Source of the DNA: Sulfurimonas gotlandica GD1
Lineage (GTDB): Bacteria; Campylobacterota; Campylobacteria; Campylobacterales; Sulfurimonadaceae
Length of the DNA stretch: 64,000 nucleotides
Direction of reading: 5' to 3'
NCBI RefSeq assembly: GCF_000242915.1
Contig: NZ_AFRZ01000001.1
Location: forward strand, 1,922,001-1,986,000
In this document: positions 1 to 64,000 of the stretch, in pieces
Layout of the letters: each line of letters opens with the position of its first letter
Numbering within the stretch: the stretch's first letter is position 1
Made by a program: the position numbers and the translations under genes
The notes under the pieces: generated by a model
Seen by the model: the letters and a program-made list of their open reading frames with translations, nothing else
The model's database searches: none
What the model was told of the DNA's origin: nothing

Positions 1-557
1 CGCATCTTATTCGTATTGTTGATACTGCAGGTATAAGAGAGGCTAATGATGAGATAGAACGCATTGGAATTGAACGCTCTTTAGAGGCGATTCAAGAGTC
101 TGATATTGTTGTTGCACTATTTGATGGCTCTAGAGTCTTAGATGCTGAAGATGAGCAAATATTAGCTCTTGTAGATAAGCATACTAAAAATAAGCATGTG
201 ATATTTGTTAAAAATAAAATAGACTTAGAAAATAAGTTCTCAACTGAAGATATAAACTTTGATTTAGAACTAAACTCTAAAGATAGTGTCACTTCTCTTA
301 TAGAGAGTTTGAAAAATATTATGGATGTGAATAATAATTCTGACGAAATTATGTTGATATCTCAAAGACAAATAATGGCTGTACAAAACACTCTAAATAA
401 TATAGAAGAGTCCTTTTATCCATTGCAAGATCAAGAACTTGAAATATTTTCTTTTCATCTAAATGAAGCAGTTAAAGAGATGGCATCTATTACCAGACCT
501 TTCGAGAATGATGAGATGCTAGACAAAATGTTTGGCTCTTTTTGTTTAGGAAAATAA
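1..557 (+). CDS. mnmE: tRNA modification GTPase MnmE, 3' part only
   Basis: The reading frame is open from the window edge (codons in phase from base 3) and ends in TAA, leaving about the last 185 residues. With MnmG, MnmE makes the carboxymethylaminomethyl group on U34 of certain tRNAs, using a potassium-activated GTPase. The retained part shows the G3 motif DTAG followed by IRE, the G4 motif NKID, and the C-terminal CLGK ending, whose cysteine is a hallmark of the family. The N-terminal folate-binding domain and the P-loop lie outside the window. ruvX follows after one base, so the two are probably co-transcribed. Confidence 0.96.
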   Translation, partial: HLIRIVDTAGIREANDEIERIGIERSLEAIQESDIVVALFDGSRVLDAEDEQILALVDKHTKNKHVIFVKNKIDLENKFSTEDINFDLELNSKDSVTSLIESLKNIMDVNNNSDEIMLISQRQIMAVQNTLNNIEESFYPLQDQELEIFSFHLNEAVKEMASITRPFENDEMLDKMFGSFCLGK

Positions 558-558
558 T

Positions 559-954
559 TTGAAGTATATAGCCATTGACTTAGGTCTTAAACGAATCGGA
601 CTTGCATATTCTGCACATAAAGATTTAGTTACTCCACTACCGGCTATTATGAGAAAAAATAGAAATCAAGCTTCTGCAGAAGTTAAAAAAGCTTTAAAAG
701 AGTGGGAAGTAGATGCTGTTGTAATCGGTGTTCCTCTTGGTGGCAGCAGTGAAGATGAGATGAGGAGACGAATAGCTCATTTTATGAATTTAGTTAACTT
801 TGAAGGTGAGATATTATATCAAGATGAAGCAGGTTCTTCTCTTGAAGCTGAAAATATGATGAAAGGCGAGATTAAGTACATTCGTGATGGACGAATTGAC
901 TCAATCTCTGCTATGATTATCTTGCAGAGATATCTATACTCTATTAAAAAATAG
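559..954 (+). CDS. ruvX: Putative pre-16S rRNA nuclease / Holliday junction resolvase RuvX (YqgF)
   Basis: 131 residues, close to the usual 130-140 for the YqgF/RuvX family. This is an RNase H-fold protein implicated in maturation of the 16S rRNA 5' end and originally proposed as a Holliday junction resolvase. Visible motifs are IAIDLGLKRIG near the start (first acidic residue), VVIGVPLGG, YQDEAGSS, and a late D in DSISAMIIL. The start is TTG, with AGGA from the end of mnmE about 8 bases upstream and no ATG nearby that keeps the first motif. It lies one base after the mnmE stop, implying translational coupling. Confidence 0.93.
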   Translation: MKYIAIDLGLKRIGLAYSAHKDLVTPLPAIMRKNRNQASAEVKKALKEWEVDAVVIGVPLGGSSEDEMRRRIAHFMNLVNFEGEILYQDEAGSSLEAENMMKGEIKYIRDGRIDSISAMIILQRYLYSIKK

Positions 955-959
955 GTAAC

Positions 960-1580
960 TTACACAATCTTAAAAAATTGTGCAGCGTCTTCCTCATCAT
1001 CAGTTAACTCTTCTCTCTTAAAGTGAGGATCGTTTTCTATTTTATTTTTTACTATATTTTGACAGAAATCAAAGAGGACTTTTTTAGCTTCTTCATCATC
1101 GTTTAAAAAACCAAGACCGCTAAACTGGTAAGGATCTTTTTGTTCAATACAAAGAATTGTACCATCACATTTTTCTTCTAAAACTTCAACCAAAGTTCTG
1201 TAGTCAATATTAAACTCAGTTGCATGCCAGCCAATGTCTTCTAGACCTTTGTCTGAAAATTCAGCTACACCATCTGCTGTTGTATCGTCATAAGAAGCTC
1301 TTGGCGTATTAACTCCTATTAATTCTTGCCAGTTAGAAAAAGCCTTTATCAAAACTCTGTCTTCATCTTCAACAAGCTGATAGTTTTTACCTAAAACTTT
1401 TTCAAAATTATCTATAATTGTTGGTTTCCCTTGGTAGATTAGAACTTCTTTGTCTTCAAATGGTTCATATTTTACTTCACCTTTTATATTGATGCCAAAA
1501 AGTTTAGAAGAGTTTATAGCTTGTAGTAAAGTAGGTTTGTCAGTTATGATAATTTCGTTAAATAGATTGAATTTCTTCAT
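960..1580 (-). CDS. Conserved-looking acidic protein of unknown function
   Basis: 206 residues, rich in Asp and Glu, with no signal peptide and no membrane segment, so probably cytoplasmic. I recognise no domain. It starts MKKFNLFNEIIIT and ends with an acidic stretch followed by AAQFFKIV. It converges on ruvX with only five bases between the stops, and its 5' end faces the ilvC promoter region. Codon use matches the neighbours, so recent transfer is not suggested. Confidence refers to it being a real gene. Confidence 0.8.
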   Translation of the reverse strand: MKKFNLFNEIIITDKPTLLQAINSSKLFGINIKGEVKYEPFEDKEVLIYQGKPTIIDNFEKVLGKNYQLVEDEDRVLIKAFSNWQELIGVNTPRASYDDTTADGVAEFSDKGLEDIGWHATEFNIDYRTLVEVLEEKCDGTILCIEQKDPYQFSGLGFLNDDEEAKKVLFDFCQNIVKNKIENDPHFKREELTDDEEDAAQFFKIV

Positions 1581-1639
1581 GTTTTACTCTCTTATGTATA
1601 AATATTTCCCACATTATAAAAGTTTTTGCTTTATTTTAG

Positions 1640-1645
1640 TATAAT
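1640..1645 (+). promoter_or_regulatory. Probable sigma-70 -10 box for ilvC
   Basis: Perfect TATAAT in an AT-rich run about 50 bases before the ilvC start. No strong -35 is visible, as is usual for housekeeping promoters in this phylum. The ribosome site AAGGAA follows at about 1684. Confidence 0.6.
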
Positions 1646-1692
1646 GCGAAAAATTTTTTAAGCACTTAAGCTTAATATTATGCAAGGAATAA

Positions 1693-2718
<1,026 letters not shown>

Positions 2719-2720
2719 AA

Positions 2721-2745
2721 TAACGACGCATTTACTGCGTCGTTA
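2721..2745 (-). terminator. Intrinsic terminator between ilvC and the convergent gene
   Basis: A perfect 10-bp stem (TAACGACGCA / TGCGTCGTTA) with a 5-base loop. Read on the minus strand it is followed by TTTTAGTTTTTATC, a good U tract, so it should end the 2776-3912 transcript. On the plus strand, a second small hairpin at 2756-2769 (ACGCA / TGCGT, loop TTGG) followed by TTTCTCTT may end ilvC transcription. Confidence 0.75.
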
Positions 2746-2775
2746 CACTCTCGTTACGCATTGGTGCGTTTTCTC

Positions 2776-3912
2776 TTAGATATCTCCGAAATATAGCTCA
2801 ATATGAGCACGGAATATATAATTAGCATTATAATCATATTGTTGGGCAAACTCAACTAGTGGCTGTAGTTCATAAAAGAGATACTTTTTAAAAAACTGCT
2901 CTTTCCATATAATACCGCTAGAGTAATTATATATTCCTACTTTAGGTGTAATATTGTATTTTGTATTTGCTGGCTCAGTAGTGTTTAGCCCTGTTCTTCC
3001 TTGAAAACCTGTATAAACTTGAATTCCAACACCATGTTTAATTGTGCTTAGGTAAGATAATTGTGCGGAGTAGTTCATGCCCTCAAGACTAGTCTGAGTA
3101 TAACGACTTAGAGCAAGGCGGACTAGGTCCTTTTTACTAGCTAAAAGATGATCAAAGTAAAATTGTGTCTCTTCTTTAAACTCGTCTTCCAAAGCGTATT
3201 CCACATATTGAACTGGTCTAAAGAGTAGATATCTAAATGCAATTGGATATTGCACACGTAACTTTATAAAAGGGTTAGTTATACCTCTAAACCCTCCAAA
3301 TATACTGGCATTGAGTATATCTAGATTGCTTAATACATATTTCACACCAATACTTGTAGGTTTGTCTTGGGTGTCTTTATTTATAGTTTTTGTCTGCTCA
3401 TCTTCATCATCACCAATAAAAAGGTAGAGTGCGTCTTCTGTTTGTGGGAGTCTTAGATTCACACGAATATTGTTTAAAAAACTAAATCCTTCTTCTTGAT
3501 TTTGTTCAATTCCCCATCTAAGTCTAATATAGCTATTATTTGAAGTACTTAAATAAGTCTCATCTTTAAAAAAATCATCGTATAGATTAACTATAGAGTA
3601 AAGTTGATAGGCATCTTTTTCTTCTTTTATAGATTTTATGACTTCTTTTGATGTAGTATTTGTGTCATCTTCTACCCATCCTTTTACAGTATGATCAAGG
3701 TTGCTGGAAAAAACAAGAATTTTATGAGAAATGTTACTATGAATATAATCTAAGGATAATAATTTTTCATAAATAGAAGGTTCTTTATTTAATGAAGCTT
3801 CTAGTGTATCTATTTTGTTTGTAAGATTTTGGTCAATGGAACTATTGTTATCTAGTGATTGAGAGAAAAGATTTGGTGCTAGCAGGAGAAGAAGTATAAA
3901 AAAACTTTTCAT
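2776..3912 (-). CDS. Exported protein, probably outer-membrane beta-barrel, unknown function
   Basis: 378 residues with a clear signal peptide (MKSFFILLLLLAPNLFSQ). The mature N-terminal part is helical and polar. From about residue 125 onward there are alternating hydrophobic/polar strands (for example SYIRLRWGIEQN, GFSFLNNIRVNLRL) and the protein ends HIELYFGDI, the pattern of an outer-membrane barrel, although the last residue is Ile rather than Phe. I cannot name a family. It lies 36 bases downstream of holA on the same strand and may be co-transcribed with it, ending at the hairpin at 2721-2745. Confidence 0.75.
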   Translation of the reverse strand: MKSFFILLLLLAPNLFSQSLDNNSSIDQNLTNKIDTLEASLNKEPSIYEKLLSLDYIHSNISHKILVFSSNLDHTVKGWVEDDTNTTSKEVIKSIKEEKDAYQLYSIVNLYDDFFKDETYLSTSNNSYIRLRWGIEQNQEEGFSFLNNIRVNLRLPQTEDALYLFIGDDEDEQTKTINKDTQDKPTSIGVKYVLSNLDILNASIFGGFRGITNPFIKLRVQYPIAFRYLLFRPVQYVEYALEDEFKEETQFYFDHLLASKKDLVRLALSRYTQTSLEGMNYSAQLSYLSTIKHGVGIQVYTGFQGRTGLNTTEPANTKYNITPKVGIYNYSSGIIWKEQFFKKYLFYELQPLVEFAQQYDYNANYIFRAHIELYFGDI

Positions 3913-3948
3913 AGTAGCGACTCCTTCTTTTTATAATTAATTTTTATT

Positions 3949-4911
3949 TTACAATAATTTTTGCACCCTAATGAGAGTTGAGAGTAATATAGCACTTTTA
4001 TCAACGCCAGCACTTTTCATTTTTAGCTCACTCTCTAACAGCAGTTCATGTAATTTATAGTATGTATTTGGTTTAAATTTTAAAGATAGTGCAGCTTTTT
4101 CATCAACTACAAATTTTGGAGCAGGGTAACCAAGTATCTCAAGAGCATTAGGCGCTCCATTTACCCTTATATAGATGTTGAACATGTAAAGCTGTGTTAG
4201 GTATGCTGTGAGTGCTGTAGCTACTCTAATCTCATCCTCACCATGTTCTAGTATATTAATTAAATCTTTAGTAAAGTCTTTTTTAGAAAGTATCTTTTTA
4301 AGCAAGTCATCCATGCTTATTTCTCCAAGACCTGATACTAGATGCTCTATATCTTTTGTAGTAATTACTTTATCATAAACCCTGAATTTTTCTATCTCAT
4401 TATATGCAAGTGCTACATCACCATTGTGTATATTCAATAGATGAGCTATAGAATATTTATCCATATTTACATTTTTTTCTTTTACAACATCGGCTATGAT
4501 ATTTATTGATTCATGGTGGTTTGGGCTGAAAAATCTAACACTCATAGTATTGTTTTTACTAAATGCTTTACTATAAGTTTTATGATCACTCCCATAATAT
4601 GCGTAGATAAAAAAGTTGTCTTGATTTTTTTCACATAAATCTATAAGGTCATCTAACTCTTTTTTAGGAACTTTCTTTTCACTTTTTATTACTAGAACAT
4701 TTTGTCCACCAAACAGTGAAGCTTGTGATAAATGCGCTTTAGCACTTTTAAAATCATATTCATCATAGTAAAATGTGAGGGCTGAAGCATCTTCTATATT
4801 ACTAAGTTTTTTAGTATATGTGTCTATTAGAAAGCTACTCTCACCAAAAAATACAAAACTGTTAGAGATAGAATCGTTTTGTATATGTTTATCTAGCTCA
4901 CCCTTGTACAT
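3949..4911 (-). CDS. holA: DNA polymerase III subunit delta
   Basis: 320 residues. The delta subunit of the clamp loader opens the sliding clamp for replication. The protein has the divergent but recognisable form of the campylobacterotal delta subunits: a start MYKGELDKHI, then SFVFFGESSFLIDTYTKKL, an AAA+-like N-terminal region without a Walker A motif, and a C-terminal collar helix bundle ending IRVQKLL. Its start overlaps the end of the RNase R gene by 14 bases, so the two are translationally coupled. Confidence 0.85.
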   Translation of the reverse strand: MYKGELDKHIQNDSISNSFVFFGESSFLIDTYTKKLSNIEDASALTFYYDEYDFKSAKAHLSQASLFGGQNVLVIKSEKKVPKKELDDLIDLCEKNQDNFFIYAYYGSDHKTYSKAFSKNNTMSVRFFSPNHHESINIIADVVKEKNVNMDKYSIAHLLNIHNGDVALAYNEIEKFRVYDKVITTKDIEHLVSGLGEISMDDLLKKILSKKDFTKDLINILEHGEDEIRVATALTAYLTQLYMFNIYIRVNGAPNALEILGYPAPKFVVDEKAALSLKFKPNTYYKLHELLLESELKMKSAGVDKSAILLSTLIRVQKLL

Positions 4912-6844
4912 CGCTACCCTTTACAACGTGGGCAAATATTTTAGCTTTAGCAATATCAACTTTATCGATGCAAACATTTACATCTTGAAAAAGTACAGCA
5001 TTTTCTGCTGATGTTATAAAAAGTCTTGCCCCCATTATCTCATCATGAATCTCAGCTTTGTATTCAGGTTCAGTTGTAGTGATTCTTGCTTTAAACTCTT
5101 TGTTTAGATTTTCGTTTGCCCAGCGAGCAAATTTTCTCTGTTGAAATTCAACTTCGATTGTACTGGCTTCTCTCTCTTTCTCACTTATTGTCATGCTTAG
5201 GGCTTCTATATTTCTAAGCACATAAGAACCTTCTTCTGTATCATTATTGTTTATGGCTTTTAAAAGTCTATGAACGATAAGATCAGAATATCTTCTAATT
5301 GGTGAAGTAAAGTGTGTGTATGCTTCAAAACCAAGCCCAAAGTGTCCAGAATTTAAAGGAGCATATTTAGCTTGCATCTGTGAACGTATGATTAGAGTAT
5401 CAACCTCTGCTTCTAAGTCCATCTCTTTAGCTTGATTTTGAATATCTGTTATAGTCTCTTTAATAGAGTTTTTAATATCTATACTCATACCAATACCTGC
5501 TAACTCTTGATAGAGTAATTGAAGTTTTGTTTGACTTGGTGGTTCATGGATCCTAAATATTCCTCTGCTGTATTGAGCTGCTGCTTGCTTATTTGCTAAG
5601 AGCATACAATCTTCTATTAGAGCATGAGATGGAGTTTCCTCAGCAAAAGTTGTCGAGACTATATTTGAATTTTTATCTATTTCCATCTCCAACTCATTTG
5701 AGCGAAAGTCATAACCAATTTTTAATCTTTTAATTTTAAGTGCATCTGTGATTGGACGAAGTTTTTTTATCCAAGCAAATACCTCTCTCTCAGAACTATT
5801 TTTAGCTTTAAGCTTACCTTCAAAAAATTCATCTATTTCTTCATAGTTAAATCTTCTTTGAGAGTGAATAATCGCTTCATATACTTTAGATTCAGTTACT
5901 TCCAGAGATACTAAATCAAGCTTCATCTCAAAGACATAAGCGAGTCTGTCTACATGAGGCTGAAGTGAACACAGGGTCTCACTAAGTTGGCGTGGAAGCA
6001 TAGGAATAGAGCGATGAGGCAGGTAAATAGAAAAACTTCTGTATATTGCTTCATTGTCAATCGTTCCAAACGGAGTAACATATTCACTTACATCAGCGAT
6101 AGCCACAAAGAGAGTTGTATTTTTATCATCCCAATAGATAGCATCATCATAATCTTTTGCAGTTACAGGATCTATTGTGCAAAATGCTAATTTTCTTAAG
6201 TCAACTCTTTTAGGATACTTAGAAGCATCCACAGCTTCAAATGAAGTAGCTATCTTTAGTACTTCTTCATCAAATTCGTCATGCTTGTTAAACTGTGCAA
6301 GAACAATCTTCTCATCAACTAGAGGATCTTTTAGGTTCCCAAGTTTCTCCATAATAGAATTTTCTTGATTATTTATTTTTAATACATCATCAAAATCATA
6401 AGCATTTATTTCTTCTTGAGTTAGTTCAACTCCGGTGGGATAGTCTGTTTTTAAATCTACTAAAGCTTTTCTTCCATCTTTAGAGATAATGTATGCAACG
6501 CTATAGCTCTGTGCACGTCCTACAATTTCTGCTATTTTAGCACTTGGTGTGCCACGTTTACCTAGGAGTCTTTGAGCTATTATAAGGTCTCCCTCTTTAG
6601 CATTTCCGAGATCACCTTCATCAATAAACAGATCACGAATATTTTCACCAATAACATTCAGGTACGCAGTGCCTTTTTGAACAAGTCCAAGAGTTCCTGC
6701 TCGGTATTTTGAGTTAAACTTATATATGTTATCTTTTTTAGTGATGTATTTTTTTGCTAAGAAGTTTGTTATATGTATTTGTTCATCTGGGGTTATATCT
6801 CGCTCACTCAAACCTAGAGTGAGTCGAATTAGTAGAGATTTCAA
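4898..6844 (-). CDS. rnr: RNase R / RNase II family 3'-5' exoribonuclease
   Basis: 648 residues, typical of the shorter campylobacterotal RNase R. It degrades RNA processively from the 3' end. The N-terminal third has cold-shock-like OB folds (LIIAQRLLGKRGTPSAKI). The RNB catalytic domain shows the metal-binding motif DPVTAKDYDDAIYW (about residues 224-237) and later SGHFGLGFEAYTHFTSPIRRYSD, the conserved RNB signature. The start is TTG, seven bases after the HDOD gene; no better start is visible and the ribosome site is poor, so the true start could differ by a few codons. Confidence 0.93.
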   Translation of the reverse strand: MKSLLIRLTLGLSERDITPDEQIHITNFLAKKYITKKDNIYKFNSKYRAGTLGLVQKGTAYLNVIGENIRDLFIDEGDLGNAKEGDLIIAQRLLGKRGTPSAKIAEIVGRAQSYSVAYIISKDGRKALVDLKTDYPTGVELTQEEINAYDFDDVLKINNQENSIMEKLGNLKDPLVDEKIVLAQFNKHDEFDEEVLKIATSFEAVDASKYPKRVDLRKLAFCTIDPVTAKDYDDAIYWDDKNTTLFVAIADVSEYVTPFGTIDNEAIYRSFSIYLPHRSIPMLPRQLSETLCSLQPHVDRLAYVFEMKLDLVSLEVTESKVYEAIIHSQRRFNYEEIDEFFEGKLKAKNSSEREVFAWIKKLRPITDALKIKRLKIGYDFRSNELEMEIDKNSNIVSTTFAEETPSHALIEDCMLLANKQAAAQYSRGIFRIHEPPSQTKLQLLYQELAGIGMSIDIKNSIKETITDIQNQAKEMDLEAEVDTLIIRSQMQAKYAPLNSGHFGLGFEAYTHFTSPIRRYSDLIVHRLLKAINNNDTEEGSYVLRNIEALSMTISEKEREASTIEVEFQQRKFARWANENLNKEFKARITTTEPEYKAEIHDEIMGARLFITSAENAVLFQDVNVCIDKVDIAKAKIFAHVVKGSDVQG

Positions 6845-6851
6845 AGGAGAC

Positions 6852-7652
6852 TTATCTAGCGTTTTCTAAGGCTTTGTCGAAGCTTTCCATATCCAGAGCA
6901 TATTTGTTGATTAGCACTTTTGCTGCTTCAACACTAGCGTCTGTAATTACACCGTTAATAGGAACTGTGACACGTACTACATGTAAGATTTGTGCTGCTC
7001 TTTGGTCTTCCGGTTCTGCTTGTTCTGGATTTTGGCAGTTAGCGATTACATCAACTAACCCTTCCTCAAATCTCCAGTGTTTGAATATTGTAGCACTTAC
7101 TTCTGGAGTGTCAACACCTACTACTTTTCTCTCAGCTGCTTCAACATCTTGAAGTTCAGTAAGAGCATCTCTAAAGGCTTCCTGAGAAGATTCTGACATA
7201 ATTGTTTGAGCAATAAGAACTTTACCTATTTCAACAAGAAAGGCTGCTGGAGATAAAATACCTAATAATTTATTTTCTTTTCTAAGACACCATGCAGTCA
7301 TAAGTCCATGCTGCTTTTTTGATAGTGCAGAGAACATATCATTATTTATTCCATATGGAGATAAATCAAGAGGAAAACTTTTCTTAACAATACTTGCAAG
7401 CGCAAAACCACGAACAGTACCCATACCAAAAAGACCTACAGCTTGAGAGATGGCATTTATTTCACGAGAAAAACCATAAAGTGGAGAGTTTGCAGCTTTT
7501 AAAATGTCAGCAGTTAAAAGAGGATCTTTTTCTAAAATTTTAACCATATCATTAAAGCTGCTATCTGGATCTTGATACACAGCTTCAATCTGCATAGCAG
7601 ATTCAGGAAGTGGTGGAAGTTGCTTAATCTTTTTTAATATTTCATCAGTCAT
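6852..7652 (-). CDS. HDOD domain protein
   Basis: 266 residues, almost entirely one HDOD domain: LPPLPESAMQI near the N-terminus, then PLLTADILKAANSPLYGF, and a middle region with AVGLFGMGTVRGFAL. HDOD is related to HD phosphohydrolases, but the metal-binding His-Asp pair is normally lost, and members act as signalling or regulatory adaptors, for instance in chemotaxis, adhesion or cyclic di-GMP pathways. The ribosome site GAGAG precedes the ATG. It is the first gene of the minus-strand run HDOD-rnr-holA. Its own role is not deducible from this context. Confidence 0.9.
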   Translation of the reverse strand: MTDEILKKIKQLPPLPESAMQIEAVYQDPDSSFNDMVKILEKDPLLTADILKAANSPLYGFSREINAISQAVGLFGMGTVRGFALASIVKKSFPLDLSPYGINNDMFSALSKKQHGLMTAWCLRKENKLLGILSPAAFLVEIGKVLIAQTIMSESSQEAFRDALTELQDVEAAERKVVGVDTPEVSATIFKHWRFEEGLVDVIANCQNPEQAEPEDQRAAQILHVVRVTVPINGVITDASVEAAKVLINKYALDMESFDKALENAR

Positions 7653-7750
7653 AATACTCTCTTTATTTAATATTGAGTTGTTTACATAATTATAGCGTAG
7701 ATGTAAATAAATTAATACTGAATATTTACAAAAACCTGATATTATTTTCT

Positions 7751-7756
7751 TATAAT
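7751..7756 (+). promoter_or_regulatory. Probable -10 box for the 7774-8100 gene
   Basis: Perfect TATAAT, 18 bases before the ATG, giving a very short leader. AAGGA at 7763-7767 is the ribosome site. The box is divergent from the HDOD gene. Confidence 0.55.
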
Positions 7757-7773
7757 ATAAAAAAGGACTAAAT

Positions 7774-8100
7774 ATGCGAAGAGATGCAATGCTTACACAA
7801 CTAGGTTATGCACCAAATAGTGCTCTGTTGAATCAACTAGAGAGAATCGAGAATAACACATCAGGATATGAGAAAATACAAAAACATATAATGGACTTGC
7901 ATGATCACTTAAAAGTGGATGGCTCGTATGTAGCATTGTCAAATACAAAAGATTGTTTTAAAATTAAAGTAGAAGCCCCAAGTGTAGAGATTGCAGAAGA
8001 GGCACATGAAAAAATTAAACATTTTAGTGACAAATTTAAAGTTACTTTGGATAAATTAGAAAATAAAGAGACATATTATATTTTAGGTTTTCATCATTAA
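7774..8100 (+). CDS. Small protein of unknown function
   Basis: 108 residues, no signal peptide or membrane segment. An alpha-helical N-terminal half (LLNQLERIENNTSGYEKIQKHIMDL) is followed by a mixed half ending TYYILGFHH. I do not recognise a family. A good promoter and ribosome site, and tight spacing to the GreB-type gene (9 bases), support a real two-gene operon. Confidence 0.78.
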   Translation: MRRDAMLTQLGYAPNSALLNQLERIENNTSGYEKIQKHIMDLHDHLKVDGSYVALSNTKDCFKIKVEAPSVEIAEEAHEKIKHFSDKFKVTLDKLENKETYYILGFHH

Positions 8101-8109
8101 GGTTTTTTC

Positions 8110-8634
8110 TTGAAAGAGCCTATGAGCATCGAAGGTTATGATCTTTTAGTAGAAGAGTTTAAATTTTTACTTGAAGTAGAAAAACCGAAAACTGCAGAAG
8201 AAAAGCTCGTCGCAGCAGCGCAGGGTGATAGAAGTGAAAATGCTGATTATCACGCTGCGAAAGAAAAACTTCGTTTTATAGATAAGAGACTTTTTTATTT
8301 AAATTCTATGATACAAAAATCACAAATTATAGACCCATCATCTTATGAACATAATAAGGTCAGTTTTGGAAGTACAGTTAAAATTCTAAATATTGATACA
8401 GATGAAGAAGAGACATATACTCTTTGTGGTGTTCTAGAGAGTGAACCTGAGCATGGGTTGATATCAGTACACTCACCAATTGCAAAAGCTTTAATCGGGA
8501 AAGAGGTAGAAGATGAGTTTAAAATAAACCTTCCAATGGGCAAAAAAGAGTATGAAATTTTGGAAATTGAGTATAAAAATATTTTTACTTTAAAGAAAAA
8601 AATTCGAACAAAAGAAGACTTTGCTTTTCATTAA
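8110..8634 (+). CDS. GreA/GreB family transcript cleavage factor, GreB-type
   Basis: 174 residues; the family norm is about 158-160, and the extra length is a basic C-terminal tail (KKKIRTKED). These factors enter the RNA polymerase secondary channel and trigger cleavage of backtracked transcripts. The coiled-coil tip carries the acidic GDRSENADY motif, the GreB form rather than the GreA form (GDLxENAEY). The C-terminal FKBP-like domain has FGSTVKIL, LISVHSPIAKALIGKEVED and KKEYEILEIEY. The start is TTG, with AAGG seven bases upstream; an ATG four codons later is possible. Whether a separate greA exists cannot be told from this window. Confidence 0.85.
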   Translation: MKEPMSIEGYDLLVEEFKFLLEVEKPKTAEEKLVAAAQGDRSENADYHAAKEKLRFIDKRLFYLNSMIQKSQIIDPSSYEHNKVSFGSTVKILNIDTDEEETYTLCGVLESEPEHGLISVHSPIAKALIGKEVEDEFKINLPMGKKEYEILEIEYKNIFTLKKKIRTKEDFAFH

Positions 8635-8657
8635 AATTCTTATTAGAACAAATTAGA

Positions 8658-8663
8658 TATAAT
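8658..8663 (+). promoter_or_regulatory. Probable -10 box for purL
   Basis: Perfect TATAAT within GATATAATCCCC, 42 bases before the GTG start. Confidence 0.55.
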
Positions 8664-8704
8664 CCCCTTTTAAAAACCAAAAATTAAATTTTTAGGATTC
8701 ATCC

Positions 8705-10921
8705 GTGAGCCAACAACTAGAAAACATCGAAGAACAATTAGCTAACCATAAGCTTTCTCAAGAAGATTATACGCATATCAAACAGATATTAAACCGTGAA
8801 CCAAATCTAGTAGAACTAGGTATTTTTTCTGCAATGTGGAGTGAACACTGTTCTTATAAATCTTCAAAAGTGCACTTAAAAGGTTTTCCAACTAAAGCTC
8901 CTTGGGTTATTCAAGGTCCAGGTGAGAATGCTGGTGTAATTGATATTGGTGGTGGTTATGCAGCTGTATTTAAGATGGAATCACACAATCATCCAAGTTT
9001 TATAGAGCCTTATCAAGGCGCTGCGACAGGTGTTGGTGGAATAATGCGTGATGTGTTTACTATGGGTGCTCGCCCAGTAGCTTCACTAAATGCTCTTAGA
9101 TTTGGAAACATCTTAAATGATGACAAGACTTCAGCTCACCAACGTTACTTAGTTCGTGGTGTAACTGAAGGTATCGGCGGATACGGTAACTGTATGGGCG
9201 TACCGACTATCGGTGGTGAAGTTAGTTTTGATGAGTGTTACAATGGAAATATCCTTGTTAATGCTTTTAACCTTGGTATCGCAAAATCAGATGAGATTTT
9301 TCTAGGTCGTGCTGAAGGTATCGGTAACCCTGTAATGTATGTTGGTGCAAAAACAGGTCGTGATGGTCTTGGTGGAGCCGTAATGAGTTCTGATAGTTTT
9401 ACTGAAGAGTCTAAATCTCTTCGTCCTACAGTTCAAGTTGGTGACCCGTTTACTGAAAAACTTTTACTTGAAGCTTGTATGGAGCTTTTTAAAACTGACC
9501 ATGTTGTAGGTATTCAAGATATGGGTGCTGCTGGTCTGACATCTTCATCTTTTGAGATGGCTGGACGAACTGGAAGTGGTATGACTATGCATCTTGACAA
9601 AGTTCCTGCTCGTGAAGAGAACATGACTCCTTATGACTTTATGCTTTCAGAGTCTCAAGAGCGTATGCTTTTATGTGCTAAAAAAGGTTCAGAGCAAGCA
9701 ATTATTGATATTTTTGAAAAATGGGACTTAGATGCTGCGGTAATCGGTGAAGTTACTGATACTGGAAATATGGAACTTTTCTGGCATGGTGAAAAATGTG
9801 CTGAGGTTCCAGTCGATCCTGTTAGTGAAGAAGCACCTGAACTTAACCGTCCAATGTCTCGTCCTGTTTATTTAGACTCAATAGCTAATGTAACTATCAA
9901 TGATTTTGGCAAAGTATCTAATCAAGATGCATTTGAGAAGCTTATAAAATCTATGGAAGTTGTAGATAAATCATGGATTTATACTCAGTATGATTCAATG
10001 GTACAGACTAATACCATCAAAAAAGGCGGTATGCTTGACGCTTCCGTTATCCGTGTAAAAGAAAATGGTAAAGCTCTTGCTATGTCTGCTGACTGTAATG
10101 TTCGTTACTGTTATATAGACCCTAAAGGCGGAGCTGCGGCAGCTGTTATTGAGAGTGGTAGAAATGTAGCTATGAGTGGTGCTAGACCATTGGCTATTAC
10201 AGATTGTCTTAACTACGGTAACCCTGAAAACCCAGAGGTTATGTGGCAGTTTGCTCAAGGTTGTTTAGGAATTAAAGAAGCATGTGCAGAACTTACAACT
10301 CCTGTAATAGGAGGTAACGTTTCACTTTATAACGAAACAAACGGTATATCAGTTTTTCCAACTCCATCAATTGCTACTGTTGGTGTAAATGATGACCAAA
10401 ATAATGTTTTAATGTCTAGCTTTCAAAGTGAGGGTAATGCACTTTATTTAGTTGGTGGATCTATGAGTGAGTTTGGTGGATCTCTTTACATGAAAGAAAT
10501 ATGTGGCATTGTTGCTGGAACTCTTCCTGAAATAGACTACAAAAAAGAGTTGGCTCTTTGGGACTTAGTAATTGAGGGCAATAAAAAACACTTACTAGAG
10601 TGTGCAAAAGATGCAAGTTCTGGCGGTGTTGCTATTGCCTTAGCTAAAATGTCTGCAACTTCAGGTCTTGGGTGTGATGTAGAGATGAGCGTAGAAGATG
10701 AGAGAGATATTTTTGCAGAGTCTATGAGTAGAGCTATCATCGAAGTTAAGCCAGAAAACTGTGAAGCTTTTGAAGCTATGCTAGATGAATCTTTTGCTGT
10801 AGAGAAAATAGGAACTGTTGGTGGAGACTCTATCAAAGTTAACGATGTAACTATGAGCATGGATATATTAAAAGACAACTACTTCAATACATTTAAAAGA
10901 GTTATTGAGAGAGATTTATAA
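8705..10921 (+). CDS. purL: Phosphoribosylformylglycinamidine synthase, large subunit PurL
   Basis: 738 residues, the small PurL type that works with separate PurS and PurQ (neither is in the window). It catalyses the ATP- and glutamine-dependent step from FGAR to FGAM in purine synthesis. Signature segments include [43 protein letters not shown] and [10 protein letters not shown] in the first AIRS-like half, and [23 protein letters not shown] and [10 protein letters not shown] in the second. The start is GTG after TTTAGGATTC. It is transcribed alone, with a hairpin at its stop codon. Confidence 0.98.
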
Positions 10922-10939
10922 AGAGTTACACAACTCTTT
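10920..10939. terminator. Bidirectional stem-loop at the purL stop
   Basis: A perfect 8-bp stem (AAAGAGTT / AACTCTTT) with loop ACAC lies across the convergent stops of purL and the 74-residue gene. Neither side has a long U tract, so this is a moderate terminator candidate. Confidence 0.45.
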
Positions 10940-11150
10940 GTAAATTGACATACCAATCGTCATTAAAGTATCTTTGATTAGCAGTTAGTTTTATATCTAC
11001 ATAGTTATCATATACTTCTAGTGACTTTATACAATCTTGTGGCACTTCTAAATCTTCAATAACATACTCTTCAATCAAGTTCATATTTAAATTATCGTCA
11101 TAATCTAAGTTTAGATAATCTATGTGTATTTTGAATTCTCTACTTTTCAT
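10926..11150 (-). CDS. Small acidic protein of unknown function
   Basis: 74 residues, very acidic in the first half (DYLNLDYDDNLN), ending WYVNLQRVV. There is no signal or membrane segment. AAGGAAC sits upstream of the ATG. It converges on purL with four bases between the stops. No family recognised. Confidence 0.6.
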   Translation of the reverse strand: MKSREFKIHIDYLNLDYDDNLNMNLIEEYVIEDLEVPQDCIKSLEVYDNYVDIKLTANQRYFNDDWYVNLQRVV

Positions 11151-11223
11151 TTAGGAAAGTTCCTTCTTTTTGATAGTGTAATAATAATATTTAAATATAA
11201 CAAAACGATTACAAAAACTAATA

Positions 11224-12936
11224 TTAATCAATATATCTTTTTCTTTGCAAGTGCTTGATCTTAGAGATATCTACAACTATTAAACTGTCAATACAGTTTG
11301 AAAAATCCGGGTCAATATTGTAAGCACAAAAATTTATGCCACCTTCATCACATAAATCACTATACTGCTTGTATAGAGTTGGGACACTTGTACCCATAAC
11401 TGCTAGTGCTCTTTTCAAGTTCTTGAAGTTTTCTTTATACTCTAAATCACTAAATTCATTTCTTAGATTTCTAATCAAGTCTGCATCTGTTTTATAGTTG
11501 TAAGGGCTCTTCGCACTTGCTAGATTGTCTTTATCTCTGAAATTTTTATCGTAGAAGTAGAGAATAGTATCTTTTGCTATTTTTGGATAAGTGGCGCTAA
11601 GTGATACTGGTCCATAGAGATATTTTATTTCAGGGTTATTTCTAATATATGCTCCTATCCCGTACCATAGATAATCAAGAGCTCTGCTTCCCCAGTACTT
11701 TGGTTGAACGAAACTTCTTCCAAGTTCAATTGAGTTGTCAAAATATTTGTCAAAGCTTTCATTAAAGTTAAAAAGTGTGCTTGTGTAGAGTGCAGCTTTA
11801 CCAAGTTTTTTAATTATATCTTTACATTCTGCTATTCTATATGCTCCTACTATTTCTAAATCTTCATCATCCCAAAGAATGATATGCTTATAGTATCTAT
11901 CATACTTATCTATGTCTCGTTTTTGATTTATTCCTTCACCAACTTTTCGAAAAGATAACTCTCTAAGACGGCCGATTTCATTTAGAAGGCTGGAGTTAGG
12001 ATTTATACTACTGTATAGATAAATCTTTTTGTTATCTTTGGTGTTTCCAAGCAGTTGAGCATTTTTGAGCTCTTTTTTTAAATCACGTCTATCTTCTGGA
12101 TGAGCGATGGCCTTTTGTGTTAAAAAAAAGCTTTTAGAGTTTTTTAGATTGTAAACTTGTTTTTTGTAAAGTTCTAAAATTTTGTCTTGTTTTAACCCTT
12201 TTGGAATTATGTTTTCATTAGGGATAATTTCACCAACAGTGATATCAATAGTTTTATTTTTTTGCTTAAACATCTCATTTGGTAAAAGCAGAGTAGAAAG
12301 TTTTTTGTTAATTGTAGATATTGAGTAGAATGCTTTAGAATTCTTTCCTCCTATAAATACCGGAATTATCGGAGAGTTACTTCTATATGCAAACTTTAAA
12401 AAGCCTTTTTTCCATGTTTTGTCTTTTACACCTGTTGAACTTGCGCGACTTACTTCTCCAGATGGAAATATTATAAGAGCCATATCATTATCAAGTGAGT
12501 CATATATCTCTTGTATAGCTTCTTTTTTTTGTCTGGCTGTGAAATTATTTACATGTATAAAAAGAGAATCCAAAACTTTAAATTCTTTTAAAAAATCATT
12601 TACAACTATTTTTATATCTTTACGTACCCTACTTAGTAATTTAATAAGTGCAAAGGCGTCAAGTGCACCTAGCGGGTGGTTTGCAATGATGACAACTCTG
12701 CCGGATGAGGGAATATTTTCTATATCCTTATCAGATGCTAAAAAGTTAAAATCAAAGTAATCTAAAACATTGTCTATAAATTCAAAGCTTCCAAGATGAG
12801 CATTTTTATGTACAAATTCATTGATCTCATCCTGATGAACAATAGAGTCGGAAAATTTTGTAATAGTACTTTTTAAAATCTTACTGTTTTTAAGTTTTGG
12901 ATATTTATCTGTAATCATTTTTTCTACGCTAATCAT
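11224..12936 (-). CDS. olsF: OlsF-like bifunctional acyltransferase (ornithine-lipid type)
   Basis: 570 residues from the ATG at 12936, preceded by AGGGAG at good spacing; an in-frame ATG 17 codons upstream has no ribosome site. Two domains are fused. The N-terminal lysophospholipid-acyltransferase (PlsC/OlsA-like) domain has NHPLGALD (about residue 86-93), FPSGE (about 157) and PVFIGGKN. The C-terminal GNAT-fold OlsB-like domain begins about residue 324 with LRELSFRKVGEG, then RDIDKYDRYYKHIILWDD and IVGAYRIAE. This order matches OlsF, which makes ornithine lipids by N- then O-acylating ornithine. The aminolipid product is inference; glutamine- or lysine-containing analogues are possible. Confidence 0.7.
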   Translation of the reverse strand: MISVEKMITDKYPKLKNSKILKSTITKFSDSIVHQDEINEFVHKNAHLGSFEFIDNVLDYFDFNFLASDKDIENIPSSGRVVIIANHPLGALDAFALIKLLSRVRKDIKIVVNDFLKEFKVLDSLFIHVNNFTARQKKEAIQEIYDSLDNDMALIIFPSGEVSRASSTGVKDKTWKKGFLKFAYRSNSPIIPVFIGGKNSKAFYSISTINKKLSTLLLPNEMFKQKNKTIDITVGEIIPNENIIPKGLKQDKILELYKKQVYNLKNSKSFFLTQKAIAHPEDRRDLKKELKNAQLLGNTKDNKKIYLYSSINPNSSLLNEIGRLRELSFRKVGEGINQKRDIDKYDRYYKHIILWDDEDLEIVGAYRIAECKDIIKKLGKAALYTSTLFNFNESFDKYFDNSIELGRSFVQPKYWGSRALDYLWYGIGAYIRNNPEIKYLYGPVSLSATYPKIAKDTILYFYDKNFRDKDNLASAKSPYNYKTDADLIRNLRNEFSDLEYKENFKNLKRALAVMGTSVPTLYKQYSDLCDEGGINFCAYNIDPDFSNCIDSLIVVDISKIKHLQRKRYID

Positions 12937-13105
12937 GATACTCCCTGTATTCTGGTTTGCAAAAATTATAATGCAGAGATATTTCAAGATGGTTACATCA
13001 AAAAATATGACTAAAAAATCTACAAATTTTTATTTATTCCAATTTAAAGATTTTAAAGTAAACTAGAGTATATGAAAAATTGTTTTATAACGTAAAGGTT
13101 GGGGT

Positions 13106-13627
13106 ATGTTTTTTTTAGTACAAGAGAGTTTGAAAAAAGTTTTTTTTAAATTGATACTCCTTTCAGTTGTAGGTATCATTAGTTCTTTAAACGCAGTTGA
13201 TTACAGTGGTGAGAAGTCATATAGTATAAAACTTCCTTACAAGGCTTGTACTGTCTCTCCGATTCCACGTGAAGCTTTAGAAGCTGGAATTATTCCTATA
13301 AATACTGCAAAAGCAAAAAAGTTTTTTATAGAAGGGGCGCTATTTTATGATGCCAGAAAAAAGAGCGACTACAGTAAAGCACATATAAAAGATGCTAAAC
13401 CCATCATATTTGATGATTCAAAAGCAAAACATACTCTTATTAGTCTTCCAAAATCTCTTGAGAGAAATATGATCTTTTATTGTTACGGAGATAGCTGTGC
13501 TAGTTCTTATGAAGCAGCATTATCGGTACTAAAACATGGTTATAAAAATGTTTTTTGGTATGTCAACGGATTTGATGATTGGAAGAAAAAAGGTTATCCC
13601 GTTGAATCAAGTAAGTTAAACGATTAA
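13106..13627 (+). CDS. Exported rhodanese-domain protein
   Basis: 173 residues. A hydrophobic N-terminal signal (FFKLILLSVVGIISSLNA, cut after about residue 30) precedes a single rhodanese domain: ALFYDARKKSDYSKAHIKDA (strand and helix before the active site), the Cys loop IFYCYGDSCASSYEAA, and the closing GFDDWKKKGYPV. Rhodaneses move sulfane sulfur. A periplasmic copy in a sulfur-oxidising lineage could serve sulfur handling, which is inference. The loop has two cysteines, and the usual arginine is not visible. The stop overlaps the convergent gene's stop by three bases. Confidence 0.85.
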   Translation: MFFLVQESLKKVFFKLILLSVVGIISSLNAVDYSGEKSYSIKLPYKACTVSPIPREALEAGIIPINTAKAKKFFIEGALFYDARKKSDYSKAHIKDAKPIIFDDSKAKHTLISLPKSLERNMIFYCYGDSCASSYEAALSVLKHGYKNVFWYVNGFDDWKKKGYPVESSKLND

Positions 13628-13935
13628 AACCCTTCAATTTTAAGAACTTCATATGCAACTTCTTCATATGGATGTACTTCTTTTAAAGTTTTTACAGCTT
13701 TTTTTATAAGTCTATCTTCGCAGATCATTTCTATTTTGTACTCTTGTACGATTTCGAGTTCGTTTAGCTTTCCAATATGTGGATTTGCACTCTCTATTGG
13801 TTTGAATTGACCATTTCCTAAAGTCTCAAACGAGCAACATTCATAATTTTGATATCTTCCAACTCCAATATCAAAAAGGGCTTGTTTAGTCCTCTCTTTA
13901 GCATCTGAGGGTACGAAATAATTTAGCTTGTACAT
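13624..13935 (-). CDS. Stand-alone NIF3 insert-type (PII/CutA-like fold) protein
   Basis: 103 residues. The sequence resembles the domain inserted in many NIF3-family (YqfO-type) proteins: YKLNYFVPSDAKERTKQALFDIGVGRYQNYECCSF, then GNGQFKPIESANPHIG and VHPYEEVAYEVL. Here it stands alone, without the dinuclear metal-binding NIF3 halves. Function is unknown; trimeric PII/CutA-like folds often bind metals or small molecules. It lies two bases after the end of pfkA on the same strand and is probably co-transcribed with it. Confidence 0.75.
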   Translation of the reverse strand: MYKLNYFVPSDAKERTKQALFDIGVGRYQNYECCSFETLGNGQFKPIESANPHIGKLNELEIVQEYKIEMICEDRLIKKAVKTLKEVHPYEEVAYEVLKIEGF

Positions 13936-13937
13936 AT

Positions 13938-14897
13938 CTATGGCTTATCTAAGTAAGATAGTAGTTCAGCATCTAGCTCTTTAGTTTTACTTGTTACTTC
14001 TTCTATACTATTAAATTCAAATCCACTTTTTGTGTAGCATATTACACTTTCATCTCTGCCTGCAAGTAAACCATCAACGGCGTGAGTTATAAACTTATAA
14101 GCCATAAGTCTGTCATATATAGTTGGGTTTCCACCTCTTTGTATATGACCTAATATGCTCACTCTAGACTCCATACCAATTTTGTTTTCAAACCACTGGG
14201 CTATTTCTGAAGAATCTTGTTTAATACCCTCAGATACTATAGCTATGAAATACTTTCGTCCATTTTTAATCTGCTTTTTAAAATCATCTTCGAAAGATTT
14301 TAAGTCATACTCTTTTTCAGGAATAAGACATAATTCAGAACCTGAGGTTAGATGTGAAACCAAAGCCAAGTAGCCACAGTCTCTACCCATAGTCTCAATA
14401 ACAAAAGCTCTTTTAAATGATGAAGCTGTATCTCTTATAGCATCTATGGAAGTCTTAATGATGTTTAGAGCAGTATCAACACCGAGCGAATAGTCAGTTG
14501 CATTTATATCGTTATCAATAGTTGCAGGGATACCGCAAAACTTTATGCCAGTCTCTTTATAAAATATATCTAGTCCTCTAAATGAACCGTCACCGCCAAG
14601 AACTACCAGCATCTCAATACCTAGCGTATCTAAGTTCTGTTTAGCTATATCTCTATACTTTTTTTGCATGAATCTTTGGCTTCTGGCACTTCCTATTTTT
14701 GTTCCACCACGATTGATGATTCCAGATACATCACAGTAGCTTGCCTGCTCTATTTTATTGTCAATTAGACCTTCATATCCATCATAAACAAAGTATGGAG
14801 TCAAGTTCTTTTGTAGTGTATATTCTACGAAGTGTTTTAGTGCAGGATTCATTCCAGAGACATCACCGCCAGAACATAAAATAGCAATATTTTGCAT
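13938..14897 (-). CDS. pfkA: 6-phosphofructokinase
   Basis: 319 residues, the length of bacterial ATP-dependent PfkA. It phosphorylates fructose 6-phosphate at C1. Motifs are SGGDVSGMNPAL near the N-terminus, LGGDGSFRG (phosphoryl donor and Mg2+ site), PATIDNDINATDYSLG (catalytic TIDND), MGRDCGYLAL, and LGHIQRGGNPTIYDR. The ribosome site AGGAG lies close to the ATG. In a reverse-TCA autotroph it would run glycogen or sugar breakdown; this placement in metabolism is inference. Most Campylobacter lack this enzyme, so its presence is mildly diagnostic of the free-living lineages. Confidence 0.95.
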   Translation of the reverse strand: MQNIAILCSGGDVSGMNPALKHFVEYTLQKNLTPYFVYDGYEGLIDNKIEQASYCDVSGIINRGGTKIGSARSQRFMQKKYRDIAKQNLDTLGIEMLVVLGGDGSFRGLDIFYKETGIKFCGIPATIDNDINATDYSLGVDTALNIIKTSIDAIRDTASSFKRAFVIETMGRDCGYLALVSHLTSGSELCLIPEKEYDLKSFEDDFKKQIKNGRKYFIAIVSEGIKQDSSEIAQWFENKIGMESRVSILGHIQRGGNPTIYDRLMAYKFITHAVDGLLAGRDESVICYTKSGFEFNSIEEVTSKTKELDAELLSYLDKP

Positions 14898-15035
14898 AGG
14901 AGACCTTTTTTGTTTGTAGATTAAAAATAGAATATTGAAAAATCTCTTTAATAGAGTTTAATTTGATAAATGGTTTTTTAATATTCTTTGTAGTAGTATT
15001 ATTTCTTTAATTAAATAGTTAAAGGTTTCAGATAG

Positions 15036-17231
15036 ATGTTATATTGTGATAACTATGAGCAAGCTATTGAAAATTCCTCATATGAGATATTGATTGTAGA
15101 AGACTCAGAATTTGTTAATAACAGTATTAACAAAATATTAGGGGACATGGGTTATGTCTGTGAACAGGCATTTGACTACGCAACAGCATCTCATAAATTA
15201 GTAAATGCCAAATATGATTTTGTAATTTTAGACCTGAATCTACCGGATGCTTATGGTGAAGAACTTGTTAGAGAAGTCAAGCGCTTAACTAAAGCAAAAA
15301 TTATCATACTTACAGCAGAAACAGATATACAAGCAAGAGAAGGACTATTTAAAAACGGCATCTTGGATTATCTTGTTAAAGATAAATACTTTAATAACTC
15401 TATAGTTGCTATTGATCAAGTTATTCACTCCATAGAAAAAAACTATATCAGCAATGTTTTAGTTGTTGATGATTCTAAGTTAGTAAGAAAGCATATTGAG
15501 ACAATACTAAAGGTAAGAAATTACAATGTTATAGAGGCTGAAAATGCTGAAGAAGCTCTGGAACTATTAAAAACTAAAATAATAAACCTGATTGTACTTG
15601 ATATGGAGCTCCCAGATAAGCATGGTCTTGATGTTATTAGAGAAATAAAATCAATTCCTGATCTATGTCCACTTCCTATTATAGTTATATCCGGAAAAGG
15701 TGATCCTGAACTCGTACGTAGCTCACTAAAACTAGGATCTTCTGATTTTATAAAAAAACCATTCAATATAGAAGAATTCGTACTTAAAGTTGATTCTGCA
15801 ATTGAGTTAAATCGTAAGGACAGAGAGATACTTTGTAGACAACAACTTTTAAATGAATATAAAGATGCAGTTGATAGAAGTACGATAGTCTCTAAAACAG
15901 ATTTAAAGGGAAGTATTACCTATGCAAACGATAAGTTTTGTGAACTATCAGGATATGCTAGAGAAGAATTAATTGGAAAACCTCATAATATTATTCGTCA
16001 CAAAGATATGCCCTCAAAAATATTTAAAGAATTATGGGAAACTATTCAAAAGAAAGAATCTTGGCATGGAATTATTAAAAATATAACAAAAGATGGTCAA
16101 GCTTACTATGTAGATACAGTAGTAAGCCCGATAGTTGATTACGATGGCAATATCGTGGAATATATAGGTATAAGATCCGATATAACTGCTATAGAGACGA
16201 TGAAAGAACATTTAGAAAGTGAACTGAATATTTCAGAAGATAATTTTCAAGTGATGTTAAAACGTTCTTCAGAATATGAAAAAGCAATTGATGTGAGTAA
16301 TATCCTGTCTCGCTCAGATGTTGATGGAACTATAACTTATGTAAATCAAGCTTTCTGTGATGTGTCCGGATATACAAAAGAAGAACTAATAGGCAAATCT
16401 CATGTAATGTTACGTCATCCTAAGAATTCACCAAGTCTATATAAAAATATTTGGAACACAATCCTGAATGGTGATAGTTGGAATGGAGAAATAAGACACA
16501 TAGCAAAAGACGGAAGTTCTTATTATGTTAACAGTACAATTGTTCCAATCATGGATGCTGATGATAATGTTATAGAGCATATGTCTATTAGCCATAATAT
16601 GACAGAGTTTGTAAAACTTCATACTGAACTTGAAGATACACAAAAAGAGGTCATACATCGTATGGGTGAAGTTGGTGAAACTCGTTCTAAAGAGACAGGT
16701 TATCATGTTAAGAGAGTTGCTGAATATTCAAAACTACTTGCTCTTTTATCAGGGCTTGGAGATAAGAACTCAGAACTGCTCTATAGTGCTTCACCGATGC
16801 ATGATATTGGAAAGGTTGGAATACCAGATAGTATATTGCTTAAACCTGGGAAGCTAGACGAGTATGAATGGAATATCATGAAAACTCACTCTAAACTCGG
16901 ATACAATATTTTGAAAAAATCAAAAAGAAAAATATTAAAAGCAGCAGCAATAGTGGCATATTCTCATCATGAAAAATGGAATGGCAATGGATATCCAAAT
17001 AAGTTGGTCGGTGAAAAAATACATATTTTTGGAAGAATTACAGCAGTTGCAGATGTATTTGATGCTCTTGGAAGTGATAGATGCTATAAAAAGGCTTGGG
17101 AGTTAGATAAAATTTTAGAACTCTTTAAAGAAGAGAGAGGTAAACATTTTGATCCAAAGCTTGTAGATCTATTTTTAGAAAACCTAGATAAATTCTTAGA
17201 AATACGTGATAAATTTCAAGACAAAGTTTAA
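15036..17231 (+). CDS. REC-REC-PAS-PAS-HD-GYP signalling protein
   Basis: 731 residues, cytoplasmic, no membrane segment. Order: receiver 1 (about 16-120, phospho-acceptor Asp66 in ILDLNLPD), receiver 2 (about 138-255, Asp189 in VLDMELPD), PAS 1 (about 283-390, Aer-like with NIIRHKDMP), PAS 2 (about 410-520, VMLRHPKNSP), and an HD-GYP domain (about 535-725) with HDIGK at 589-593 and HHEKWNGNGYP. HD-GYP domains hydrolyse cyclic di-GMP to GMP, and all key residues seen are intact. The Aer-like PAS pair suggests redox or oxygen sensing. It stands as a single gene; no histidine kinase is adjacent. Confidence 0.93.
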   Translation: MLYCDNYEQAIENSSYEILIVEDSEFVNNSINKILGDMGYVCEQAFDYATASHKLVNAKYDFVILDLNLPDAYGEELVREVKRLTKAKIIILTAETDIQAREGLFKNGILDYLVKDKYFNNSIVAIDQVIHSIEKNYISNVLVVDDSKLVRKHIETILKVRNYNVIEAENAEEALELLKTKIINLIVLDMELPDKHGLDVIREIKSIPDLCPLPIIVISGKGDPELVRSSLKLGSSDFIKKPFNIEEFVLKVDSAIELNRKDREILCRQQLLNEYKDAVDRSTIVSKTDLKGSITYANDKFCELSGYAREELIGKPHNIIRHKDMPSKIFKELWETIQKKESWHGIIKNITKDGQAYYVDTVVSPIVDYDGNIVEYIGIRSDITAIETMKEHLESELNISEDNFQVMLKRSSEYEKAIDVSNILSRSDVDGTITYVNQAFCDVSGYTKEELIGKSHVMLRHPKNSPSLYKNIWNTILNGDSWNGEIRHIAKDGSSYYVNSTIVPIMDADDNVIEHMSISHNMTEFVKLHTELEDTQKEVIHRMGEVGETRSKETGYHVKRVAEYSKLLALLSGLGDKNSELLYSASPMHDIGKVGIPDSILLKPGKLDEYEWNIMKTHSKLGYNILKKSKRKILKAAAIVAYSHHEKWNGNGYPNKLVGEKIHIFGRITAVADVFDALGSDRCYKKAWELDKILELFKEERGKHFDPKLVDLFLENLDKFLEIRDKFQDKV

Positions 17232-17319
17232 TGCTATAGCTCTTAACCTTCATAAAATCATAATCTTATTTTAGATAGAATTCCGTAATTAAAATTTTGT
17301 TTAATCAAAAGGATTTTCT

Positions 17320-18858
17320 TTGGCAAAAAGAGCATTGGTAAGTGTTAGTGATAAAGCAGGCGTAGTAGAGTTTTGTAACTCTTTAGTAAAAAATGGTTAT
17401 GAGATTATTTCAACTGGTGGAACTTATAAAAAGTTAGTTGAATCTGGTATAAAAGCTATTGAGATTGATGAGGTAACAAAATTCCCAGAGTGTTTTGAAG
17501 GTAGAGTAAAAACTCTTAACCCTTATGTACATGGTGGAATTCTACACCGTCGTGATAAACAATCACACCTTGACCAAGCAAAAGAGTTAGGCGTTGAGTC
17601 TATAGATTTAGTTTGTGTAAACCTTTACCCTTTTAAAGAGACTATAGAGAGAACTGATGACTTCGATGATATCATTGAGAACATCGACATCGGTGGACCT
17701 GCTATGGTTCGCTCAGCTGCAAAAAACTTTGATTCTGTAATCATCGTTACTAATGTTGCTGATTATGATGAAGTTATAGATGCTATTGAAAATGAAAAAA
17801 ATACAAAAGAGTTCCGTCGTGGTTATATGATAAAAGCATATGAGCATACAGCGGCATATGATTCTATGATTGCTAACTACATGAACGAGCGTTTCAACGG
17901 AGGTTTCGGTGAAAAGCAGTTTGTAGTTGGAAACAAAGTTATGGATACTCGTTATGGTGAGAACCCTCATCAAAAAGGTGCTTTATATGAGTTTGATAAG
18001 CACTACTCAAACAACTTTACAACACTAAAAGGAGAGGCGAGTTTTAACAACTTAAATGACCTAAGTGGTGCTGTTAAGATTGCATCTGCATTTGGTGATG
18101 AGAATGCTGTATGTATTACAAAACACGGTAATCCATGTGGATTTGCTATAAAAGATACTCTTTTAGAAGCTTATGAAGAAGCTCTTAAATGTGATCCTGT
18201 ATCTGCATTTGGCGGTGTTGTATCAGTTAACGGTATAGTAAATAAAGAACTAGCTGAGAAGATGAACGAGATTTTCTTAGAAGTTGTAATCGCTGGTCGT
18301 ATCACTCTTGAAGCTCAAGAAGTATTCGCTAAGAAAAAACGTATCAAGTTATTTGAGATGGGAAGTGATAAGTTAGTTCTTGCAAATGACAAAAAAGACT
18401 TTAAACACATCGATGGTGGTTTTGTATATCAAGATGCTGACAAAGTTGGCGCGGACGAAGTTAAAAATGCAAAACTAGTTTCTAAGATTGCTGCTCAGGC
18501 ACAAGATATGAAAGATTTAGAGATAGCATACAAAGTAGCATCTCTTACAAAATCTAACTGTGTTGTTTATGTTAAAAACTCTGCAATGGTAGCAGTTGGT
18601 ATGGGTATGACTTCTCGTGTAGATGCTTCTCAATGTGCACTTAAAAAAGCTAAAGAGATGGGCCTTGATGTTACTGGTGCAGCTCTTGCATCTGAAGCAT
18701 TCTTTCCATTCCGTGACTCTATAGATGCAGCGGCAGCAGCTGGTGTTAAAAATGTAATCGAGCCTGGTGGAAGTATTCGTGATGAAGAGATAATAGATGC
18801 AGCTAACGAGTTTGGAATGTCTTTATATTTCTCAGAAGTACGCCACTTCTTACACTAA
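17320..18858 (+). CDS. purH: Bifunctional AICAR transformylase / IMP cyclohydrolase
   Basis: 512 residues. It performs the last two steps of IMP synthesis. The N-terminal MGS-like cyclohydrolase domain shows [24 protein letters not shown] and [15 protein letters not shown]. The C-terminal transformylase has [32 protein letters not shown] and the ending [10 protein letters not shown]. The start is TTG with AAAGGA nine bases upstream; no ATG precedes the first motif. It is not linked to purL, which lies about 6 kb away. Confidence 0.98.
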
Positions 18859-18877
18859 TCTACCTCTTTTAAAATAA

Positions 18878-18900
18878 AATCAAGGTTTCTAACCTTGATT
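18878..18900 (+). terminator. Stem-loop after purH
   Basis: A perfect 10-bp stem (AATCAAGGTT / AACCTTGATT) with a 3-base loop TCT, 20 bases after the purH stop. No U tract follows on the plus strand. Its right arm overlaps the HspR-type operator and the -35 of the next operon. Confidence 0.5.
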
Positions 18901-18914
18901 GACTTCCACTCAAC
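18894..18914 (+). promoter_or_regulatory. HAIR-like HspR operator in front of cbpA-hspR
   Basis: CTTGATT-N7-ACTCAAC matches the HAIR consensus CTTGAGT-N7-ACTCAAG at 12 of 14 positions, with exact spacing. It overlaps the -35 box, which is where a repressor would block RNA polymerase. The regulator hspR is the second gene of the operon. Confidence 0.7.
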
Positions 18915-18928
18915 TCTTGTGATATAAT
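18899..18928 (+). promoter_or_regulatory. Sigma-70 promoter of cbpA-hspR
   Basis: TTGACT (18899-18904), 18-base spacer, TATAAT (18923-18928). This is the clearest two-box promoter in the window. It lies 52 bases before the cbpA ATG. Confidence 0.75.
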
Positions 18929-18980
18929 TACACTTAGATAATTAACTATTATAATATATAAACTTTAGGATAAAAAAACA

Positions 18981-19862
18981 ATGGCTAAATCATTATACGA
19001 AACACTTGAAATTACAGATAGTGCGAGTGAAGCGGAAATTAAAAAAGCATATAGAAAATTAGCAAGACAGTATCATCCGGATGTAAATAAAGATAAGGGT
19101 GCTGAAGATAAGTTTAAAGAGATTAACTCTGCTTATGAAATTTTAAGTGACAAAGAGAAAAAACAACAATATGATAGACATGGTGACAATATGTTTGGCG
19201 GACAAAATTTCCATGATTTTTCACGTTCACATGGACGTGGTGGTCAAGGTGATTTAGATGATATCTTGAGACAAATGTTCTCAGGTGGAGGTGGCGGTTT
19301 CGGTGGAAATGGTGGCTTTGGCGGATTCGGCGGAGGATTTGGTGGACAACAGCAACAACCAAACCTTGATATTGAGACAAGTGTGACAATTCCATTTAGT
19401 GTATCAATCCTTGGTGGTTCACATTCTGTTTCAGTAAATGGAGAAAGATTTGATATCAAAATTCCTGCCGGTGTTAAAAGCGGTGAGAAGATGCGTGTTA
19501 AAGGAAAGGGTCATGCTCAAGGTGGACGTGCAGGCGATCTTTTTTTAAAGATAACTGTTGCAGCTAATCCAGAATATATAAGAGAAGATGATGATCTAAT
19601 AAAAACTTTTGATGTTCCCCTTTATGCGGCACTTTTTGGTGAGAAGATATCTATTAAAACTTTAGAAAAAGAGATAAAACTAAAAGTTCCAAGTAACACT
19701 AAAAATGGACAAAGATTTCGTGTGAAAGAGATGGGTGTAATGAACCGTAAAACGAAGGTTCGCGGAAACTTATATCTTGAAGCAAATATAGTTTTACCAA
19801 AAGTTGATGAACTAGATGCAGATTTGGTTGAGCTTATGCAAGAAAAATTACCTAAAGAGTAA
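18981..19862 (+). CDS. cbpA: CbpA-type DnaJ co-chaperone
   Basis: 293 residues. An N-terminal J domain with HPD at 32-34 (stimulates DnaK ATPase) is followed by a Gly/Phe-rich linker (about 89-125, many GGFGG repeats) and the two C-terminal peptide-binding beta domains (FSVSILGGSHSVSV, RFDIKIPAGVKSGEKMRVKGKGH). There are no CxxCxGxG zinc repeats, which separates it from DnaJ proper. ATGs are well spaced after TTTAGGAT. It forms an operon with hspR, 11 bases downstream, as in Helicobacter and Campylobacter. Confidence 0.93.
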   Translation: MAKSLYETLEITDSASEAEIKKAYRKLARQYHPDVNKDKGAEDKFKEINSAYEILSDKEKKQQYDRHGDNMFGGQNFHDFSRSHGRGGQGDLDDILRQMFSGGGGGFGGNGGFGGFGGGFGGQQQQPNLDIETSVTIPFSVSILGGSHSVSVNGERFDIKIPAGVKSGEKMRVKGKGHAQGGRAGDLFLKITVAANPEYIREDDDLIKTFDVPLYAALFGEKISIKTLEKEIKLKVPSNTKNGQRFRVKEMGVMNRKTKVRGNLYLEANIVLPKVDELDADLVELMQEKLPKE

Positions 19863-19873
19863 AAGGAGTTCTG

Positions 19874-20248
19874 ATGATACACCAATATGATGAGCCAGTA
19901 TACCTAATTAGTATAGTTTCAAAGATTTTAGAGATTCACCCTCAAACTTTACGACAGTATGAGCGTGAAAACCTTGTATGCCCATCTCGTTCAAATGGCC
20001 GCATAAGGCTATACTCACAAAGAGATATAGACAGAATTAAACTTATACTTAGACTGACTCGTGAGCTTGGTGTTAATTTGGCTGGTGTTGATATAATTTT
20101 GAGACTTAAAGAGAATGTAGATGGTATGGAAACAGAGATTGCAGAACTTCGTCATCAGGTTTCTCGTGCCCAGAATAGTCACTCAGTGTCTCCAGATAAG
20201 GCTCTAGTGACTAAAAAGAGCCTCTACGAGATGATAATTTTTGAGTAG
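19874..20248 (+). CDS. hspR: Heat-shock repressor HspR (MerR family)
   Basis: 124 residues. The N-terminal winged helix-turn-helix of the MerR family reads VYLISIVSKILEIHPQTLRQYERENLVCPSRSNGRIRLYS in two parts, with the HPQTLRQYE recognition helix typical of HspR. A short coiled coil follows (EIAELRHQVSRAQ). HspR represses heat-shock chaperone genes and its own operon by binding HAIR elements, usually with DnaK or GroEL feedback. A HAIR-like site is present upstream of cbpA. The ribosome site AAAGGAG is strong. Confidence 0.93.
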   Translation: MIHQYDEPVYLISIVSKILEIHPQTLRQYERENLVCPSRSNGRIRLYSQRDIDRIKLILRLTRELGVNLAGVDIILRLKENVDGMETEIAELRHQVSRAQNSHSVSPDKALVTKKSLYEMIIFE

Positions 20249-20255
20249 AAGTTTT

Positions 20256-21518
20256 CTACTCTTTTAACCTTCTAACATCTGCCCCAACTGCTTCAAGCTT
20301 CTTTTCCAATGCATCATAACCGCGATCTAAGTGGTATATTCTATGTACATTTGTTGTGCCATCTGCAACAAGCCCAGCTAATACTAGAGCACTAGAAGCT
20401 CTTAAATCTGTTGCCATAACATCTGTTCCACTAAGCTTAGTCCCACCGGTAATAGTTGCAACATGCCCATTTAAAGAGATGTCAGCTCCCATTCTTTGAA
20501 GTTCACTTACATGCATAAATCTATTTTCAAATAGTCTTTCTTCAATAATAGAAGTTCCATTTGCTTGAGTAGCAAGTGCAAGGAATTGAGCTTGCATATC
20601 TGTTGGAAATGCTGGGTACTCCTGAGTTACGATCTTTATTGGTTTTATTACATCTGATGGATGAATAGTAATAGTGCTCTCTGTAATAGTAAATTTGCTA
20701 CCCATCTCTTCAAGTTTTGCTAGTACAGAACCTAAATGTTTTGGCTCTACACTGCTAAGAGTAAGTTCAGAGCGACTAATCGCTCCAGCACAAAGGTATG
20801 TACCAGCTTCTATACGATCTGGTATAACCGCAAACTCTTCGATATTTATTAATTTACCATTTGTTCCATGGACAGTTAATATTGCAGTTCCAATACCATC
20901 TATTTGGACTCCGCTAGCATTAAGAATTTCACAAAGCTGAACTACTTCAGGTTCTCTTGCTGCATTGGTTATGGTTGTGTTTCCAGAAGCCAAAGCTGCA
21001 GCCATTACAATATTTGCAGTTCCTGTTACTGTGATTTTATCAAAAATGATATCACAGCCTTTTAGACCATTTGGTGCAGTTGCTTGAATATAACCAGCTT
21101 CTATGCTAATCTTTGCACCCATATGTTCTAAAGCTTTTAAGTGAAGATCAACTGGTCTTTGACCAATAGCACAACCACCAGGAAGAGATACTTCACAGTG
21201 GCCAAATCTAGCTAAAATCGGTCCTAGAACAAGTATAGAAGCTCTCATGGTTTTTACAATATCATAAGTTGCTTTTGTTTGAGTAAGAGTAGAAGTGTCT
21301 ACTACAACTTTGTCATCACGGAAGTCGCACTGAGCACCAAGATTAGATAAAAGTTTTAAAAGAGTCTTTATGTCTGCCACTTGAGGTAAATTTTTTATAT
21401 GAACACTATTGATTGCAAGTATAGTCATAGCAATTAGTGGAAGGGATGCGTTTTTAGCACCAGAGATTTTTATATTTCCATTTAGAGAATTAACTCTTTT
21501 TATCTGTAAGTAGTCCAT
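20256..21518 (-). CDS. murA: UDP-N-acetylglucosamine 1-carboxyvinyltransferase
   Basis: 420 residues. It commits UDP-GlcNAc to peptidoglycan by adding enolpyruvate from PEP. Key residues seen are KNASLP near residue 22-27 (active-site Lys22) and [14 protein letters not shown] with the catalytic and fosfomycin-targeted Cys at about 116. An ATG two codons upstream exists, but AAAAG then lies directly on it and is six bases from the one chosen. It converges on hspR with seven bases between stops. Confidence 0.96.
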
Positions 21519-21561
21519 CAGCATCTTTTATATTTTAATAATGAAATTATATCTGAATATG

Positions 21562-23946
21562 TTATTTATTTGGCATATAATCTTGTATAAATTTTGTAAA
21601 CTCATCTTTAGGTATCGGCTTAGAAAAGTAGTACCCTTGAAGTTGGTCACAGCCCATTGTTTTTAGTAGCGCTACGTGTTCTAAAGTCTCTACTCCCTCA
21701 GCAACTGTATTGAAGCCAAGGGAGTGAGCCATAGATACTATAGTCTGAACTATAGTCTTGTCATCATCATCTTCTATAATGTCTAGCACAAACGATCTGT
21801 CTATTTTTAATGTGTTTATTGGAAATTTTTTAAGATAAGCCAAAGATGAGTGACCTGTACCAAAGTCATCAATGGCAATCGAAACTCCAATAGCTTTTAA
21901 CTCTGTAAGAATTCTAAGAGTGTTTGTCATATTTGTCATGGAGAGAGTCTCTGTAATCTCAAACTCAACTTGAGACGGACTAACTTGATAGTTATGCAAC
22001 ATAGATGAGATAAATGAGACTAAATTAGGGTCTTGAAACTGTCTAGCAGAAAGATTTATGGCAATTTTCAGACCTACGAGTCCTAGCTTATTCCACTCTT
22101 GGAGTTGAAAAATAGACTCTTCAATAATAATATTACCAAGCTCTATCATCAGACCTGTACTCTCTGCAATGTGAATGAATTGATCTGGAAATATTAGGCC
22201 ATTTGTCGGATGTCTCCACCTTGCTAAGGCTTCTGCTCCAGATATGAAGTTATTTTCAGAATCAATTTTTGCTTGGTAAAAGACTTCAATTCCGGCTTTG
22301 TGTTTAACTGCTTGAATTAGGTCTTGTTCTAGATGCAACTGCTGGTCAACATAGTTGCCCATACTTTGTGAGTAAATTCTGTAGTTGTTTCTGCCACTAT
22401 TTTTGGCTTCATACATTGCTGTATCGGCATTTCTAATTAGCTCTTCAGAATTATCTCCATGATCTGGATATAGTGAGACGCCTATACTTGATGTAATATA
22501 GAGTTGATGATCACCAATGTCGTGTTTACTTTGAAGAGTATGTTGAATCTTAGATGCAATGTTTTGTGCATCAAAAATTGATTTTACAGATGGCAGAAGT
22601 ATTACAAATTCATCTCCACCTAGTCTTGATAAAGTATCTGATTCTCTGATATGAATTTTTAATATCTCTGCAATATGTATAAGCATATCATCACCGACAC
22701 TATGACCAAGAGTATCATTGATTAGTTTAAAGTGGTCTAGATCTAAAAACATTACTGCCAAGTTTGTTTGTTCTCTTTTTGCATACTGAATTGCTTTATG
22801 CATTCTATCTTTTAAAAGTGTTCTGTTAGCAAGACCTGTAAGAGAATCATAGTAAGCAAGTTTTTCAATCGTTTTTTTGTTTTTGATATCGTTTGTTATA
22901 TCCATACTTACAGCAGTTATTCTTACCATGCCTCCTGCTTTTTTACGAACTTTGCCTCTTGTTTGCACATAGATTTCATTTTTACTTTTAAGAATTAGTG
23001 CGTACTTTATATTGAATTTTGAACCATGTTTTATGGCATCTTCAATAACTTTTACAACATTGTCATAATCATCTTTTGATATAAAATCTAAAAAATCTTT
23101 CCATGTGATAGCTGTACCAAACTTAACCCCTAAAATGCGGTAAACTTCATCACTAAGGAGTAGGCTTCCATCTATAACATTGTACTCCCAGCTTCCAACT
23201 TTAGCAATTCTCTGTGCTTCCTTTAGGTGCGCCTCTTTTTGTAAAATAGTATCGTTTAGCTTTTGTGTATTGTCGATATATTTAGTCAATTTTTGAACCA
23301 TAATATTAGCAGATCTGTTAATAGTCCCTATCTCGTCATTTGTTTGTACATTAAAGTGAAAATCTTTTGGCCTATTTGGGTTAAATCTCTCAAACGATGA
23401 TGCTAAGACACTTAATCGCTTTAGTGAGTTATATAGAAGAAAACCAAGTAAAGCAATTGCAAGCCCAAAGATAGATACACCACCAATGAACCATTTATAG
23501 AAGTTTTGCATGTATGTCTTGTATGACTCATTTGAGTATATTATTGTAGTCTTTCCAAGTTCATTTTTAGTAGCTGGGTCGTAGATAACTTTTGTAGATA
23601 CAAAGTGACCTTCATCTTTTAGTTCTTGAATAGATTTATTCTTTTTAGAAAACAGCATAGGTTTTTCAAGAGTAACTGAGTCTATCTTTAAAAGTAGAAT
23701 TTTTTTATGTTTGAGTTGAGCAGTAGCAATTCTTTTTAAATCGCTTGTAAGTCCATAACTTAGGTTCATCGCAATATCTGGAGAAATCTTCTCTTCTATA
23801 GAACTAAGATCTTCTTTGATTAGATAAGTGTAACCTTGAAAGAAGGACTCTTTAGCAATAACTACGATAAAAATTATGAAAATAATCGATGACATAAAAA
23901 GTAAAGAAAGTGTTTTGAATGTCAAAGAAGTAAAAGATATTTTCAT
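21562..23946 (-). CDS. Membrane sensor with HAMP-PAS-GGDEF-EAL domains
   Basis: 794 residues from the ATG at 23946 (TTTAGG upstream). An open frame 55 codons further upstream is rejected because it would cover the start of the divergent gene. Order: TM helix (about 12-35), periplasmic sensor region, second TM (about 150-172), HAMP (about 173-225), PAS (about 240-345), GGDEF (intact motif at about 441) and EAL (intact EALARW at about 572, and DDFGTGHSSL later). GGDEF makes and EAL degrades cyclic di-GMP; both sites look catalytic, so the net activity is not predictable. The sensed ligand is unknown. Confidence 0.93.
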   Translation of the reverse strand: MKISFTSLTFKTLSLLFMSSIIFIIFIVVIAKESFFQGYTYLIKEDLSSIEEKISPDIAMNLSYGLTSDLKRIATAQLKHKKILLLKIDSVTLEKPMLFSKKNKSIQELKDEGHFVSTKVIYDPATKNELGKTTIIYSNESYKTYMQNFYKWFIGGVSIFGLAIALLGFLLYNSLKRLSVLASSFERFNPNRPKDFHFNVQTNDEIGTINRSANIMVQKLTKYIDNTQKLNDTILQKEAHLKEAQRIAKVGSWEYNVIDGSLLLSDEVYRILGVKFGTAITWKDFLDFISKDDYDNVVKVIEDAIKHGSKFNIKYALILKSKNEIYVQTRGKVRKKAGGMVRITAVSMDITNDIKNKKTIEKLAYYDSLTGLANRTLLKDRMHKAIQYAKREQTNLAVMFLDLDHFKLINDTLGHSVGDDMLIHIAEILKIHIRESDTLSRLGGDEFVILLPSVKSIFDAQNIASKIQHTLQSKHDIGDHQLYITSSIGVSLYPDHGDNSEELIRNADTAMYEAKNSGRNNYRIYSQSMGNYVDQQLHLEQDLIQAVKHKAGIEVFYQAKIDSENNFISGAEALARWRHPTNGLIFPDQFIHIAESTGLMIELGNIIIEESIFQLQEWNKLGLVGLKIAINLSARQFQDPNLVSFISSMLHNYQVSPSQVEFEITETLSMTNMTNTLRILTELKAIGVSIAIDDFGTGHSSLAYLKKFPINTLKIDRSFVLDIIEDDDDKTIVQTIVSMAHSLGFNTVAEGVETLEHVALLKTMGCDQLQGYYFSKPIPKDEFTKFIQDYMPNK

Positions 23947-24047
23947 GATTGATAACCTAAATTTAATATAAAGATTATACTCTTTAATAGATAAAGGAAT
24001 GCTTTTTTGATATACTTTTGCAATTACCTGACACAATAGGAAACACG

Positions 24048-24476
24048 ATGAGTTCAGCTCTTGATAGACTAAAAAATCTAACAAATAAAATATCTTCTTA
24101 TGAGACTGCAAGAAAAGAAAATTTAAACATTTTAAAAAAACTATATACTCAAACTGGCATAGACAAAAAAGTTGAAAACTTTTCAGATTTGTTTGATTTT
24201 AAAGCTATAAATCTCTCAGGAGCTTCACTTTTAAGTGAAAGCTTAGGCGAGATAAAAAAGGGAAAATATCTTCAAGTTCTAGCAATAAGTTATGATAAGA
24301 ATGCTGCACAAAAAAGTAAAAACACATCTTTAGCATACTTTGGAAAAGTTGAAAATGTAGACAGTGCTTTAAAAGATATAGTTGTTGAGTTTATTATTAG
24401 ATACAGATTTGAGAAAAGTTTTATAACTCTGGAGAACTACTACGATATGATAGGCACATTTTCAACGAATGAGTAA
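24048..24476 (+). CDS. Small helical protein of unknown function
   Basis: 142 residues from the ATG at 24048, which follows AGGAAA at good spacing; a TTG 10 codons upstream lacks a ribosome site. Helical N-terminal half (LDRLKNLTNKISSYETARKENLNILKKLY), then a mixed region ending with FSTNE. No signal or membrane segment. It overlaps the next gene by eight bases and starts a six-gene run to rsmD. Family not recognised. Confidence 0.75.
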   Translation: MSSALDRLKNLTNKISSYETARKENLNILKKLYTQTGIDKKVENFSDLFDFKAINLSGASLLSESLGEIKKGKYLQVLAISYDKNAAQKSKNTSLAYFGKVENVDSALKDIVVEFIIRYRFEKSFITLENYYDMIGTFSTNE

Positions 24477-25008
24477 ATTTTATTTTTTCTTATGGCTTAG
24501 ATGGTCTGTAAGACTTACCCTATGCAGTACTATCTTGGCATCTGTACTTTCACTTCTTGCTACCTTCTATACATATCTTAGTCAGGGTATGGTGACTCTA
24601 AACAGTGAAGTAGTAAAAGCATTAGTGGATGTATTTGTGTTTTGGTTCCCAGTTCTTTGGAGTTTTACGCTTCTTCTGGCACTTTTCAGAGATCTGAAAT
24701 ATATTTTCAATAGTTGCGTCTACGGATATGAGCTTAAATTATATTCTTGTGATGGCAAAGAACTCTTAGAGCAGGTTGGTTATGGTGACTTGGTAAAAGT
24801 TTGGAGAAAATGGTTTATGCTAATCATTTGGCTTGTTGGTTCTTTAATGGTTTTATCTTTAATATATACATACTTTTTTACTACATACAGTGGCGTTTTC
24901 GATTGGTTTAATATCTACTGGTTATTTTCTTTTTTACTTATTAGCGGTTACTTCTCATTTATACTCATGTCAGCTAGATGCAAAAGAGTAAAAGTAGAAA
25001 AATGTTAA
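24469..25008 (+). CDS. Inner-membrane protein of unknown function
   Basis: 179 residues with four predicted membrane helices: about 12-38, 55-78, 112-137 and 145-168. A cytoplasmic loop between the second and third carries YGYELKLYSCDGKELLEQVGYGDLVKVWRKW. No known domain is visible. Overlaps with both neighbours (8 bases upstream, 7 downstream) show translational coupling. Confidence 0.78.
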   Translation: MSKFYFFLWLRWSVRLTLCSTILASVLSLLATFYTYLSQGMVTLNSEVVKALVDVFVFWFPVLWSFTLLLALFRDLKYIFNSCVYGYELKLYSCDGKELLEQVGYGDLVKVWRKWFMLIIWLVGSLMVLSLIYTYFFTTYSGVFDWFNIYWLFSFLLISGYFSFILMSARCKRVKVEKC

Positions 25009-25697
25009 TTTTTTTAGATGTTGAGACTACAGGTTTAGAAGAAATAGACAGGGTCTGTTCTATCGGTATTGTCTGGTCTGAAGATGGAGAAAACAGAACT
25101 ATATATGAGTTGGTGAATGAAGGTAAAAAAATACCCTCACTAGCATCTAGTATCAATCACATAACAAACGAGATGCTAAAAGGTAAACCAAAGTTTCAGG
25201 AAAGTGAAGCATATAAATTACTTACTCAACACAATAATGAAGATACAACTATTGTAGGTCACAATATAAAGTTTGATTTGGCGATGTTAAAAAAATCTGG
25301 CTTTAATTTTATTGGCGAGATTATAGATACACTAAGGGTGACAAAGCATCTTGTGAGTGAATGTGAACAGTTTTCTCTGCAGTTTTTGAGGTATGAGTTA
25401 AAACTATATAAAGAGGAAAAAGAACTTCTTCAAGCTCACCATGCACTGAGTGATGCGACAATTGCTAAAAACCTTTACGAGTATCTTTTAGAGATACAAC
25501 CAAAAGAAAAACTTGCTAAGTTAAGCTTTGAAAATGTTCTGCTTTCAAAGTTTGGATTTGGAAAGTATAATGGTCGTTATATTGAGGAAATTTGTATGTG
25601 TGATAGAGGATATTTGGATTGGATGCTAGCTAATATTCTGGATTTAGATGAAGATTTGCGCTATAGTATCGAATATTATTTAAGGGAAGTCTCATGA
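25002..25697 (+). CDS. DnaQ-family 3'-5' exonuclease (ExoX-like)
   Basis: 231 residues from the ATG at 25002; an ATG eight codons upstream would add a polar leader without a ribosome site. DEDDh exonuclease motifs are all present: FLDVETTG (ExoI, about 4-11), GHNIKFDLAML (ExoII) and HHALSDA (ExoIII). The C-terminal segment FGFGKYNGRYIEEICMCDRG resembles the extra domain of exonuclease X. It may be a repair or RNA-processing nuclease rather than the replicative epsilon subunit. Confidence 0.88.
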   Translation: MLIFLDVETTGLEEIDRVCSIGIVWSEDGENRTIYELVNEGKKIPSLASSINHITNEMLKGKPKFQESEAYKLLTQHNNEDTTIVGHNIKFDLAMLKKSGFNFIGEIIDTLRVTKHLVSECEQFSLQFLRYELKLYKEEKELLQAHHALSDATIAKNLYEYLLEIQPKEKLAKLSFENVLLSKFGFGKYNGRYIEEICMCDRGYLDWMLANILDLDEDLRYSIEYYLREVS

Positions 25698-26062
25698 AAA
25701 TTGCAGTTGAGTGCAAGTCGCCATTATTACAAAAATCATTAGAGATATTTTTATCTTCACATTTAAGTTCTTTAAAGCAGTGCGACATCGTTGTTCGTGA
25801 CTTTAAAGCTCTTGATGACGATAGAACTTTTTATATTTCAAAAGATAGTGGTTCAGATCTGATAAAACCATTTTCAAAATCAGCACTTATTCTTGCACTT
25901 GAAAAGAGATATGAGACTCTTTCTCCTCAACCAAAAGAAGCGTTCAATTCTTTTACTGATGGGACTGCTGACTTTAGCATCTTAGAGAAGCGAATTGATA
26001 TTCTTACCCAAGAGTATAAAGAAAATATTTTAAAGGCAGTAAGAGCATTTTATGAAGAATAG
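25694..26062 (+). CDS. Small protein of unknown function
   Basis: 122 residues, no export signal. MKIAVECKSPLLQKSLEIFL then FYISKDSGSDLIKPFSKSAL. This loosely recalls a response-regulator-like beta/alpha arrangement, and KPFSKSALILAL is like the conserved Lys-Pro end of a receiver, but the phospho-acceptor Asp is not obvious. It overlaps both neighbours (4 bases upstream, 11 downstream). Confidence 0.72.
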   Translation: MKIAVECKSPLLQKSLEIFLSSHLSSLKQCDIVVRDFKALDDDRTFYISKDSGSDLIKPFSKSALILALEKRYETLSPQPKEAFNSFTDGTADFSILEKRIDILTQEYKENILKAVRAFYEE

Positions 26063-26660
26063 TGATAAAAGTAAATCATTAACAAAAAAAATAATATCTG
26101 GAAAATTTAAAAACAAAGTTTTAAAACTCCCATCCAAAACAACTACGCGCTCATCTAAGTCAATAGTTTTAGAATCTTTTTTTAACACTATACAGTTTGA
26201 CATCATAGATGCTACTTTCGTTGAAGTCTTCTCTGGAAGCGGTTCTATAGGTCTTGAAGCTCTTAGCCGTGGTGCAAACAACATACTTTTTATGGAACAA
26301 GACAGAGATGCAATAAAAGTCTTAAAAGAAAACATCTCTCTTACTGACCCATCTGCATGTGAAGTATTTAGTGGAGACAGTTTTTCAAATATAAACACTG
26401 TTATATCTACACTCAAGAGAAATAAACAGAGTGCATACTTTTACATCGATCCACCTTTTAGCATCAGAGAGGGCATGGAAGATATTTATGACAAGATGAT
26501 TACTATGATAGCATCTATACCTCCAGAGCTTACAGAGCTAATAATCATCGAGCACATGACAGGTTTAGAGATACCTGAGACTATAGGTGCATTTAAGATG
26601 AAAAAATTTAAAAAGTTTGGGAATACTTCATTAACTTATCTAGAAGAAAATATGGAATAG
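26052..26660 (+). CDS. rsmD: 16S rRNA (guanine-N2)-methyltransferase RsmD
   Basis: 202 residues. It methylates G966 of 16S rRNA in E. coli. Motifs are ISGKFKNKVLKLP near the N-terminus, the SAM-binding FVEVFSGSGSIGLEALSRGA, and the catalytic YIDPPFS (the DPPF form of NPPY). The end is LTYLEENME. Last gene of the 24.0-26.7 kb run and coupled to the upstream gene by an 11-base overlap. Confidence 0.92.
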   Translation: MKNSDKSKSLTKKIISGKFKNKVLKLPSKTTTRSSKSIVLESFFNTIQFDIIDATFVEVFSGSGSIGLEALSRGANNILFMEQDRDAIKVLKENISLTDPSACEVFSGDSFSNINTVISTLKRNKQSAYFYIDPPFSIREGMEDIYDKMITMIASIPPELTELIIIEHMTGLEIPETIGAFKMKKFKKFGNTSLTYLEENME

Positions 26661-26696
26661 GAATTGCTGAGTAATAGCTAGTTACAAGGACTCGTT

Positions 26697-27743
26697 ATGA
26701 AAACAATTATTTTACTCTTACTTACTATTTCTACAATTTACGCTACTAAAATCAATGATGTTGCTAACATCGTAGGTGTACGCGAGAATCAGATTATAGG
26801 TTACTCACTTGTTGTCGGTCTAAAAAAGACTGGTGATGGTACTACCTCAAAATTTACACTTCAATCAATCTCAAACATGTTAAAAGCCATGAATATAGAT
26901 ATGAACCCAATCGATATAAAATCAAAAAATGTTGCAGCCGTTGTTGTAACTGCCAATCTTGGAGCATTTGCAAAACAAGGTGACAAGTTTGATATCACTG
27001 TCTCTTCTATTGGAGATGCAAAATCTTTAGAGGGTGGAACACTTTTGATGACACCACTAAAAGGGGTTGATGGCAAGATATATGCTTTGGCACAAGGTCA
27101 CATCAGTATTGGCGGTAAAAACTCAAGAGGTGCAGGAAGTGAGTCTCATCCAACTGTAGGTATTGTTTTTGAGGGTGGATTTGTAGAGCGTGAGATTAGC
27201 ATCGACTTGTACAATCAAGAGTACGCAACACTATCACTAAAAGAATCAAATATGAAAAATAGTGTAGCAATACAAACAGCTATAAATGATTTTTATAACA
27301 CGCAAGTTGCAGTAGCAATGGATCCAAGAACAATCAAACTAAAATGTCCACAAAACAGAAGTATGATAGAGTTTCTAGCTGAAGTTCAAGATATTGACAT
27401 GGAATATAAACCAAGTAATAAAATTATTATTAATGAGAGAACAGGAACTATAATTGCTGGAGTAAATATAGAAGTAAAACCAATAGTAATAACTCATGGA
27501 GACATAACTATAAAAATCCTATCACAGGACACTCTATCTCAACCTGAAGGTTCAATGGCGGTAGATAATGATTTAGTAATTGGGCTAAATCAAAATGAGA
27601 TATACACTAAAAATGGAACTACAACTGTAGCAAATATAGTTCGTTCTCTAAAAAAGCTTGGAGCGTCTCCTAAAGATATTATATCTATCTTGGAAGCTAT
27701 GAAAAGTGCTGGTAGTATCTCAGCTCAACTAAAAATCATCTAA
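26697..27743 (+). CDS. flgI: Flagellar P-ring protein FlgI
   Basis: 348 residues with a signal peptide (MKTIILLLLTISTIYA). It forms the periplasmic P ring around the flagellar rod. Family motifs are INDVANIVGVRENQIIGYSLVVGL just after the signal, then KNVAAVVVTANLGAF and the C-terminal ILEAMKSAGSISAQL. First of the flgI-flgJ-flgM-flgN-flgK cluster. I see no sigma-54 or sigma-28 promoter directly upstream. Confidence 0.97.
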   Translation: MKTIILLLLTISTIYATKINDVANIVGVRENQIIGYSLVVGLKKTGDGTTSKFTLQSISNMLKAMNIDMNPIDIKSKNVAAVVVTANLGAFAKQGDKFDITVSSIGDAKSLEGGTLLMTPLKGVDGKIYALAQGHISIGGKNSRGAGSESHPTVGIVFEGGFVEREISIDLYNQEYATLSLKESNMKNSVAIQTAINDFYNTQVAVAMDPRTIKLKCPQNRSMIEFLAEVQDIDMEYKPSNKIIINERTGTIIAGVNIEVKPIVITHGDITIKILSQDTLSQPEGSMAVDNDLVIGLNQNEIYTKNGTTTVANIVRSLKKLGASPKDIISILEAMKSAGSISAQLKII

Positions 27744-27758
27744 GAAAAAGGAGACATT

Positions 27759-28061
27759 ATGTATGGTTCTAACTCTATTAATATGCAAGCTCAGATGATG
27801 TCACAAAATCAGAGTGTTCCAAAAATAGATACAAATACTAATGATGCTAAACTCAGAGAACAAACAGATGCTTTTGAGTCTGTAATACTAAAGATGCTTA
27901 TGGATAATGCTATGAAAGATGAGAAAAATCTTTTTTCACAGCAGAATGATCCAGGAGATAAAATATACAAATCAATGTATAGAGAGGAACTTGCAAAAGC
28001 AAGTGCAGGAGGCTTTGGGTTTTCTCAGATGCTTTATGACTTTTTAAGTCAAAAAAGTTGA
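27759..28061 (+). CDS. flgJ: Rod-binding protein, FlgJ N-terminal domain only
   Basis: 100 residues. It matches only the rod-capping domain of FlgJ: LREQTDAFESVILKMLMDNAM, and GDKIYKSMYREELAKASAGGFGFSQML. The C-terminal muramidase of enteric FlgJ is absent, as is usual in this phylum, so peptidoglycan opening must be done by another enzyme. AAAGGAG ribosome site; 15 bases after flgI. Confidence 0.88.
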   Translation: MYGSNSINMQAQMMSQNQSVPKIDTNTNDAKLREQTDAFESVILKMLMDNAMKDEKNLFSQQNDPGDKIYKSMYREELAKASAGGFGFSQMLYDFLSQKS

Positions 28062-28071
28062 AGTTTTTTCT

Positions 28072-28119
28072 TTTATTGTCGATATAGCTGTATATTATAA
28101 AGTCTATATGGACAATAAA
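28072..28119 (+). repeat. 16-bp inverted repeat with CGATAT box before flgM
   Basis: Left arm 28072-28087 and right arm 28104-28119 pair at 15 of 16 positions, with one central G/G mismatch and a 16-base spacer. CGATAT at 28080-28085 matches the -10 form of campylobacterotal FliA (sigma-28) promoters. The right arm ends just before the flgM ribosome site AAAGGA. It may be an operator, an RNA hairpin controlling flgM, or a terminator of flgJ, but no U tract follows. Confidence 0.65.
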
Positions 28120-28129
28120 AGGATAAGTT

Positions 28130-28336
28130 ATGATTTCGCAAATAAATAGTTCTGCGGTTCGTGGTGCTTACGCTAGTAACTTTGGAGAATCTAAAGAAAC
28201 TAGTAAAGCCTCGACGAATATTACAAAACAAGGTGATACTAGCAAGGTGGAGAGAATAAAAGAAGCTCTTGAATCTGGCGAGTATAAAATTAACCTAGAG
28301 GCTCTTTCACAGAAGATAGCTGAAGAGTTGTTGTAG
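28130..28336 (+). CDS. flgM: Anti-sigma-28 factor FlgM
   Basis: 68 residues, the short FlgM type. It holds FliA inactive until the hook is complete. The C-terminal sigma-binding helices read SKVERIKEALESGEYKINLEALSQKIAEELL, given here as two parts: SKVERIKEALESGEYKI and NLEALSQKIAEELL. The N-terminal half is polar and unstructured (SNFGESKETSKASTN). A candidate FliA promoter lies upstream, which would give negative feedback. Confidence 0.88.
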   Translation: MISQINSSAVRGAYASNFGESKETSKASTNITKQGDTSKVERIKEALESGEYKINLEALSQKIAEELL

Positions 28337-28356
28337 GTTTAAATACAAGATAGGGG

Positions 28357-28791
28357 TTGAAGATGTTGTCTCATCATTTACAGGGTGCCTTAATTGATTT
28401 AAGGGATTTAATAAAAATTACTGAGTCTGATATAGCAGATATAAAAGAAGCTAAGAATGATCCGCAATTTGACAGATTATCACTAAAAGAAGAAAAGCTT
28501 AAAAGCTTCGAGCAAAAAAAAGCTATGATTGATCATGAAATATCATCTTTAATGACTAAAAATCCTGATATGGATTTACCAGAACTTCTTAGTAAAGAAC
28601 AACATTTACAACTAGATGAATTAAAAAAAGAACTAAATAATCTTAGAGATGTGAACAAACACTACGCAAGACTTGTCTTGGTTGTTAGTAATTTATATAA
28701 TACATTTTTAGAAAGAGTTGTTCCTACCGAGATGCAAGGTTACAATAAGGTTGCATCTAAAAACCCATCTATCTTGGAAGTGAGAGTGTAA
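28357..28791 (+). CDS. Probable FlgN-type flagellar export chaperone
   Basis: 144 residues, almost all helical and charged, with long amphipathic helices (LIDLRDLIKITESDIADIKEA; LDELKKELNNLRDVNKHYA). Position between flgM and flgK and the size fit FlgN, the chaperone of hook-associated proteins FlgK and FlgL. The assignment rests on context and helical pattern rather than on a motif. The stop and the flgK start are one base apart. Confidence 0.7.
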   Translation: MKMLSHHLQGALIDLRDLIKITESDIADIKEAKNDPQFDRLSLKEEKLKSFEQKKAMIDHEISSLMTKNPDMDLPELLSKEQHLQLDELKKELNNLRDVNKHYARLVLVVSNLYNTFLERVVPTEMQGYNKVASKNPSILEVRV

Positions 28792-28792
28792 T

Positions 28793-30673
28793 ATGGCTTC
28801 TATATTTAATGCACTTCATATTGGATACTCCGGGCTTAATGTAGCTCAGATTGGTATCAATACGACAGGTCATAATATTTCAAATGCTGAGGTGGATGGC
28901 TATACAAGACAAAGAGTTATTACCGCTGCTGCAACACCTCTTCAAACATATCCTGGTAATGTCGGTAACGGTGCGCAAGTTATGGATATTAAAAGAGTAT
29001 TTGACAACTTTGTTTTTGATAGATACACTGATATTTCTGAAACTAAAGAGTATAGTGATTTTGAGACCAAGACACTGGAAGAGCTTTCGACATACTTTCC
29101 TGAAATTGATGGTGTTGGTATAAAAGCTGACTTAACTGAGTACTATAATATGTGGCAAACTTTTGCTGACAACCCAGATAATGATGCTATAAAATTAGCC
29201 TTAGCAACTCAAACAAAAACTCTTACGCAACATATTGCCTATACACAAACTCAAGTAAAAAGTTTGCAATCTCAACTTAATGATCAACTAGCAGTTAATA
29301 TAAATGAAGTTAACTCTATAGCGAAGCAGTTAGCTGATTTAAATAAATCTATAGAGATTGCAGAAGCTGGAAAAACATATACTGCAAATGATTTAAGAGA
29401 TAAAAGAAATGTGATGGAACGCAGTTTGGCAAGACTAATCGGTGCTGTTACTAATGCAGGACAAATTGAGTCAAATATACAAGTAGATAGTTCTTCAAAT
29501 ACTAAAACTGGAAGTTATAGTGTTAGTGTTAATGGTTTTAATATTGTTGATGGTAATTCATTTCATCCAATTTATTTATCTAGAGAGAATAATTCAAATG
29601 GCTTTTATGAAGTTTCATATGAGAGACAAGATGGTACTCTTATCCAGATTGCAGAAAAAATAAGTGGTGGTGTAGTAGGGTCTATATTAAATCTTCGTGG
29701 AGCTTCTCTTGACACCACAAGCGGTATGCCAACAGACGGTGTAGTCCAAAATGTTGTTGCACAAATGGATGCTTTTGCAAAAGGTCTGATAGAGTCTACA
29801 AATAATGTTTACGCAAACAGCGCTACAAAAAGAATGGAATCAAATAAATTAGATTTAAATCCAACCAACTCTCTTGTTAATTCAACTTTGAATGTACAAA
29901 CTGGATCTTTTGAGATGATTGTATATGATATTGATGGCAACGTTACCACTAAAAGAGAAATAGTAATAAATCAGGCAACTACCATGACTGGTGTAGCAGG
30001 TTCAAATTCTATTCAAGGGCAGATAGAAGCACAGATCGATGATAATGGCGATGGTAATGCAAACAATGATATAAATAACTTTATACAGTTTAATTGGGCT
30101 ACATTTGCTGGTGGGGGGAATGCACTTGAATTGACATTAGATCCGCTTGCTGAATCTAGAGGCTATACTTTTTCAATGCAAGATATTTTAAAAGATACAT
30201 CATATTCATCTGGAAGTAATTTTGCAGGTGCACTTGGTATGAGTAGATATTTTGACGGTGATAGTGCCCAAAGCATCAGTCTTAATTATACACTAGCTAA
30301 CAATCCTACTCTAATAACGCCTGGAGCTACACCAGTAGCAGGGGACAATGTTGTTGCGCTTAATATGGTTCAGCACCAGTATGAAAAATTTGATTTTTAT
30401 GTTGGCAATCAAGATTTTAACACTACTACATATGCTATGTTTGACATCATCGCAACAGAAGTGGGTACTCAAACAAATGCCGCAATACTTAAAAATGAAA
30501 CTATAACAACACAGTATAATGCAACTGAGCTAGAGTATAATTCAGTATCAAAAGTAAGTCTAGATGAAGAGATGACAAACTTGATTAAATATCAAACATC
30601 ATATGGTGCTGCTGCAAAAATTATAACTACAATTGACCAGATGATGCAGACACTTCTTGGAATAAAACAGTAA
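28793..30673 (+). CDS. flgK: Flagellar hook-associated protein 1
   Basis: 626 residues. It forms the first junction between hook and filament. The N-terminal IFNALHIGYSGLNVAQIG and GINTTGHNISNAEVDGYTRQ carry the rod/hook family signature; the C-terminal LDEEMTNLIKYQTSYGAAAKI and TIDQMMQTLLGI complete the coiled coil. A longer middle than in E. coli gives surface domains. Exported without a cleaved signal by the flagellar type III system. Confidence 0.96.
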   Translation: MASIFNALHIGYSGLNVAQIGINTTGHNISNAEVDGYTRQRVITAAATPLQTYPGNVGNGAQVMDIKRVFDNFVFDRYTDISETKEYSDFETKTLEELSTYFPEIDGVGIKADLTEYYNMWQTFADNPDNDAIKLALATQTKTLTQHIAYTQTQVKSLQSQLNDQLAVNINEVNSIAKQLADLNKSIEIAEAGKTYTANDLRDKRNVMERSLARLIGAVTNAGQIESNIQVDSSSNTKTGSYSVSVNGFNIVDGNSFHPIYLSRENNSNGFYEVSYERQDGTLIQIAEKISGGVVGSILNLRGASLDTTSGMPTDGVVQNVVAQMDAFAKGLIESTNNVYANSATKRMESNKLDLNPTNSLVNSTLNVQTGSFEMIVYDIDGNVTTKREIVINQATTMTGVAGSNSIQGQIEAQIDDNGDGNANNDINNFIQFNWATFAGGGNALELTLDPLAESRGYTFSMQDILKDTSYSSGSNFAGALGMSRYFDGDSAQSISLNYTLANNPTLITPGATPVAGDNVVALNMVQHQYEKFDFYVGNQDFNTTTYAMFDIIATEVGTQTNAAILKNETITTQYNATELEYNSVSKVSLDEEMTNLIKYQTSYGAAAKIITTIDQMMQTLLGIKQ

Positions 30674-30678
30674 AGCAG

Positions 30679-31476
30679 ATGCCAAAATTCAGTATTACTG
30701 TATTAGTTTCTGTTTTTCTATTTTCTTTTGTAGGCTCTTTCTTTTATAGCATAGATGCTTACTCCCTAGATAGTAATTCTATACTTCTCCCTCCATCACT
30801 AGATCATTTACTTGGAACAGATAGGTTAGGACGTGATATCCTTGCTAGACTTATTGAAGGTGGAAAAATATCTTTGATCATTGGTGTAGGAAGTGCCTTT
30901 ATAGCATCTGTAATAGGCCTTATTTTAGGTTCTATGGCTGGATACTTTAGAGGAAATGTAGATAAAGCTTTTGTTATTATGGTTGATCTGTTTTTAACAT
31001 TCCCAACTTTCTTCTTACTTTTAGCACTTGTTAGTTATGTAAATGCATCTGCATGGGTTTTAATAGTCATAATATCAATTACTGGCTGGATGACAACAGC
31101 AAGGCTGATTCGTTCAGAGAGTTTTAGAGTCACATCTGAGCCGTTTGTAAAGATTTTGAATATTGCTAAGGTAAGTAAGATAAAAATTCTTTTTAAATAT
31201 TACGCTCCAATATTAGCACCGATTTACTTTGTAAGTTTTACTTTTGGTGTTGGTGGAGCTATACTTGCAGAATCAGGGTTGAGCTTTTTGGGACTAGGAA
31301 TTGTGGCTCCACAAATGAGCTGGGGAACAATTTTAAGTGGGGGAAAAGAGGTTATAGAAATTGCGTGGTGGGTTAGTTTCTTCCCTGGGCTTATGATTTT
31401 TCTAGTTACATTTTCTCTTATAAATATTTCAAACTATTTACAGCAATTAACAAACCAAAAACAGATTCAAAACTAA
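30679..31476 (+). CDS. DppC/OppC-type ABC transporter permease, without partners
   Basis: 265 residues with six hydrophobic segments. It begins with a TM helix, then the typical DppC signature HLLGTDRLGRDILARLIEGG, FLTFPTFFLLLALVSY, and the cytoplasmic coupling region. AILAESGLSFLGLGIVAPQMSWG is a second family hallmark, given here in one motif shorter than the full segment. Normally it pairs with DppB and DppD/F ATPases and a binding protein; none is in the window. It starts five bases after flgK, so it may be read through from the flagellar operon. Confidence 0.88.
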   Translation: MPKFSITVLVSVFLFSFVGSFFYSIDAYSLDSNSILLPPSLDHLLGTDRLGRDILARLIEGGKISLIIGVGSAFIASVIGLILGSMAGYFRGNVDKAFVIMVDLFLTFPTFFLLLALVSYVNASAWVLIVIISITGWMTTARLIRSESFRVTSEPFVKILNIAKVSKIKILFKYYAPILAPIYFVSFTFGVGGAILAESGLSFLGLGIVAPQMSWGTILSGGKEVIEIAWWVSFFPGLMIFLVTFSLINISNYLQQLTNQKQIQN

Positions 31477-31486
31477 AGGCTATCAG

Positions 31487-32518
31487 ATGCAAGATAGAAA
31501 TATAGGATATTTTTTCATAGTATTTGCAAGTGTAATAATTGTTCTTGCAGGTATTAAGAGTGCGACAGCGATAGTTATACCTTTTTTACTTGCTCTCTTT
31601 ATTGCAATAATTCTTTCACCATCATATAATTACTTTAATAAAAAAGGCTTACCAAATGGTTTATCATTAGTGTTAGTTATAACTATATTTGTAATATTTT
31701 TAGCATCTGTAGCAAAACTAATAGGGACATCTGCTCAAGAATTTAGTTCCAATATAGGTTCCTATGAACAGCAACTCTCCGGAAGTTTTCATAAAATTAC
31801 TGAGATGGCTGTGAGTTTAGGAATAGAATTACCTGAAGAAGAGATTACTAGTATTATAAACCCTAAGCAGATTATGCAACTTACTAGTGGAATAGTTCAA
31901 GGTATAGGTTCAATGTTTACAAACGGTTTTGTAATTCTTTTGAGTGTTGTTTTTATGCTTTTAGAATCTGGGCATTTTGTAAGTAAGATTACCCATGCAA
32001 CAAATGATAATAGAGCAATATCAAATATACAAGAGATAATTAGTAAAATAAAAAGATATATGGTCTTAAAGGCACTAATATCAATATTTACAGGTTTTGT
32101 TATATGGATTGCTCTTTTATTTGTGGGTACTGATTACGCTTTTCTTTGGGCTGTTTTAGCTTTTATGCTAAATTTTATTCCAAATATTGGTTCTATTATA
32201 GCCGCAGTTCCAGCAGTGCTACTCACCTTGATTCAATTAGGTTCTGTTAGTGCATTAATAGTAAGTGCAATATATGTTGGAGTAAATATAATTATAGGCT
32301 CTGTAATTGAGCCAAAAATTATGGGTAGAGGCTTGGGGTTATCTACATTAGTTGTATTTTTATCATTACTGTTTTGGGGATGGTTACTTGGAATAGTAGG
32401 GATGCTACTTTCAATTCCACTTACAATGATGGCTAAAATAGTTTTAGATGAAAATGAAAATACAAGATGGATAGCTGTTCTTTTGGGTACAGGAGAGAAC
32501 CTTGAAGAAGTCAAGTAA
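31487..32518 (+). CDS. AI-2E family transporter (PerM-like)
   Basis: 343 residues with about seven or eight membrane helices. An N-terminal pair (YFFIVFASVIIVLAG; IPFLLALFIAIILSP), a large soluble middle, and a C-terminal bundle with FMLNFIPNIGSIIAAVPA and GRGLGLSTLVVFLSL are typical of the family. Members have been linked to AI-2 export or Na+/H+ antiport; the substrate here is unknown. 10 bases after the ABC permease. Confidence 0.88.
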   Translation: MQDRNIGYFFIVFASVIIVLAGIKSATAIVIPFLLALFIAIILSPSYNYFNKKGLPNGLSLVLVITIFVIFLASVAKLIGTSAQEFSSNIGSYEQQLSGSFHKITEMAVSLGIELPEEEITSIINPKQIMQLTSGIVQGIGSMFTNGFVILLSVVFMLLESGHFVSKITHATNDNRAISNIQEIISKIKRYMVLKALISIFTGFVIWIALLFVGTDYAFLWAVLAFMLNFIPNIGSIIAAVPAVLLTLIQLGSVSALIVSAIYVGVNIIIGSVIEPKIMGRGLGLSTLVVFLSLLFWGWLLGIVGMLLSIPLTMMAKIVLDENENTRWIAVLLGTGENLEEVK

Positions 32519-32572
32519 GTAAAATAAAAGAGCAAAATGGATATACTTGCCCTTTAAAATTCTTCAAGGTTT

Positions 32573-33415
32573 ATGATGTCAAATAATAATATGAAAATTA
32601 GAAAATGTCTTTTTCCAGCAGCTGGATATGGTACAAGATTTTTACCTGCAACTAAAGCTATCCCAAAAGAGATGCTGCCAGTTTTAACAAAACCATTACT
32701 GCAATATGGTGTAGAAGAAGCAATAAGTGCTCAAGTCGAGACGATGGCTATTGTAACGGGTCGTGGTAAAAGAGCCATTGAAGACCATTTTGACATATCT
32801 TATGAACTCGAACATCAGATTAAAGGCACTTCAAAAGAGCACTATTTAACTGAAATAAGAGAAGTAATCACAAACTGTACATTTTCATATACAAGACAGA
32901 TTGAGATGAAAGGTTTAGGCCATGCAATTGCTTGTGGTGAAACACTTATTGGTAATGAACCCTTCGCTGTAATCTTAGCAGATGACTTATGTGACAACGA
33001 AGATGGAGACTCAGTTTTATCTCAAATGATTAGCTTATATGAAAAGTATAAATGTAGCATTGTTGCAGTTGAAGAGATTCCGATAAAAGATTCAAACAAA
33101 TATGGTGTAATTGCCGGTGAAACAATAGAAGAAAATGTTATAAGAGTTACAAATATGGTAGAAAAACCTGAGCCAGAGGATGCGCCATCAAATTTAGCAA
33201 TCATTGGTAGATATATACTTACACCTGATATATTTGAGATTATCAAAGATACAAAAGCCGGTCGTGGTGGAGAGATACAGATAACAGATGCCCTTCTTAC
33301 ACAAGCAAAACAAGGTAAGGTTATAGCATATAAATTTAAAGGTAAAAGATTTGATTGTGGTAGCGTTGATGGCTTCGTTGAAGCGACAAACTACTTTTAT
33401 AACAAACAGAAATAA
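32573..33415 (+). CDS. galU: UTP-glucose-1-phosphate uridylyltransferase
   Basis: 280 residues. It makes UDP-glucose, precursor of UDP-glucuronate (see ugd) and of LPS sugars. Nucleotidyltransferase signature LFPAAGYGTRFLPATKAIPKEMLPV is split here as LFPAAGYGTRFLPATK and AIPKEMLPV; later VILADDLCD and NMVEKPEPEDAPSNLAIIGRY. Two adjacent ATGs and a third a few codons later make the exact start uncertain by up to seven codons. Confidence 0.95.
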   Translation: MMSNNNMKIRKCLFPAAGYGTRFLPATKAIPKEMLPVLTKPLLQYGVEEAISAQVETMAIVTGRGKRAIEDHFDISYELEHQIKGTSKEHYLTEIREVITNCTFSYTRQIEMKGLGHAIACGETLIGNEPFAVILADDLCDNEDGDSVLSQMISLYEKYKCSIVAVEEIPIKDSNKYGVIAGETIEENVIRVTNMVEKPEPEDAPSNLAIIGRYILTPDIFEIIKDTKAGRGGEIQITDALLTQAKQGKVIAYKFKGKRFDCGSVDGFVEATNYFYNKQK

Positions 33416-33426
33416 CGGAAAAAATT

Positions 33427-33996
33427 ATGATATTAATGATAGATAATTACGATAGCTTTACTTACAATATAGTTCAGTATTGCAGAGAATTAGGCGCGGA
33501 TTTAAAAATAATTAGAAATGATGAGATGAATGTAAGTGAAATAGAAGCGCTTAGCCCAGAAAAGATAATTATCTCACCCGGTCCTGCATCTCCAGACGAA
33601 GCTGGTGTGACTTTAGAAGTAATAGATTATTTTAAAGACAAACTTCCAATTCTTGGCATTTGTTTAGGACATCAGAGTATAGCTCAAGTTTTTGGAGCAG
33701 ATGTAGTTCGTGCAAAAAATATGATGCATGGTAAAACTTCAACTATGAAACGAGTAGGTGAATGTGAGATTTTTAAAAATTTGCCACAAGAATTTATTGC
33801 AACTAGATATCACTCCCTAATAGTAGATAAAGAATCTCTTCCAGAAATAGTAGAAGCTACAGCATATAGCACAGATGATGATGAAATAATGGCTCTCAAG
33901 ATTAAAGATAAAGATATTTATGGAGTTCAATTCCATCCTGAGTCTATTATGAGTGAGTATGGACATGAAATTATTGGGAATTTCTTAAAACTATGA
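33427..33996 (+). CDS. Anthranilate / aminodeoxychorismate synthase glutamine amidotransferase
   Basis: 189 residues, a complete class I glutamine amidotransferase. It starts MILMIDNYDSFTYNIVQY, has the nucleophile Cys in GICLGHQSIAQVFG, and the His-Glu pair in GVQFHPESIMSEYG. TrpG and PabA cannot be separated by sequence alone, and in many bacteria one protein serves both tryptophan and folate pathways. No trpE or pabB is adjacent. It overlaps the next gene by four bases. Confidence 0.93.
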   Translation: MILMIDNYDSFTYNIVQYCRELGADLKIIRNDEMNVSEIEALSPEKIIISPGPASPDEAGVTLEVIDYFKDKLPILGICLGHQSIAQVFGADVVRAKNMMHGKTSTMKRVGECEIFKNLPQEFIATRYHSLIVDKESLPEIVEATAYSTDDDEIMALKIKDKDIYGVQFHPESIMSEYGHEIIGNFLKL

Positions 33997-35186
33997 GTCA
34001 TAGATTCGTCTTATTCTCAATACTGGGAATAGATGCATTTATACTTTTTTTTCAAACATCTTCACTCTCAATTTCTCATGCAGAATCTATGATTCTTTAT
34101 GGAGATTTCTCTTTTTTACAACTAATTATAAAAACCTCTCTATATTTTTTTGGTTCGAATGATTTTGCACTAAGATTTCCTATGATTATATTGCATCTCT
34201 TAAGTGGAGTGTTACTATATAAGATTTCAAAAGCTTATCTCCAAAATAGAAAAAATCGACTATGGCTACTTCTTATATTTGTTCTTTTACCTGGAGTAAT
34301 AAGTTCTGCAATTATTGTAGAGAGTGCAGGCTTGATAATCTTTGGATTACTATTTTTTGTATATGCCTATGAGAATTTTTCAAGAAAATATATATATTTA
34401 ATTCTTAGTACTTATGTGCTAATAAGTGGAGAATTTGTATATTTATTTTTAGCACTATCTATTTTTTCGATATATACAAAGCAGAGAACTTTTTTTATAT
34501 ATAATATGTTTGCTTTTTTTATATCACTGTTTATATACGGTGTAGATACTAAGGGGATCCCACAAGGGCATTTTTTAGATTCAATAGCTGTATATACCGC
34601 AATATTTACTCCAATTATCTTTATTTATATTTTTTATATTTTATACAGAAGGTATTTGACTAAACAAATAGATATTTTATGGTTTATATCATCAGTTGCA
34701 TTTGTATTTTCACTACTTTTGTCTTTTAGACAAAGAATAGAGTTAGAACATTTCGCTCCATATCTTATTTTAGCTCTTCCATTAGCGGCACAAACATTTT
34801 ACCATTCTTATAGAGTTAGGCTTAAAATATTTAGAACAAAATATAGAGTTGCTTTTGTAGTATCACTTGTGTTGCTGATGTTAAATTCATTAGTAGTATT
34901 TTTTAATAAAGAGATTTACATATTTATAGATAACCCCCAAAATCATTTTGCATACAATATGCATGTAGCAAAAGAGTTGGCTGATGAACTAAAAAGCAGA
35001 GGCATCGAGTGTGTAGATACAGATTATAAGATGTCTAGTCGATTAAAGTTTTATGGTGTAACTAATTGCAACACTAATGTACTTGTTGAAATTAGTAAAA
35101 AAGAAGAAAATAGAAATAATGTAACAATAAGTTACAGTAATAGACCTGTATATTTTGCTATTGTTACAAAAGTAAACACTAATTAA
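33993..35186 (+). CDS. GT-C-like polytopic membrane protein
   Basis: 397 residues with about ten membrane helices and a soluble C-terminal tail (ELADELKSRGIECVDTDYKMSS). The beginning resembles the dolichol/undecaprenol-phosphate-sugar glycosyltransferases of the ArnT/PMT (GT39, GT83) type: SISHAESMILYGDFSFLQLI, where a conserved acid normally follows the first TM, then DFALRFPMIILHLLSGVLLY. Catalytic assignment is weak. Overlap of four bases with the amidotransferase gene suggests coupling, though the functions seem unrelated. Confidence 0.7.
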   Translation: MSHRFVLFSILGIDAFILFFQTSSLSISHAESMILYGDFSFLQLIIKTSLYFFGSNDFALRFPMIILHLLSGVLLYKISKAYLQNRKNRLWLLLIFVLLPGVISSAIIVESAGLIIFGLLFFVYAYENFSRKYIYLILSTYVLISGEFVYLFLALSIFSIYTKQRTFFIYNMFAFFISLFIYGVDTKGIPQGHFLDSIAVYTAIFTPIIFIYIFYILYRRYLTKQIDILWFISSVAFVFSLLLSFRQRIELEHFAPYLILALPLAAQTFYHSYRVRLKIFRTKYRVAFVVSLVLLMLNSLVVFFNKEIYIFIDNPQNHFAYNMHVAKELADELKSRGIECVDTDYKMSSRLKFYGVTNCNTNVLVEISKKEENRNNVTISYSNRPVYFAIVTKVNTN

Positions 35187-35274
35187 ATCTATTGAGCGCT
35201 AACTCTTAACTAAAGAGAGTAATTTAATAACATGTGATAAAATTGCTATCAAATAATAAAACAGGGAGTTGCAA

Positions 35275-36612
35275 ATGGCTCAAAAAGCGATTAGAGAATA
35301 TGATGCAAAGTCGATTTTAGCAAAACATTGGGATAAGTATTTTCCAGACTTTACTTATGCTTATGAAACTGTAATGGTTCAAAATGGATCAGAATTAAAG
35401 AAAGCTTCAAAAGATAAAGCTTGGTTAAAAGATAAAGCATTAGTTGCTAAACCGGATATGCTATTTGGTAAAAGAGGTAAAAATGATTTAGTACTCTTTA
35501 GAGATGCTAAACCAGGTGATGTTTCTCTAGCTAAAGCTACATCTTGGATTGATGAAAAATCATCAACAGAGCAATCTGTATATTTTTCATTTGATGGAGA
35601 GACTCCTACAGGTGAAGCAAAAGTTGATATGCTAACTCAATTTATTGTTGAGCCGTTTACTCCACACAAACAAGAAGAAGAATATTACATCTCTGCAACA
35701 GTAGTTGGTGATTATGATATGCTTTACATGTCTGCTGAAGGTGGAATGGAAGTAGAAGAGGGTTGGGATGAAAAAGTTACAGAAGTAGCGTTCGCAATTA
35801 CTGATACTGAAGAAGAAATAGCTAAAAAAATTAAAGCTAACATTCCTGCTGACGTTGCAAAAGCTGATAAAGCCGCATTTGCTGAATTTGCAATAGGTTT
35901 TTTCAAAGCGTATAGAGAGTTGAATTTTGCTTATCTTGAAATCAATCCATTTGTAATGCAAGGCAAAAAAATAGAACTACTTGATATGGTTGCAAAACTT
36001 GATGATACTGCAGGTTTTATGATGGTAGAAGAGTGGGGTGATGTTGAATATCCTACAGCATTTGGTATGGAAGCAAAATCTCCGGAAGTTGCAGCAATTG
36101 AAGAAGCAGATTCTAAAACAGGTGCTTCACTGAAACTTACTCTACTTAAGCCTGAAGCTAGAATTTGGACTATGGTTGCTGGTGGTGGTGCTTCAGTTGT
36201 TTATGCTGACACTATTGCTGATTTAGCTGGAATTGATGATTTAGCTAACTATGGTGAATACTCTGGTGGTCCAACTACTGGTGAGACTAAGTTTTATGCT
36301 GAAACACTTCTTGATCTTATGACAAGAGAAAAAGATTCTAAAGATCGTGAAAAGATCTTAATTATCGGTGGAGCAATTGCTAATTTTACAGATGTTGCAG
36401 CAACATTCACAGGTATTATTCAAGCTTTTGAAAATTATGCAGAAAAAATGCTTGAAGTTGGTATTAAGATATATGTTCGTCGTGGTGGACCAAACTACGA
36501 GAAGGGTCTTAAAGATATCAAAGAGGCTGCAGATAGACTTGGTCTTTATATTGAAGTTTATGGACCGGAAACACATGTTACAGACATCGTGCGTATGGCA
36601 CTAGCAAAGTAG
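35275..36612 (+). CDS. aclB: ATP-citrate lyase, small (beta) subunit AclB
   Basis: 445 residues from the ATG at 35275, six bases after GGGAG; a TTG two codons upstream abuts that site. AclB is the ATP-grasp, succinyl-CoA-synthetase-beta-like half of ATP-citrate lyase, which cleaves citrate to acetyl-CoA and oxaloacetate in the reverse TCA cycle. Seen: REYDAKSILAKHWDKYFP, MLTQFIVEPFTPHKQEEEYY, LNFAYLEINPFVMQGKKIEL, and GGGASVVYADTIADLAG. With aclA 9 bases downstream it forms one operon. Confidence 0.95.
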   Translation: MAQKAIREYDAKSILAKHWDKYFPDFTYAYETVMVQNGSELKKASKDKAWLKDKALVAKPDMLFGKRGKNDLVLFRDAKPGDVSLAKATSWIDEKSSTEQSVYFSFDGETPTGEAKVDMLTQFIVEPFTPHKQEEEYYISATVVGDYDMLYMSAEGGMEVEEGWDEKVTEVAFAITDTEEEIAKKIKANIPADVAKADKAAFAEFAIGFFKAYRELNFAYLEINPFVMQGKKIELLDMVAKLDDTAGFMMVEEWGDVEYPTAFGMEAKSPEVAAIEEADSKTGASLKLTLLKPEARIWTMVAGGGASVVYADTIADLAGIDDLANYGEYSGGPTTGETKFYAETLLDLMTREKDSKDREKILIIGGAIANFTDVAATFTGIIQAFENYAEKMLEVGIKIYVRRGGPNYEKGLKDIKEAADRLGLYIEVYGPETHVTDIVRMALAK

Positions 36613-36621
36613 GGAGAAAAT

Positions 36622-38436
36622 ATGGCACAATTATTTACTAGAGATACTCAAGCAATTTTTTGGAACAACAACAAAACTGCAATCCAAAGAATGTTAGATT
36701 ATGATTATACAATTAAAAGAGAAAAACCATCGGTAGCAGCTATTGTAGCTCCAACTGCAGGAAACAAGTTTGATAAATTCTTCTATGGACCAGACGAAGT
36801 AATGATTCCTCTTTTTAGAACTACTGCAGAAGCAAAGGCTGCTCAGCCTCAAGCTGACGTACTTTTAAACTTTGCATCTTTTAGAACAGCTTACGATGTC
36901 ACTATGGAAGCTTTAAACCTTGGTGGTTTTACTTCTATTATGATTACTGCAGAAGGTATCCCAGAGAGACTTGCTCGTGCTATGAATGAATTTGCAAGAG
37001 GTAAAAATGTTACAGTGATAGGCCCGGCAACTGTTGGTGCTATAGCTCCTGGTGCATTTAAAATTGCTAATATTGGTGGAACAATTGAAAATATCGTTCA
37101 ATCTAAGCTTCATCGTGCAGGTTCATGTGGACTTGTAACTCGTTCTGGTGGTTTATTTAACGAGCTTTCTAACATTATTTCTCTTAATGCTGATGGTATC
37201 GCTGAAGGTGTAGCTATTGGTGGAGATAGATTTGTTGGATCAGTTTTTATAGATAATCTACTTAGAATGGAAGCTAACCCAGAAGTTAAATATATGTTAC
37301 TTTTAGGTGAAGTTGGTGGTACTGAAGAGTATAAAGTTATAGATGCTATTAAAGCTGGAAAACTTACTAAGCCAATTATTGCATGGTGTATTGGTACAAT
37401 TGCTAAGCACTATGATAGTGGTGTTCAATTTGGTCACGCTGGTGCATCTGCTAATGATGATAGAGAAACAGCAGAATCAAAAAACACTGCAATGAGAGAA
37501 GTTGGTATACATGTTCCAGGTTCATTTAATGATTTACCAGAGATAATTTCTGCTGTTTATCATGACTTACATGCACAGGGTAAAATAAAAGACATTCAAG
37601 AGCCTGTTCTTAATCTTGTTCCTAAAGCTAGAAAAAGCAAAGAGTTTATCTGTACAATTTCCGATGATAGAGGTGAAGAAGCTCACTACTGTGGATATCC
37701 AATCAGTTCTGTTGCAACTCCAGATACAGGATTTACTGTTGGTGACGTAATGAGTATTCTATGGTTCAAGAAAAGATACCCAAGATGGGCCGTTGATTTC
37801 TTAGAAACTGTACTTAAAACTGTTGCTGATCATGGTCCTGCTGTTTCTGGTGCACACAATGCAAAAGTAACTGCAAGAGCTGGTAAAGATGTAATAAGTT
37901 CACTAATCGCTGGTCTTCTTACTATAGGTCCAAGATTTGGTGGGGCAATTGATGGCGCTGCTAAATATTTCAAATATGCTGATGATAATAACTTGTCTCC
38001 AAAAGAGTTCTTAGAATATATGAAAAAAGAAGGTGTGCCAATTCCTGGAATCGGACATAGAATCAAATCACTTAAGAACCCGGATTTACGTGTTGAAGGT
38101 CTTAAAAAATTTGCTAAAGAGTACTTTCCAAGTACTCCACTTCTTGACTATGCATTAACAGTTGAGCAATTAACAACATCTAAAAAAGAGAATTTAATTC
38201 TTAATGTTGATGGTACAATTGGTATCTTAATGGTTGATATGTGGAGAGCACTTGCTTACGAAGATGAAGAAATTGATGTATTTATTGATGCTGGTGCATT
38301 AAATGCATTCTTTATTCTTGGTAGATCTATAGGTTTTATCGGTCATATTCTTGATGAGAAAAGACTTGCAATGCCTATGTATAGACATCCAATGGATGAT
38401 ATTTTATATGATGTACAAAAAGCAGAAGAACTTTAA
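36622..38436 (+). CDS. aclA: ATP-citrate lyase, large (alpha) subunit AclA
   Basis: 604 residues. The N-terminal part is like succinyl-CoA synthetase alpha and carries the phosphohistidine in QFGHAGASANDD (His about 272). The C-terminal part is citrate-synthase-like with GPAVSGAHNAKVTARAGKD, GPRFGGAIDGAAKYF and VPIPGIGHRIKSL. With AclB it defines autotrophic carbon fixation by the reverse TCA cycle. Ribosome site AGGGAGAA. A terminator hairpin follows the gene. Confidence 0.97.
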   Translation: MAQLFTRDTQAIFWNNNKTAIQRMLDYDYTIKREKPSVAAIVAPTAGNKFDKFFYGPDEVMIPLFRTTAEAKAAQPQADVLLNFASFRTAYDVTMEALNLGGFTSIMITAEGIPERLARAMNEFARGKNVTVIGPATVGAIAPGAFKIANIGGTIENIVQSKLHRAGSCGLVTRSGGLFNELSNIISLNADGIAEGVAIGGDRFVGSVFIDNLLRMEANPEVKYMLLLGEVGGTEEYKVIDAIKAGKLTKPIIAWCIGTIAKHYDSGVQFGHAGASANDDRETAESKNTAMREVGIHVPGSFNDLPEIISAVYHDLHAQGKIKDIQEPVLNLVPKARKSKEFICTISDDRGEEAHYCGYPISSVATPDTGFTVGDVMSILWFKKRYPRWAVDFLETVLKTVADHGPAVSGAHNAKVTARAGKDVISSLIAGLLTIGPRFGGAIDGAAKYFKYADDNNLSPKEFLEYMKKEGVPIPGIGHRIKSLKNPDLRVEGLKKFAKEYFPSTPLLDYALTVEQLTTSKKENLILNVDGTIGILMVDMWRALAYEDEEIDVFIDAGALNAFFILGRSIGFIGHILDEKRLAMPMYRHPMDDILYDVQKAEEL

Positions 38437-38446
38437 TAAACAACTT

Positions 38447-38474
38447 TTTCCAGGGAATAGATATTCCTTGGAAA
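38447..38474 (+). terminator. Terminator after aclA
   Basis: A 12-bp stem (TTTCCAGGGAAT / ATTCCTTGGAAA, one G-T pair) with a 4-base loop, followed by the pyrimidine-rich CCTTTCCTTCTCC. The stem starts 11 bases after the stop. Confidence 0.65.
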
Positions 38475-38559
38475 CCTTTCCTTCTCCTTCTCAATAATTT
38501 TTAAATTTTAAGATATTTTGCTATACTCTATCATTAATTATAATTTCTAAGGGTCTTTT

Positions 38560-39237
38560 ATGAAAAAAGCATTCACTATGATAGAACTAGTTTTTGTACT
38601 TGTTGTAATAGGTATATTAGCAGCCGTGATGATCCCAGGGATGAAGTCCACAAAACTACGAGAAGCTGCTATACAAGTTGTATCACATATAAGATATACT
38701 CAGCATCTGGCGATGATTGATGATAAGTTTGATTCTACTGATGCTGATTGGTATAAAAGTAGGTGGCACATTCTTTTTGGTAGTTCAGCTGATACAGAAA
38801 ATAAAATAGCTTATAGTATATTTTCTGATAAAGATTCACTAGCAGGTACAGCTCCAGATGGAAAACCAAATTTAACAAATAATGAGATAGCTTTTAATCC
38901 TGAAAATACTGATAAATATTTAAGTGGGGGTTATTCTGGTATTTTAACTTCAAGTGATTCAAGAGCAACTAAGAATATGAACTTAGGTCTTAGTTATGGT
39001 CTTAATGATTTAAATGGTGTTGTTTTTAATGGAGGTTGCGCAAGTGCAACAATAAAAAGATTAACTTTTGATCATCTAGGTAGACCAATACAAGGTACTT
39101 TAAATGGATTTACAAAATCATATGAAACAAATAAATTAATCCAAACAAGATGTGAGATAGTTCTCTCAAGCCCAGAAGGCAGTGTTACCATAGCAATAGA
39201 GCCAGAAACAGGTTATGCTCATATATTAGATTCATAA
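38560..39237 (+). CDS. Type IV pilin-like / pseudopilin
   Basis: 225 residues. The N-terminus is a class III signal: a short basic leader MKKA, cleaved by prepilin peptidase before FTMIELVFVLVVIGILAAV, with the conserved Glu at +5. The -1 residue is Ala rather than the common Gly. The mature part after the helix is polar with two Cys (GGCASATIK and QTRCEIV), which could form a disulfide. No assembly genes are near, so it is an orphan that could serve in type II secretion, DNA uptake or a pilus tip. Confidence 0.85.
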   Translation: MKKAFTMIELVFVLVVIGILAAVMIPGMKSTKLREAAIQVVSHIRYTQHLAMIDDKFDSTDADWYKSRWHILFGSSADTENKIAYSIFSDKDSLAGTAPDGKPNLTNNEIAFNPENTDKYLSGGYSGILTSSDSRATKNMNLGLSYGLNDLNGVVFNGGCASATIKRLTFDHLGRPIQGTLNGFTKSYETNKLIQTRCEIVLSSPEGSVTIAIEPETGYAHILDS

Positions 39238-39240
39238 ATA

Positions 39241-39265
39241 TTTAGACAGCGTTTGGCTGTCTAAA
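39241..39265 (+). terminator. Stem-loop after the pseudopilin gene
   Basis: A perfect 10-bp stem (TTTAGACAGC / GCTGTCTAAA), loop GTTTG, starting three bases after the stop codon, followed by TTTAC. Confidence 0.6.
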
Positions 39266-39277
39266 TTTACACAAAAA

Positions 39278-39296
39278 GGAAGTTTTAGAAACTTCC
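39278..39296. terminator. Second short stem-loop before the rRNA promoter
   Basis: A perfect 8-bp stem (GGAAGTTT / AAACTTCC), loop TAG. Preceded by five A, so it would be followed by a U run only if read on the minus strand. It may insulate the rRNA promoter from upstream transcription. Confidence 0.4.
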
Positions 39297-39330
39297 CAAC
39301 CGATTAAGATTCTTCTAAGCAACAACCCCC

Positions 39331-39336
39331 TATAAT
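39331..39336 (+). promoter_or_regulatory. Candidate -10 box of the rRNA operon
   Basis: Perfect TATAAT preceded by five C and followed by a C-rich discriminator (TCCCATCC). No consensus -35 is seen 16-18 bases upstream. It gives a leader of about 330 bases before the 16S gene. Confidence 0.45.
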
Positions 39337-39669
39337 TCCCATCCACAAACAAAGAGACCTTGTCAAAAAGGCCTAGAGAGACTTCGAGTTGAAGCTTTTG
39401 AGATTGTTTGAGATCATTGAAAACTAAGCAAGTAAATAGACTTAATAACTAACGAAACAAGTTAGCGATTAGGCATTAATAAGTTTACTTAGAAATAACT
39501 AATTAACAACAACCGTCTATTCTATTTGAATCCAGCAATGGATCCCAATAGTATAGATACATACAAAGTCCACAGACTGTTCACGCGGTTTGTGGCAACA
39601 AAGCCAATGATTTTTAAATCTTGGGCAAAGATCAGTAATTTCACAGCAATGTGATCTTTACATAATTCA
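39337..39669 (+). other. rRNA operon leader with 16S processing arm
   Basis: No gene. 39411-39453 is the left arm of a long stem whose partner is 41243-41283, enclosing the whole 16S gene. Two local hairpins follow: 39570-39595 (CCACAGAC / GTTTGTGG) and 39627-39659 (AAAGATCA / TGATCTTT, 17-base loop), the second just upstream of the 16S 5' end. These are expected RNase III and folding elements of the precursor. Confidence 0.75.
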
Positions 39670-41185
<1,516 letters not shown>

Positions 41186-41242
41186 CTAGAGTAAAGAGAG
41201 ATCATTCGTTTGATCATCTTACAAAGAAAATCTCACAGAGAT

Positions 41243-41283
41243 GTTAGTTATTAGTTTATTACTTGCTTAGTTTTCAGTGATCT
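41243..41283 (+). other. Right arm of the 16S processing stem
   Basis: Reverse complement of 39411-39453 with only a few mismatches and gaps over about 41 bases; TGAAAACTAAGCAAGTAA-type core is exact on the leader side. It lies between the 16S end and tRNA-Ala. Confidence 0.8.
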
Positions 41284-41296
41284 AATCATTTGAAAT

Positions 41297-41372
41297 GGGG
41301 GGTTAGCTCAGCTGGGAGAGCGCCTGCCTTGCACGCAGGAGGTCAGCGGTTCGATCCCGCTACTCTCCACCA
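41297..41372 (+). tRNA. tRNA-Ala (anticodon TGC)
   Basis: 76 bases with an encoded CCA. Acceptor GGGGGGT pairs with ACTCTCC (two G-T pairs). The D arm is GCTCAGCTGGGAGAGC, the anticodon loop CTTGCAC with TGC in the middle, and the T loop GGTTCGATCCC. It is the only tRNA in the spacer between 16S and 23S; no tRNA-Ile is found. Confidence 0.97.
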
Positions 41373-41604
41373 TTTCATTTTTTTATAAAGCGTTAAAATC
41401 AAATATAAGTTCTTAAATATAAGAGTTTATATTTGGTTTTAAAACCAAAAAGTTCATTAAATTATAATTGTTAAAGTCAACATATATAAGAGATAAAAGA
41501 ATTTATTCAATTATTAATTATATTACTAAATAACTACAAAATCAACAGGATCTGTCTTGGATGATGTATAAGTACATTAAACAAGGTAGTGAACGCAAAT
41601 TAGA
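41373..41604 (+). other. 16S-23S spacer after tRNA-Ala, with 23S processing arm
   Basis: AT-rich and without a gene. It holds a perfect 18-base palindrome at 41432-41449 (TTTGGTTTT / AAAACCAAA). It also holds the left arm of the 23S processing stem at 41564-41594, which pairs with 44502-44529. No tRNA-Ile cloverleaf is present. Confidence 0.75.
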
Positions 41605-44500
<2,896 letters not shown>

Positions 44501-44501
44501 A

Positions 44502-44529
44502 GTTCACTACCTTGTTTAGTGTATTACAT
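44502..44529 (+). other. Right arm of the 23S processing stem
   Basis: GTTCACTACCTTGTTTA and the bases after it are the reverse complement of 41564-41594 with a small internal mismatch region. It starts directly after the 23S end. Confidence 0.8.
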
Positions 44530-44654
44530 AATATACATATAGTTATTTAGAAAAAACATGTTGACTTTAGTCCTATGCTTTGAAATGGCATACGACACAC
44601 GACAATCATAACTTAATGAGAAATCATTAATACCCCTTTATTGACTCAAAACAG

Positions 44655-44690
44655 TCAAGTAAAAGAACATCTAGGTGTCTTTTTACTTGA
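44655..44690 (+). other. Hairpin just upstream of 5S rRNA
   Basis: TCAAGTAAAAGA (44655-44666) pairs with TCTTTTTACTTGA (44678-44690, one bulged T). The 11-base loop contains CTAGGTG, a copy of the start of mature 5S (CTAGGTGG at 44695). The stem ends one base before the mature 5S end, so it probably sets 5S maturation. Confidence 0.65.
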
Positions 44691-44691
44691 T

Positions 44692-44812
44692 TGTCTAGGT
44701 GGCTATAGAGAGAGGGAAACGCCTGGCTCCATTCCGAACCCAGAAGCTAAGCCTCTCATCGCTGATAATACTGATCCTTGCAGGATTGGAAACGTAGGTC
44801 GCTGCCTAGTTG
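44692..44812 (+). rRNA. rrf: 5S ribosomal RNA
   Basis: About 121 bases. Helix I is CTAGG with CCTAG, extended by G-T pairs. The conserved core CCGAACCCAGAAGCTAAGC and GGAAACGTAGGTCGCTGCC are present. Boundaries plus or minus three bases. Confidence 0.9.
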
Positions 44813-44939
44813 ATCAATTTTACTCTTTTACTATCAAATCACTAAAATTAAAATCATTTTAACTACTTTTATTATTATAATAAATCTTTGAATTATCTAT
44901 TATTATGGTATTATTTCATATATTATTTTAGGATAAAAT

Positions 44940-45527
44940 ATGAAAAATTATATTAAAAATCAAATCAAAAAATCTTATGAAACTAAACAAGCTATTTATG
45001 AAAATGAAGAGTTATTAAATAAAATTTTAGAAGTTTCACAGTTGTGTGTTGAACTTTATAAAGGCCCAAAAAAGACTATATTAGCCGGGAATGGTGGAAG
45101 TGCTGCAGATGCACAGCATATAGCTGCTGAATTGGTTGGTAGATATGGCTTTGATAGACCTTCTTTACCTTCTTTAGCTCTTACTACAGATACATCTAAT
45201 CTAACTGCAATTGCTAACGATTATGGGTATGATAAAGTTTTTTCCCGTCAACTAGAAGGTATGGGACAAGAAGGAGATATATTTATAGGTATATCAACTT
45301 CTGGTAATTCTGTAAATATTGTTAATGCATTTAATAGTGCAAAAGAAAAAGGTATAACAACTGTTGCTTTAGTAGGTCGCGATGGTGGAGAAATGGCTAG
45401 AATAGCTGATTATGCTTTAATTGTTCCATCTGATTCTACGCCTAGAATACAAGAGTCTCATATATTGATTGGGCATATTATATGCGATATTATTGAAAAA
45501 GAAACATTTGGTGACGGTGTAAGCTAA
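44940..45527 (+). CDS. gmhA: Sedoheptulose-7-phosphate isomerase
   Basis: 195 residues, the GmhA length. It converts sedoheptulose 7-phosphate to D-glycero-D-manno-heptose 7-phosphate, the first step of ADP-heptose synthesis. SIS-domain motifs are GNGGSAADAQHIAAELVGRY (about residues 51-70), ISTSGNSVNIVNAF, and the C-terminal QESHILIGHIICD. TAGGAT lies six bases before the ATG. First gene downstream of the rRNA operon. The next genes (gmhB, then a heterogeneous pair) follow without gaps. Confidence 0.96.
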   Translation: MKNYIKNQIKKSYETKQAIYENEELLNKILEVSQLCVELYKGPKKTILAGNGGSAADAQHIAAELVGRYGFDRPSLPSLALTTDTSNLTAIANDYGYDKVFSRQLEGMGQEGDIFIGISTSGNSVNIVNAFNSAKEKGITTVALVGRDGGEMARIADYALIVPSDSTPRIQESHILIGHIICDIIEKETFGDGVS

Positions 45528-45533
45528 TTGCAA

Positions 45534-46055
45534 ATGAATAAAGCTCTTTTTCTTGATCGTGATGGTGTCATAAATATTGAAAAAGATTATCTTTTTAAGA
45601 TAGAAGATTTTGAGTTTATAGATGGTATATTTAATCTTTGTAATTATTACCAAAAATTAGGTTTTATTATTATTGTTGTTACTAATCAATCCGGTATTGA
45701 TAGAGGCTATTATACAGAAAGAGATTTTGATAAGTTGACTGATTGGATGATGAATTATTTTTCTTCTAAAGGTATAAATCTTAAAAAAGTATATTATTGC
45801 CCTCATCATCCAAATATATCTGGTGAATGTAGTTGCAGAAAACCGAACCCAGGAATGTTGCTTAAAGCAAGTGAAGAATTTAATATTGATTTGAAAAATT
45901 CTATCATGATCGGTGATAAAGAGAGAGATGTCCTTGCTGGTATTAACGCTGGTTTAACTACTACTTATTTACTAGATGAGAGTAAGAGTGTTACAGTTTC
46001 TAAAGCAAGTAAAATTGTCTCAAAATTAGAGGAAGTATATAGTGTTAATACTTAA
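45534..46055 (+). CDS. gmhB: D-glycero-beta-D-manno-heptose 1,7-bisphosphate phosphatase
   Basis: 173 residues from the ATG at 45534; a TTG two codons earlier directly follows the gmhA stop. HAD-family motifs: nucleophile and acid in FLDRDGVIN, TNQSG (motif II), and MIGDKERDVLAG (motif IV). A zinc loop with CPHHPNISGECSCRKPNPGM is characteristic of GmhB. It removes the C7 phosphate between the two HldE activities. The stop overlaps the next gene's GTG start by 14 bases. Confidence 0.95.
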   Translation: MNKALFLDRDGVINIEKDYLFKIEDFEFIDGIFNLCNYYQKLGFIIIVVTNQSGIDRGYYTERDFDKLTDWMMNYFSSKGINLKKVYYCPHHPNISGECSCRKPNPGMLLKASEEFNIDLKNSIMIGDKERDVLAGINAGLTTTYLLDESKSVTVSKASKIVSKLEEVYSVNT

Positions 46056-46527
46056 TAGTGGTGGTACATTTAATAAAAGATATAATCCATTAAATGGTGA
46101 ATTAGAGATTCCATATGACAATCAAATAATTGATAGAATATTATTAACTTCTGGTTTTAAGTATGATGTAGCGGGCGTAGTTTATAAAGATAGTTTAGAT
46201 ATGGATATGAACGATAGAAAAATGCTTGCCAGTATTATTATGGAATCAAAAGACGATACTTTTATTATCATTCATGGAACAGATACTATGAATATAACAG
46301 CTGAGTTTTTATCAGAAATTTTTGAAGATAGAAAAATAATATTTACAGGTGCCATGAATCCATTTGAAATTGATAATGTAGAAGCAAGTGTGAATTTAGG
46401 AATGGCAATAGGTTTTGCAAAAGCCAAGCCAAGCAATGGTGTATATATTTGTATGAATGGATTTATAGAACCTTGTAAAAATATAGTTAAAAACAGAACA
46501 CTAGGAAAGTTTGAACTTGTCAAATAA
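46042..46527 (+). CDS. Half-length asparaginase-like protein (N-terminal domain only)
   Basis: 161 residues, GTG start with AGGAAG upstream, overlapping gmhB. It matches only the N-terminal domain of type I/II L-asparaginases: NSGGTFNKRYNP (first catalytic Thr region) and IIHGTDTMNITAEFL (second Thr plus Lys/Asp region), then IIFTGAMNPFEID. The C-terminal half (about 130 residues, helps form the dimer active site) is missing, and the next gene begins immediately. Activity as an asparaginase is uncertain; it may have a different amidohydrolase role. Confidence 0.8.
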   Translation: MLILNSGGTFNKRYNPLNGELEIPYDNQIIDRILLTSGFKYDVAGVVYKDSLDMDMNDRKMLASIIMESKDDTFIIIHGTDTMNITAEFLSEIFEDRKIIFTGAMNPFEIDNVEASVNLGMAIGFAKAKPSNGVYICMNGFIEPCKNIVKNRTLGKFELVK

Positions 46528-48919
46528 TGTCATTTGTAGTCATTGTCACTTAGAATTTACTGAATCTGTTATGATTAAAGATGGAAGTCACTTTTTTTGT
46601 TGTAATGGCTGTCAGGGTGTTTTTAATCTTCTTAGCAATGAAGGTTTTGAGAGCTTTTACGACAAAACCTCAAATACAAAACTAACACCTCCAAGTAAAA
46701 TATATGAAGATTCATCAACTTTTGATACTGAATCATTTAAAGATGCTTTTATAAAAGTAAACGTTGATGGTTTTAACGAAGTTTCACTAATAATTGAAGG
46801 AATTCACTGTTCTGCCTGTGTATGGTTAAATGAAAAAGCTCTTCATAGAATGGATGGAGTAATCGAAGCTAACATTAATTTTACAAATAACAAAGCAACT
46901 ATTGTATGGGCTGGTAATGTTGTAAAACTATCGAGTATTATTGAGATGATTCGTTCTATCGGCTACAATGCTTTTGCTTATGATGCTTCTATTCAAGAAG
47001 CTCATGCCAATAAAGAAAGAAAGTCTTATTATTTGAAAATGGCAGTTGCAATTTTTGCTTCTATGAATATTATGTGGATAGCAGTAGCACAGTATGCCGG
47101 ATACTTTAGTGGAATCACTCAAGATGTGAAAACAATACTTAATATTGCTGAAGGTGTACTTGCTACACCTGTTCTTTTTTATAGCGGTTGGGTCTTTTTT
47201 AGAGGTGCATACTACGGCTTGAAGACAAAAGTTGTTAATATGGATCTTCTTGTAGCAACTGGAGCTTTACTTACTTATATATACTCTATTTTCATAACTG
47301 TAGCAGAGCATGGTGAAGCTTACTTTGATTCAGTTAGTATGATTATTACTTTTGTTCTTATAGGTAAGTTTTTAGAAGTGCTTAGTAAAAAGAATGCAGC
47401 TGATACGCTAGATGTGATTGGGAAGCATATTCCAAGTGAAGTAAATCTAGTTATTAATGGTGCTATTGTAGCTTGTAAGCTTGATAATGTAAAAGTTGGG
47501 GATAGAGTAGTTGTAGCATCTGGAGAAAAGGTTTTACTTGATGGAGAAATTATTAGTGGAGAAGGTTCATTTGATGAGTCAAACTTAACTGGAGAGAGCG
47601 AACCAATATACAAGAGTGTTGGTGACACTATAATTAGTGGAACAACTAGTATTGATGCTGATGTGCATTTTATAGCTTCCAAAGATTTTAAGCACTCAAC
47701 ACTATCAAACCTTGTAACACTTTTAGAATCTGCAATAAATAAAAAACCTAAAATACAGCAAATGGCAAATAGGTTATCAGAACATTTCTCATCAGCTATT
47801 TTAGCTTTCTCATTTTTAACATTTTTCGTTTGGTGGATTTTGGGTAATGATTTTGAGCTCTCTTTTATGATTGGAATTTCTGTAATTGTGATAGCTTGTC
47901 CATGTGCATTGGCACTAGCTACGCCTGTTGCTACTTTAGTAGGCCTAAGTTTGGGTGCAAGCAAAGGAATTCTTTTTAAAGAAGCAGCACAGCTTGAGAC
48001 GATGGCAAAAGTAGACACATTGGTATTAGATAAAACAGGAACTATAACTATCGGAAAGCCAGAGGTAGTAAATGTACATATTTACGGTGAGTTTGATAAA
48101 GTATTGTTACATTCACTCACAAAACTATCTAAACATCCTGTTGCATCTGGAATATATAAATACTTAATTGAAGAAAATGAAGATCTTAAAGAGATTATAT
48201 ATGATGAATTCTCTCAGGTACCAGCATCTGGGATAAAGGCCAAGTATGGCGATATAGAAGTTTTAGGTGGTAATTTGAAACTTTTAGAGCAAAATGGCAT
48301 ATCTATAGATTTTACTACAGATAATACAGTTTTTTATTATGTAGTAAATAAAAAGATAGTTGCTATTTATGAGCTTAGTGATAAGATAAAAGATGGAGCT
48401 TTAGAACTTGTAAAAGAGTTGAATAGCAGAAATATTAAAACTGTTATGCTTACTGGTGATAATGAGCACATTGCTAAAAAAGTTGCGCAGCAAGTAGGTA
48501 TTACAGATTTTCTTTATGAACAAACACCAGAAAATAAAGCTGAGTATATAGATAGTCTTCACGAGCAAAAAAGAGTGGTAGTAATGGTTGGAGATGGAGT
48601 GAATGATATCTTGGCACTATCATCAGCTGATATAGGTATAGTAATGGGTAGTGGAAGTGATATAGCAGTTGAAATAGGAGATGTTGTTTTACTTAATAAC
48701 TCACTGAAATCACTTCAGGATGCTTTTAAAATCAGTCGTACTACTTATGGACTTATAAAGCAGAACTTGTTTATATCATTAGCCTATAATGCTATTACAA
48801 TTCCATTGGCTATGGCAGGTTATGTTATTCCTCTCGTGGCGGCCATATCTATGTCAGTGAGCTCACTCTTGGTTGTTGGTAATTCGATGAGAATAAGATA
48901 TAAGTGGAAACAAAATTAA
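46517..48919 (+). CDS. ccoI: Copper-translocating P-type ATPase for cbb3 oxidase (CcoI)
   Basis: 800 residues from the TTG at 46517, seven bases after AGGAAAG; a TTG two codons upstream is too close to it. The N-terminal CSHCHLEF and CCNGCQGVF cluster is typical of CcoI/FixI. A heavy-metal domain follows (GIHCSACVW, about 94-102), then CPCALA in the membrane ion path (about 461), DKTGTITIG with the phosphorylated Asp (about 505), and GDGVNDILAL. It exports copper for cytochrome cbb3 oxidase assembly. ccoS follows. Heptose genes upstream overlap but are functionally unrelated. Confidence 0.95.
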   Translation: MSNNVICSHCHLEFTESVMIKDGSHFFCCNGCQGVFNLLSNEGFESFYDKTSNTKLTPPSKIYEDSSTFDTESFKDAFIKVNVDGFNEVSLIIEGIHCSACVWLNEKALHRMDGVIEANINFTNNKATIVWAGNVVKLSSIIEMIRSIGYNAFAYDASIQEAHANKERKSYYLKMAVAIFASMNIMWIAVAQYAGYFSGITQDVKTILNIAEGVLATPVLFYSGWVFFRGAYYGLKTKVVNMDLLVATGALLTYIYSIFITVAEHGEAYFDSVSMIITFVLIGKFLEVLSKKNAADTLDVIGKHIPSEVNLVINGAIVACKLDNVKVGDRVVVASGEKVLLDGEIISGEGSFDESNLTGESEPIYKSVGDTIISGTTSIDADVHFIASKDFKHSTLSNLVTLLESAINKKPKIQQMANRLSEHFSSAILAFSFLTFFVWWILGNDFELSFMIGISVIVIACPCALALATPVATLVGLSLGASKGILFKEAAQLETMAKVDTLVLDKTGTITIGKPEVVNVHIYGEFDKVLLHSLTKLSKHPVASGIYKYLIEENEDLKEIIYDEFSQVPASGIKAKYGDIEVLGGNLKLLEQNGISIDFTTDNTVFYYVVNKKIVAIYELSDKIKDGALELVKELNSRNIKTVMLTGDNEHIAKKVAQQVGITDFLYEQTPENKAEYIDSLHEQKRVVVMVGDGVNDILALSSADIGIVMGSGSDIAVEIGDVVLLNNSLKSLQDAFKISRTTYGLIKQNLFISLAYNAITIPLAMAGYVIPLVAAISMSVSSLLVVGNSMRIRYKWKQN

Positions 48920-48934
48920 AATATGGAGTCTTAA

Positions 48935-49150
48935 ATGGATAATTGGGTAATAGCTATGATGCTAGGAGCTTCAATATTCTTAGGAGCTATCGCACTTTTC
49001 GCTTTTCTTTGGGCTATAAAAAATGGTCAGTTTGATGATGAAGAGAAGTTTTTAAATGCTGCAAAGTTTGATGGCGAAGAAGAGTTAAATGATGCATTAA
49101 AACAAGAACAGAAAAAAGAAGCTCTTAAAAAAAGCTATAGACCAGAATAA
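48935..49150 (+). CDS. ccoS: cbb3-type cytochrome oxidase assembly protein CcoS
   Basis: 71 residues. One TM helix (MMLGASIFLGAIALFAFLWAI), then NGQFDDEEKFLNAA, the CcoS signature, and a charged tail. CcoS is needed to place heme and copper in the catalytic subunit of the cbb3 oxidase. Placement directly after ccoI supports the call; the oxidase genes themselves are outside the window. Confidence 0.9.
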   Translation: MDNWVIAMMLGASIFLGAIALFAFLWAIKNGQFDDEEKFLNAAKFDGEEELNDALKQEQKKEALKKSYRPE

Positions 49151-49186
49151 AAAATAGAGTTTAGAAAGTTGTGGAGTAGAGAAAAC

Positions 49187-49200
49187 TGCCCCGAAGGGCA
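49187..49200 (-). terminator. Terminator of the cytochrome c gene
   Basis: A short GC-rich hairpin, TGCCC / GGGCA with a CGAA (UUCG on the minus strand) tetraloop. On the minus strand it is followed by GTTTTCTC. It lies 12 bases after the stop of the cytochrome gene and would also face ccoS read-through. Confidence 0.7.
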
Positions 49201-49211
49201 ATTTAGATAAA

Positions 49212-49499
49212 TTATTTACCTATAGTTTGTGAGAAAGCATCTAAATCTTCGTCAGAATATTTTCCAACTTGACCTTTCATAAGACCTTTCATTGGACCAC
49301 CATAAGTACCAGCTTTGTAGCCTTTAAGTGCGTCAGCGATCTCAGCGTGAGTCATTTCAGCAACATTTTTAGATTTACCTAGAGCTGGTTTGCTCCAGTC
49401 AGCACCGTGACAAGAAGTACATGCCTTACCATTTACTGCTGCCATTGAAGCCGTTGCTAGTGCTAAAGTAGCGATTGAAGCGATTACGATTTTTTTCAT
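49212..49499 (-). CDS. Small periplasmic cytochrome c (c553 type)
   Basis: 95 residues: signal peptide MKKIVIASIATLALATASMA, then a single class I heme site ACTSCHGADWSKPALGKSK (CTSCH) and the distal Met in MKGLMKGQVGKYSDEDL. It is a soluble electron carrier that could feed the cbb3 oxidase. A strong TATAAT lies upstream on the minus strand. Confidence 0.94.
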   Translation of the reverse strand: MKKIVIASIATLALATASMAAVNGKACTSCHGADWSKPALGKSKNVAEMTHAEIADALKGYKAGTYGGPMKGLMKGQVGKYSDEDLDAFSQTIGK

Positions 49500-49528
49500 T
49501 TTTTTTCCTTAGAATAATTTTCGAACCA

Positions 49529-49534
49529 ATTATA
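49529..49534 (-). promoter_or_regulatory. -10 box of the cytochrome c gene, with an upstream copy
   Basis: ATTATA here reads TATAAT on the minus strand, 30 bases before the ATG. The surrounding AATTATAGTG (49528-49537) is repeated exactly at 49564-49573, 36 bases upstream, giving a possible second start or a regulator site. Confidence 0.55.
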
Positions 49535-49610
49535 GTGATTTGACTCTTAAATACATGTTAATGAATTATAGTGTATCATTTTATTAAAATAAAACGACAT
49601 GGATGAGTAG

Positions 49611-50618
49611 ATGAGATACATAGAAAATGACTTAAAAGACAAAACAATTTTAATAACTGGTGGAGCAGGGTTTATCGGCTCTAACTTAGCTTTTTATTTT
49701 CAAAATAATCATCCAGATGCAAAAGTAGTTGTTCTAGATAGCTTCAGAAGCGGTGAAACATTTTCAAACGGAAACTTGAAGAGTTTTGGACATTTTAAGA
49801 ACCTTATAGGATTTCGCGGTGAAGTTATCAGTGGAGATATAAATGACAAAGAATTACTGCTTGATTTAGAGATAAACTATAAATTTGACTATATTTTTCA
49901 TGAAGCTGCTATATCGGACACAACTGCATTAGAACAAGACTTAATGATTAAGACAAACGTTAACGCATATAAAGATTTACTTGAGTTAGCTATAAGACAC
50001 GATGCAAATATGATATATGCATCTTCGGCTGCGACTTATGGAAATGCAGAATCTCCTCAGAGAGTTGGAAGAGAAGCGCCTCAGAATGTTTATGGTTTTT
50101 CTAAACTAAGTATGGATAATTTAAGCCGTGAGTACATGAAAGAGTGTGATATTTCTATAGTTGGACTTAGATATTTCAATGTTTATGGAGCAGGTGAGTA
50201 TTTTAAAAACACTACAGCATCTATGGTTTTACAATTTGGGCATCAATTATTAGCCGGCAAAAACCCTAGACTTTTTGAAGATAGTGATAAAATCCTTCGT
50301 GATTTTATATATATAGAAGATATAGTTCAAGCTAATGTAAAAGCGATGCAACCAAAAGAGAGTGGTATTTATAATGTAGGAACTGGTAAGGCTAGAAGTT
50401 TTCAAGATATAGTAGATATCCTACAGCGTGAACTTGGCACATCTCTTATTTGTGAATATATTCCAAATCCATTTATAGGCAGTTACCAATTTCATACAGA
50501 AGCAGATATTACGACAACAAGAGAAGTTCTTGGTTATGAGCCAAGGTTTGTAATGGAAGAAGCTATAAAATCTTATGTTGGTGAAATTAAAAGAATATAC
50601 GACGAAGAAGTTAAATAA
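49611..50618 (+). CDS. hldD: ADP-L-glycero-D-manno-heptose 6-epimerase
   Basis: 335 residues. An SDR-family epimerase converting ADP-D,D-heptose to the L,D form. NAD(P) motif GGAGFIGSN (about 17-25), catalytic YGFSKLSMD (Tyr-x3-Lys), and AISDTTALEQD typical of HldD. The start MRYIENDLKDKTILITGG carries a short extension before the Rossmann strand. Overlaps hldE by one base (TAATG). Confidence 0.95.
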   Translation: MRYIENDLKDKTILITGGAGFIGSNLAFYFQNNHPDAKVVVLDSFRSGETFSNGNLKSFGHFKNLIGFRGEVISGDINDKELLLDLEINYKFDYIFHEAAISDTTALEQDLMIKTNVNAYKDLLELAIRHDANMIYASSAATYGNAESPQRVGREAPQNVYGFSKLSMDNLSREYMKECDISIVGLRYFNVYGAGEYFKNTTASMVLQFGHQLLAGKNPRLFEDSDKILRDFIYIEDIVQANVKAMQPKESGIYNVGTGKARSFQDIVDILQRELGTSLICEYIPNPFIGSYQFHTEADITTTREVLGYEPRFVMEEAIKSYVGEIKRIYDEEVK

Positions 50619-52042
50619 TGAAAAGACTTAAAAACTTTACTCCAAAGATATTAGTAGTTGGTGATCTTATGATTGATCATTATTTATGGGGTAGCTGTGA
50701 AAGAATATCTCCAGAGGCGCCAGTACAGGTTGTAGATATTTCAAAAGAGACAACAGTTCTTGGTGGGGCTGGTAATGTTATAAATAACCTTAACGCTCTA
50801 GGAGCTAAAGTTAGTGTCAGTAGTGTAATAGGTGATGATGATAATGGAGTAGAGCTTATTAATATGTTGAATGCAATTGACGTAGATAGTTCAAACTTAA
50901 TAGTTCAAAAAGGTAGAAACACATCTAAAAAGAGTCGTATTATCGCTGTTAGTCAGCAAATTCTTAGATATGACAAAGAGAGTAAGAATGAGATTGATAG
51001 TGAATCTGTAAGGAAAATAATAGATTTAATTTCTAGTGAGATATCTTCTTATGACATTGTAATACTTTCTGACTATGGTAAAGGTGTTTTAACTCCTGAA
51101 CTTTGTCAAGGTGTTATCTCTCTTGCAAATAAAAATAATGTAAAAGTTTTAGTGGATCCAAAAGGAAGTGATTTCTCAAAATACAAAGGTGCATATCTTT
51201 TAACACCAAATAAAAAAGAAGCTATTCTTGCTACTAACATTAATATTAAAGATGAAGGCTCTTTAAAAGAGGCGCTTGTTAAATTGAAAAATGAAGTTGA
51301 TTTAGATATTTCTCTAATAACTCTCTCTGAAGGCGGAATTGCTACTTACGACAGTGAAGTGAAAAAGTTTCCTACAGTCGCTAAAGAAGTGTTTGATGTA
51401 ACAGGTGCGGGTGATACTGTTATAGCATCTATTGCTTTTGCGCTTAGTGCTGGAAAGTCTATTGAAGAGACTGCTTCGTTTGCAAACTTGGCTGCTGGAG
51501 TTGTTGTTGGAAAAATTGGTTCTGCAACTGTTACTCTTGAAGAGATTGAAGAATATGAAGCATCTCTGCACAAAAGTACATCAGATGCTCACATTAAGAG
51601 TTTTGAAGATATAGCGCAAATAGTAAATCGCTGTAGAGCTAGCGGCAAGAAAGTTGTCTTTACTAATGGTTGTTTTGATATTTTACATGTTGGTCATGTT
51701 AAATACCTTCAAGAAGCAAAAAGTTTTGGAGATGTACTTATAGTTGGACTTAACTCCGATGAGTCAGTATCTAGACTTAAAGGTCCGACTCGCCCTGTAA
51801 ATATAGCACCGGACAGAGCATATATATTGGCAGCGCTTGAAGCTGTTGATTTTGTTGTACCGTTTGAGCAGGATACTCCGCATGAACTTATAAAAATGAT
51901 AAAACCAGACACCCTTGTAAAAGGTGGTGACTACAAAGGAAAAGATGTTGTTGGAACTGAATTTGCTGGTGAGTTGAAGCTTGTTGACTTTGTTAATGGT
52001 AAAAGTACAACAAAAACAATCCAAAAGATACAAGGAAAGTAA
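50618..52042 (+). CDS. hldE: Bifunctional heptose 7-phosphate kinase / 1-phosphate adenylyltransferase
   Basis: 474 residues, the full fused form. The N-terminal PfkB-family kinase has ILVVGDLMIDHYLWG, GGAGNVINNLNALGA and the ATP/anion hole VTGAGDTVIA. The C-terminal nucleotidyltransferase starts about residue 344 with VVFTNGCFDILHVGHVKYL (HxGH). It acts on either side of GmhB in the ADP-heptose pathway. Coupled to hldD and to the following outer-membrane gene by one-base overlaps. Confidence 0.97.
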   Translation: MKRLKNFTPKILVVGDLMIDHYLWGSCERISPEAPVQVVDISKETTVLGGAGNVINNLNALGAKVSVSSVIGDDDNGVELINMLNAIDVDSSNLIVQKGRNTSKKSRIIAVSQQILRYDKESKNEIDSESVRKIIDLISSEISSYDIVILSDYGKGVLTPELCQGVISLANKNNVKVLVDPKGSDFSKYKGAYLLTPNKKEAILATNINIKDEGSLKEALVKLKNEVDLDISLITLSEGGIATYDSEVKKFPTVAKEVFDVTGAGDTVIASIAFALSAGKSIEETASFANLAAGVVVGKIGSATVTLEEIEEYEASLHKSTSDAHIKSFEDIAQIVNRCRASGKKVVFTNGCFDILHVGHVKYLQEAKSFGDVLIVGLNSDESVSRLKGPTRPVNIAPDRAYILAALEAVDFVVPFEQDTPHELIKMIKPDTLVKGGDYKGKDVVGTEFAGELKLVDFVNGKSTTKTIQKIQGK

Positions 52043-52635
52043 TGTTTAAAAAACTTGGACTACTAGCTGTATGTGCAGCATCTGCTTTTGCAATGCATAA
52101 TGTAGAGCTTAATATAAATGATAAAGATTTAGAGTTTGGTGCAAAAGTTGACATGGGTCAGTTTAATGATACTGTTGAGCCAGACAGTGTTTTCGTAGGT
52201 GCAAAAGTTTTACACGGTAGTGTAGATAATAGTGAATTTTCCAGTAGTAGCGATATGCAGGATTATTATGAAGTTAACTTTTTAATGCAAAGAAAAGTTG
52301 AAGCTACAGATCTTGTTATAGGATTAGGGGTAAAGCTAAATGGTGCTAAAAATTTTAGTAGTGTACCGCTAGGTGCTGAGGCTAGTTACAAACTTGCTTT
52401 TAGTGATAAAATGCCACTCTATGTTAAAGGTGCAATTTACTACGCACCTGAAGTTTTATCTATGCAAGATGCAAAAAACTTTTTAGAGTACCGCGCTAGC
52501 CTTGATCTTGAAGTGATTAAAAATGGTAGTGTAACTGTAGGTTATAGATCTTTGGATACTAACTATACGGCTAGTGCAGGTGGAGATAAAAACTACAATA
52601 AATCTGTTTATGTAGGATTTAAATTCGGTTTTTAG
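52042..52635 (+). CDS. YfaZ-type outer-membrane protein
   Basis: 197 residues: signal peptide MFKKLGLLAVCAASAFA, then an eight-stranded-like barrel pattern ending NYNKSVYVGFKFGF with terminal Phe, the usual outer-membrane insertion signal. The segment LNINDKDLEFGAKVDMGQFN fits the YfaZ family, whose function is unknown. Placed in the hldDE operon by a one-base overlap, so it may share LPS-linked regulation. Confidence 0.82.
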   Translation: MFKKLGLLAVCAASAFAMHNVELNINDKDLEFGAKVDMGQFNDTVEPDSVFVGAKVLHGSVDNSEFSSSSDMQDYYEVNFLMQRKVEATDLVIGLGVKLNGAKNFSSVPLGAEASYKLAFSDKMPLYVKGAIYYAPEVLSMQDAKNFLEYRASLDLEVIKNGSVTVGYRSLDTNYTASAGGDKNYNKSVYVGFKFGF

Positions 52636-52646
52636 TTTATGTTAAA

Positions 52647-52675
52647 CACTATAATGAGCAAAGCCCATTATAGTG
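52647..52675. terminator. First of three hairpins between convergent operons
   Basis: A perfect 10-bp stem (CACTATAATG / CATTATAGTG) with a 9-base loop, 11 bases after the yfaZ-type stop. Confidence 0.5.
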
Positions 52676-52696
52676 GCAGGGACATTATGTCCCTGC
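52676..52696. terminator. Second hairpin between convergent operons
   Basis: A perfect 8-bp GC-rich stem (GCAGGGAC / GTCCCTGC) with loop ATTAT, directly abutting the first hairpin and followed by AACCCCC. It looks like a dispersed intergenic repeat unit as much as a terminator. Confidence 0.5.
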
Positions 52697-52711
52697 AACC
52701 CCCTAAAGCTA

Positions 52712-52729
52712 CAAAAAACTCGTTTTTTG
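52712..52729 (-). terminator. Third hairpin, terminator of the minus-strand envelope operon
   Basis: CAAAAAAC / GTTTTTTG around a 2-base tip (a 4-base loop if the top pair opens). The A/T runs give a U tract on either strand. It lies 27 bases after the FAD oxidoreductase stop. Confidence 0.5.
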
Positions 52730-52755
52730 AGATGAAAAACATTATCTTGAGCACT

Positions 52756-53904
52756 TTAGAGCTGTGATTTCTCTTTTCGTGCTGCTTTATAAAAAAGTTT
52801 CTGAGTTGAAATCTCTTTTGGTATTGGAGTTTCATTTATAATATACTCACTCAGTATTTTTGCCAAATATGGTCCAAAAACAAATCCCCTTGAACCAAGC
52901 GCATTAATCATATACAAATTCGGATAATAGACAAGTGAGTCTTGTGAAATCTTTGTACCGTTTTTTATAGAGGGATATTTTTTTAGTGAACTCTCATAAT
53001 CTACAATCTTGCCAACTACCGGAAAATAACTGCTAATTGTGGCTCTTGCACCTTTGTACGTCTTTACAACTTCCAAATTTTCCAAATTTATTAATTCATT
53101 GGCTTTAGTTAAAAGAGAATCAATCTGTTGTTTGTCGGTGTTTACATAAAATATACACTTGTCACATGTAGTAATACACTCTATTTGAGATGAATTATGT
53201 CTTTCATGAGTTGCTCCTATAGCAACAGTACCATCATTTTTATTTGTAGAAATCGAGATGGATTTATGAATATTAAATGGAATATTTGTTGTTGTCTTAA
53301 CATCAATTCTAAGCCCGAAAATAGCTGATATATTTATATATGGGAGATATGCTAATGATTTACTTACACCCTGTGTCAGTATGATATTTTTTGCTTTTAT
53401 ATCATCAATCTCATAAAAACTATTTTTATATACTAACTCTTGCAGATCTTTTTTGTAAAAATCACAGCCTTCGACCATTTTATTACAAATACTAAGTGGC
53501 TCTATAACAGCTGCATCTTTGTAAAAATATCCATCAATACCTTGAAAGTCATTTGACATCTTTTGTAGCTTCTCTGCATTAAAATAATTATAATCTATCT
53601 CATTATTTTCTAGTTTTTCTTTTGAAAAATTATCGTTTGCAACGCGTAATACACCTTTTTTATTAATAAAATCAGGTGTTAGTTCTTCATAAAAATTCAT
53701 GGAGAAGTTAAGAGCTTCGTTTACAAAAGTGTTGTAACTATTTTTACCTCCAGGAAGAGGAGAAAGAAATGCTCCTGCAACCCCACTTGCCCCTCCGGCT
53801 ATTCCTTCTCTATCTACTATAGCTACTCTTTTGCCACTACGCTGTAAAAAATGGGCAATGGAGCATCCGGCAGAACCAGCCCCTACGATTATAAAATCAT
53901 ACAT
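52756..53904 (-). CDS. FAD-dependent oxidoreductase, MnmC C-terminal-like
   Basis: 382 residues, DAO fold. FAD motif DFIIVGAGSAGCSIAHFLQRSG at the N-terminus (given as GAGSAGCSIAHFL), then GGASGVAGAFLSPLPGG, resembling the GASG region of the MnmC oxidase domain that processes cmnm5U34 of tRNA, and LGSRGFVFGPYLAKIL near the end. The MnmC methyltransferase domain is absent. It may be a stand-alone MnmC2-type enzyme or an amino-acid oxidase. Directly abuts waaF and is the last gene of the operon, yet is functionally unlike its envelope neighbours. Confidence 0.78.
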   Translation of the reverse strand: MYDFIIVGAGSAGCSIAHFLQRSGKRVAIVDREGIAGGASGVAGAFLSPLPGGKNSYNTFVNEALNFSMNFYEELTPDFINKKGVLRVANDNFSKEKLENNEIDYNYFNAEKLQKMSNDFQGIDGYFYKDAAVIEPLSICNKMVEGCDFYKKDLQELVYKNSFYEIDDIKAKNIILTQGVSKSLAYLPYINISAIFGLRIDVKTTTNIPFNIHKSISISTNKNDGTVAIGATHERHNSSQIECITTCDKCIFYVNTDKQQIDSLLTKANELINLENLEVVKTYKGARATISSYFPVVGKIVDYESSLKKYPSIKNGTKISQDSLVYYPNLYMINALGSRGFVFGPYLAKILSEYIINETPIPKEISTQKLFYKAARKEKSQL

Positions 53905-54879
53905 TTAAATAATTGATTTTACAGTTTCTATTACTTCTGCAGCTGTGATTGTTTTCATGCAGTCGTGATGTCCTAGTGGACATTCTCTTTTCATGCACGG
54001 AGAACAATCCATCTCATGTCTTACTATTGCACTCTTTTCATTCATCCACTGAGATGTTTCTTTATGTTTTGTTGGTCCAAAAATAGCAACTGTTGGTACT
54101 TGGTAAGATGCCGCTACATGCATTGGTCCACTGTCATTTGTAATAAATAGTGAGCATCCAGCGATATTTGCGCAAAGTTCTTCTATCTTTGTTTTTCCAG
54201 CTAGATTTTTATAGTTTGTAATATTGAAATATTTTAGATTTGATTCTATCTCAGATGCCATTTCTACTTCATTTGGTCCGCCAAAAATTACTATGTCATA
54301 TTGATTTGAAAACTCTTTTGCAACCTCGGCAAATCGCTCAGGATACCAACGCTTAGCACTTCCGTAAGTGGCGCCTGCATTGATGCCAAGAGTTAATTTA
54401 TCATATCTTTTAGGCTCTATATATAGAGCTAGCTTTGGTACTTGAGCATTCCAATGGTCTGCATCTGTCATTGCTAGTTGAGCGTACTGTTTTACAAGAT
54501 GCTGAGTGGTTGAGATTTTTGGCGTATGTGATAGTAAAAACATCGAGTGCCAAGATCTCCTAGAGATGCAAACGACAGTTTTTGTAAATCTCAAAAGCAG
54601 TGAAGCGTGAAGTTGATTTCTAAAGTTTACAGCTAGATTAAATTGTCCTAGCTCACCAGCAAGTCTGTATGTTGCTATATATCTGTTAGATGCTTTTTTA
54701 GTATCATCAACTATCGCTCTCTCACAAAGAGGATGATGTTTAAGTGCTTCAATACTAACATAGCTACCAACGAATGTAAACCTTGCATCTCTATAGTGAG
54801 ATGCTAAAAGCTCAATAGCAGGAGTAGCCATAATAGCGTCTCCGAGCCAATTTGGCAGAATAACTAATATCTTCATCAC
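53905..54879 (-). CDS. waaF: ADP-heptose:LPS heptosyltransferase II
   Basis: 324 residues, GT9 family. It adds the second L,D-heptose to the LPS inner core using ADP-heptose made by the gmhA/gmhB/hldE/hldD products encoded nearby. Motifs are ILVILPNWLGDAIMATPAIELL (as LPNWLGDAIMATPA), GINAGATYGSAKRWY (donor site), FITNDSGPMHVAASYQVPTVAIFGPT split as NDSGPMHVAAS and VAIFGPT, and the WaaF-type ending CSPCMKRECPLGHHDCM. Overlaps the upstream LtaS-like gene by four bases. Confidence 0.94.
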   Translation of the reverse strand: MMKILVILPNWLGDAIMATPAIELLASHYRDARFTFVGSYVSIEALKHHPLCERAIVDDTKKASNRYIATYRLAGELGQFNLAVNFRNQLHASLLLRFTKTVVCISRRSWHSMFLLSHTPKISTTQHLVKQYAQLAMTDADHWNAQVPKLALYIEPKRYDKLTLGINAGATYGSAKRWYPERFAEVAKEFSNQYDIVIFGGPNEVEMASEIESNLKYFNITNYKNLAGKTKIEELCANIAGCSLFITNDSGPMHVAASYQVPTVAIFGPTKHKETSQWMNEKSAIVRHEMDCSPCMKRECPLGHHDCMKTITAAEVIETVKSII

Positions 54880-56789
54880 TTAGCCCACCTGTTTTTCTCT
54901 AGCAGTCCTGCTTCTGCTGTATCCACACTAAAGAGTAGTTTTTTCATCTTTTGAATATTTTCTTGGCTGCCAACTTGTTCAACAATATCTTTAAAATTGT
55001 ATTTAATATATCCATTATTTGTAATAAGACCGATGAGGTTACCTGCATAAAAGTAAACTAACCTCTCGTTTACATCTTCATCAAAAAGTGAACTTCCCAT
55101 GGTAGCTATATCTGCCTTCCAGCCTAACATATCTACTATAGTAGGGAATATATCATTATGCCCGCCCAGAGTTTTTACTTCCATAGGTTTGAATATCTTT
55201 GGGGCATATATTATTAGTGGAATCCTAAAATGCTCTATAGATGTTAGTGGCTTGTCATCTGGACGATACTCTCTTGCAATTTGGTTTAGAGCATCTCCAC
55301 TTCCATGATCAGATGTGAAAATGAATATTGTTCTATCAAACCATGGCTCTTTTTTAGCACCCTCTATAAAACGACGTATTGAATCATCAGCATATATATA
55401 GGCATTCAGAGCGCCGTTATAATTTTTAAGGTCATGTGGATATCTCTCATACTTTTTACTTGGGAGATGATAATCAGAGTGAGTTGTATCAGTAAAGGCA
55501 AAACCTAAAAAAGGTTCTTTCATACTGTTTAGTTTTTTATGATAAAAATCAAGCATATTAAAGTCATAAGTACCAGTTAACGGCTCTCGTCCAGCATCTA
55601 CTTCTTCTACATTTGGCATATCTTGCGCACCATAATATTCATCAAATCCAGCTAATGCACTTACTGAATCTACTCTGTAAGAACGCCTATTAGCTGCTTG
55701 CATAGAGATAGTGCTATATCCATTGTCTTTTGCAACACTCCCTAGATAGCTTAGGTTTGATAGTTCCAGTCCTTTACCTAAGTATTGAGCTCCAGCAGGT
55801 ATGGTAACACCAGTAAACATAGAAGTTATTCCAAATATGGAACGATATCCATTTGAGTAGAAGTTTGTAAACTTTAGTCCTTCATTACTTAAACGTTTAA
55901 AATATGGTGTGACATTTAACTCTTTGTACTTAGTGAAACCGTCAATATGTTCAGCCCCGAAAGATTCCAGCAGTACAATAACAACATTGTATTGTTCCTT
56001 GTCTTTCTTAGAGTACTGACGAAGAAGAGGGTACTCTTTGTTAACAAATGGAGCATTTGAAGTTTTTAGTGCATCTTGTGTTGTTTGTATAGCTTCATCT
56101 AAATCTACTAGATTATGTTTAGCTGTTTTTTTAGCAGTTCTATAGATAGTAAAAAAGCCGTTTAGTGCAAGATTTCCACTACTTACCTTATTTACAGCAT
56201 AGGCGTCACTGCTTCCAAAGCTTTTGCCTGCAAAACTATTTCTAATACCAATAAACAGAACCAAAATAGTTACTATAGTTAGTATAAGAAGTTTTTTCCC
56301 AGATATGAAACTCTCTAGTTCTGATGAGAAAAGTTTGAAAACAAGATATAAAAATGAGATGCTAATTAGTATTGCACCAAGTGTAAATGGAAGCATTGAA
56401 CCAAATGCCATGCCAAATATAATATCCATATCATCACTAAGGTTAAATATTTCATTTGAAATATGTCTATGAATATAGTCATAGTAAAGTACATCACTAA
56501 AACTAAGTATAAATATTATGTTTAATAAAATAGCCCAAAGCAGTGCTACTTTAGCTCTGTATTTAGGTTTTTTTATAAAAAGAAGGGTAAGAATAAATAG
56601 AGATGAAAATGTAAAGATTGTAATCATGTCTACACGAAAACCCATCAATAATGAAGTGTAAAATTCACCTGTTGTAAGGTTGGAAAAATCATCTATATAA
56701 AAGTTATATAGAGTTAGTCTTATTGCCATTAAGACTATAAAACTAAAGATAACTAATGCAAGTATTTGAGTGAGCTGATTTTTTCGCAC
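54876..56789 (-). CDS. LtaS-type phosphoglycerol transferase-like protein, copy 1
   Basis: 637 residues. Five N-terminal membrane helices (about 8-200), then a periplasmic alkaline-phosphatase/sulfatase-fold domain. Metal and catalytic motifs are VLLESFGAEH, the nucleophile region YSNGYRSIFGITS (Ser where LtaS has Thr), and FTSDHGSG. The family transfers sn-glycerol 1-phosphate from phosphatidylglycerol to a glycan or lipid (LtaS, OpgB) or phosphoethanolamine in related branches. The donor and acceptor here are unknown. Overlaps waaF by four bases and the PAP2 gene by one. Paralogue at 58716-60626. Confidence 0.85.
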   Translation of the reverse strand: MRKNQLTQILALVIFSFIVLMAIRLTLYNFYIDDFSNLTTGEFYTSLLMGFRVDMITIFTFSSLFILTLLFIKKPKYRAKVALLWAILLNIIFILSFSDVLYYDYIHRHISNEIFNLSDDMDIIFGMAFGSMLPFTLGAILISISFLYLVFKLFSSELESFISGKKLLILTIVTILVLFIGIRNSFAGKSFGSSDAYAVNKVSSGNLALNGFFTIYRTAKKTAKHNLVDLDEAIQTTQDALKTSNAPFVNKEYPLLRQYSKKDKEQYNVVIVLLESFGAEHIDGFTKYKELNVTPYFKRLSNEGLKFTNFYSNGYRSIFGITSMFTGVTIPAGAQYLGKGLELSNLSYLGSVAKDNGYSTISMQAANRRSYRVDSVSALAGFDEYYGAQDMPNVEEVDAGREPLTGTYDFNMLDFYHKKLNSMKEPFLGFAFTDTTHSDYHLPSKKYERYPHDLKNYNGALNAYIYADDSIRRFIEGAKKEPWFDRTIFIFTSDHGSGDALNQIAREYRPDDKPLTSIEHFRIPLIIYAPKIFKPMEVKTLGGHNDIFPTIVDMLGWKADIATMGSSLFDEDVNERLVYFYAGNLIGLITNNGYIKYNFKDIVEQVGSQENIQKMKKLLFSVDTAEAGLLEKNRWAK

Positions 56790-57451
56790 TAGATGGAATC
56801 CTCTTTAAATACTAGTTTATAAAGTACATGTGTTGCAATATAAACAATGAAAAAGGATGTTACAACATCACTAAAAAAGTGACCGCCTGCTGCCATCCTT
56901 GCTAAACTTACAAGTACTCCATAGATAATAACAGTAGTGATAAAGAACTTTTGTCTTCTCTTAGCTAAAAGAGCAAAACCTAAGAGGCTAAAGGCAGCGG
57001 CTGCATGACCAGATGAAAAAGAGTAACCGCCTTGATTACTGGGTATAAAAGCCGGAGTAAACTCTTTTGTTCCACCAAAGTCTATAATCTGAGCAGGTCT
57101 CGCTCTTCCCCAATTCTCTTTTAAAGTAGTATTGACTATGAGAGCAGGTGCTATTGTTAGAAAAAGAATTATAAAAAGCATAGTCTTAGAATTTATACCT
57201 AAAAGATTTTTCTTTTTTACATAGTTATAAATGAATATTGCTATGCTTGATAGTGCAAAGATTATAATAAGAGGCTTTACAGAGTGGTAGAGTATGTCTT
57301 CTATCCAGGAGCCGTTCAGTGTAAATGATTTTCCATCATAAAAAAGAGAAGCCACATATAGATCTATTTGCGGTAGGGAAACAAAGATTATAGAAGATAC
57401 TAAAAAAAGTAGCCAGAAATAGAGTTTTACATTTAAATATTTTTTATTCAT
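56789..57451 (-). CDS. PAP2-family membrane phosphatase
   Basis: 220 residues with about six membrane helices. All three PAP2 motifs are intact: KENWGRARP (K-x6-RP), SFSSGHAAAA (SGH) and ARMAAGGHFFSD (R-x5-H-x3-D). Such enzymes act on undecaprenyl pyrophosphate, phosphatidylglycerol phosphate or lipid A phosphates. Placed between the glycosidase-like gene (8 bases) and LtaS-like copy 1 (one-base overlap), it may process the lipid products or acceptor of those enzymes; this is inference. Confidence 0.9.
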   Translation of the reverse strand: MNKKYLNVKLYFWLLFLVSSIIFVSLPQIDLYVASLFYDGKSFTLNGSWIEDILYHSVKPLIIIFALSSIAIFIYNYVKKKNLLGINSKTMLFIILFLTIAPALIVNTTLKENWGRARPAQIIDFGGTKEFTPAFIPSNQGGYSFSSGHAAAAFSLLGFALLAKRRQKFFITTVIIYGVLVSLARMAAGGHFFSDVVTSFFIVYIATHVLYKLVFKEDSI

Positions 57452-57459
57452 AGATGCAA

Positions 57460-58734
57460 TTATACCGCGTCTTTAATGTATATATATAAAGGAGATGAAC
57501 CAATGTTTAAAGTTTTATTTTCTATTAGTTTTCCACTGATTGAATAGACTTCAAAAAAATCTTCATTTTTTAGCGTTGTTGGTTTAAGTGTCCAGTGGAT
57601 TTGCAACAGTTTGTTGTTTATTAAGCATTGCAGTATGTAGTAGCCTCTTTTTATGTCCAGTCGTAAAAACTGAGCATTTGTTAAATTTTTAAGCATAAAC
57701 TTATATACATTAAATGCTGAACGTTTTCTTATACTACTTCTGTTGTCAATCAGACCATATCCTGGAGCTATTAACTGATGCCAAGAGAGAGAATCAACCT
57801 GTTGAGATGCAAAAGCTAATAGGTGGTATCTAAGCATAAAATCTTCATATAACTCTTCACTTACACATTCATACTCACTTGTTGGAGCATATGGAGCTGT
57901 ACCTGTTATTGGCCAGTTTGTCTCAGTGATATGAAGTTCATGCTCACTTTTGGGACTCATCCAAACCATAGTGCTAAGTAATGCTATTTTGTCAGATAGA
58001 GCAAATCCCATCTGCATGTTCTCCGGAGCACCGCGTCTATCTACATAAAGAAGAGAAGCAATACCATTGTAGTGGTACTTAAAAAAGTTAAAAAGGGTAT
58101 GTGCTGTAAAATGATACTCAAAGTCTATTACACCACTTCCAATAAGCTTGATATTTGGAAATTCCGCTTCTCTTAAATCATAAGCTGTTTTATAAAATTT
58201 GTTATATTCGTCAACGCTAAAAAAACCCCATTTGGCTCTGTTGATTGTTGAACCGATTTCGTAAATATCTACTAGCCCATCTAAAGATGCAAAAATTCCT
58301 CTTAAGTCTTTTTGGAAAAGTTTTAAGTCTTCTATGTGTTCTCTATCTTGAAGAATTTTAAGTGTAACTTTCCTATGCTTGTTCTGCAATAAAAAGTTTT
58401 TTAACTCATTGATTGTATTAAGCTCCCAAAGTTTTACACGAACAAGAATTCTTTTTAAATCTAACTCTTCCAATAGTTCAAGTGTTAGCTCAGGTTCTCT
58501 TTGGTAATCAACTCCTAGAGAAAAAAATGTTTCTGAATCTACTTCTTTTCTTTTTATATAAGGCATCATTATTATTGAAATAGGGAGTATGACAAGAGCT
58601 GTAAAAACAGTTTTGAAAAGTGAGAAAAACTCACGTTGGCGCATCTGCTTTTTATATGTTCTGTCTTTTAGTTGTGCAGGTTGGTCGGAATATTCATCCC
58701 ATGAAAAAGGAGCTTTCAATCTTTCTTCATCCAC
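57460..58734 (-). CDS. Membrane-anchored glycosidase-fold (GH-A clan-like) protein, possibly lacking its acid/base
   Basis: 424 residues. A cytoplasmic N-terminus, one TM helix (about 40-60), then a TIM-barrel-like run outside the membrane: FSLGVDY (strand 1), RILVRVKLWE (2), KVTLKIL (3), DIYEIGSTIN (4), IKLIGSG (5), ASLLYVDRRG (6), ELHITETNW (7, candidate nucleophile Glu271) and SLSWHQL (8). In GH-A enzymes strand 4 ends in a GNEP-like motif with the acid/base Glu; here it reads GSTI. A C-terminal beta domain follows. It could be a transglycosidase or a non-catalytic glycan binder. Overlaps LtaS-like copy 2 by 19 bases. No family name is certain. Confidence 0.7.
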   Translation of the reverse strand: MDEERLKAPFSWDEYSDQPAQLKDRTYKKQMRQREFFSLFKTVFTALVILPISIIMMPYIKRKEVDSETFFSLGVDYQREPELTLELLEELDLKRILVRVKLWELNTINELKNFLLQNKHRKVTLKILQDREHIEDLKLFQKDLRGIFASLDGLVDIYEIGSTINRAKWGFFSVDEYNKFYKTAYDLREAEFPNIKLIGSGVIDFEYHFTAHTLFNFFKYHYNGIASLLYVDRRGAPENMQMGFALSDKIALLSTMVWMSPKSEHELHITETNWPITGTAPYAPTSEYECVSEELYEDFMLRYHLLAFASQQVDSLSWHQLIAPGYGLIDNRSSIRKRSAFNVYKFMLKNLTNAQFLRLDIKRGYYILQCLINNKLLQIHWTLKPTTLKNEDFFEVYSISGKLIENKTLNIGSSPLYIYIKDAV

Positions 58735-60626
58735 TTTGAGTTTTTCAGCAGATGAGCCTGCGCAGAATCAATACTCAGAAGCAATTGTTGATTTTCATCT
58801 GATATAGATCCTTTTTTACTGATAAGATTTTTAAAGTTATAAAAAATAGAACCATCATAATCGCTAAGTCCGACGATGCTTCCCATCTTTACAAAGGCAA
58901 ACCTATTTTTAACACTTTCATCAAATAGTGAGCTTCCTATGGTTGTAAAATTGTTCTGCCATCCAAGAATATCAATAATTGTTGGAACGATATCCCCTTG
59001 TGAAGATATGATATCTGTTCTTTTTGGTTCTATTAGTTTTGGTGCATATATGATTAGCGGTATATGAAATTCAGGTAAATATATATTTTCTAATTTCACC
59101 TCTTTTTCATTGCTAATTTTTGTCTGATTAGCATGATCAGCTGTAAAAATGAATATAGTGTTATCAAACCAAGGCTCTTTTTTAGAAGCTTCCATAAACT
59201 CTTTTATTTGAGTATCTACATAGTTTAGTGTATTTAAAAATCCGTTTTCAGATTTTACATCATGAGGGTATTTCTCCCATTGTTTACCTGGAGAGTAGAA
59301 TGGTGAATGAGTAGACGCAGTAAAACAAAAGCTAACAAAAGGCTCTTTAATTGTTTTTAGCTTCGAGGATAGAAATCTTAGGCTGTTACCATCCCAAGCA
59401 CCATAGTTTGGTTGTCCAGTTTCTTCTCCTGTGCGCTCAATATCTTCTGCTCCATAGTACTCTCTAAACCCGGCAAGTGCACTTAGTTTATCTACTCTAA
59501 AAGAGCCTCTGTCTGAACTTTGCATCGCTAAAGTAGAATACCCATTTTTATGTGCCATTTCTCCGAGGTATGAAGGGTTGTATAGTTCTAATCCTTCACC
59601 TAAGTTTTCAAAACCTACAGGCTGAGTAAGTCCTGTATATATAGTTGTTATTCCTTCTTGTGAGCGTTGGCCGTTTGCATAGAAGTTCGTGAAAAGTTGT
59701 CCCTCATGTGCCAGTTTATCAAGAGTTGGAGTGACTTTAAAGTTGTTGTGTGCAAGTTCGTCTAAATATCTTGCACTAAGACTTTCTATCATGATAATAA
59801 CAATGTTGTAGTTATTTTTTGTAGTTGGTTTTAGTTTTCTCATCAAAGGGAAGTTATTGTCCATAAATTCAAATTTCTCAGAAGCTAAATTGTCTTTAAC
59901 TACTTGCACTGCTTGGTCTGATTTTATAGCTGAGTGATCTGTACAGTTTATTGTTCCTCCACGGTAATAGCAGAAGAAACCATTAAGAGCTAAGTTTCCA
60001 GAAGAGACTTTATTTACGGCAAAGGCATCTGAAGTACCAAAGGAGATGCCATCAAGTTTTCCACGGATGCCTATAAAAGCAATAATTATTACGAGAAGCA
60101 TATTCGCCCATTCTCTTTGTCTGATAGTTTTGTTTTGTATATCAGAACCAAAAACTTTATAGAAAAAATATACAATTGTAAAATAAAATATTGTACCGAG
60201 TATAGTTTGAATAAGATAAAAATCAACTACCATATCTACTAAAATGCCTACATCATTTCCAATCAGACTAAGTTCGTTATTTAGATGTCTATTAACAAAT
60301 CCAAAGTATAAAATATCACCTATATTAAAGAAGATAATCCCACCTAAGATAGCACCCCATAAAACTCCTAAAGAGCTTCTGTATATTTTGTTGGTAGTAA
60401 ATTTAAACGGTAAAAGTAGGATTAACCAAATAATAGAAGTGAATGTAAAAATTAGTGCAACATCAACACGAACTCCCATAAAAAAAGACTTTAATGTTTC
60501 AATAAATGTTAAATCACCAAAATAATCAAAATAAGAAAAATAGAAGAAAAGTCTAATGGTAGTAAAGAGTAAAATACTGAAAATAACAGCTGAAATAACC
60601 TGAGTGTATCTGTTTTTAAAATGCAA
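58716..60626 (-). CDS. LtaS-type phosphoglycerol transferase-like protein, copy 2
   Basis: 636 residues, first gene of the operon, clearly paralogous to 54876-56789: the same five-helix N-terminus, the shared VNKVSSGNLALNGFF segment and the same sulfatase domain. Motifs are IMIESLSARY, YANGQRSQEGITT (Ser at the nucleophile position) and FTADHANQT, where DHAN replaces the DHG of copy 1. The DHAN change and the altered residues around the nucleophile suggest a different substrate. The ribosome site AGGA lies eight bases before the ATG. Confidence 0.85.
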   Translation of the reverse strand: MHFKNRYTQVISAVIFSILLFTTIRLFFYFSYFDYFGDLTFIETLKSFFMGVRVDVALIFTFTSIIWLILLLPFKFTTNKIYRSSLGVLWGAILGGIIFFNIGDILYFGFVNRHLNNELSLIGNDVGILVDMVVDFYLIQTILGTIFYFTIVYFFYKVFGSDIQNKTIRQREWANMLLVIIIAFIGIRGKLDGISFGTSDAFAVNKVSSGNLALNGFFCYYRGGTINCTDHSAIKSDQAVQVVKDNLASEKFEFMDNNFPLMRKLKPTTKNNYNIVIIMIESLSARYLDELAHNNFKVTPTLDKLAHEGQLFTNFYANGQRSQEGITTIYTGLTQPVGFENLGEGLELYNPSYLGEMAHKNGYSTLAMQSSDRGSFRVDKLSALAGFREYYGAEDIERTGEETGQPNYGAWDGNSLRFLSSKLKTIKEPFVSFCFTASTHSPFYSPGKQWEKYPHDVKSENGFLNTLNYVDTQIKEFMEASKKEPWFDNTIFIFTADHANQTKISNEKEVKLENIYLPEFHIPLIIYAPKLIEPKRTDIISSQGDIVPTIIDILGWQNNFTTIGSSLFDESVKNRFAFVKMGSIVGLSDYDGSIFYNFKNLISKKGSISDENQQLLLSIDSAQAHLLKNSKWMKKD

Positions 60627-60651
60627 ATCTAATCCTAAGAAAATAAGGCGA

Positions 60652-60657
60652 ATTATA
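60652..60657 (-). promoter_or_regulatory. Probable -10 box of the envelope operon
   Basis: ATTATA, read as TATAAT on the minus strand (GGATATAATTC), 26 bases before the LtaS-like copy 2 start. On the plus strand TAAAAT at 60670-60675 may serve ugd divergently. Confidence 0.5.
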
Positions 60658-60705
60658 TCCTTTTTAAGGTAAAATCACTAAATTATTTTATTTAGGGATT
60701 ATTTG

Positions 60706-62031
60706 ATGAAAATATCAGTTATTGGGACGGGTTATGTAGGTTTAGTAAGTGGAGTTTGTTTCGCACAGATGGGAAACTCTGTAACCTGTGTAGATATAGA
60801 TGAGAAAAAAATTCAAGATTTAAAACAAGGTATCATCCCTATCTATGAGCCTGGCCTAGAAGAAATGACATTAGAGAATTATAAAAATAAAACACTTGAC
60901 TTTACAACTAACTCGTACGAAGCAATTAAAAACTCTAAAATTGCTTTTATCGCAGTTGGAACTCCAATGGGTGATGATGGAAGTGCTGATTTAAAATATG
61001 TTCTAGCTGTTGCAAAAACTATTGGTGAAGCTATTGAAGATTACATGGTTATAGTTGATAAATCAACTGTTCCAGTTGGTACAGCTGATAAGGTTCAAGC
61101 TACTATACAAGCTGAACTTGACCGTAGAGGTGTAGATATAAAGTTCGATGTAGTCTCTAATCCAGAGTTCTTAAAAGAGGGTGCAGCAATAAATGATTTC
61201 ATGCATCCAGACCGTGTTGTTATCGGGGCAGATAGCGAAAAAGCAATGGATGTGATGAAAGAATTATATGCTCCTTTTATGAAACGTCATGAGAGCTTTA
61301 TTGCTATGGATATAAAAAGTGCTGAGATGACAAAGTACGCAGCAAATGCAATGCTTGCTACTAAGATATCTTTTATGAATGAGATGAGTCAAATCTGTGA
61401 GAGAGTCGGTGCAGATATTAACAAAGTTAGAAACGGCATCGGAAGTGACAGTCGTATAGGTTACAGCTTTATATATCCAGGTTGTGGATATGGCGGAAGC
61501 TGTTTTCCAAAAGATGTTCAAGCATTGGCAAAAACTGCAAAAAACTTTGGCTATAATCCTAGAATATTAGATGCTGTTGAAGCTGTTAATCTTGATCAAA
61601 AATATGTAATAAGCAATAAAGTAATAAGTAGATTTGGTGAAAACTTAGATGGAAAAACTTTTGGAGTATGGGGACTTAGTTTTAAACCTGAAACCGATGA
61701 TATGAGAGAAGCAAGTTCCATTACAATCATAAATGAGCTAACAAGAAGAGGGGCAAAGATTGTAGCTTATGACCCAAAGGCTAGACATGAGGCAGAGTCT
61801 TACTACTTAAAAGGTAACGACAAAGTCTCTTATGCTGATGGTAAATATGACGCACTTAAAGATGCAGATGCTTTAATCCTTGTAACAGAGTGGCAAGAGT
61901 TTAGAAGTCCAGATTTTGATGAGATGAAAAAATTACTTAAAAACGCAATCTTTTTTGATGGCAGAAATCAGTTTTCAAAAGAAAAAATGAATAAATATGG
62001 TTTTGAATATTTTCAGATTGGTGTGAACTAA
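60706..62031 (+). CDS. ugd: UDP-glucose 6-dehydrogenase
   Basis: 441 residues from the ATG at 60706, seven bases after AGGGA; a TTG one codon upstream is not needed. It oxidises UDP-glucose (from GalU) to UDP-glucuronate. Motifs are VIGTGYVGLVSGVCFA (NAD), VDKSTVPVGTA, SNPEFLKEGAAINDF, and the catalytic Cys in YPGCGYGGSCFPKD. UDP-glucuronate feeds capsule, O-antigen or lipid A sugars. Divergent from the envelope operon. Confidence 0.96.
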   Translation: MKISVIGTGYVGLVSGVCFAQMGNSVTCVDIDEKKIQDLKQGIIPIYEPGLEEMTLENYKNKTLDFTTNSYEAIKNSKIAFIAVGTPMGDDGSADLKYVLAVAKTIGEAIEDYMVIVDKSTVPVGTADKVQATIQAELDRRGVDIKFDVVSNPEFLKEGAAINDFMHPDRVVIGADSEKAMDVMKELYAPFMKRHESFIAMDIKSAEMTKYAANAMLATKISFMNEMSQICERVGADINKVRNGIGSDSRIGYSFIYPGCGYGGSCFPKDVQALAKTAKNFGYNPRILDAVEAVNLDQKYVISNKVISRFGENLDGKTFGVWGLSFKPETDDMREASSITIINELTRRGAKIVAYDPKARHEAESYYLKGNDKVSYADGKYDALKDADALILVTEWQEFRSPDFDEMKKLLKNAIFFDGRNQFSKEKMNKYGFEYFQIGVN

Positions 62032-62034
62032 GAG

Positions 62035-63000
62035 TTGACTATTCTAGTATGTCGCACAGATAAGCTTGGTGATTTTATAACTGCACTTCCTTCTATGTAT
62101 GTGCTTAAACATCATAATCCTAACAACAGGATTATAGCTTGTGTAGCTCCGCTAAATAAAACTTTGGCAGAGTCTTGTGACTTCATCGATGAGGTAATTG
62201 TAGATAATGGCGATAGCATCTGGACTTTTGCTTCAGAGCTTCGTGCTTTAAAGATTGATGTTTCAATAACTCTCTTCTCAAGCACGCGTATAGCTTTTGT
62301 CCAGTTTTTGGCACGAATTCCAAAGCGAATAGCTCCAGCAACAAAAATCGCTCAGATTTTTTATACCCATAGAGTTAAGCAAAGACGCAGCGAAGTGAAG
62401 ATGGCTGAGTTTGAGTATAATCTAGAATTAACAAAAACTCTGTTTCCTGATATAAATTTAGACTATAAAAAACCGCTTTTAGAGTTTGATGATGCTAAAA
62501 AGATATATGAAGTTTTTAGTATAAACAATGACATAGAAAAAGATGTAATAGCATTTCATGTTGGTTTTGGAGGTTCTTCAGATGCTAACTGGAATCTGGA
62601 TGAGTATGAGGAGCTTATACATACTGTCTTGATACAAAATAAGTACCAGGTAGTGCTTACTTTTGGGCCTGATGAAAAAGAGCTTTATGAAGAGATGCAG
62701 GGTAGGTTTATGGCTTACAATGTAGTCTTTTATTTTTCTCAAGAGAGTATAAGATACTTTGCAAAGCTTATAAGTAATTTTAAATTATTTGTGAGTACTT
62801 CAACGGGAACTTATCATTTAGCATCTCTTGTTGGAACACCTACAATGACATTTTTTGCAGATACTTTATTTGCAAGCTCAAAGAGGTGGAAAAGTATAGG
62901 TGATGAAAATAAACAGCAACACTTTATGATTCCACTTGAACAAGATAAGAGACAAAAAATGTTTGATGAAGTACTTCTTTTATTAAAAACTATAGACTAA
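62035..63000 (+). CDS. GT9-family glycosyltransferase (heptosyltransferase-like)
   Basis: 321 residues, TTG start three bases after ugd. The N-terminus VCRTDKLGDFITALPSMYVL and the donor site FHVGFGGSSDANWNLDEY fit the heptosyltransferase family. In the last motif STSTGTYHLASLVGTPTMTFF (as STGTYHLASL), the usual D-S-G-P-x-H becomes STGTYH, so it may use another sugar donor or acceptor. It probably adds to the LPS core or O-chain. Confidence 0.85.
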   Translation: MTILVCRTDKLGDFITALPSMYVLKHHNPNNRIIACVAPLNKTLAESCDFIDEVIVDNGDSIWTFASELRALKIDVSITLFSSTRIAFVQFLARIPKRIAPATKIAQIFYTHRVKQRRSEVKMAEFEYNLELTKTLFPDINLDYKKPLLEFDDAKKIYEVFSINNDIEKDVIAFHVGFGGSSDANWNLDEYEELIHTVLIQNKYQVVLTFGPDEKELYEEMQGRFMAYNVVFYFSQESIRYFAKLISNFKLFVSTSTGTYHLASLVGTPTMTFFADTLFASSKRWKSIGDENKQQHFMIPLEQDKRQKMFDEVLLLLKTID

Positions 63001-63009
63001 GAATAGATA

Positions 63010-64000
63010 CTATTTAAAATTATTTTTATTATCCTCTAAATATTCTTTTAGCTCTACTTCATTTTTTATAAAATATTTTTGATTGTTTTTAGCAACATAA
63101 TCTATAAATACGTTGTGAACATAGTTTTCATTTAGATGAGACGTTCTATCACTAAATGCTATATATTTATTATCTTTCACTAAATTTGATATATCATCAA
63201 TATACCATAGCGCATGAAACCCTGTTATCCCACCATTTAGTAGTTTTGAGTATTTATCTTTCATGATTTTAATATCCATAAGTTTTAAGTACTTTTGGTA
63301 GTGAGTCGGTGTATAGTAGTCTATATGTATATTGTTAGCTTTACAAAACTTATCAATGTCTAGTAGTGCTTGAATACCATCTTCTTGGTAATATTGTGGA
63401 GTTGCTTTTGATGTGTATTTATCTGGTACATGAAATGATTCATTTGGATTTGATCTAACCATTGAACCATTTTTCTGTAAATAATAATCATAGCTATTGT
63501 TTATATTCCATTCTATGTCATTATATAGCTGCATTAATTTGTTTTTATTTACGTAAGATAAGTCCTTAAGTACATAACTCCAGTAAGAAGCATGGAACTC
63601 TATATCATAGTACTTGGAGAATGAATCAGATTGGTCACTGCCATTTAAACAGTGATCATCAACCAAGTAATAAATTCTATGTATATTTGACAGCCTTTTA
63701 TTGTCAAGTTGTTTTAAGAAGTTTAAAACACTTAAAGAGTTTCCATATAGTGATGAAGAGAAATTTAGTATAGGTATATTCGAATTGTCTGTTTGTAACC
63801 TTTGACTTCTAGATGTTCCAAATATGATTGAGTGTTTTTTTTCTTTGAGCATATCAAATAGTTTGATTGAGTAATATTTTGTAAAATAAAAGTTTTTATC
63901 TGTCAAGCTATAAGGGAGTAATCTATATGGATTTACAAGCACAAACAGTATTATTATTGAGCCAATAATTATAGAAGTTATAATTAAAAAACTTTTTATC
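63010..64000 (-). CDS. Membrane-anchored SGNH-hydrolase-like protein, 5' end outside the window
   Basis: At least 330 residues. The frame stays open to the window edge, where it adds a TM helix (SFLIITSIIIGSIIILFVLV) before VNPYRLLPYS, so the GTG at 63942 is not the start and the gene begins beyond base 64000. The outer part has SIIFGTSRSQRL, like the GTS/GDS nucleophile turn of SGNH esterases and AlgJ/AlgX-type O-acetyltransferase helpers, and SDRTSHLNENY near the end, which could supply the Asp-x-x-His pair. Such genes often sit next to MBOAT acyltransferases. Converges on the GT9 gene. Confidence 0.68.
   Translation of the reverse strand, partial: IKSFLIITSIIIGSIIILFVLVNPYRLLPYSLTDKNFYFTKYYSIKLFDMLKEKKHSIIFGTSRSQRLQTDNSNIPILNFSSSLYGNSLSVLNFLKQLDNKRLSNIHRIYYLVDDHCLNGSDQSDSFSKYYDIEFHASYWSYVLKDLSYVNKNKLMQLYNDIEWNINNSYDYYLQKNGSMVRSNPNESFHVPDKYTSKATPQYYQEDGIQALLDIDKFCKANNIHIDYYTPTHYQKYLKLMDIKIMKDKYSKLLNGGITGFHALWYIDDISNLVKDNKYIAFSDRTSHLNENYVHNVFIDYVAKNNQKYFIKNEVELKEYLEDNKNNFK

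Follow-up and report, generated by a model that had tools for sequence, protein, structure and literature searches.

Gene content and layout of the locus

The window, the whole 64,000-nucleotide stretch of Sulfurimonas gotlandica GD1 DNA analyzed here, carries on its minus strand genes for two LtaS-type transferases (LtaS1 and LtaS2), a glycosidase-fold protein (TIM), a PAP2 phosphatase, and WaaF, followed by an FAD oxidoreductase gene (Table 1). An ORF check of the window found all the ORFs of the initially annotated cassette in place, and the adjacency of the genes, their overlaps, and their position in one operon with waaF hold as that annotation described them. TIM and PAP2 lie 8 bases apart, PAP2 and LtaS2 overlap by 1 base, LtaS2 and WaaF overlap by 4 bases, and 0 bases separate WaaF from the oxidoreductase. 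The 19-base overlap of LtaS1 with TIM arises because the first GTG was chosen as the TIM start. Homologues from only one other genome align from residue 1, the others aligning from residue 3 at the earliest (mostly 6), and an alternative TTG start at 58719 would leave a 4-base overlap with the LtaS1 stop; together these suggest that the true start is likely this TTG and that the protein has 419 aa.

Table 1. Features of the TIM-waaF locus (positions within the window)
Feature	Position	Strand	Evidence or remark
LtaS1, LtaS/OpgB-like phosphoform transferase, sulfatase fold	58716..60626	-	PF00884, 118 bits (cut-off 25)
TIM protein, GH39/PslG-fold, predicted inner-membrane anchor	57460..58734	-	Structural model; conservation across 105 sequences
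PAP2 phosphatase, LpxF/LpxE-like	56789..57451	-	PF01569, 79 bits
LtaS2, paralog of LtaS1	54876..56789	-	PF00884, 129 bits
WaaF, LPS heptosyltransferase II	53905..54879	-	TIGR02195, 186.2 bits (cut-off 134.6)
FAD oxidoreductase, sixth gene	52756-53904	-	Its end is position 52756, where the initially annotated region began
Candidate -10 box, TATAAT	60652..60657	-	Read directly; 26 bases upstream of the LtaS1 start

LtaS1, TIM, PAP2, LtaS2, and waaF form a single tight operon. The same five-gene order, with overlaps or gaps of at most 59 bases, occurs in all nine other loci measured, from two genera, a recurrence that is more than chance. The candidate -10 box falls within the 76-base gap between LtaS1 and a divergent UDP-sugar dehydrogenase gene. 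It is a weak candidate, since promoter-like sites in the region (31) do not exceed those in shuffled sequence (35.4); promoter and terminator scans of the region likewise returned nothing exceeding shuffles.

Linkage of TIM to waaF across Campylobacterota

TIM is present in 54 of 298 genomes of the phylum, a weak match in G253 (23% identity, E 4e-4) having been discounted from 55, and in 21 of the 58 genera sampled when that match is included. In 48 of these 54 genomes it either adjoins waaF or has nothing but LtaS2 and/or PAP2 in between; among the six exceptions, a ligase gene precedes WaaF in one, the distance to WaaF is 5.6 kb in another, the stretch read contains no WaaF in three, and the last lies at a contig end. 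In other families a waaC-like/TIM/WaaF order with overlapping gene ends is frequent, and a strand switch before WaaF occurs in 8 of 71 closest-relative loci. WaaF-type proteins are encoded in 274 genomes, about 220 of which lack TIM, so core synthesis does not generally require it. Among the best 80 of 387 TIM relatives from a contig scan, the titles that give a taxon name Sulfurimonas or other Campylobacterota; two give just "bacterium". Plasmids gave no TIM match, and viral contigs yielded four pattern stretches and no TIM relative. The conserved unit is TIM plus waaF, not the four genes from LtaS1 to LtaS2.

Variable content of the locus

Locus architecture was counted over 72 rows, comprising the closest-relatives sample and the window, after removal of 9 of 80 loci (eight at contig ends and one with a split TIM frame). 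The count codes L080 as having none of the variable genes despite an LtaS2-WaaF pair 6 kb further on, codes L126 likewise despite a broken LtaS2 before TIM, and includes three rows in which the LtaS1 state is unknown. Seven contigs are common to this sample and the 298 genomes, so the two are not independent.

The co-occurrence that the initial annotation named as a check is borne out insofar as the full set of LtaS1, TIM, PAP2, and LtaS2 recurs in 8 of the 72 rows and in two genomes of a sister genus, but the set is not a conserved unit: in 43 rows LtaS1, PAP2, and LtaS2 are all missing from the TIM locus. LtaS1 is accompanied by PAP2 in 10 of 10 rows, while PAP2 also occurs as the sole companion of TIM. 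PAP2 and LtaS2 tend to occur together (16 rows with both, 10 and 3 with one, 43 with neither; Fisher p 7e-7), but this tendency may reflect ancestry: a phylogeny-corrected test found only three usable tree pairs (p = 1). On the tree, PAP2 changed state at least 9 times, LtaS2 at least 11, and LtaS1 at least 6.

Elsewhere the slot between TIM and WaaF holds a PMT_2 GT-C enzyme (L152), YrbL-family proteins (L099 and L119), or a diacylglycerol kinase (L119); YrbL-family proteins also adjoin TIM in L036, L039, and L043, and Wzy_C is among the variable contents of TIM loci. These occupants could have functions acting on envelope lipids or sugars; diacylglycerol, for one, is described in the part of the source consulted as a by-product of phosphoethanolamine transferases (PMC12658134).

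The TIM protein

The predicted TIM structure (pLDDT 92.5) combines a clan GH-A barrel with a C-terminal beta domain; the membrane-anchored, glycosidase-like protein of the initial annotation is supported. Its best structural matches are BcGH39 (5jvk; Z 32.5) and PslG (Z 31.3-31.6), the next falling to 25.2, and 337-347 residues align with these two, covering nearly the whole barrel and the C-terminal domain at 12-16% identity. On this model, TIM has the PslG/GH39 fold. At the sequence level, a Pfam/NCBIfam search with TIM found no family, no GH family profile was among the matches of 41 TIM members at E <= 1, and PDB sequence searches with single proteins and a profile gave no glycosidase match.

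Conservation was read from 105 TIM sequences, identical ones counted once. The nucleophile-position Glu271, at the end of strand 7 (predicted 267-272), is present in all 105. The acid/base-position Glu after strand 4 is present in none: position 163, placed through the predicted strand 157-160 and not by alignment with PslG, is T in 91, A in 12, V in 1, and S in 1. The barrel may therefore not be catalytic. Other invariant acids are D204, E206, D232, and E289. Most of these lie on the barrel's catalytic face, where invariant residues cluster (31/96 versus 17/189 elsewhere, p 1.6e-6; p below 1e-4 with two other loop widths). The N-terminal tail is also near-invariant, at W12, D13, S16, D17, Q18, and K28 (W12..SDQP..K28). 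In equal 15-residue flanks of the TIM helix, K+R number 6.7 before versus 3.5 after, with the surplus before the helix in 104 of 105 sequences, which favors a periplasmic location for the barrel.

LtaS1, LtaS2, and PAP2

LtaS1 and LtaS2 are paralogs, as first annotated, with 42% identity over 640 columns and PF00884 scores far above the cut-off. They are nearer LtaS than EptA, again in line with that annotation: LtaS1 sequence matches in the PDB are 3lxq, LtaP, and LtaS, and the LtaS2 model matches 3lxq (Z 43.3), LtaP/LtaS (Z 34-36), and YejM/PbgA (Z 30.5-32.5). No EptA structure is among the 50 LtaS2 matches listed, which by itself excludes nothing. The EptA-type N-terminal Pfam domain, which we take to be a marker of EptA/MCR phosphoethanolamine transferases, is absent among the families reported for LtaS1 and LtaS2 at E <= 0.001. 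Membrane helices are predicted N-terminal to PF00884 in the LtaS-type protein of the locus (5-30, 40-69, 75-108, 133-155, and 165-183). The metal and nucleophile residues, placed through an LtaS1-LtaS alignment, are E275, S317, D494, and H495; they are invariant in 31 LtaS-type sequences, with Ser instead of Thr. Of W354, R356, and H416, presumably the glycerol-phosphate pocket of LtaS, LtaS1 keeps the His, while the W and R positions are F and V with an invariant Arg adjoining. As these two residues are not kept, the initial assignment of phosphoglycerol as the moved group is tentative.

In the tree, LtaS1 forms its own clade (12 rows, support 100) and LtaS2 a clade of 27 rows (support 99) across three families, with long branches outside the two. 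This tree omitted eight loci (seven repeats and L102), one L113 protein being retained, as well as frames below about 560 aa or 75 bits. Positions are nearly fixed: LtaS1, where present, lies directly before TIM, except in L056 (5 kb away), and in the intact loci read LtaS2 is flanked by TIM (or PAP2) and WaaF, at a distance of 6 kb from TIM in L080. The separate clades and nearly fixed positions suggest that the two are not interchangeable, which falls short of the earlier idea that one copy primes and the other extends. At 50% identity or more, LtaS2 orthologs occur in 8 of the 298 genomes, all adjoining WaaF; in seven they are also contiguous with TIM, the eighth being broken off by a contig end. 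The TIM-LtaS2-waaF arrangement is found in three families.

The initial reading of PAP2 as a phosphatase is likewise upheld, and the protein is akin to the lipid A phosphatases. LpxF is its best NCBIfam match (E 1.7e-30), although at 106.6 bits against 400 it is far below the cut-off, as PAP2_lipid_A is below its own (50.2 versus 275 bits); LpxF also matches 28 of 28 relatives. Motif residues K111, R118-P119, G148-H149, R185, H191, and D195 are invariant (n=28), and orthologs of at least 55% identity, in 5 of the 298 genomes, all immediately follow TIM.

Proposed function

We propose, with a probability of about 0.55, that this is an LPS inner-core/lipid A locus in which a GH39-like, membrane-anchored TIM is constant and LtaS-type and LpxF-like decorators are optional. 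Because TIM is tied to waaF, its substrate is more likely LPS core or lipid A than a separate phosphoglycerol glycan, and gene position suggests that LtaS1, LtaS2, and PAP2 are linked to LPS as well. In this scheme, which builds on the observed gene content, order, and linkage, the predicted folds, and the conserved residues, and whose acceptor, head group, topology, and TIM activity we infer, WaaF would add the second heptose in the cytoplasm. TIM, anchored in the inner membrane through a single N-terminal helix, with a cytoplasmic tail and a periplasmic GH39-like barrel bearing a charged invariant cleft, would act on, or hold, the core made with WaaF. It might be a retaining (trans)glycosidase lacking the usual acid/base Glu and using, for example, a phosphate-activated sugar donor, or it might be a binding platform. 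PAP2 would strip a phosphate as LpxF or LpxE does, and LtaS2, in fewer genomes LtaS1, would move a phosphate-bearing head group from phospholipid to LPS, as EptA follows LpxE; phosphoglycerol would be a likelier head group than phosphoethanolamine.

The window was first read as a self-contained four-gene system for a separate phosphoglycerol-bearing envelope glycan, shaped by TIM and primed and extended by the LtaS copies, a reading dropped on the neighborhood maps. All four genes do stand in fixed order and tight spacing in several loci, LtaS1 keeps company with PAP2 wherever counted, and LtaS/LtaP are the nearest solved structures after VP1736. Yet waaF is the usual partner of TIM, which most often lacks the other three; two other families have LtaS2, TIM, and WaaF without LtaS1 and PAP2, and PAP2 is sometimes alone with TIM, which leaves this system very unlikely. 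We also consider it distinctly unlikely that the TIM-WaaF gap is an insertion hot spot for unrelated LPS-locus genes, with decorators unlinked to TIM. Varied contents (PMT_2, YrbL, DagK, and Wzy_C) and the repeated tree changes of PAP2, LtaS2, and LtaS1 fit such a site, but decorator order is fixed, and in the 298 genomes no LtaS2 or PAP2 ortholog at the above thresholds was seen elsewhere than at this locus.

That the LtaS-type proteins move phosphoethanolamine, as part of an ordinary set of EptA-like lipid A/core modifiers, is unlikely given that LtaS2 groups with VP1736, LtaP/LtaS, and YejM by sequence and model, and that what we take to be the EptA N-terminal Pfam domain is missing from the families of both proteins. 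On its side, the known operons pairing PAP2 with a transferase are LpxE-EptA in the part of PMC4730577 consulted, and EptC modifies core heptose according to the portion seen of PMC12658134. It is possible, if short of probable, that TIM has no bond chemistry at all and works as a pseudo-glycosidase, serving as scaffold or sensor: it would bind the LPS core, or WaaF by way of its tail, and bring in modifiers. The absence of the acid/base Glu from all 105 sequences and the near-invariant tail fit such a role, but an unvarying Glu271 together with D204, E206, D232, and E289 is seemingly beyond the needs of binding. This is a version of the LPS-core explanation and compatible with it.

A bolder extension of the LPS-core proposal, which we regard as unlikely, is that TIM defines an as yet undescribed family of retaining (trans)glycosidases, anchored in the inner membrane and without the usual acid/base Glu, which would use a phosphate-activated donor for periplasmic addition or exchange of an inner-core sugar, after which LtaS2, LtaS1, and PAP2 would trim and attach phosphates on the product. 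The usual teaching is that cytoplasmic glycosyltransferases assemble the LPS core; if the extension is true, core glycosylation would also follow export, outside that usual scheme. More generally, a conserved and usually waaF-tied protein that has lost half its catalytic pair in every aligned sequence hints at a missing LPS-core step, and genotypes with zero to three decorators form a natural series for direct comparison of LPS phosphate chemistry. The initial interpretation is, overall, partly supported.

Comparison with known systems

LtaS1 and LtaS2 resemble LtaS, LtaP, OpgB, and YejM (PbgA) in PF00884, several N-terminal membrane helices, and metal and nucleophile residues. They differ from LtaS in lying in a Gram-negative LPS locus, in their Ser nucleophile, and at the W354/R356 positions. 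The initial statement that Campylobacterota have no described system of this composition should be qualified: on a published map of Arcobacter waaC/waaF LOS clusters, the same kind of locus, genes are marked yejM, eptA, diacylglycerol kinase, "alkaline phosphatase family", and YrbL; in the part of the source consulted these labels go uninterpreted and TIM is not named (PMC6477937).

The locus is also like the LpxE-EptA relay, in which a PAP2-type phosphatase and a sulfatase-fold phosphoform transferase share one operon; in the sections seen of PMC4730577, lpxE-eptA operons are described in H. pylori and Capnocytophaga canimorsus, the genes overlapping in the latter. Here, however, the transferase is of the LtaS/OpgB type, TIM and waaF are added, and PAP2 is nearest LpxF models, though far under the cut-off.

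TIM shares its fold and nucleophile-position Glu with PslG/GH39 and BcGH39 (5jvk), and its gene, like that of PslG, lies inside a polysaccharide synthesis locus. PslG, an exopolysaccharide glycosidase of Pseudomonas aeruginosa, further resembles it in being located at the inner membrane (PMC9075953, as far as consulted); its acid/base residue is Glu165 (PMC11912335, likewise in part). Unlike both enzymes, TIM lacks the acid/base Glu, has no sequence-level match to them, stands beside waaF, and has a conserved N-terminal tail. A parallel by genomic setting is the predicted glycosyl hydrolase 2898 of A. baumannii, a glycosidase-like gene within an LPS core locus that is needed for full outer core and whose role its authors call unclear in the part seen (PMC10936431). 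That gene concerns the outer core and our proposal for TIM the inner core; the TIM family would be a second, conserved case beside it.

Results

Gene order and junctions bear out the tight operon, with waaF following in it, that the initial annotation had described: LtaS1 and TIM overlap by 19 bases, TIM and PAP2 lie 8 bases apart, PAP2 and LtaS2 overlap by 1 base, and LtaS2 and WaaF by 4. In the 298-genome comparison, TIM (the membrane-anchored GH39/PslG-fold protein) aligned from residue 1 in one other genome and from residue 3 or later, mostly residue 6, in the others; since a TTG at 58719 also overlaps the LtaS1 stop codon, translation probably starts there, giving a product of 419 aa. The divergent upstream neighbor of LtaS1 is a UDP-sugar dehydrogenase gene (Pfam). 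The MnmC C-terminal-like FAD oxidoreductase gene looks like a passenger, since in the maps read it followed waaF only in L054, L075 and L080. A 197-aa protein found beside hldE in many related loci had no NCBIfam match, and a 310-aa ORF located where the LPS region ends matched neither Pfam nor NCBIfam.

Coordinates of features at the locus and of related genes elsewhere (G, genome in the 298-genome phylum sample; L, locus compared)
Feature	Position	Strand	Remark
Window	C1:1922001-1986000		single-contig 2.95 Mb genome
LtaS1, TIM, PAP2, LtaS2, WaaF, in that order	60626 down to 53905	minus	
FAD oxidoreductase, MnmC C-terminal kind	52756-53904	minus	after WaaF; NCBIfam
197-aa protein	52042-52635		
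ORFs, presumably hldD/hldE (heptose synthesis)	49611-52042		named from sequence
310-aa ORF	63010-63942		
Third LtaS/sulfatase-fold gene, 670 aa	L001 1198-3210 (C1:2907280-2909091)		same genome, outside window
PMT_2-type GT-C enzyme	L152 12072-13514		in LtaS2 place
YrbL-family (PF10707) genes beside TIM	L036 9378-9992; L039 11061-11675; L043 11049-12599; L099 2094-2675; L119 2490-3065		two families
Second LtaS-like/PAP2 locus type	G186:C3:98957-101489; G252:C1:213094-217554; G287:C1:309164-313631; G200:C123:10083-13951; G126:C4:31507-33898		away from TIM

TIM was matched in 55 of the 298 phylum genomes (54 after discounting one weak match), and WaaF-type proteins in 274; the window's WaaF, a heptosyltransferase II, passes the TIGR02195 cut-off. 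Neighborhoods were read directly for 40 of the 54 TIM genes: TIM and WaaF lay on the same strand at most 100 bases apart in 30, and only LtaS2 and/or PAP2 separated them in four more (L054, L055, L057, L067). An O-antigen-ligase gene intervened in L052, WaaF lay 5.6 kb away in L037, the L059 neighborhood stopped at a contig edge, and WaaF was not seen in the stretch read around TIM in L038, L041 and L051. The remaining 14 genomes were placed by match coordinates, with some loci read: ten had TIM within 150 bases of WaaF, three had LtaS2 in between (one with PAP2 as well), and the last is the window. In total, TIM adjoined WaaF or was split from it only by LtaS2/PAP2 in 48 of 54 genomes. A frequent order in other families was waaC-like GT9, TIM, WaaF with overlapping ends (e.g., L045-L049). 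In a small TIM clade (L111, L130, L144, L146, L153; support 98), no WaaF followed on the same strand, and the WaaF carried by L111 and L144 was more distant and had hldE/hldD upstream, so that TIM outlasts its usual partner there.

The decorators are the optional PAP2, LtaS2 and LtaS1 genes. LtaS2 orthologs (at least 50% identity) occurred in 8 of 298 genomes, all adjoining WaaF and seven contiguous with TIM, the eighth (G287) being cut by a contig end; two belonged to other families, with the order GT9-TIM-LtaS2-WaaF (L154, L155). Five of the 298 genomes had a PAP2 ortholog (at least 55% identity), in each case directly after TIM, and the next matches (36-47% identity) were located elsewhere. 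LtaS1-type matches at 40-44% identity were found in five genomes, directly before TIM in four and 5 kb off in G252; all further LtaS matches among those listed had at most 36% identity. The slot was also used by a PMT_2 GT-C enzyme (L152, which retained LtaS1, TIM, PAP2 and WaaF), diacylglycerol kinase and YrbL-family proteins. These YrbL genes also adjoined TIM in another family (L036, L039, L043), one of them encoding the C-terminal portion of a 516-aa protein, and may act on the LPS core. Away from TIM, a second locus type paired distant LtaS-like genes, often two, with a distant PAP2 gene.

Scanning 84,980 species genomes for TIM yielded 387 confirmed relatives. The best 80 loci, mostly titled Sulfurimonas (as were the nearest named relatives of the window's TIM), were retained and, minus nine and plus the window, formed 72 rows; seven contigs were shared with the 298-genome sample. 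In these rows, drawn from the best 80 of 387, 43 had no decorator, 8 had PAP2 alone, 3 LtaS2 alone, 8 PAP2 and LtaS2, 2 PAP2 and LtaS1, and 8 all three; PAP2 accompanied LtaS1 in 10 of 10. The association of PAP2 with LtaS2 (p = 7e-7, 72 rows) may reflect shared ancestry. Among the 71 other loci, again from the best 80 of 387, 63 ran into WaaF and in 8 a strand switch came first. The minimum numbers of changes on the TIM tree were 9 for PAP2, 11 for LtaS2 and 6 for LtaS1, on which 25 of the 69 inner branches were open.

TIM had no family match in Pfam or NCBIfam, and none of 41 relatives matched a GH family in Pfam. The glycosidase-like TIM barrel proposed initially is upheld by the AlphaFold model (pLDDT 92.5), which best matched 5jvk (GH39; Z 32.5, rmsd 2.6, 337 aligned) and PslG (9g17, 5bx9, 4zn2; Z 31.3-31.6, rmsd 2.8-2.9, 346-347 aligned); the next structures scored far lower (Z 25.2). 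Catalytic positions were assigned via predicted strands. E271, at the end of strand 7 (nucleophile position), was conserved in all 105 distinct sequences; position 163, after strand 4 (acid/base position), was Thr in 91, Ala in 12, Val in 1 and Ser in 1. PslG uses Glu276 as nucleophile and Glu165 as acid/base (PMC11912335), whereas TIM has no Glu at the corresponding position; the spacing of 108 in TIM versus 111 in PslG agrees with the assignment. Invariant residues (the same in at least 104 of 105 sequences), including R166, K168, D204, E206, D232, R233, R234, H319 and Q320, were concentrated on the catalytic face (31/96 versus 17/189 elsewhere, p = 1.6e-6). In the N-terminal tail, W12, D13, S16, D17, Q18 and K28 were invariant or almost so. 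K+R counts in the 15 residues on each side of helix 36-59 were 6.7 before and 3.5 after, with the excess before the helix in 104 of 105 sequences, which suggests that the tail is cytoplasmic and the barrel periplasmic.

The decorators match the families initially assigned. The window's PAP2 matched PF01569, with motifs intact in 28 of 28 sequences; its top-scoring NCBIfam model was LpxF, which it matched far below the cut-off, and this model matched 28 of 28 relatives. LtaS1 and LtaS2, 42% identical, both matched PF00884 well over its cut-off; the genome's strongest match was the third LtaS-type gene, whose neighbor presumably encodes a pseudouridine synthase. The nearest solved relatives by sequence were the uncharacterized Vibrio VP1736, then LtaP and LtaS. 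The LtaS2 model (pLDDT 79.7, loops poor) ranked likewise: Z 43.3 to VP1736 (rmsd 2.8, 384 aligned), 33.7-36.3 to LtaP/LtaS and 30.5-32.5 to YejM/PbgA. Metal and nucleophile (Ser) residues were invariant in 31 sequences. Residues aligned with W354 and R356 of LtaS differ, so the transferred head group could be phosphoglycerol or another. LtaS1 (12 rows, support 100) and LtaS2 (27 rows, support 99) formed separate clades in a quick tree, which suggests that the pair stems from an old duplication and has kept nearly constant positions.

Discussion

A TIM-WaaF core to which phosphate decorators are optionally added describes the locus better than the four-gene envelope phosphoglycerol system first proposed. 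The locus itself is real, and the full set recurs in some relatives, including two sister-genus genomes (L067, L156), but most of the closest-relatives rows carry TIM without decorators. In the likeliest reading, WaaF makes the heptose core, which TIM would bind or remodel after export; PAP2, where present, would expose a position at which LtaS2/LtaS1, where present, could attach a phospholipid head group.

How TIM acts can be read in two ways. Glycosidases tolerate loss of the acid/base residue given good leaving groups, as in plant myrosinase, and among catalytic readings we therefore prefer one with a phosphate-activated donor. TIM is about equally likely to be a scaffold.

The proposal that the system was undescribed in Campylobacterota holds for the titles and displayed abstracts of the open-licence PMC papers in the capped listings, where neither TIM nor the gene set was described. 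However, Arcobacter LOS clusters have been reported (PMC5495459, PMC2147049, PMC6477937), with yejM, eptA, diacylglycerol kinase, alkaline phosphatase and YrbL labels in one of them (PMC6477937), and phosphoglycerol is known on O-chains of several Gram-negatives (PMC3210612). An Acinetobacter baumannii core locus has a predicted glycosidase, whose role there is unclear (PMC10936431). The putative PAP2 to LtaS2/LtaS1 relay parallels lpxE-eptA, an operon in Helicobacter pylori and Capnocytophaga canimorsus (PMC4730577).
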